Virus record (IMG/VR): IMGVR_UViG_3300021959_000397
Coordinates: 1-23,641 of that record
Strand: one strand, 5' to 3'
Source: a virus
DNA length: 23,641 nucleotides
Part shown: positions 1 through 23,641 of the stretch, piece by piece
Layout of the letters: each line of letters starts with the position of its first letter
Numbering within the stretch: position 1 is the first letter of the stretch
Notes under the pieces: generated by a model
Seen by the model: the letters and a program-made list of their open reading frames with translations, nothing else
Database searches by the model: none
What the model was told of the DNA's origin: nothing
Made by a program: the position numbers and the translations under genes

Positions 1-4
1 CCAC

Positions 5-36
5 AAAAAAACCCTGGTTAATAAAAACTAGGGTTT
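5..36 (-). terminator. Rho-independent terminator of the late operon
   Basis: Read on the minus strand, AAACCCT (30-36) pairs with AGGGTTT (9-15). A further GTT/AAC pairing extends the stem inward, and a run of seven T, partly in the stem, follows. It lies 26 bp past the stop of the 137-aa gene and is the only good terminator downstream of the minus-strand operon, so it probably ends that transcript. Confidence 0.8.
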
Positions 37-61
37 AGTATTTGGTTATAGCAAATTAAAA

Positions 62-475
62 TTATGCTAACTTGAAACCACCTGTTGTTACAGTTGAACT
101 TGAACAGTCTACGCTGTTTGAACCAGCGGCTGTTAATGTTCTAATTGATGTTTGTAATGTTGATGCTGTGTATGCACCTGTTGGGTAGATACCAACTGAA
201 ATCTGTCCACTTGTGTCATCTTCAACTTGGTATACAGCCACTGTAGATGTCTGCTGGATGTTTTCTAAAATTGCTTCTACTGCTAATCCTGTTCCAACTT
301 CTGCTTGTAAGTCTACGGCTGAACCATCATCAATTAAAAGTTTGAAGAAGTCTAGTTTTGGACCTTGTAGGTTAACTGGAGCTGATTCAGCTAAAGCACC
401 TGAAAGTGCACCGTTGTTTGTGTCAATATGGAATACCTGTTGTGCATTACCATGGGTTCTTGTAAATTCTGCCAT
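62..475 (-). CDS. Small virion-type protein, 137 aa
   Basis: I do not know a specific function. The protein is acidic and rich in Thr, Ser, Gly and Ala, with no signal peptide or membrane segment. It contains stretches such as KLDFFKLLID, IQQTSTVAVYQVEDD and SVGIYPTGAYTASTLQ, and ends GGFKLA. I recognise this pattern from small proteins recurring in structural regions of marine T4-like phages, so a capsid- or tail-associated role is inferred from family memory and position. The ATG is preceded by a GGAG ribosome site about 7 nt upstream. It is the last gene of the minus-strand late operon, and it has its own late-promoter-like motif (524-531), which would allow high separate expression. Confidence 0.75.
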   Translation of the reverse strand: MAEFTRTHGNAQQVFHIDTNNGALSGALAESAPVNLQGPKLDFFKLLIDDGSAVDLQAEVGTGLAVEAILENIQQTSTVAVYQVEDDTSGQISVGIYPTGAYTASTLQTSIRTLTAAGSNSVDCSSSTVTTGGFKLA

Positions 476-523
476 TTTAATCTCCTATATCTAATGGTGG
501 AATCCGTAATCGGTTCCTACTTT

Positions 524-531
524 TATTTACC
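524..531 (-). promoter_or_regulatory. Late-promoter-like element GGTAAATA
   Basis: The minus strand reads GGTAAATA, which shares TAAATA with the T4 late consensus TATAAATA. It overlaps the stop codon of the 548-aa gene and would start a message roughly 43 nt before the ATG at 475, a spacing like that of the exact late promoters here. The same octamer sits at 21919-21926 before another virion-type gene. Part of the match is contributed by the TAA stop, so chance is possible. Confidence 0.4.
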
Positions 532-2173
532 TTTTTACCCTCATTAATGACCTACGCATAAACTCATAGAATTCGTTCTGCAAACCGGTTTTACGCATCT
601 GTAGCATAAGTCTTTGACGAATTGTGTTTTTGTCTCTTGGTGTTTGTCTTTCCCAGTTTGAGATTTGTCTACGCATTTGTATCAGTGGCGCAGGCAGAAA
701 ATCTTCCATCTGGCGTTGTAACATCAACATCATGTAGCTGTAATCACTATTGTTGAATTCTCTTTTCATTATCTGTCGTAGATTACGTTTCAGTCTAAGT
801 TCAGGTATTGTAATTTGTGCGTTTTGTACAACTCTGTCTTTGAACTTTTCTGGCTTCATCAGTATAGCAATTACATTGTAGAGATCTGGTTGAGAAGTTC
901 TAAATCCAGGCCAGTTCTGTAAATTCATTATTTCTTCTGCTATTCGGGCAGCATACGCAGGATCACTGTTTACAAATATTTGCAATGCTAACAGTTGTTC
1001 AAACAGTTGCTCACCTAGTTGTTTCAATGTCAATCCATTTAGATGTCTTGGTGTTCTATATGCACGACTTTCTGTCAACCAATCAAAAGCAATTTTTTCT
1101 TTCTCTTTGCTTTCTGTCAGTCCTTTGACACGTGCAATAGCATTCCATCTTTGACTTACAGTGTCTACCCATTCCCATTTGTCGCCTGTAAATGCACTTA
1201 CGCCTTTTACAAATATATCCCATTCGCCTCTGTGTATATCGTTATCATCTAGGTGTCTTGATATTTTGTATTCTAATCCATTGTGCGTCATCAAATATGC
1301 ACCTGGCTCTTTAGGATGCTTTTTAGTTGCTCCTTCGCTGACAGTAGTTTTCATAATTACTTCTGGCATTTTCATATGTGAAATATTACTACCAAATGGT
1401 ACGATACTTTTTTCGTACCTACGTGCTAGATCTATTTTTTCTTCTTCATCATCAGTGCGATAAAACTGGTTAGCAATTGCCATGTCTGCAACTACTGTGC
1501 CCGCAGGAGGGTCAATAAATGTAGGGCGATATAGATTTACTTTTTTTAGATCTTTATTGGTTAAACTATAAAACGTGCTTTCCCATTTGTCTGGATGAAG
1601 TGCATAACGACCATTGCGTTGTGGCACATAGTCTACTAATTCATCATCTCCATCATGGAACTTGCCTAGTTTTTGTAAATGCACAACTTTGCCTTCAGTT
1701 GGTTTTTTCAGATAGTACTCTAGTCTTCCTCTTTCTGTGCTTACATCAACTTCTTCTCTAACTGTGCTACGTGGCATTTCATAACGTGTGCCAATTCTGA
1801 ATGGCGAGTCTTCAACTGTGAATACTCTGTTTGGTGTGTCAAAATTTTTCTTACGCATTACAGTTTTAGCAATTAAATCTAGTTCGTCATTGTCTTTGTC
1901 TAACACTAATGCAAAAGGCACATTTATGTCTGTCTGTAAATCACGCATGACCGCTTCACTGTCAGGACCCATCTGTGCAATAGGTTTGCCATAACGTTTG
2001 CGTTCTTGTTTAAACAGTCTTGTAAGCTCTGCTGGCACTATTGGTTTTTCATTACGTTCACTGTTTACTCTATCCATAAAGTGTTTTGTAAACTCCACAT
2101 CGATACCTACATCAGCAAATATTCTATCTGCGAATGTTTCTAGTTGCTTCATATCGACTGCGGTTACTGGCAT
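527..2173 (-). CDS. Conserved marine-phage hypothetical protein, 548 aa, possible RNase-like N-terminal domain
   Basis: Function not established. Residues about 1-125 form a compact domain (KHFMDRVNSER at 30-40, ELTRLFKQ at 49-56, VPFALVLDKDNDELDLIAKT at 85-104) that I recall as a recurring domain in T4-like marine phages. Its order, His-x3-Arg, a helix, then two strands ending in KTVMRK, resembles small BECR/DUF4258-type RNase folds, but this is only a visual likeness. The rest is charged and mostly helical, and the last 150 residues are very rich in Arg, Gln and Met. No membrane segment is present. The ATG at 2173 overlaps the TAA of the 46-aa gene (TAATG). Its place between the NTase-fusion gene and a virion gene suggests a late, possibly virion-packaged protein. 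Confidence 0.8.
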   Translation of the reverse strand: MPVTAVDMKQLETFADRIFADVGIDVEFTKHFMDRVNSERNEKPIVPAELTRLFKQERKRYGKPIAQMGPDSEAVMRDLQTDINVPFALVLDKDNDELDLIAKTVMRKKNFDTPNRVFTVEDSPFRIGTRYEMPRSTVREEVDVSTERGRLEYYLKKPTEGKVVHLQKLGKFHDGDDELVDYVPQRNGRYALHPDKWESTFYSLTNKDLKKVNLYRPTFIDPPAGTVVADMAIANQFYRTDDEEEKIDLARRYEKSIVPFGSNISHMKMPEVIMKTTVSEGATKKHPKEPGAYLMTHNGLEYKISRHLDDNDIHRGEWDIFVKGVSAFTGDKWEWVDTVSQRWNAIARVKGLTESKEKEKIAFDWLTESRAYRTPRHLNGLTLKQLGEQLFEQLLALQIFVNSDPAYAARIAEEIMNLQNWPGFRTSQPDLYNVIAILMKPEKFKDRVVQNAQITIPELRLKRNLRQIMKREFNNSDYSYMMLMLQRQMEDFLPAPLIQMRRQISNWERQTPRDKNTIRQRLMLQMRKTGLQNEFYEFMRRSLMRVKR

Positions 2174-2313
2174 TATCTTTTGCCTTGTCCTCTATACATT
2201 TTGTAGGATCGTCTTTTGTGTTTGTTCATTTTACATAAAGACGGCTTTCTTCCTATGCTGGTTTTTACAAATGTAGGTTCGTGTGTTGAACTTGTTGCAT
2301 ACATTTTTGCCAT
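2173..2313 (-). CDS. Small basic conserved protein, 46 aa
   Basis: A short gene that standard length cut-offs miss. It begins MAKMYATSSTHEPTF, continues through TSIGRKPSLCKMNKHKRRSY and ends KMYRGQGKR. The basic NKHKRRSY...YRGQG tail is one I recognise from small proteins in structural operons of marine T4-like phages; its function is unknown. AGGAG lies 7 nt before the ATG. The start overlaps the TAA of the upstream gene by one base (TAATG), and its own TAA overlaps the ATG of the downstream gene in the same way. This exact double coupling is strong evidence that it is translated. The charge suggests nucleic-acid or capsid binding, which is inference. Confidence 0.85.
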   Translation of the reverse strand: MAKMYATSSTHEPTFVKTSIGRKPSLCKMNKHKRRSYKMYRGQGKR

Positions 2314-4193
2314 TATGCTACTCCTGGGTTATTAGCCGCAAAGTTTACACGGCTGAATTTATCTCTATCAACAAGTTTTATGCCGTCTCCGACATAGCCC
2401 TCATGTCCGCTTACGCCTTTAATATCTGCTTTTACATCTTGATCTTGATCGTCAAGATCTTTAATCAATTTATCTTTTAGCAGTGCTATATTTACAAAAG
2501 AACTAAACAACGCACTCACTGCACCTTGATTTTCGTTCATCCATTCAATTATTCTTGGTGCTTGTGTAGGCATTTTTTGTGTTACCCAAGGACCAAAATC
2601 TTTTACCATGTTTGTAAAACCACCTTGACGTACCTTAAAATTTATGTATTGCTTCATCAACTTTGGAGTGCTGGTAATTTTCCTATTTCTTAGCTCTGAT
2701 GGATTTAAAAATGCATCAATTGCAGGTGCATATTCGTTAAAGGTGTCTTGTATTTTAATTAACAGTCCTTTGTCTAATTCTATTGCACTTCCAGTATCTT
2801 TCATTGTACTGTCTAATGCTAATACACCTGGAACCTTGTCGAGAACCCGAGTTGTTACTGGACGCACTGTTCCTTTAGGCTTGTCTATTTCTGTATGAAC
2901 TGCAATACCTACGTTACTGTTTCCTATTTGTTTTCCAAGTGGCGTATCAGCACTTACTCTGTAGGTTACTTGGTTAGGTGTAAACACATATGAGTTGTCT
3001 TCTACAGGTGGTGTTGCACTGTACAACAGATCTGCTTGAACGAAACCTCTAAAATGCTGCGGCACAGCTCTGCTTAATAACGGAAATAACTTTTGATATA
3101 CACCGATTAAATCTGTGTAATCACCCTTACGATTACTAAACACTCTTGCCATATCTTTTGCACTAGTAGCCAAACCATTATATCCTGTGGCTACAAATCC
3201 GCCTTTGTCTGTAAGAATAAACTGTCCATTGTTATCTCTGCCGAATACTATAGCAGGTTTGCCATCCCATTTGATAGTGTTAACTTTTGCTGGTTCTTCT
3301 GCACTGCGTCTTATTGCATCAATTGCTTGTTTAATTCCTTTGGATCCCATGTCAAAAACTAGATCTTCAGGATGTTCAATCCTAGCACCTTCAGCCAAAT
3401 ATGGTTTGTAATGAGCAGGGTTGTCTGAGACTACTTCCATGCCTTGATTGATGATTCTATCACGTAGTCTTGCCAACCAATCACTGCCGCCTTCTACAAC
3501 TGATTCAAAGGTAAATCCTTCTCTTTCAGCATAACCACGGAAGTCTTCAAGTTTTTGATCACGTTGTGGATCATTTTGTAACGCACCTAGTATTGCTTCT
3601 ACACTGAACAAATCTTTTTCAGTAGCACCTTTGTTAAGTATTACTCTTGCAATGTCTGCTGGTAGATCTGTTACAAATTCGTTTGTTGATCTACTAACCA
3701 ATCCTTGATTTGGTGAAAGTTTATATCCGGCAGCTTTTGCAATTGAATTCATCAGTACATTACGTGTAACACCTTTGTAATCACTAGCTGGATCAGCACG
3801 CATTAGAAACTTTGAAAAGTCTGGCTTCTGAACAAACATAAAGTCAGTCTGTATATAGCCTTGATCTTCTCTGCCTGTGATTGGTGCTTTGAAATGAACA
3901 CTTATTCCACTCTTACGCACCCATTCTCTAGGATCAAAGCCGTGAGATTCAGCCCACTGAGTTAGTTTGTTTTCAAGTTCTTGTTTGCTTATCGTTTTAG
4001 GGTCAACTGCTAGATCTAAATCACCTGATGTTGGTTTTTGTCCTGTGCTACCAAGCATGTTATCCATGAGAGACAATCCAGTGAGTTGCTCTAACCAAAG
4101 TACAGTAGGCTTTACATCTGTTTGATTAATACGCTTAGTTTGTATAGCACCATCAGCATCTTTGAAGACGTTGCCACCCTCTTTTAGTTTCAT
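2313..4193 (-). CDS. Nucleotidyltransferase-motif / ligase-like (DUF6267-like) fusion protein, 626 aa
   Basis: Two catalytic-looking modules are visible. Residues 48-62 read GSTGQKPTSGDLDLA, the G-S...D-x-D signature of the Pol-beta-type nucleotidyltransferase fold, with a plausible third carboxylate at D117 (QTDFMF). Residues about 270-440 contain IKWDGKPAIVFGRD (K308, D310, G311), KGGFVATG, FRGFVQADLL and VGIAVHTEI. That order matches cyanophage proteins I recall as DUF6267 and resembles motif I (KxDG), III and IV of ATP-dependent ligases and capping enzymes. The last 180 residues are helical and unassigned. The ATG overlaps the previous stop by 4 bp (ATGA). It lies in the late operon, so it may act late in infection or be carried in the particle. 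An adenylyl- or ligase-type activity is inferred; neither the substrate nor activity can be read from sequence. Confidence 0.75.
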   Translation of the reverse strand: MKLKEGGNVFKDADGAIQTKRINQTDVKPTVLWLEQLTGLSLMDNMLGSTGQKPTSGDLDLAVDPKTISKQELENKLTQWAESHGFDPREWVRKSGISVHFKAPITGREDQGYIQTDFMFVQKPDFSKFLMRADPASDYKGVTRNVLMNSIAKAAGYKLSPNQGLVSRSTNEFVTDLPADIARVILNKGATEKDLFSVEAILGALQNDPQRDQKLEDFRGYAEREGFTFESVVEGGSDWLARLRDRIINQGMEVVSDNPAHYKPYLAEGARIEHPEDLVFDMGSKGIKQAIDAIRRSAEEPAKVNTIKWDGKPAIVFGRDNNGQFILTDKGGFVATGYNGLATSAKDMARVFSNRKGDYTDLIGVYQKLFPLLSRAVPQHFRGFVQADLLYSATPPVEDNSYVFTPNQVTYRVSADTPLGKQIGNSNVGIAVHTEIDKPKGTVRPVTTRVLDKVPGVLALDSTMKDTGSAIELDKGLLIKIQDTFNEYAPAIDAFLNPSELRNRKITSTPKLMKQYINFKVRQGGFTNMVKDFGPWVTQKMPTQAPRIIEWMNENQGAVSALFSSFVNIALLKDKLIKDLDDQDQDVKADIKGVSGHEGYVGDGIKLVDRDKFSRVNFAANNPGVA

Positions 4194-6082
4194 GTTGTAA
4201 CCGCATCTAAATACTGTAGTATTTGTTTTTTAATTCCAGGATTGCTATTGATTTGTTGAGCCAGTGTTATTACAGGATCATCACTGGCAATTTTCTTTAG
4301 ATCAGGCATCTTTATACCAGCAGTTTGAAATGCTTGTTGCATCACTGCTCCGTCTATGCCTTGAGTTGTAAGCCATTGTGCAATTTGTACACTGTCAGTT
4401 GGTTTGCCGGCTTTTGTCCATGCTTTCATAAGTTTATCAGCAGTTACTTTAGTTGTGATATTTGTACCGACTTGACGAGCTTTTTGTCCAAGTTTGGTAA
4501 CACCTTTACCAATTTGTTGTTTTAAGTTTGAAAGCATACCGCCTGGTGCTTCCATAAGATCTTGCTTGTAGGCAACTGCAACAAAAAGTTTTGTAATTTG
4601 ATCTTCTGTGAGTGCATTCGCAGTACTGTGTCCGCTCTGCAACAATGATCTTCGTTTTGCTAGTTGCTCTGGAGATAGGTTCTTAAGTCTTTCTGCTTGA
4701 GCAGCGGCTTTTGCATCTAAATTTTCAGCGGCACCGGGTACGTTATCTTTTAGCCATTGTGTAGCCTCTGGACTCATAGCCTGTGTTCCTGGAAATTGTG
4801 AGTTGAATTGATCTATTAGTTCTGGGTCTGTAATTGGTATATCACCACGTACGACAATACCTTCGCCTGTGCCGCCTGGTGCAACTAGATCAGCTTTTGC
4901 TTGTAGGTCCGCTCTGCCTTGTGCAACTTTATCCCCTACACTACCACTTTGAGCAGTTGCAGTTCTATCAGCACCTGTTCCACCACTTACTTCATCAGGG
5001 TCAACAACATCACCACCAGTTGTACCGTCTAAATGACTTTGTAGTTGTTTATTGTATTGATCTATTATATCGTCAGGAATATTGTCTTGATTTGGAAGGT
5101 CAATCAACCCATCCATTTGTTCTGGTGTTAAAGGTTGTCCTGGTTGATATGATGCAAGATTCAGTCCATTTTCATCATACATAGGTCCTAGTTGTGCATT
5201 GTATTGATCAATTACATTCTGCGGTATACCGTCTTGATTTGGCAAATCCTGTATCATGTTCATTTCAGCAGTTGATAGTTTACCATCAAAGTCTGCAACA
5301 AGATCATCTATACTAGTAGCACCTGCTATATCTTGTATGCCGGCAGCTCGCATATCTGCGGCCGTTCCGGCGTCAACATCGGTGATTCCGTCGAGGCTAT
5401 TTCCTCCACCAGCAAATCCTCCTTGTGTTGATTGTGCAGTATCAGCAGTTGCTCCAACAGCATCTCCGCCACCACGCACTAGATCGCCAAGTGTACTTGC
5501 ACCGGCCGCCAACGCACCAGTTTTACCTGCACTGTATAACGCACTTCTTATGTCTTTACCTTGTAACAGTTGATCTGTAAGTTTAAACAAACCTAATGCG
5601 GCAGCACCACCTAAACCTGCACCACTTACACCAGCGGCTGCAATCAATGCGGCATAGATAAAACCTTGCATAATAGGATGTTTCTCTGCAAACTGACGAT
5701 ATTTTTTAACAGCTTGCATTACACGACCTTCGTCGCCACCTGCACTTTGCTTCAGTTGTTCGGCGGCGGCATCATATTTTTGTGCAAAGCCTTGCATAGG
5801 TCCAGAATTGTAAACTTTTGCCTTTAGATCATTCCAAGGTTTAACAATTGCTTGATTAACTTTGTCTAATCCTTTACCAACTGCCGTACGGTTTGATCCA
5901 GCCTCAGTTGCAGTTTTTTCTATTTCTGCAAACAAACCTTGTATCTGTTGTGGTGAAAGTGCAGCTTCACGAAGTTGATATCCCACGTTTTCCCAAACAA
6001 GATAGGTATCGAGATTGGTTCGGTTAAGACTTTCTAGTAATGCATGTCTTGATTCATGTTTTTTTAATTCGGTGATCCTCAT
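4190..6082 (-). CDS. Long low-complexity putative virion protein with hydrophobic segment and repeats, 630 aa
   Basis: Function unknown. The N-terminal 130 residues are helical and charged. Residues about 139-166 form one hydrophobic Ala/Gly-rich stretch (GFIYAALIAAAGVSGAGLGG), a possible membrane-inserting segment. Residues 200-240 are Gly/Ala/Thr-rich. An imperfect repeat with core IDQYNxQL occurs at 278-298 and 327-347, with a weaker copy near 412-430 (LIDQFNSQF). The C-terminus has a helical unit (LMKAWTKAGKPTDSVQIAQW) of a kind I recall from other marine-phage proteins. It is joined by 4-bp ATGA overlaps to both neighbours. A role as internal virion or DNA-ejection protein fits the composition and late operon but is inference. 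Confidence 0.75.
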   Translation of the reverse strand: MRITELKKHESRHALLESLNRTNLDTYLVWENVGYQLREAALSPQQIQGLFAEIEKTATEAGSNRTAVGKGLDKVNQAIVKPWNDLKAKVYNSGPMQGFAQKYDAAAEQLKQSAGGDEGRVMQAVKKYRQFAEKHPIMQGFIYAALIAAAGVSGAGLGGAAALGLFKLTDQLLQGKDIRSALYSAGKTGALAAGASTLGDLVRGGGDAVGATADTAQSTQGGFAGGGNSLDGITDVDAGTAADMRAAGIQDIAGATSIDDLVADFDGKLSTAEMNMIQDLPNQDGIPQNVIDQYNAQLGPMYDENGLNLASYQPGQPLTPEQMDGLIDLPNQDNIPDDIIDQYNKQLQSHLDGTTGGDVVDPDEVSGGTGADRTATAQSGSVGDKVAQGRADLQAKADLVAPGGTGEGIVVRGDIPITDPELIDQFNSQFPGTQAMSPEATQWLKDNVPGAAENLDAKAAAQAERLKNLSPEQLAKRRSLLQSGHSTANALTEDQITKLFVAVAYKQDLMEAPGGMLSNLKQQIGKGVTKLGQKARQVGTNITTKVTADKLMKAWTKAGKPTDSVQIAQWLTTQGIDGAVMQQAFQTAGIKMPDLKKIASDDPVITLAQQINSNPGIKKQILQYLDAVTT

Positions 6083-7086
6083 GCTATTGCTTTCTTCAAT
6101 TTCTGTTTGCTCGGAGCATCTAATTTATCTATTGCACCTATCGTACCGGGGGATGCTTTTTCGATAGCCGCACGTAGTCCTGCCATCTTTGGATCATTGA
6201 GATCAATTTTTTGTCCACCAATCTTAGCAGTAGGAACTTTTGTTTTTTGAGCAACGTCTTTTGCAGTGGTTGATACTATCTTACCTGTACTGTCTCTTTG
6301 CGGTGCGGTTGACTGTTTAGCTTGTTGACTTTTAGGAACATTGGTCATGTAACTTGGTTTGCGTTTTTTCCAATCATCATTGGCTTGATCCATGCCTTGC
6401 TTCACTGCACTTGTTTTGCCCTTGTTCATTGCTTGCGAAATTGGATCAGTTCCTTGACCTTGCTTGTTTTGATTACGTGCAATGCTTTTCTGTATTGCTT
6501 TTTGATCCTGGTTAGCAGCAGAGGCTTGTGCACCTGTTGTTCCTAGTTTTTTTTCTAGTTCTGCTTTTCTTTGTGCTTCGGCATCGGTTTTTTGTAACTT
6601 TGCAGCCAATCCAGCAGCCTTATTACGTTGTGTAATACTACCACTTTGAGCGTTTTTTCCAATACTTGCACCCCCAACACCGGTGTAGGTTTGTTGACTG
6701 CGATCAGGAAGACCACTTTGCCAATTATAACTGGTTACATCGTCAACTTTGTCCAGTGTTTTTTGTGCAAGTGCATCTGCTTTGCCAATTCCAGTTTGTA
6801 CTGCACCAGCGGCTCTTTTTAGAAACCCTGGACCTTGTGCTTGTGCTTTTGCAGTAGGTGCTTTATAATCTTTTCCAGCAACTGCTTTTTGTGTTTGTTG
6901 TTTGCCTTGTTGGAATGACTTGCCTAATGCATCAGCACTACGCTTAGTAACACCTTTGATCTTTTGTCCTGCTCCTTGAACCGCACCAAGGCCTTGGCCA
7001 ATTTTTTTAGTGATGGCTTTAGAGAAATCACCAATTTCGTCTAAGAGCTCTTCTTGTAGTTGTTGTTCTGTTAATCTATTTGTCAT
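6079..7086 (-). CDS. Basic Gln/Lys/Ala-rich putative virion protein, 335 aa
   Basis: No enzyme motif is visible. The protein is low in complexity, very rich in Gln, Lys, Ala, Thr and Gly, and strongly basic. The start (MTNRLTEQQLQEELLDEIGD) is an amphipathic acidic helix, and the remainder is probably disordered with short helices such as QRKAELEKKL. Residues 66-77 contain VAGKDYKAP, nearly repeated in the 40-aa peptide encoded at 20406-20528. It overlaps the 86-aa gene upstream by 11 bp and the 630-aa gene downstream by 4 bp, so all three are probably translationally coupled. An internal or DNA-binding virion protein is a reasonable guess from charge and operon. Confidence 0.72.
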   Translation of the reverse strand: MTNRLTEQQLQEELLDEIGDFSKAITKKIGQGLGAVQGAGQKIKGVTKRSADALGKSFQQGKQQTQKAVAGKDYKAPTAKAQAQGPGFLKRAAGAVQTGIGKADALAQKTLDKVDDVTSYNWQSGLPDRSQQTYTGVGGASIGKNAQSGSITQRNKAAGLAAKLQKTDAEAQRKAELEKKLGTTGAQASAANQDQKAIQKSIARNQNKQGQGTDPISQAMNKGKTSAVKQGMDQANDDWKKRKPSYMTNVPKSQQAKQSTAPQRDSTGKIVSTTAKDVAQKTKVPTAKIGGQKIDLNDPKMAGLRAAIEKASPGTIGAIDKLDAPSKQKLKKAIA

Positions 7087-7336
7087 TGGCTCTTTTCACT
7101 GATCTTGCAAACTTACTCGGATCACGCAAACGAATAGCATTCAGTAGTTTGCGTTGTAGATTTTCACTTTGCTCTGCATCATATAACTCGTCGATCTGTT
7201 CCATTAAACGGATAGCACTGGCAATCACATTGCTGGCACGACTTTCTACGATGTATCCACGCTCTTGACGTTTAGCATAGCGTTCTACGTAGATGCCGTC
7301 TAATTCTTCAAAGATGCTACGAGTCTTTTTTTGCAT
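7076..7336 (-). CDS. Small charged hypothetical protein, 86 aa, first gene of the late operon
   Basis: I do not recognise the family. It reads MQKKTRSIFEELDGIYVERY, followed by two predicted helices (ASNVIASAIRLMEQIDELYD and QRKLLNAIRLRDPSKFARSV). An in-frame TTG exists upstream at 7378, but it lies at the edge of the late promoter. The ATG at 7336 has AAAGGAA about 5 nt upstream, so I chose the ATG. The transcript from the TATAAATA element would have a leader of about 38 nt. A similar helical charged protein could be a scaffold or regulator, but there is no direct evidence. Confidence 0.75.
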   Translation of the reverse strand: MQKKTRSIFEELDGIYVERYAKRQERGYIVESRASNVIASAIRLMEQIDELYDAEQSENLQRKLLNAIRLRDPSKFARSVKRANDK

Positions 7337-7379
7337 TTTTGTTCCTTTTGCAGTATTTAGCAGTTTTTGCTGATTCAAA

Positions 7380-7387
7380 TATTTATA
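7380..7387 (-). promoter_or_regulatory. T4-type late promoter TATAAATA
   Basis: An exact TATAAATA on the minus strand, in the intergenic gap between the divergent 86-aa gene and the polymerase gene. T4 late promoters use this octamer at about -10, recognised by the gp55 sigma factor with the sliding clamp. The predicted start near 7374 gives a leader of about 38 nt before the ATG at 7336. It probably drives the whole minus-strand block down to the terminator at 5-36. Confidence 0.75.
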
Positions 7388-7430
7388 GTAGCATAGATTC
7401 TGTAGTAAATATACCTATTAAGGCATCTTT

Positions 7431-7450
7431 AGGCAAACATAGGCAAACAT
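7431..7450 (+). repeat. Tandem 10-bp repeat over the polymerase start codon
   Basis: AGGCAAACAT occurs twice in a row (7431-7440, 7441-7450). The second copy ends in the AT of the ATG at 7449 and supplies the AGG that probably acts as ribosome site. The first copy would give AGGCAAACATA, with no start codon. A GTAAATAT sequence at 7405-7412 is a weak late-promoter candidate for this strand. Confidence 0.8.
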
Positions 7451-9149
7451 GAAAACAGAAATAGAACAGATACAATTATTATTAGAACAATTTAGAAGAC
7501 CAACTCCCGAAGGCGAAGAATATCAAAACAGACTAGCAGAAGAATTTGAAATTATACTTCAGCAACGTTTTACAGATTACTTTCTCAAAATAAGACTCAT
7601 ACTTGATCTCAACGAAGACATACCACACATGACCAGAGGCAGTGCTGGTAGCAGTTTGGTTTGCTATCTCATGGGCATAACTGATGTTGATCCAATTGAA
7701 TGGAACATACCACTAGCAAGATTTTTAAATCCATACAGAGATGACTTGCCTGATGTGGATATTGATATACCTCATCACAAACAAGAACTTGCAATGCAAC
7801 GTGTGTTTGACAAATGGCCAACACAGAGTGCTAGGATATCAAACTATGTGCTTTACAGAGAGAAGAGTGCAAAACGCGAAGCTGCCAAACGCCTTGGAGC
7901 AAAAGGCAGACTGCCAAAAGATATAGACTACGCAAAACTAGGCGTTGACGAACAAGAAGCACGTCGTATTGAACGCAAACTCATGGGCAAAAAACGTTGT
8001 ATCAGCAAACACTGTGGTGGTGTGCTGGTTTTTGATCGTCCACTACCTAAAAGCCTGTTCCGTGATGACAATCTTATCTTGCTTGACAAAAACGAAGTAG
8101 AGGATTTGGAACATCTAAAAGTAGACATACTTGCAAACAGAGGATTATCACAGTTACTAGAAATAGATCCTCACACAAGACTGGATGCATATCCAAAACA
8201 GGATGAACGTGTTGCTGATTTGTTGTGTAGAGGTGATGTACTTGGTGTAACACAAGGTGAGTCGCCAACTATGAAGAGACTGTTTCGTGCATTGCAACCA
8301 ACCGGAGTTGAGGACTGTGTGTTTGCCAGTGCATTAGTGCGTCCAGTTGCTATGGAAGGCAGACGCAAGGCCAGTTGGTTCCGTGACTGGAGTGAAAAAG
8401 GCATACAAAAGAATGCAATAGTATATGAAGATGATGCCATACATAAAATAATGAAATTGATTGGCATATCACCATACGAAGCAGATATGTATCGTCGTGC
8501 TTTTGCAAAAAAGAATGAAGAAAAGATGATGCAGTTTATGGCACGCTTAGGTGATCATCCAGACAAGCATGATATCTATGAACAAATGCAATCACTAAGT
8601 GGGTTTGGCTTGTGTAGAGCACACGCAGTTAATTTAGGCAGACTTATATGGGCATTAGCATATCACAAAGTATACAATCCAAAAGAGTTTTGGCGTGCTT
8701 GTTTAAAACACTGCCAAGGATCATATGCACGTTGGGTATATCGTAACGAAGCAAAACGTGCTGGTTGGGATCTGCGTGAACTAGGTTTTGACAACTGGAT
8801 TACAGAAGATCCAGTTGAGAGTTTCAAACAACATGGTGCATGGAATAGTCCTGGCTTTTTGCCAAACATGGGATTGCAAAATTTATTCTTAGACAAGTTT
8901 CAGTTTGCAGGTATAATTGCCGCCAGCAGAGTGTTTAAAAGTGATATAAAAAGTTATATACACTTCATCACACTAGGTGTTGGTGAAGGTCGCTATGTGG
9001 ATCTTGTTGTTGACAAACCAGTGAAATACGGTAAAGGAACTGTAGTCTTAGGAGAAGGAGAACTACACAGCAGAGACAACAGCGAGTATCTCAAAGTAAA
9101 ACGCAAATCAGTAAAAGTGATGTCAATTGACGACTATGTTCAGAGCTAA
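7449..9149 (+). CDS. C-family DNA polymerase (DnaE-like) lacking PHP domain, 566 aa
   Basis: This is a DNA polymerase III alpha-type catalytic core. Motifs run in DnaE order: TRGSAGSSLVCYLMGITDVD (62-81), then RFLNPYRDDLPDVDIDIP with metal-binding D104 and D106, LKVDILANRGL with the third aspartate D226, GVTQGESPTMKRL (266-278), and later a YEDDAIHKIM...EADMYRRAFAKKN segment and FGLCRAHAVNLGRL. The C-terminus (IIAASRVF... through VVLGEGEL) looks like the OB domain. Bacterial DnaE is about 1,160 aa and starts with a PHP domain; here the protein begins just after where PHP would end, and the finger region is shortened. It is divergent from the late operon, and its stop overlaps the radical SAM stop tail to tail. 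Full catalytic residues suggest an active polymerase; its role in replication is inferred. Confidence 0.9.
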   Translation: MKTEIEQIQLLLEQFRRPTPEGEEYQNRLAEEFEIILQQRFTDYFLKIRLILDLNEDIPHMTRGSAGSSLVCYLMGITDVDPIEWNIPLARFLNPYRDDLPDVDIDIPHHKQELAMQRVFDKWPTQSARISNYVLYREKSAKREAAKRLGAKGRLPKDIDYAKLGVDEQEARRIERKLMGKKRCISKHCGGVLVFDRPLPKSLFRDDNLILLDKNEVEDLEHLKVDILANRGLSQLLEIDPHTRLDAYPKQDERVADLLCRGDVLGVTQGESPTMKRLFRALQPTGVEDCVFASALVRPVAMEGRRKASWFRDWSEKGIQKNAIVYEDDAIHKIMKLIGISPYEADMYRRAFAKKNEEKMMQFMARLGDHPDKHDIYEQMQSLSGFGLCRAHAVNLGRLIWALAYHKVYNPKEFWRACLKHCQGSYARWVYRNEAKRAGWDLRELGFDNWITEDPVESFKQHGAWNSPGFLPNMGLQNLFLDKFQFAGIIAASRVFKSDIKSYIHFITLGVGEGRYVDLVVDKPVKYGKGTVVLGEGELHSRDNSEYLKVKRKSVKVMSIDDYVQS

Positions 9150-10153
9150 CAGGTACCACAGTTATCATCGCAAATGACTAACCGTCCATTTTCATAATCT
9201 TTAAGTATCCAACTTTGTTCCACTTTGCCAAACCATTCAATACATTGTTCCAAAGTGTAAACTAATGCATTATTTTTTTCAATCATTGGAATTAATTGAC
9301 TGTTGGCAGCTTGATGATACTGCCCTTTCCCGTATGTCTTAGGGTAAAACCCAGTGTAACAACAAGGATACACATCTCCATTGGCAGAGATATAAATGCT
9401 TTTAAGTTTTTTTGTTTCACAGATTACACTGGCGCAAGGTTTTCTTCCTGGAATAATATCTTCTAATAAAATATCATCAGTTTTTTTACTGTCAAGAAGT
9501 TTTTCAAAATTGGTTTCTCCTGAGTATGATCCTAATGTATGAGCCAGGTTACCTTTCTTGTCAAATACAGGAGCAGTGTTTCTTCCTTCGTCAACTATTT
9601 TAAATTTTGAAAATTCCAGTTGAATGCTCAGTTGTTTACATTCTTCGATTTGATGACGATTATGATCAAATTCTATAAACTGCCAAATTGCATTTCCTCC
9701 GTTTGAAATAAAAGTTTTAGCATTTTTAATCACAGTTTTCCAAGAAGTATCTTGACGATATAAACTGTGGGTGTCTTCTAATCCATCAATTGCAAAATTA
9801 ACCGTGGCACTACTGCTGGCAAGGCTTTTCCAAAAATCTTCTTTTCTAGCTCCGCCGTTGGTGTTAATCGAAATATTCATTTTTGGATTATTATCTCTAA
9901 AGTATTTTATAATATCTTGACCTTCGGGATTCATCACAATATCGCCAAAATTTCCATTAACACGAATTGATTTCAATTGTAGCAGAAATTTTTTTGAAAA
10001 TATTTTTTTTGTTTGCTCTAATGTCAAATACGTTTCAGGATAACCTCCATTATAAGGATACCCCCAGAAGTTTCGAGGACACCAAGGACATCTCGCATTA
10101 CACAAAGATGCAATTTCTAAATGAACATCACGAATTTCATTGTAAGATATCAT
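9146..10153 (-). CDS. Radical SAM protein with SPASM-like C-terminus, 335 aa
   Basis: The N-terminal CNARCPWC (C18, C22, C25) is the CxxxCxxC motif that binds the 4Fe-4S cluster used to cleave S-adenosylmethionine. A barrel-like region follows (SIRVNGNFGDIVMNPEG, MNISINTNGG, VNFAIDGLEDTH). The C-terminal half adds cysteines at 240, 245, 264, 265, 304, 328, 332 and 335, the arrangement expected of a SPASM or twitch auxiliary-cluster domain, which often marks enzymes that modify peptides or proteins. Substrate unknown. The ATG overlaps the helicase stop by 4 bp, so it is the third gene of the primase-helicase early operon. Its codon usage looks more AT-rich than its neighbours, compatible with later acquisition. 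Confidence 0.88.
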   Translation of the reverse strand: MISYNEIRDVHLEIASLCNARCPWCPRNFWGYPYNGGYPETYLTLEQTKKIFSKKFLLQLKSIRVNGNFGDIVMNPEGQDIIKYFRDNNPKMNISINTNGGARKEDFWKSLASSSATVNFAIDGLEDTHSLYRQDTSWKTVIKNAKTFISNGGNAIWQFIEFDHNRHQIEECKQLSIQLEFSKFKIVDEGRNTAPVFDKKGNLAHTLGSYSGETNFEKLLDSKKTDDILLEDIIPGRKPCASVICETKKLKSIYISANGDVYPCCYTGFYPKTYGKGQYHQAANSQLIPMIEKNNALVYTLEQCIEWFGKVEQSWILKDYENGRLVICDDNCGTC

Positions 10154-11553
10154 TTTTGTTTGATACCTGCTAACATCTGTTTAAGTTTTGTGCTTTGTAC
10201 ATCAGCAACAATCTTACCTGGTTCGTCTGCCACAGTTGCATCGTTTACAGTGTCAGTTGTGAGTGTCTTGGCTTTTATTTGATCATAGATACTTGAACTC
10301 TGTTTCTTAAACTGTTGATATTCTTCATCATCTCCTAAGTCACGTATACGCAAACTTTCTATGTCAAACTCCAAGTCTACTTTCTGTCCAACACCTGAAC
10401 TACTTCTAGTCTTCATAGCCTGTATCTGATATCTGCCACGTTCTCTCATTGCACGGCTTGTAAAGATACCAAACACATTGTCAGCAGTATTGATCTTACT
10501 GATACCACCTGATATATGCGAATGATCAAACTCTATTTCTTCAACTGCACTTCTATTCAACTGTGAAGCAGTTACAAACAATATGTTAAGTTCCCTTGCA
10601 AGGTTACGCAGTTCTTCAGATACATACTTGTCCTTAACAAACAGATCATTTGGCGATACTTTTGCACTTACTGGCATAAGCAAATCCAAATAGTCAACAC
10701 ACATAAAGTCTATTTCTTTTCCTTGTTTGATGCTTAGTTCTTTTACAAATGCTCTTATGTCGTTAACTGTGCTCTGTGCAGGCATGTATTTTATTTGAAG
10801 TTTTCCTGACTTCTTGCCCATCATTTTAACTTTCATTTCAACAGTTTCAATGTCTTTGAACAACTGTTTACTAGGAGTGTTTGTTAACATACTGTCAATA
10901 CGCATAGCTGTCAACCCTTCACTCAATTCGAGTGTAATGTATACTCCGCTGAGTCCTGCTTCCATCCAGTTCACTGCCAAGTTTTGCATGAACAAACTTT
11001 TACCTGATCCTGACCCGCCTGCAAATATCTGTAGTTCTCCTCTGTTAAACCCACCATACAATAATTTGTCTAAGTTTGCCCAACCTGTTGAATTCTGTCC
11101 GTTGTTGTCTTTCAGTGCCGCAAGTCTTGCACGAGGATCTTCAAAGTAATCTGTACCCAGATCCTTTGTTAAACTTATCTGTACTGCATCCTTGATTAGT
11201 TTCTCAACTGGTGAATACTCTCCCTTTTCTAACAGGTCTGCACTTTTAAGTATGGCACGTTCTAGTTCAGTACGTCTGGTAAATGCTTCAAATTCGTTCA
11301 AAAACCAATCTGTATGTCCACTATTGAGATCTGGAATCTCCAATAGTTCAACGTTTGTCACTGCTTTTATCTGTGCTCTGTCAGGAAGTGTTTTATGTTC
11401 GTTTGCATGGTCATAGATAAACTTTGCAGTTTCACGCAAGTCTCTGTCAAAATTTTCTGTATTGAATATATTTTGTACTCTCAAAAAACTTTGTGCATCA
11501 TGCATCATCATTTCTAAAAATAACTTTTGTACATCATAGTTATAATCTGTCAT
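10150..11553 (-). CDS. 41: Replicative DNA helicase, gp41/DnaB-like
   Basis: The 467-aa length is close to T4 gp41 (475 aa). The N-terminal 130 residues are the helical primase-interaction region. The RecA-like core has Walker A GGSGSGKS (179-186) preceded by RGELQIFAG, a VYITLELSEG strand, Walker B IDFMCVDYLDLL (about 281-292), SQLNRSAVEE and HISGGISKINTADN, with an arginine-rich end region (FTSRAMRERGRYQIQAMKTR). It unwinds DNA ahead of the fork as a ring hexamer loaded with the primase. It overlaps primase upstream and the radical SAM gene downstream by 4 bp each. Confidence 0.95.
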   Translation of the reverse strand: MTDYNYDVQKLFLEMMMHDAQSFLRVQNIFNTENFDRDLRETAKFIYDHANEHKTLPDRAQIKAVTNVELLEIPDLNSGHTDWFLNEFEAFTRRTELERAILKSADLLEKGEYSPVEKLIKDAVQISLTKDLGTDYFEDPRARLAALKDNNGQNSTGWANLDKLLYGGFNRGELQIFAGGSGSGKSLFMQNLAVNWMEAGLSGVYITLELSEGLTAMRIDSMLTNTPSKQLFKDIETVEMKVKMMGKKSGKLQIKYMPAQSTVNDIRAFVKELSIKQGKEIDFMCVDYLDLLMPVSAKVSPNDLFVKDKYVSEELRNLARELNILFVTASQLNRSAVEEIEFDHSHISGGISKINTADNVFGIFTSRAMRERGRYQIQAMKTRSSSGVGQKVDLEFDIESLRIRDLGDDEEYQQFKKQSSSIYDQIKAKTLTTDTVNDATVADEPGKIVADVQSTKLKQMLAGIKQK

Positions 11554-12521
11554 ACTATCCTCGCTAGGCGTTTACGTGCCATTTCAATTTTTATCTTACT
11601 ACGTTCTGCATGTTGATGAATTTGATGTAGTGTTTCGGCTACACCAAAACGCACCACTGCATCATTTACATCTTTTACATCTTTGGGCCATTCGGGTATA
11701 CTAACTTCAAACTTGTGTTCTACTGCGGCATCAATTATACTTAATCCTGCACGGTCCTGATCTGGTACTACTATAATTCTACGTTGTAACTGCTTCAACA
11801 ACTGTGCTTGATCTTTGCTAATGGTCTCATGCATACATGCTAATCCGGATATACTTAGTGCATCAAATATACCCTCAACAACTATTGCACTAGTCCAGTC
11901 AGACTTTTGTAAATCGTAACCAAACACATACCCAGGTTGTTGATTGTTTATAAACTTTGGTGTACGATTATCCAAGTAACGTGATGTATATCCTACTATC
12001 CTGTTTTTGTAAGTGTATGGTATAACAATCCTGTCTCTTGGTCCACGTTTTTTATCTACTAAAAATGGATAACCAAACACTATACCACGATTACGCAGGT
12101 ATTCAACATAATGAAAGTGACCACGATTGTTCTCATCTATTCGTTCAACACCTGTGGGTATTTCTTGTTCTTCAAAGTCTATTTGTTTTTGTTTAATGGT
12201 ATTGCGTTCAGCAGTTAAATCTAATAAATTTTTACGTTTCAAACTTTCTAAGTTGAGCCTTTCAATATCAGTTGGATCAACACCTAGCCATTCTAATAGT
12301 TTACGTGTTTTGTAACCAACGTTGCGTCCAGCAACAAAACTTGCTGTAAAACCACAGTTAAAGCAATGATAACTCCAATCGTCATCCTGTTGTTTGATTC
12401 CACCACGAAGACGCTTGTCTTTTGATTCACCTTGATGAACACAACAAGGTGCATTGAAACTTACCCATCCAGAACTGGTATGTTTTCGCTTTTGCGGAAT
12501 GTAACTCAATAGATCGATCAT
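11550..12521 (-). CDS. 61: DNA primase, gp61/DnaG-like
   Basis: The 323 residues carry an N-terminal zinc-binding element (C26/C27, H29 with C53 and C56 in YHCFNCGF), an RNA-polymerase-like region with RIVIPYTYKNRIVGYTSR, and a TOPRIM domain: IVVEGIFDALSISG (E216, D220) and IIVVPDQDRAG (D254, D256). Length is close to T4 gp61 (342 aa). It makes the RNA primers for lagging-strand synthesis together with the helicase encoded just downstream. No ribosome site precedes the ATG; instead a sigma70-type promoter ends 6 nt before it, so the mRNA should begin at or next to the start codon. Confidence 0.93.
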   Translation of the reverse strand: MIDLLSYIPQKRKHTSSGWVSFNAPCCVHQGESKDKRLRGGIKQQDDDWSYHCFNCGFTASFVAGRNVGYKTRKLLEWLGVDPTDIERLNLESLKRKNLLDLTAERNTIKQKQIDFEEQEIPTGVERIDENNRGHFHYVEYLRNRGIVFGYPFLVDKKRGPRDRIVIPYTYKNRIVGYTSRYLDNRTPKFINNQQPGYVFGYDLQKSDWTSAIVVEGIFDALSISGLACMHETISKDQAQLLKQLQRRIIVVPDQDRAGLSIIDAAVEHKFEVSIPEWPKDVKDVNDAVVRFGVAETLHQIHQHAERSKIKIEMARKRLARIV

Positions 12522-12527
12522 TATGTA

Positions 12528-12556
12528 ATAGTAACATAACCTAGTGCTTTATGCAA
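12528..12556 (-). promoter_or_regulatory. Early sigma70-type promoter of the primase operon
   Basis: The minus strand has TTGCAT (12551-12556), 17 bp, then TACTAT (12528-12533). Six bases follow before the A of the primase ATG at 12521, which is the usual position of transcription start. It lies in the 44-bp gap after the 330-aa virion gene and presumably expresses primase, helicase and the radical SAM gene early with host RNA polymerase. Confidence 0.6.
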
Positions 12557-12565
12557 GTGTTTTGA

Positions 12566-13558
12566 TTATCGATAGGTGATTTGGCTAATAGTACCGTTAT
12601 TAATTTCCACAGTAGGAGTTGCTTCATAGCCTTGCCCACCATTAGTAACAGAAATTTCTGTAACTACATTTCCGCTTATGGTTGCAGTTGCAGTGGCTCC
12701 GGTGCCTAGTCCTGTGATTTCAACATTTGGTGTACCAGGACCATAGTACTCACTACCACCCGTTGCACTAATCTCAGTTATTACGCCGTTCTGTACAGTG
12801 GCACTGCCAGTAGCAGCCACACCATATTGATTGATTTCAAAACGTACCCAGTTGTGTCTTCCCTCAACATTCACAAATGCTCTTTTAGTTTGATTGGTAT
12901 AGACTGTTTGACTCCCTATATCATACCAATCTGGACCTATCTGTGTGTCACTGCCTTGTGCTTTTACATTACCTGAGAAGTTGTCAAAGTCAAATTGAAA
13001 TGTTGTGAGTGTATTATTCGCAGTATATGCTATGCTAGTATATCTTCTATCACCAGATTCAGTTTTTATTCCATATTCATCTGGTTTAGGAATTTCAAGT
13101 AACCTGCTTTCAACAAAATTAGGATATACACTGTCTACTATTTCAACTTGTCCACGTCCTGAACTATATGCATCTGTAAAGACTGCTTCATAGAGATTGC
13201 CACTAGCACGTTCTAAACTCCAGCTTGCAGTTTGCTCTTCAATAAGATCCAGTTCTTCACTAGTAAGTGTAACCTTTGCTCTTCCAAATGTTGCACTCAA
13301 TGTTTCTAAATCTTTGGCTATTAACTGTTCTTCTCCGTCTGTAGACATCATTCTATAGGTAATAGTGCTACCACTAATATTCACTGGTTTTTGATCTTGA
13401 TTTATAAATTCAAATAATATGACATTGTCAACACCGCGGTTGACTTTTAATTTCTTAGCATACACTGGTTGCCATCTCCTTTGAAAGTATGCGCCACTCG
13501 TATCAGGTAATAACACCTGCTGCTTCTGCTGATATAAATATACGGGTGTAGAATACAT
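12566..13558 (-). CDS. Virion structural protein, baseplate or fibre type, 330 aa
   Basis: Residues about 40-170 (VILFEFINQDQKPVNISGST, then KVTLTSEELDLIEEQTASWS and YEAVFTDAYSSGRGQVEIVD) look like the immunoglobulin-like fold of BppU-type baseplate N-terminal domains. The C-terminus has two Gly-rich beta units (GVITEISATGGSEYYGPGTP and VVTEISVTNGGQGYEATPTV), a repeat I often see in marine phage tail and fibre proteins. No transmembrane segment. The ATG has GGAG about 8 nt upstream and a CATAAATA late promoter 22 bp upstream. It is a single late gene between early genes on both sides. A host-contact or baseplate role is inferred. Confidence 0.75.
   Translation of the reverse strand: MYSTPVYLYQQKQQVLLPDTSGAYFQRRWQPVYAKKLKVNRGVDNVILFEFINQDQKPVNISGSTITYRMMSTDGEEQLIAKDLETLSATFGRAKVTLTSEELDLIEEQTASWSLERASGNLYEAVFTDAYSSGRGQVEIVDSVYPNFVESRLLEIPKPDEYGIKTESGDRRYTSIAYTANNTLTTFQFDFDNFSGNVKAQGSDTQIGPDWYDIGSQTVYTNQTKRAFVNVEGRHNWVRFEINQYGVAATGSATVQNGVITEISATGGSEYYGPGTPNVEITGLGTGATATATISGNVVTEISVTNGGQGYEATPTVEINNGTISQITYR
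13533..13540 (+). promoter_or_regulatory. T4-type late promoter TATAAATA, plus strand
   Basis: An exact TATAAATA on the plus strand, inside the first codons of the divergent 330-aa gene. The predicted start near 13546 gives a leader of about 39 nt for the 125-aa gene at 13585, the same spacing as the late promoter at 7380-7387. Confidence 0.65.
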
Positions 13559-13579
13559 AAATTAACTCCAATTATAAGG

Positions 13580-13587
13580 TATTTATG
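13580..13587 (-). promoter_or_regulatory. Late promoter CATAAATA, minus strand
   Basis: The minus strand reads CATAAATACC, one base from TATAAATA. It would start a message near 13574, about 16 nt before the ATG at 13558, and its GGAG ribosome site would be included. The element overlaps the ATG of the plus-strand gene at 13585. Confidence 0.6.
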
Positions 13588-13962
13588 GGCGTAGAGCTGT
13601 TCGAAAAGATTGCAGGACGATATCCGTTTATCACTTTCTGTACCTATGCAGGTAATGAATATGTTGGTGTAATCCAAAACCGCGATGATCAAATCACTAC
13701 TATCTATGACTTTGGAAGTATCGTCGAAGATGATATCAAACGTGATTTTCTAGAACTAGCCAATCAATGGTGGTGGGAATCTAATCGCAGTATACCAATT
13801 AACATTTTTTTAAAACAAGATTGGGAAAAGTTTAAACCTTATTTAAAAACTTTCATAAACAAAGATCTACAAATTTTACTAGGGCCAAGCACAAGCCTAG
13901 CAGAACTTAGTCGTAAAAAAATAAAACGAAGAAGTATTACACTGGTTCGCAAAGTAGATTAA
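13585..13962 (+). CDS. Conserved marine-phage hypothetical protein, 125 aa
   Basis: Function unknown, but the pattern is familiar from T4-like marine phages: GVELFEKIAGRYPFITFCTY, EYVGVIQNRDDQITTIYDFG, then NQWWWESNRSIPINIFLKQD and FKPYLKTF. It is a soluble alpha/beta protein with a basic tail (RKKIKRRSITLVRKVD). AAGG stands 5 nt before the ATG, and a late promoter lies 45 bp upstream, so late expression is likely. Its 3' end overlaps the convergent mini-DnaE gene by 26 bp without any terminator, so the two transcripts would be complementary at their ends. Confidence 0.82.
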   Translation: MGVELFEKIAGRYPFITFCTYAGNEYVGVIQNRDDQITTIYDFGSIVEDDIKRDFLELANQWWWESNRSIPINIFLKQDWEKFKPYLKTFINKDLQILLGPSTSLAELSRKKIKRRSITLVRKVD

Positions 13963-14497
13963 TGTGTAGTGCAACAAGACGTGCATAACTGATTGCATGT
14001 GATTTTTTAAATACAAAACCAGCACTATTATCTCCATCCCACACAGTAGCAAATACATCAGTCCAACTCTTACGTTGTAGGTGAGATTTACCTGGACGTA
14101 TTATACTGATAAATGCTGCCATGCGTTGTATGTTGTCTGGTTGCATTGCAACTATTAGGTCATGATAGTTCCCAATATGCACTATCTGTTCGCAAAAATC
14201 TTTGTCTTGTAAACGTGTCCAGTCTGTTTCTTTTGCCAACATAGCATCATAGTGTGCTTGGTCACGTATCAGTGTGTACACACTTTGATTAAGTAAGTCT
14301 AATTTAAAATACCCACGTTGTTCTGCATACTCATAGTCTATGCTTGCACAACTGTTTATTGCATCAAATGGTACAGGAGTAACATAAACACCACTATTGT
14401 GCTTTTTTCCTTCTGCGTTCATTCTTGCCGGTGTACATTGAATCAAATCAATTATCTGTTGCCTATCAGCAAAATCTATGTCAACATCAGCACTCAT
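13937..14497 (-). CDS. Miniature DnaE-like (C-family polymerase palm) protein, 186 aa
   Basis: The protein reads like a DnaE palm stripped to its landmarks. ADVDIDFADRQQ at 3-14 matches the D-x-D catalytic motif (D6, D8). KHNSGVYVTP (32-41) matches the conserved His-Gly-Gly segment. FKLDLLNQSVYTLI gives the third aspartate (D67). MQPDNIQRMAAFISIIRPGK matches the post-palm helix and ALxRPG, and FVFKKSHAISYA (161-172) matches the KSHA motif. PHP, thumb insertions, finger extensions, OB and clamp-binding regions are absent. I recall similar short proteins in marine T4-like phages but cannot verify this. It may be a polymerase accessory or regulator, or a very small nucleotidyl transferase; a degenerate gene is unlikely because key residues are kept. 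Its ATG overlaps the end of the previous gene by 4 bp. Confidence 0.8.
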   Translation of the reverse strand: MSADVDIDFADRQQIIDLIQCTPARMNAEGKKHNSGVYVTPVPFDAINSCASIDYEYAEQRGYFKLDLLNQSVYTLIRDQAHYDAMLAKETDWTRLQDKDFCEQIVHIGNYHDLIVAMQPDNIQRMAAFISIIRPGKSHLQRKSWTDVFATVWDGDNSAGFVFKKSHAISYARLVALHINLLCEPV

Positions 14498-14691
14498 TTA
14501 CTAATGTAGTGTCCTATGTTAGCAAATTCAGCAATCGCAAATACTATTGCAGCCATAACTAAATCACCAGTTAACAATGCATAGCATCCGCCAATTCTTA
14601 TCGCACTTTTTATCAGCAACATATAGAATTGTGGATCTTTGGATTTGTTTACTTTTTCCATTTGTTGGATTTTTGGTCTAGTCAATCCCAT
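14494..14691 (-). CDS. Small membrane protein, 65 aa
   Basis: Function unknown. After a polar start (MGLTRPKIQQMEKVNKSKDP) come one or two hydrophobic helices: FYMLLIKSAIRIGGCYALL and LVMAAIVFAIAEFANIGHYI. The chosen ATG at 14691 has GAGGAG six nt upstream. An in-frame ATG at 14745, just after the zinc-finger gene's TAG, would add 18 residues (MPFYTEKISF...) and cannot be excluded. The ribosome-site-like bases could simply be the Glu-Glu codons of that longer form. The stop overlaps the mini-DnaE start (ATGA). Confidence 0.68.
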   Translation of the reverse strand: MGLTRPKIQQMEKVNKSKDPQFYMLLIKSAIRIGGCYALLTGDLVMAAIVFAIAEFANIGHYISK

Positions 14692-14746
14692 TTTCTTCTC
14701 CTCTGCAGGTAATGTAAAACTTATTTTTTCTGTGTAAAACGGCATG

Positions 14747-15448
14747 CTACCATCCTGCCTGTTTAAGTATTTCTTCACAATATGCCTGATCTGCTGGATA
14801 GTCACGAAACTTCTTTTGCCAAAAGTCTGGATCAATCCAAGGCCATACAATTTTTGTTTGATCAGGATTCATATCTGCTAGATATCGTTGTCCTGACTCA
14901 CAGTTAAACACCAACCAAGGTGATATGCGTCCAGTACTTATTGCAAACGCAACTGCATTATCATTTCCATAACGCAAAAAGTCCTGTGCAGGATGTCCAG
15001 TACGTTCACTCCACTTTATACTATATTCAATGCCACGTTCAAGTGCATCTGTTAGTGCTTCCCGTCTAATATATTCATGAAGGTATTCATCATATACTGC
15101 TTCTTTGCACCAGTGATCTAGTTTTTTGTTTTGTTTGATCACCCATTCAACAAACTTGGGTACATTGATAGCATTTATACCAACACAATGTCTACCAAAT
15201 TTTACAAATGCTTTGTAGTATGGTGATGTTGCAAAATCTGCATAGCTTTTTAGTTTTGCACTGCCCTGTGTCATGGTGTAAAACTTCAAATAACTTTGCA
15301 AACCAATTTGCACACCAACTTCTTTTTCTTCTTGGAATCTGCGTTTTTGTTCACAGAGATGTACTGCTAGTGTGCTTTCTTTTCTAAACTCACGTTCGCA
15401 GTACTTGCATCGATAGGTTTCACTTTTTGTCTGCGACTCCGCTGTCAC
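14747..15448 (-). CDS. C2H2 zinc-finger marine-phage protein, 233 aa
   Basis: Residues about 13-31 form a classical zinc finger (YRCKYCEREF...TLAVHLCEQKRR) with CxxC and a His-x-Cys end, so the ligand set is C2HC or C2H2-like. The remainder is helical, with YADFATSPYYKAFVKFGRHC, INVPKFVEWVIKQNKKLDHW and GRISPWLVFNC, a pattern I recall from conserved proteins in T4-like marine phages. Nucleic-acid binding is plausible; its function is unknown. The start is GTG at 15448, with AAGGA 8 nt upstream, inside the 3' end of the preceding gene (29-bp overlap). No ATG in this frame would keep the finger. Confidence 0.78.
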   Translation of the reverse strand: MTAESQTKSETYRCKYCEREFRKESTLAVHLCEQKRRFQEEKEVGVQIGLQSYLKFYTMTQGSAKLKSYADFATSPYYKAFVKFGRHCVGINAINVPKFVEWVIKQNKKLDHWCKEAVYDEYLHEYIRREALTDALERGIEYSIKWSERTGHPAQDFLRYGNDNAVAFAISTGRISPWLVFNCESGQRYLADMNPDQTKIVWPWIDPDFWQKKFRDYPADQAYCEEILKQAGW

Positions 15449-15869
15449 GCATGTGTTCCTTCAGTTCTTTATTTGTTACAAGTTTACTGAGCATATCTAT
15501 TTCATCTGCTTTCATTGCAGGATACAACTCCATCAACATCTTCTTTGCTTCATTATTGCCTTTTTCTTTCTTCTTTGGTGGTATCCACTGATGTCTGTGA
15601 TTGCCCATACCAGGTGAAATAGCAGTAGCACATAACCATTGTAGTTTAGGATGCTTGTTTATGTCAAAGAAATGTTTATTCAAACGTTCATTACAGGCTA
15701 TCAAATAGTATTCTTGAAGTTCATTAGGACCTTGCACACTTGATCCCCAACGTATCATGAGAAAGTTGGAAAACTTTTTGCGTTCTTCATCTGTCAGACT
15801 ATCGTAAAAGTCTCTGCTTTTACTGTCAAGACAACGCATCTCATTTGCTATGTTTAGTTTTTCGCTCAT
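15420..15869 (-). CDS. Conserved hypothetical protein, 149 aa
   Basis: A soluble, mostly helical protein with unknown role. Recognisable pieces are LTDEERKKFSNFLMIRWGSS, ELQEYYLIACNERLNKHFFD, HPKLQWLCATAISPGMGNHR and HQWIPPKKKEKG, a combination I recall from other marine T4-like phages, where it sits among replication genes. I chose the ATG at 15869 (MSEKLNIANEM), with weak GGAAA about 9 nt upstream. An ATG at 15839 placed right after the upstream TGA is an alternative that would remove ten residues. It overlaps the DUF2061-like gene by 29 bp and the zinc-finger gene by 29 bp. Confidence 0.75.
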   Translation of the reverse strand: MSEKLNIANEMRCLDSKSRDFYDSLTDEERKKFSNFLMIRWGSSVQGPNELQEYYLIACNERLNKHFFDINKHPKLQWLCATAISPGMGNHRHQWIPPKKKEKGNNEAKKMLMELYPAMKADEIDMLSKLVTNKELKEHMRDSGVADKK

Positions 15870-16089
15870 TGTGTTTTTTCCATATCTTGTGCAGTATGTA
15901 AAACCAAAATCCGTTGATACAAGGTTCAACTAATGCAACTGCGCCTGCTTCCCATAAACTTGAACCAGTCATCCAGTAAACAACATTCATTGCTATTATA
16001 ACATGACCAACAGTATAAATCAATGCCAATGCAATACTATCATCTACTTTTTCTTTTACAACAGTAAATATTCCTCTAGTAAATTCCAT
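15841..16089 (-). CDS. DUF2061-like small membrane protein, 82 aa
   Basis: Two hydrophobic segments are visible, IALALIYTVGHVIIAMNVVYW (about 19-39) and LWEAGAVALVEPCINGFWFY (about 45-64), followed by LHKIWKKHNERKTKHSK. The sequence TGSS...E......Y.LH.IWKK matches the DUF2061 pattern of short two-helix membrane proteins with a conserved Glu and a terminal HxxxWxK. Its function is unknown in bacteria and phages. The ATG lies 4 bp after the 166-aa gene, with GGTGA 4 nt upstream. The charged tail is probably cytoplasmic. Confidence 0.75.
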   Translation of the reverse strand: MEFTRGIFTVVKEKVDDSIALALIYTVGHVIIAMNVVYWMTGSSLWEAGAVALVEPCINGFWFYILHKIWKKHNERKTKHSK

Positions 16090-16093
16090 ACGA

Positions 16094-16594
16094 TCACCAT
16101 GCTTTGTTATAGTCTACAATTTCGCAGTTACGACTGATATCTTTTACAAAATAAACACATCTTGGATCATTTTTGTTTTCAACCGGTACTGCCAACATCT
16201 GTCCATTTTTAAGTTTAGGAACATACCAAGTTACGTCTTGATAAACATCAATTATTTCTATATCCAGATAGGTTGGTGTAAAACTTGTGTGTGGATTGAA
16301 TTGGAAAGTTTTAAAACCTCTATCATTGATACTAGTTAAAGGTAACATCTCAAGATCACCAACTTCTGGTTCACCAATCAGTACCTGCCAATCAATTGGC
16401 ATTTTCATCTGTGTTTCACCAATACGCAATACCAATGCTGGCGAGTTAAATGTTTCTAAAAATATTAATGGAATATAGATGTGATCTGGATTGGTTGGAT
16501 CACTGTTGTCAAAAATAGCAAAACGTAAGTCATCTATCTCTTCAGGCAATGTATCTAATTCAAACACAGTATTTTCTAGTGTTAGTATTCTCAT
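16094..16594 (-). CDS. Conserved marine-phage hypothetical protein, 166 aa
   Basis: No catalytic motif is seen. It is a beta-rich protein with well-kept segments (KMPIDWQVLIGEPEVGDLEM, LPLTSINDRGFKTFQFNP, DVTWYVPKLKNGQMLAVPV) that I recognise from many T4-like marine phages, so it is probably core to the group though uncharacterised. The start ATG overlaps the SGNH stop (ATGA). The bases around this start, ribosome site included, are duplicated at 17326-17357; see the repeat entries. That makes it the conserved right-hand border of a variable gene slot. Confidence 0.8.
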   Translation of the reverse strand: MRILTLENTVFELDTLPEEIDDLRFAIFDNSDPTNPDHIYIPLIFLETFNSPALVLRIGETQMKMPIDWQVLIGEPEVGDLEMLPLTSINDRGFKTFQFNPHTSFTPTYLDIEIIDVYQDVTWYVPKLKNGQMLAVPVENKNDPRCVYFVKDISRNCEIVDYNKAW

Positions 16595-16603
16595 AATGTC
16601 TCC
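16572..16603 (-). repeat. Repeat B: 5' end of the 166-aa gene
   Basis: A 32-bp segment holding the GGAGA ribosome site, the ATG and the first codons (MRILTLE) of the 166-aa gene. It matches 17326-17357 at 30 of 32 positions. This copy belongs to the intact gene. Confidence 0.85.
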
Positions 16604-17310
16604 ATCAAGTATTTTGCAAATAGTTCATGAGCTCGTGCTCCAGGGTGTCCGTGTATTCCATACAAATGTTCGTCCTTTGGTTGCAATCCTTGTTCTCGTG
16701 CAAAGGTTCCAAAACTAAATTTCCAAGGGTCTATAACTCCTTCATCCTTTAGTATTGTGTCTTGTAGACTACTAATAAAAGGACTATTGTATCCAACGTA
16801 TTCGCTACCTTCAAGTTTATCAACATTTGAAAATATCTTATACTTAATACCTTTACTACGTAACCAACCTATTAGCATAACTAAATCAGTACATAGTTCG
16901 GTCATTTGTGATTCTCGATTATAATGCATTAACCATTCCTTATAGTATTCACTAACTACTGGATCAACTTTTTCATGTATATTTGGTACTATTGAATCCA
17001 TTAGTCCATTAGTCCAAGATACGTTTTGCGTTGGCTTAATTTGATAAAAATGCCCATCGTTGTCGACTGCTGGCAAGTCTGGTCTCCATATTTCGCTGCG
17101 ACTTATAAAAGTCAATCCTATAAGAACTAATACATCATCTGCAATTTCATTTACATCACGTAACGTGGTTCTGATTATACGTCTATTGCAAGAACCAGGT
17201 ATAGCTTTATTAATTAGTTGTGCTTTAAGAGTTTTTGCAATGATTTCAGAATATACTGGATGACTCTTAGTAGGTACACCAAAACTACAACTATTTGAAT
17301 AAAGTATCAT
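16591..17310 (-). CDS. SGNH/GDSL-hydrolase-like protein, 239 aa
   Basis: The N-terminus MILYSNSCSFG fits block I of the SGNH superfamily, with the nucleophile probably Ser7 in NSCS. The C-terminus LYGIHGHPGARAHELFAKYL fits block V, which supplies the catalytic His. A strand VLVLIGLTFISRSEIW lies in between. Such phage proteins may deacetylate or cleave esters on sugars, but no substrate can be inferred. A TTG three codons upstream is possible; I chose the ATG at 17310, which has GGAAC 3-4 nt upstream and overlaps the mini-ORF stop. It is one of two cargo genes flanked by repeats A' and B. Confidence 0.72.
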   Translation of the reverse strand: MILYSNSCSFGVPTKSHPVYSEIIAKTLKAQLINKAIPGSCNRRIIRTTLRDVNEIADDVLVLIGLTFISRSEIWRPDLPAVDNDGHFYQIKPTQNVSWTNGLMDSIVPNIHEKVDPVVSEYYKEWLMHYNRESQMTELCTDLVMLIGWLRSKGIKYKIFSNVDKLEGSEYVGYNSPFISSLQDTILKDEGVIDPWKFSFGTFAREQGLQPKDEHLYGIHGHPGARAHELFAKYLMETL

Positions 17311-17348
17311 TTGTTCCAATCCAGTTTTTCTAGTGTCAGTATTCTCAT
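17307..17348 (-). other. 13-codon chimeric ORF at a recombination scar
   Basis: MRILTLEKLDWNK followed by TGA, with its own GGAGA ribosome site and an ATGA overlap into the SGNH gene. The first half copies the start of the 166-aa gene (MRILTLE), and the second half copies the end of UvsW (EKLEWN). It may be translated as a coupling peptide for the SGNH gene, but its makeup shows it arose by joining two distant sequences. Confidence 0.8.
17308..17332 (-). repeat. Repeat A': copy of the uvsW 3' end
   Basis: 25 bp matching 17951-17975 at 23 positions. It ends at the ATG of the SGNH gene just as the other copy ends at the ATG of the methyltransferase gene. It overlaps repeat B' by the shared TAGAAAA. 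Confidence 0.85.
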
Positions 17349-17357
17349 AATTTCTCC
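17326..17357 (-). repeat. Repeat B': copy of the 166-aa gene 5' end
   Basis: 32 bp, 30 identical to 16572-16603, placed just after the methyltransferase gene stop (17360). It carries a ribosome site and an ATG but runs into repeat A' instead of the rest of the 166-aa gene. Confidence 0.85.
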
Positions 17358-17359
17358 AA

Positions 17360-17953
17360 TTATTTTATCTTGTGTCTTTTCATTATTACGCCGTATTCAA
17401 AAAAGTCTTGTCGGACTATTTCAAACCCTTGTGCTAAAAGCCAAATAACATTTGCTCCACATTTTCCTACCCAACAGTCATTCAAGGTATGAGTATCATC
17501 AAACACGACTACTGCATCGTCAGTAAGATAAGGAAATATAGCAATCATTTGTTTCATGTGTTCTACCTGGCAGGTTTGATTTGCCAATGGTATGCCTAGT
17601 TCTTCTCTATAGAAACGTCTTTGTTTTATATCACTATCATCTAATATAAGGTCGATATCCCATATATAATCAAAATTGTCTAGATATAGACAACTAATTT
17701 TTTTATCTAATTTTGGCAATTGATTCACGCACCAATCACTGCCCCATCCAATATGCCATGTTGCTGGTAGATCTGGAAGACGTCTTTTTGGTTCATCAAT
17801 AATATCTACAGTGTGCATTTCAGCACCATGCTTTTGTGCTAATCGTGAAAAGTATTCTGTACTGCCTTCGTGTCTATCACTGCCTATTTCTAAAAACATT
17901 GTGTTATTTGTTTCACCTAAGTACTGTTCCGTATGTTTAAATGCGTCGCCCAT
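17360..17953 (-). CDS. Class I SAM-dependent methyltransferase-like protein, 197 aa
   Basis: MFLEIGSDRHEGSTEYFSRL (19-38) fits motif I of Rossmann methyltransferases. It is followed by an acidic residue at the end of strand 2 (HTVDI, D50), a CLYLDNFDY strand and VVVFDDTHTLNDCW in the motif IV region. The type recalls the Methyltransf_24 group, often found beside sugar genes; substrate unknown. The ATG at 17953 overlaps the uvsW TAA (TAATG) and has GGAG and GGAA upstream. A GTG three codons earlier is less likely. It is flanked by repeats A and B', marking it as cargo inserted between uvsW and the 166-aa gene. Confidence 0.72.
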   Translation of the reverse strand: MGDAFKHTEQYLGETNNTMFLEIGSDRHEGSTEYFSRLAQKHGAEMHTVDIIDEPKRRLPDLPATWHIGWGSDWCVNQLPKLDKKISCLYLDNFDYIWDIDLILDDSDIKQRRFYREELGIPLANQTCQVEHMKQMIAIFPYLTDDAVVVFDDTHTLNDCWVGKCGANVIWLLAQGFEIVRQDFFEYGVIMKRHKIK

Positions 17954-17975
17954 TAGTTCCACTCCAGTTTTTCTA
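17951..17975 (-). repeat. Repeat A: uvsW 3' end and next start codon
   Basis: The last codons of uvsW (EKLEWN), its TAA and the overlapping ATG. 23 of 25 bases recur at 17308-17332. Confidence 0.85.
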
Positions 17976-19413
17976 CACTGTACGGATAGTTCGCTTCTCT
18001 ATAGAATGCTTTACGTTTGGTTAGATGTCTTTTTGCAAATCTGCAAGTAGATGTTATGTCCCAGATTTGGACGTGGTCTTTGTCTTCCGCTTTACGAATA
18101 CCCCTGCCAATACTTTGTATAACCCGTACAAAACTTTTACCAGGCTCAAGAAGGACAAGATTGAAGATACGTGGCAGATTAATGCCCACGGCCGCGACAC
18201 CATATGTAGCAATAATAATTTTACCTGTCGCAGTAGCCACTTCATCGTACTCATCCTGTCTTGCTTTTGCTTTGGTTGCACCACTTACAAATACTGCATC
18301 ATCGCCCATTCTGTTTAGTAACTCTGTGCCAGCACTTATTCTATCAACCAATACCAATGTGTTACCAGTTTTATTTACTTCAATAACCAAGCCTGCAATG
18401 GTATCAAGTCTGCCTTTTTCTTCAAATAGATACTTTAATTCACTCTGATAGTTTGTAAATTCAGCATGATCAATTAACTGTACAACATTTACGTGACAGT
18501 TTGCAAGTACACCTTTTTCCTGTAGCTCACTTGCAGCAAGTTGATTTATCACTGGCCCTAAACTACAATGCAATGCTTGAAACTCATATGGCTCTTTTGG
18601 CACTGTTCCTGTTAGTCCCCAACGCAATGGTACACGTGCCATTACTCCAGTGAGCAATGTTTTAAGTGCATCTGCTTTAGCCATATGTACTTCATCAACT
18701 ATCACTGCAACTACGTCTTCTAAAAACTCATGTATTGTAATATCAACTGTTTGGTTCTTTGTGTTCTTTAGCAACACATTTAGACTTTGCCATGTGCATA
18801 TTGTATGCTTATGCCCAAACTCTTTTCTATCACCATAGAATACGCCAACATCAAGTTGCATGTTTGAATAGTCTGCTTCTGTTTGTGTAACCAAACTTTT
18901 ATTAGGAACTATTACAATACTACGTCCATAGTTTTCTACACGTTCACTTAGACTTGCAGTCATAATTGTTTTACCAGCACCAGTTGCTACTTCTTGTATG
19001 CACTGTGGATTTTTTAAGAAACTGTTTATGATCTCTACTTGATAATCACGCATCTTAATAGGAGTGCCAGAGGCAGGATGATTCTTCGGCCACATAATGT
19101 CACTGTAAGTATCTTCTGCCACTGGATCAAACTTGAATACTGTTTGGTATTCTCTGTTGTCTTGTATGTCAACATCGTAGTTGAAGTCTTCTAATATAGG
19201 AAGTATATCTGGTAACAAGTTTAAGTATGTGCTACCGCCCATTTGAAAGTATGCAACCTTACCATCCCAACGTCCTAGTCGTACTGCTGGCAAGTATCTT
19301 GCATGCGGTACATCATACTTGAAAGTGTTCACGAGTTTCTTACGAACATCAAGCTCTAGTCCTGATATCTTAAGATTTACTTCATCATTTATTATTAGTG
19401 TTGCCGTTCTCAT
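17953..19413 (-). CDS. uvsW: UvsW-type SF2 DNA helicase
   Basis: The 486 residues are close to T4 UvsW (about 500). The N-terminal substrate-recognition region includes YLPAVRLGRWDGKVAYF (40-56). The SF2 core has a Q-like MRDYQ (121-125), Walker A ATGAGKT (143-149), IVIVPNKSLVTQ, DEVH box (240-243), GLTGT, LVLVDRISAGTELL, and motif VI QSIGRGIRK near 440. UvsW unwinds branched DNA and R-loops and drives the change from origin- to recombination-dependent replication in T4. No ribosome site precedes the ATG; a promoter ends 6 nt before it, so a leaderless mRNA is predicted. Downstream genes follow with 1-bp overlap. Confidence 0.93.
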   Translation of the reverse strand: MRTATLIINDEVNLKISGLELDVRKKLVNTFKYDVPHARYLPAVRLGRWDGKVAYFQMGGSTYLNLLPDILPILEDFNYDVDIQDNREYQTVFKFDPVAEDTYSDIMWPKNHPASGTPIKMRDYQVEIINSFLKNPQCIQEVATGAGKTIMTASLSERVENYGRSIVIVPNKSLVTQTEADYSNMQLDVGVFYGDRKEFGHKHTICTWQSLNVLLKNTKNQTVDITIHEFLEDVVAVIVDEVHMAKADALKTLLTGVMARVPLRWGLTGTVPKEPYEFQALHCSLGPVINQLAASELQEKGVLANCHVNVVQLIDHAEFTNYQSELKYLFEEKGRLDTIAGLVIEVNKTGNTLVLVDRISAGTELLNRMGDDAVFVSGATKAKARQDEYDEVATATGKIIIATYGVAAVGINLPRIFNLVLLEPGKSFVRVIQSIGRGIRKAEDKDHVQIWDITSTCRFAKRHLTKRKAFYREANYPYSVEKLEWN

Positions 19414-19419
19414 AATATT

Positions 19420-19447
19420 ATTATATACACTTTTTGTAATTAGTCAA
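19420..19447 (-). promoter_or_regulatory. Early sigma70-type promoter of uvsW
   Basis: Minus strand: TTGACT (19442-19447), 16 bp, TATAAT (19420-19425), then six bases to the A of the uvsW ATG. Both boxes are near-consensus, so this is the best-looking sigma70 promoter of the window, and it puts the transcription start at the initiation codon. Confidence 0.7.
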
Positions 19448-19452
19448 GGAAA

Positions 19453-19481
19453 GTGGGCAACATTTTTACAACATTGCCCAC
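19453..19481 (-). terminator. Hairpin between AAA+ gene and uvsW promoter
   Basis: GTGGGCAA and TTGCCCAC form an 8-bp perfect stem with a 13-nt loop. On the minus strand only TTTCCTT follows, so it is a weak intrinsic terminator or an mRNA 3'-end stabilising hairpin for the AAA+ transcript. The rest of the 109-bp gap holds the uvsW promoter. Confidence 0.45.
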
Positions 19482-19522
19482 CTGTGGTTGTCCAGGAGCT
19501 AGATCTGATATGACAACCTATT

Positions 19523-20335
19523 CTATCTGCGTTTCATCACAGTGTTTTCTGCTAACTGTTTCCAGTTAGGACTTACCTTTGTAAGATCTGCTATCTTCAA
19601 CGCCATTCTCAAACTGACTTCTCTTAATTTATCCTTAACAGTATCCATGAAAGCAATTACTTCGCCTTCCATTTCTTTACTAAGATCATAATCCTTAAAC
19701 AGTTCGCCTGTAGCAACAATCTGTTTAATACGTAAGAACTTGTCTCTCATAGTATCAAGTGTAAGATCCAAGTAATGACATCTTGATTGTAATGCATCTA
19801 AATGATCTTGTAGTTTTTTACTTCTAACGTTCTCAAATTTTACATTAGTAATAAAAATTACACCGCCTTTGAATTCAAACTTGTCTGGAATACCTTCTGA
19901 TCTAAGTTTGTTACTATCTGCATTCCAATGTAGCACACGTTTCTTACCTGAATCAAGTGCAGCCTTAAGTATATTAAGACTAAGTTCGTCCATAAGCACA
20001 CTGTCACAGTCATCAAATACTAACACATGGTTAGCATCTGCATGTCTGTATAATGTAGCATATAGTCCTAGTGCAGTCATTGCACCTTTTACGACTTCAT
20101 ACTTGATTGGTCTACCAGCAATGCTATCCATCATTGATGCTTTGTCTAATTCTTTTTCAACTCCATAACTCTTTCCGACTCCTGGAGGTCCAGTAACAAT
20201 CATAGCTCTAACATCACCAGCAATAACTGCTTTGGTCATATCATGTAGTATATCAAAACGTGTAGCAATACGGTCCATAACCTGCTGATCAGTTTCAAAA
20301 TTAATAGTTTTGGAATCTTGTTTTTTCATTTGCAT
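19523..20335 (-). CDS. AAA+ family ATPase, 270 aa
   Basis: Walker A GPPGVGKS (49-56), Walker B HVLVFDDCDS (103-112), and sensor-1 strand GGVIFITN followed by an arginine-containing RCHYLDLTLDT. The C-terminal lid is helical (LREVSLRMALKIADL). It resembles AAA+ ATPases I recall from T4-like marine phages rather than clamp loader gp44, since the usual SRC-type Arg finger context and gp62 partner are not evident. A role in replication or remodelling is possible but not shown. Start: ATG at 20335, with AGGAG 7 nt upstream; an upstream TTG at 20353 has no such support. Confidence 0.82.
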   Translation of the reverse strand: MQMKKQDSKTINFETDQQVMDRIATRFDILHDMTKAVIAGDVRAMIVTGPPGVGKSYGVEKELDKASMMDSIAGRPIKYEVVKGAMTALGLYATLYRHADANHVLVFDDCDSVLMDELSLNILKAALDSGKKRVLHWNADSNKLRSEGIPDKFEFKGGVIFITNVKFENVRSKKLQDHLDALQSRCHYLDLTLDTMRDKFLRIKQIVATGELFKDYDLSKEMEGEVIAFMDTVKDKLREVSLRMALKIADLTKVSPNWKQLAENTVMKRR

Positions 20336-20386
20336 TCTAGCTCTCCTATGCAATGTTGTTTTCTAACTGTATAAACAGCTTAACAC

Positions 20387-20416
20387 ATTATACGTATATG
20401 TCAACCTATTTCTTAA
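20387..20416 (-). promoter_or_regulatory. Possible early promoter of the AAA+ gene
   Basis: The minus strand has a perfect TATAAT (20387-20392), with TTAAGA 18 bp upstream (20411-20416). A consensus TTGACA (20399-20404) also lies here but has only a poor -10 (TAAGCT) at suitable distance. Either arrangement would start within 60 nt of the ATG at 20335. The TAG stop of the 40-aa gene sits inside the element. Confidence 0.4.
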
Positions 20417-20528
20417 GTTTTTTTGATGGTTTATAGTCTTTGCCAGCAACTTTTTTTTGCATTTCGTCTCTGCCTTCAACGTATGTATCAACTATTTCTT
20501 GCCACTGTTGTTTAATCCATTTTAACAT
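20406..20528 (-). CDS. Tiny basic protein, 40 aa
   Basis: MLKWIKQQWQEIVDTYVEGR, then DEMQKKVAGKDYKPSKKLKK and TAG. An amphipathic Trp-rich helix is followed by a basic tail; function unknown. The ATG lies 6 bp after the stop of the 53-aa gene, with TAGGT about 5 nt upstream. The tail segment VAGKDYKP nearly repeats one in the 335-aa virion-type protein. Evidence for translation is gene spacing, ribosome site and the shared motif. Confidence 0.6.
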   Translation of the reverse strand: MLKWIKQQWQEIVDTYVEGRDEMQKKVAGKDYKPSKKLKK

Positions 20529-20534
20529 TGATAC

Positions 20535-20696
20535 CTAACCTGTTTTCTTTTGAATCTCTGACATTTTTCCTGATCTAGTTTGCAGACCCATTTTGATATA
20601 CTCATTACGAACAGCAATACACTCAGACGCAGTAAGACATTCCCAAATTTCAAAGTCACCTGTTTCGGCACTTTCACCTAGTACATAATACTTCAT
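20535..20696 (-). CDS. Tiny hypothetical protein, 53 aa
   Basis: MKYYVLGESAETGDFEIWEC, LTASECIAVRNEYIKMG, QTRSGKMSEIQKKTG. A short beta-alpha protein of unknown function; the start looks like a strand-turn-strand followed by one helix. Its ATG overlaps the TAA of the 63-aa gene (TAATG), which supports coupled translation. Confidence 0.65.
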   Translation of the reverse strand: MKYYVLGESAETGDFEIWECLTASECIAVRNEYIKMGLQTRSGKMSEIQKKTG

Positions 20697-20887
20697 TATT
20701 TGTCTTCCTTTTTCTTCTTACTACGTTGCCAAGGATTTGTTAATGCGCCTTCTGTTCTTGCATTAGCAACACAGACTGTAACCTTTCCACCTTTTGCAAA
20801 GTACTCGTCATAAGCCTGTTGCAATTCTGGGTCTTTACTTGTTCTTGGTGTAAAGTCTATTTCTTTAATTGTAGATTCGTCTGACAT
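20696..20887 (-). CDS. Small hypothetical protein, 63 aa
   Basis: MSDESTIKEIDFTPRTSKDP, then QQAYDEYFAKGGKVTVCVAN and a basic end (QRSKKKKEDK). A helix and strand in the middle and a lysine-rich tail are all that can be seen. AGGAG is 5 nt before the ATG. It is first in a run of three tiny genes behind the early promoter at 21097-21124 and a long structured leader, so it is probably an early host-interaction or regulatory protein (inference). Confidence 0.72.
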   Translation of the reverse strand: MSDESTIKEIDFTPRTSKDPELQQAYDEYFAKGGKVTVCVANARTEGALTNPWQRSKKKKEDK

Positions 20888-21090
20888 ATTTGCTCCTGTT
20901 ATAAAACTTGATCTTTTTACAATCAGTACAGATGATCAATCTGTACCGGGTAGTTTTTAGTTGTAGTGTTATGGTTCCTTGAGTCCTACCTGACTTGTAA
21001 ACCTCTGTAGTTGTCGAGCACCGCTCTCCCTTAATCAACTACTTACACTTTACTGCTGGCTATGTCATATTGTTTCCTTTTCCTTACTAT
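20888..21090 (-). promoter_or_regulatory. Structured 5' leader RNA of the tiny-gene operon
   Basis: About 200 nt without a plausible gene separate the early promoter from the 63-aa gene. Read on the minus strand, GTAGTTG (21036-21042) pairs with CAACTAC (21007-21013), enclosing a small GAGC/GCTC hairpin. Closer to the gene, GTACAGAT...ATCTGTAC (20926-20946) is a perfect 8-bp hairpin with loop TGATC. That loop is complementary to a GATCA just downstream, so a pseudoknot before the ribosome site is possible. I do not recognise a known riboswitch. Confidence 0.5.
20926..20946 (-). repeat. Perfect 8-bp inverted repeat in the leader
   Basis: GTACAGAT and ATCTGTAC separated by five bases. No T-run follows on the minus strand; on the plus strand TTTTT comes only after 8 nt. 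It is more likely a regulatory hairpin than a terminator. Confidence 0.6.
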
Positions 21091-21096
21091 GCTGTT

Positions 21097-21124
21097 ATAA
21101 TAACACAGTTTAAGGTTAAGTCAA
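21097..21124 (-). promoter_or_regulatory. Early sigma70-type promoter of the tiny-gene operon
   Basis: Minus strand: TTGACT (21119-21124), 16 bp, TATTAT (21097-21102). The -35 box and spacing equal those of the uvsW promoter. Start near 21090, giving an unusually long leader of about 200 nt. Confidence 0.6.
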
Positions 21125-21146
21125 CCTTTTTATTTGTTTTGGCCAT

Positions 21147-21173
21147 AAAAAAATCGCCCAACTAGTGGACGAT
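21147..21173 (-). terminator. Strong rho-independent terminator
   Basis: Minus strand: ATCGTCC (21167-21173), loop of seven, GGGCGAT (21153-21159) with one G-T pair, then six further T. It ends the late transcript containing the 194-aa gene and the candidate small RNA, just upstream of the next promoter. Confidence 0.85.
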
Positions 21174-21243
21174 CTGATTAAAACCGCTTAGTAACTAAGC
21201 GAACATGTTGGCGCCTTCTCCCAACTTGCGAATTCTTTTTGTT
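21147..21243 (-). ncRNA. Candidate late noncoding RNA, about 95 nt
   Basis: Framed by an exact late promoter (21249-21256) and a strong terminator (21147-21173), with no ORF of useful length between. Three hairpins follow in order: GTTGG/CCAAC (21221-21225 with 21207-21211), CGCTTAG/CTAAGCG (21195-21201 with 21185-21191), and the terminator stem. A GGGAGAAGG purine stretch lies in and beside the first loop and precedes an ATG that opens a three-codon frame (MFA). It could act as a small RNA or be the 3' end of the 194-aa gene mRNA. Confidence 0.5.
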
Positions 21244-21248
21244 ACTTT

Positions 21249-21256
21249 TATTTATA
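21249..21256 (-). promoter_or_regulatory. T4-type late promoter TATAAATA before the ncRNA
   Basis: An exact TATAAATA on the minus strand, 24 bp after the stop of the 194-aa gene. Nothing coding lies between it and the terminator, so its product would be a short RNA starting near 21243. Confidence 0.6.
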
Positions 21257-21279
21257 CTAATAAAAAGACGACTATGTTT

Positions 21280-21864
21280 TTATGGTGCTACATATGCGGC
21301 TATGTTAGCTGGTATGCGTTGAATCCAGGATATTGTCTGTTCATTATCTAAGACAAACTGCCAACTAGAAAACGTTGGACTATCTACACCACCAGAGGGA
21401 ATTCCGCCAGCATCTGCAGATGTAGCCGTTAATACCGGAGCAGATCCATCAATGAGTATAGTCTTCTTTTCTGGAATAGCACTTTCACTACCGTCACCAT
21501 ATGCTAGATCGGCATTGGTTCCCGGATAGTAGTAGGTACCGTCATGTAGAAAAGGACGCTCGCTTTCTGGATATGAAGCAGAATTAGTATCGCCTGAACT
21601 TACAAGTACTGTACCAATTGAAGCTTTTCCTGCAGTGATTTCTATACTGCATGCAACTTCTTGTTCTGCAGTATCGTCTGAATTAGTATAATCCCAAGAC
21701 AAAATGTAGTGGGTGTCATCTGCTGGTGCATTTACACCATCATATGTATTAACAACGGCAGTAGATATTGCTCCGCTGAACACTTGAACGCCGCCCATTG
21801 TTACGGTTGCAGTTGTTCCGGCGTCGTGATTCCAACCTTCGACTAAAAATTTTCTTGTTGCCAT
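21280..21864 (-). CDS. Putative virion protein, 194 aa
   Basis: Beta-rich and acidic, with Thr, Ser, Gly and Ala predominant: TTATVTMGGVQVFSGAIST, HYILSWDYTNSDDTAEQEVA, FLHDGTYYYPGTNADLAYGD, SSWQFVLDNEQTISWIQRIP. No signal peptide. Composition resembles marine-phage structural or decoration proteins; family not recognised. AAGGAA lies about 9 nt before the ATG, and a GGTAAATA late-promoter-like motif is 55 bp upstream, with a perfect inverted repeat in the leader. No terminator directly follows, so its message should run through the ncRNA locus. Confidence 0.7.
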   Translation of the reverse strand: MATRKFLVEGWNHDAGTTATVTMGGVQVFSGAISTAVVNTYDGVNAPADDTHYILSWDYTNSDDTAEQEVACSIEITAGKASIGTVLVSSGDTNSASYPESERPFLHDGTYYYPGTNADLAYGDGSESAIPEKKTILIDGSAPVLTATSADAGGIPSGGVDSPTFSSWQFVLDNEQTISWIQRIPANIAAYVAP

Positions 21865-21888
21865 TTCTTCATATTCCTTTTATAAAAA

Positions 21889-21908
21889 TATGTATATAGA
21901 TATACATA
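21889..21908. repeat. Perfect 9-bp inverted repeat upstream of the 194-aa gene
   Basis: TATGTATAT and ATATACATA separated by AG. It lies in the 57-bp gap between the glycosyltransferase-like gene and the 194-aa gene, downstream of the late-promoter-like motif. It could be a protein operator or an mRNA 5' hairpin; AT-rich sequence makes chance palindromes more common. Confidence 0.6.
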
Positions 21909-21918
21909 CGTATAACTC

Positions 21919-21926
21919 TATTTACC
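21919..21926 (-). promoter_or_regulatory. Late-promoter-like element GGTAAATA
   Basis: Same octamer as at 524-531, again overlapping a stop codon and about 50 nt before a virion-type gene. See that entry for the caveat. Confidence 0.4.
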
Positions 21927-22677
21927 TCCAATGTCCCAAAATTAAACTATCATTTACTTCATGAGGTTTTGGATTTCCATGAAAAATTACAATACTTGTT
22001 TTGGGATTAAAAGTACTTGTACCGCCAGGATTCAATGGTTTTCTATATCTAAAATCCATTCCACCTTCTTTGACTTGCCAACGATAACTTACTATTTGAT
22101 CAGTGCTATAGTAACCTACGTCGTCTTTTATCTTGCTGAAAATATAATCTTGATCTCCATGCCATGGACATCTTGGATTGTTTATAATCTGTTTTAAATC
22201 AAAGTCTGTGTATACATAATTGTATTTGAATGGATCAAACCACATTACACTGCTGTTTATTTTCCACCTACTGCTTTTCATTAGATATTGAAAGTCTCTA
22301 GCGGCCCAAAATTTATCTCTACTTACATTCCATAACCAATCCAGATTGCCTGTAATCACAGAATCTAAATCAAAATACAACATCTGTGACCAGTCTGTAT
22401 TCCAATGTTTACTGTTGAACAGTTGTATCTTATACCACCAACTACGTTTAGGGCCTCTAACACCTTCCCATTCTTCTAGATCATGACGTATATAGTTTGC
22501 TGGCACAAACCTGTTGCTTTCAGTAAACACATGCATTCTCACTGTTGGCGTGAGGTTCCGTTCTAAACCACGATAAAGTTTATCAACGTAACTCCAATCA
22601 TAAAGAGTATCATGTATAAGACAAGCACAATCAATTGTGTCGGTTACACTAGTGAGTCTTTTAATCTTTTTAGCCAT
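21922..22677 (-). CDS. Glycosyltransferase-like protein (GT8-like, GT-A fold), 251 aa
   Basis: Residues 15-60 begin a nucleotide-binding fold (IDCACLIHDTLYDWSYVDKL, MHVFTES). MLYFDLDSVITGNLDWLW near residue 99 carries the DxD motif that binds metal and sugar nucleotide. INSSVMWFDP, CPWHGDQDYIF and SIVIFHGNPKPHE match the later strands and His of GT8-type enzymes. The sugar and acceptor are unknown; a role in decorating virion proteins or altering host glycans is possible. AGAAGG precedes the ATG by 3 nt. The gene overlaps the upstream gene by 34 bp. Confidence 0.78.
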   Translation of the reverse strand: MAKKIKRLTSVTDTIDCACLIHDTLYDWSYVDKLYRGLERNLTPTVRMHVFTESNRFVPANYIRHDLEEWEGVRGPKRSWWYKIQLFNSKHWNTDWSQMLYFDLDSVITGNLDWLWNVSRDKFWAARDFQYLMKSSRWKINSSVMWFDPFKYNYVYTDFDLKQIINNPRCPWHGDQDYIFSKIKDDVGYYSTDQIVSYRWQVKEGGMDFRYRKPLNPGGTSTFNPKTSIVIFHGNPKPHEVNDSLILGHWR

Positions 22678-23519
22678 AAACCTTCTGCTATTTCATCTAC
22701 TGTGTATTCAGTATGACTTATTTCTACTAACCATTGTTTTCTGTCTTTGGTTGGAGGATTTTCTATTTGTTCTAACGCAATACTCATTGGGTAAGCTAGA
22801 CTTTTCGTGTCTACCACTACATTAGAACCAGCAATTACTGCATTGATACCAGGACCACTGCAATGATTTATTACACAATGATAGTTGTAATCAATGTTGA
22901 ATGCATCGTATGTGCTTTCTATTTGCATTGGTGTTTCTAGTGTACAATTCTCTATAACTTTGTTCATCAACAACATTTTAAAACGTTGCGTTGGAATAAA
23001 AAATGGACAACGTGGATGGTATCTTACAACAATATGTCTATCACTGTGTTTTCTTATTCTGTGTATTAGATCAACAGTCCAATCTTCTAAACTGGGCATG
23101 CCTTCCCATTGCAAACTTTTATTGTGTTGGGCCGCAATGAGTATTTTATCATTGAGTTGATTGTTATGTAAACTAACGCCAAGTTTACGAGGACGGTCAA
23201 GATCTAAGTTTTCAGTATGACCGTAATATCCTTCTGTAGTAATATTGTTGACTGCAATTTTCCAAGTAACTTCACGTTCTAATGCACCTGCATCAATTAC
23301 CACAACTGGCTTTCCGAGCGAACGATAGTGTTCATATATCCTTTTGTTCTTGCTCATTCTGCCATTCCATAGTACACTCCATATAACAACAGCATCACAG
23401 TCGAGGGAGTCTTCAACAGGTGTTATACCAGCACCTCGACAGCTGTTTAGAAATGCTTCCATGATTGGTTTGCTATTCAGAGCACACTGAGCAGGATAAT
23501 ATGCTATGTTATTGATCAA
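22644..23519 (-). CDS. Capsule/glycosyltransferase-like protein, 291 aa, TTG start
   Basis: The pattern IAYYPAQCALNSKPIMEAFL at the N-terminus, VVRYHPRCPFFIP in the middle and NHCSGPGINAVIAGSNVVVD toward the end resembles GT-B-type polysaccharide enzymes (KpsS/KpsC or CDP-glycerol transferase-like) and proteins I recall from marine phages. The substrate is not known. The conserved N-terminal segment requires a start before it. An in-frame TAA lies two codons upstream of the TTG at 23519, and the first downstream ATG (23462) would delete the segment, so TTG is favoured despite no clear ribosome site. It is divergent from the plus-strand gene, with only 15 bp between. Confidence 0.7.
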   Translation of the reverse strand: MINNIAYYPAQCALNSKPIMEAFLNSCRGAGITPVEDSLDCDAVVIWSVLWNGRMSKNKRIYEHYRSLGKPVVVIDAGALEREVTWKIAVNNITTEGYYGHTENLDLDRPRKLGVSLHNNQLNDKILIAAQHNKSLQWEGMPSLEDWTVDLIHRIRKHSDRHIVVRYHPRCPFFIPTQRFKMLLMNKVIENCTLETPMQIESTYDAFNIDYNYHCVINHCSGPGINAVIAGSNVVVDTKSLAYPMSIALEQIENPPTKDRKQWLVEISHTEYTVDEIAEGLWLKRLKDSLV

Positions 23520-23534
23520 AGGTTAAATACCCAT

Positions 23535-23641
23535 ATGAAACGTTACACAGTAATTACCACTTTTAATGAACAAGGCCGCAAATTATACGGACAAAAAATG
23601 GTCAACAGTTTTCAAAACTTTTGGCCGCGAGAAGTTGATTT
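23535..23641 (+). CDS. Start of a conserved phage gene, cut by the window end
   Basis: Thirty-five codons are visible: MKRYTVITTFNEQGRKLYGQ and on through MVNSFQNFWPREVD. I recall similar starts (VTTFN...YGQ...SF...WP) in phage proteins near glycosyltransferase genes, so a glycan-related role is likely but unproven. No good ribosome site is seen; AAAGG is 12 nt upstream and a GTTAAATA late-promoter-like motif ends 5 nt before the ATG, which would leave almost no leader. Confidence 0.65.
   Translation, partial: MKRYTVITTFNEQGRKLYGQKMVNSFQNFWPREVD

What the first reader, a model, noticed from the sequence alone, without database searches (positions are those of the whole stretch)
16572..17975. 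Recombination scar: two cargo genes stacked in one slot between uvsW and a conserved gene
Seen directly: the order is uvsW end (A), methyltransferase, B'+A' fused, SGNH gene, then B at the start of the 166-aa gene. A/A' match at 23 of 25 bases and B/B' at 30 of 32. B' and A' overlap through TAGAAAA, which is present in both parents. This is the product expected if two related phages, one carrying the methyltransferase and one the SGNH gene in the same uvsW/166-aa slot, recombined at a 7-bp microhomology so that both genes were kept. Each cargo gene then brings its own border with ribosome site, and the join leaves a 13-codon chimeric ORF. It marks this locus as an accessory-gene slot and shows how it grows.
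Basis: partly seen in the sequence, partly recalled or inferred. Interest (0 to 1): 0.8.

Follow-up and report, generated by a model that had tools for sequence, protein, structure and literature searches.

The report
Scar from stacking two phage genes
In a marine giant-phage lineage, one spot beside a DNA-helicase gene swaps passenger genes in and out, and this sequence keeps the recombination scar left when a second passenger gene was added beside the first, a scar type that has arisen several times in related phages.

Summary
On the minus strand the order is uvsW, methyltransferase (MT), B'+A' scar, SGNH gene, 166-aa gene (B). I fetched 377 relatives: 118 distinct empty slots, about 80 single-cargo, about 40 longer ones. 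MT-only (607 bp) and SGNH-only (718 bp) forms exist, and 607+36+718=1361 bp, exactly the two-cargo slot. Left of the 7-bp join the scar equals the MT-only border (64/64 in L004); right of it, the SGNH-only uvsW tail (26/27). The scar occurs only in the window's lineage (four further contigs). uvsW-tail scars also lie between stacked cargos in L050, L297, L311 and probably L126, in other cargo combinations. Correction: flanking alleles do not fit one crossover between two genomes. SGNH looks like an insert with one homologous end (start of B) and one microhomology end. L050 is the mirror image. The 13-codon chimeric ORF has its own ribosome site and ends ATGA on the SGNH start, the overlap SGNH has with uvsW in single-cargo phages. 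It may therefore restore translational coupling (inferred). This is phage mosaicism of a known kind, unusually well resolved, in a cargo slot I did not find described.

The parts
17953..19413 (-). uvsW-like helicase, conserved gene on the 5' side of the slot; its end is border A (17951-17975)
   Evidence: ResIII/DEAD/Helicase_C Pfam hits, phrog_16 DNA helicase; 49-54% identical to helicases of Phosso, Atu_ph07, PA5oct
17360..17953 (-). cargo 1: class I SAM methyltransferase-like protein (197 aa); ATG overlaps the uvsW stop (TAATG)
   Evidence: No Pfam hit itself; a distant family member hits Methyltransf_24 at E 8.6e-5, below its cut-off; AlphaFold pLDDT 90.5, best PDB fold match methyltransferase MeT1, 6g7d, E 1.9e-6, TM 0.60
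17354..17357 (-). GGAG ribosome-binding-like site of the B' border
   Evidence: Read from the sequence; the same border precedes B in MT-only L015
17326..17358 (-). B': copy of the leader and start of the 166-aa gene, the 3' border carried by the MT cargo
   Evidence: 31/33 to 16572-16604; 64/64 match of L004 to the MT-only border of L015
17308..17332 (-). A': copy of the end of uvsW, the 5' border carried by the SGNH cargo
   Evidence: 23/25 to 17951-17975; 26/27 to the uvsW tail of SGNH-only L035
17326..17332 (-). 7-bp microhomology TAGAAAA at the join
   Evidence: 7 bp is reached by 0.2% of breakpoint pairs between the two borders when a GTAGAAAAACTGG-type tail is used; 6 bp with the L035 tail
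17307..17348 (-). 13-codon chimeric ORF MRILTLEKLDWNK*; its TGA overlaps the SGNH ATG (ATGA)
16591..17310 (-). cargo 2: SGNH/GDSL-like protein (239 aa); ends ATGA on the start of B
   Evidence: Pfam DUF6071 E 1.1e-9; SCSFG and C-terminal HGHPG motifs conserved in four homologues; the SGNH assignment is by motif only
16094..16594 (-). B: conserved 166-aa gene on the 3' side of the slot, function unknown; its start (16572-16604) is border B
   Evidence: phrog_11279 E 1.7e-47; next to uvsW in jumbo phages Phosso, Atu_ph07, Paride, GAP32, SCTP-2

Best explanation
The uvsW / 166-aa-gene junction is an accessory-gene slot in an Atu_ph07/Phosso/PA5oct-like jumbo-phage lineage. Cargo genes sit flush between the uvsW stop and the B start and normally replace each other by homologous exchange in those two conserved flanks. 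Here a donor strand carrying the end of uvsW plus SGNH plus the first codons of B paired homologously at the start of B, while its other end joined at a 7-bp microhomology to the B border behind the resident methyltransferase. Both cargos were kept, with a short B'+A' remnant. Shown: both borders, both single-cargo forms, length arithmetic, flank ancestry, spread of the scar into different allelic backgrounds. Inferred: that this was one event, its enzymology, and that the remnant is useful because the 13-codon ORF re-creates the stop-start overlap through which SGNH is translated behind uvsW in single-cargo phages.
For: Slot survey: 351 loci, 239 distinct slots, 118 empty, about 80 with 400-1000 nt, 40 longer. 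MT-only 607, SGNH-only 718, double 1361 = 607+36+718. Left half of the scar 64/64 to the MT-only border, right half 26/27 to the SGNH-only uvsW tail. B gene is MT-lineage or empty-slot type, not SGNH-lineage. SGNH is 98.9% nt identical in L307, a phage with a B gene of only about 57% aa identity, with breakpoints at the SGNH ATG and B start, so the gene moves alone. uvsW-tail scars at other stacked junctions: L050 34/34, L297 24/24, L126 18/18, L311 16/16, against a maximum score of 14 in 700 control junctions. L050 shows the mirror-image insertion into an L051-type genome. The tail is in frame with the upstream ORF in four of five clear cases. In 80 of 102 slots the first cargo ATG lies within -12..+6 of the uvsW stop.
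Against: One event cannot be told from a single crossover followed by an exchange in B. The nearest SGNH-only relatives are only 89% nt to the window's SGNH, so the direct donor was not seen; their tail has one mismatch inside the 7-bp overlap. Most other stacked junctions (about 24 of 31 distinct windows, fewer independent) carry no detectable uvsW tail, so stacking also happens without a scar or scars erode. L126 is not in frame, so coupling is not universal. In-frame count 4/5 has a chance of about 0.045 at 1/3 each, suggestive only. Cargo functions are predicted, not tested.
Confidence: 0.8

Rival explanations
1. Single reciprocal crossover between an MT phage (left) and an SGNH phage (right) at the microhomology, with later homologous exchange replacing the right flank.
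For: Junction sequence and lengths are identical under both models. Frequent flank exchange is seen: L003 equals L002 except for about the last 120 nt of uvsW.
Against: Today's right flank is not of the SGNH-phage type. L050 also has both flanks from one lineage, so an extra exchange would be needed twice.
Confidence: 0.15
2. Ancestral two-cargo arrangement, with single-cargo and empty forms produced by deletion.
For: Deletion between A and A' or B and B' would give clean single-cargo forms; the repeats needed for it are present.
Against: The scar is confined to five nearly identical records while empty and other-cargo slots are spread over the whole lineage. At least 27 unrelated cargo families use the slot.
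Confidence: 0.03
3. Mobile-element insertion (homing endonuclease or transposon) with target duplication.
For: A NUMOD3/HNH homing-type gene occupies the slot in a few relatives (F8: L080, L149, L273).
Against: No nuclease or transposase gene in the window's slot; the duplicated pieces are gene ends of differing length and allele, not equal target duplications.
Confidence: 0.02

Closest known systems
Homology-facilitated illegitimate recombination (HFIR; e.g. PMC3240628) and its proposed role in V. cholerae T6SS immunity-gene arrays (PMC5361080)
   Same: One homologous anchor plus one illegitimate end; incoming gene is added while a resident gene is kept; repeated events build an array beside a conserved gene.
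   Different: Jumbo phages rather than transforming bacteria; either flank can be the anchor; the scars carry a uvsW tail that re-forms a stop-start overlap.
Mycobacteriophage Island3/Brujita cluster I insertion (PMC3029335)
   Same: Inserted gene 68 ends with a copy of the last 18 residues of upstream gene 67, about 50 bp at DNA level; same kind of border duplication.
   Different: There the repeat allows ordinary homologous exchange; one case, one cargo. Here a microhomology join, both single-cargo forms and several independent scars are seen.
Short conserved boundary sequences in mosaic phages (cited in PMC3029335 and PMC2327257)
   Same: Conserved gene ends at both sides of a variable module act as recombination sites.
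   Different: The borders are coding ends of two conserved genes, not dedicated linker sequences.
PeSL promoter/stem-loop cassettes for modular shuffling in T4-type phages (Arbiol 2010, Comeau 2014, as cited in PMC4503421)
   Same: Repeated sequence at gene borders associated with gene shuffling.
   Different: No stem-loop (z = -0.20) and no promoter-like site at the scar.

Membership tests
Homology-facilitated illegitimate recombination product | one end joined in homologous sequence | tested here: met
   Right end lies in the first codons of B; SGNH-side identity stops there. Left end in the uvsW tail for L050
Homology-facilitated illegitimate recombination product | other end joined at little or no homology | tested here: met
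   7-bp TAGAAAA join; about 1 bp in L050 by inspection
Homology-facilitated illegitimate recombination product | RecA dependence and linear donor DNA | not testable with these tools
   needs an experiment
PeSL-mediated modular shuffling | early promoter plus stem-loop at the border | tested here: not met
Homing-endonuclease or transposon insertion | nuclease or transposase gene, equal target duplication or inverted ends | tested here: not met
Class I SAM-dependent methyltransferase (cargo 1) | Rossmann-like fold with glycine-rich motif I | tested here: met
   E21, G23, G29 invariant in 37 sequences; fold match to SAM-bound methyltransferases
SGNH/GDSL hydrolase (cargo 2) | Ser in GDS-like block I and C-terminal DxxH | tested here: inconclusive
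   SCSFG and a conserved C-terminal HGHPG segment, DUF6071; structure model too poor (pLDDT 56); no PDB relative by sequence

The most novel reading that the evidence does not exclude
The uvsW tail is a portable translational-coupling border: stacking joins are kept only when they leave a uvsW-like tail in frame whose stop overlaps the next cargo's start, so scars such as the 13-codon chimeric ORF are functional linkers through which a phage slot grows into an operon.
Probability: 0.35. Interest if true: 0.65.

Novelty: new variant of a known kind. Interest (0 to 1): 0.5.

Why it matters
How phage accessory loci grow from one gene to several is usually inferred from already eroded junctions. 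Here the product, both single-cargo forms, the empty site and several parallel cases are readable at base level in one lineage. That makes the rules testable: which end is homologous, how much microhomology, whether frame is kept. The slot also marks a set of enzymes (methyltransferases, SGNH-like, radical SAM, ClpP and others) that these phages trade.

Tried and rejected
B'-type remnants at other stacked junctions, thought by eye to be promoter pieces in L126 and L066, did not exceed background in a formal scan, so only the uvsW-tail remnant is claimed there. The uvsW-tail match in L066 (20/25, score 13) falls within background (10 of 700 controls score 13, 7 score 14) and is not counted. A stem-loop or promoter at the scar was looked for and not found. 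SGNH structure prediction from four sequences failed. A profile search of solved structures with the SGNH alignment gave only chance hits to histones. The slot in cultured phages (Phosso, Atu_ph07 with no gene between; small ORFs in Paride, GAP32, SCTP-2) shows conserved synteny; no scar is apparent in their annotation. The moraphages of PMC12619734 were checked by term search as a possible home lineage; nothing decided it.

Full report
WHAT WAS CHECKED. The described repeats are at the stated coordinates: B/B' 16572-16604 and 17326-17358 (31/33), A/A' 17951-17975 and 17308-17332 (23/25), overlapping over TAGAAAA. Shuffles of the region never gave repeats of this quality (0 of 300). Reading the minus strand, the order is uvsW, methyltransferase, B'+A', SGNH gene, 166-aa gene B. 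The chimeric ORF is ATG AGA ATA CTG ACA CTA GAA AAA CTG GAT TGG AAC AAA TGA, MRILTLEKLDWNK*. The window is its own 23.6-kb IMG/VR record; the same arrangement is in L002, a 328-kb contig, and in L001, L003 and L004.

RELATIVES. Scans of viral contigs with B (three clades), uvsW, SGNH and MT gave 377 loci, 351 with a readable uvsW-to-B slot and 239 distinct slot sequences. 118 are empty (under 150 nt, several under 20), about 80 hold one gene-sized insert and 40 are over 1 kb. Empty slots occur at 98% uvsW identity to the window (L008). Two MT-only alleles (L005/L006 and L015/L016) have a 607-bp interval, SGNH-only L035/L040 have 718 bp, and the two-cargo form 1361 bp. The difference, 36 bp, is exactly the 12 codons of the chimeric ORF up to the last uvsW-like codon. 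Scar-bearing contigs are the only ones with a B-start/uvsW-tail fusion in the collection, using a degenerate pattern that would tolerate synonymous change.

ANCESTRY OF THE TWO HALVES. In L004 the 64 nt left of the join are identical to the MT-only border of L015; in the window's allele 70 of 73 nt match. Right of the join, 26 of 27 nt match the uvsW tail of SGNH-only L035. The join uses TAGAAAA, 7 bp with the commonest tail type and 6 bp at most with L035's; overlap of 7 bp is found at 0.2% of breakpoint pairs between these borders.

WHY NOT A SIMPLE CROSSOVER. If an MT genome on the left had crossed with an SGNH genome on the right, the B gene and beyond should look like L035. They do not: B is 0.70-0.90 per bin to L035, but 90-91% overall to L005, L015 and the empty-slot L008. 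Downstream 4 kb is 91% to L015 and L008 but 79% to L035, in pieces. So the SGNH side contributes only A', SGNH and the first codons of B: one end homologous (B start), one end microhomologous. L050 shows the mirror image. There an L037-type cargo (90% nt) is inserted in a genome that is otherwise L049/L051-type on both sides (uvsW 96%, cargo 2 97%, B 94%, downstream 97%). Its left end lies in the uvsW tail and its right end joins the recipient's uvsW tail, which now forms the C-terminus of cargo 1. This pattern is that of homology-facilitated illegitimate recombination. A crossover followed by a second exchange remains possible, because flank exchange is common: L003 is identical to L002 except for about the last 120 nt of uvsW, which are L008's allele.

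SGNH MOVES ALONE. L307 carries a 98.9% identical SGNH gene behind a ClpP-type cargo and before a B gene of only about 57% aa identity. Similarity begins at the SGNH start codon and ends in the first codons of B.

RECURRENCE. I scored every junction between stacked cargo genes against 194 uvsW tails. L050 (34/34 nt), the window type (26/27), L297 (24/24), L126 (18/18) and L311 (16/16) exceed all 700 control junctions from the same contigs (maximum score 14); L066 (13) does not. These junctions join different cargo families (F6>F0, F0>F4, F6>F2, F9>F3, F4>F26), so they are separate events as far as can be told. Most other stacked junctions have no such tail.

HOW IT PROBABLY WORKS. Cargo start codons lie on or next to the uvsW stop in 80 of 102 slots: TAATG for MT, ATGA for SGNH. 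In the window SGNH starts 49 nt after the MT stop but exactly at the ATGA overlap of the chimeric ORF, which has GGAG 5 nt before its ATG. In L050, L297 and L311 the uvsW tail is fused in frame to the upstream cargo and its stop overlaps or abuts the next start. I infer that the retained tail keeps termination-reinitiation coupling for the added gene. The frame count (4 of 5; chance about 0.045) is only suggestive, and L126 is an exception. There is no promoter or stem-loop at the scar.

THE CARGO. MT belongs to the most frequent slot family (63 members), with a confident class I methyltransferase-type fold. SGNH is assigned by motif and DUF6071. At least 27 families use the slot, among them radical SAM, ClpP-type protease and NUMOD3/HNH proteins. 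A methyltransferase is found with SGNH-like genes in both orders (F0>F4 here, F1>F0 in other relatives; F1 called SGNH-like by motif only), which may point to a shared task; this is not tested.

VERDICT. A real, well-resolved recombination scar, of a known kind of event, in a slot I did not find described in the papers searched.

Noticed in passing
L307:841-1557: SGNH gene 98.9% identical to the window's in a phage whose neighbouring B gene is only about 57% aa identical: very recent gene-precise transfer between distant phages.
   Followed up: partly
L080, L149, L273 (slot between uvsW and B): A NUMOD3/HNH homing-endonuclease-like gene occupies the same slot; it could drive slot exchange in some lineages.
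   Followed up: no
L322-L337, L359, L369 slots: SGNH-like gene (by motif) followed by the same methyltransferase family (F1>F0), the reverse order of the window's pair; repeated pairing suggests a joint function.
   Followed up: no
7449-9149 (+) and 13937-14497 (-): DNA polymerase III alpha-type pieces (NTPase/finger domains; phrog_11778 DNA polymerase) lie in separate genes on opposite strands, about 5 kb apart: apparently a split replicative polymerase.
   Followed up: no
L002 vs L003: Two contigs with identical cassette and flanks differ only in about the last 120 nt of uvsW, which in L003 is the allele of empty-slot phages: a very recent exchange ending at the uvsW stop.
   Followed up: partly
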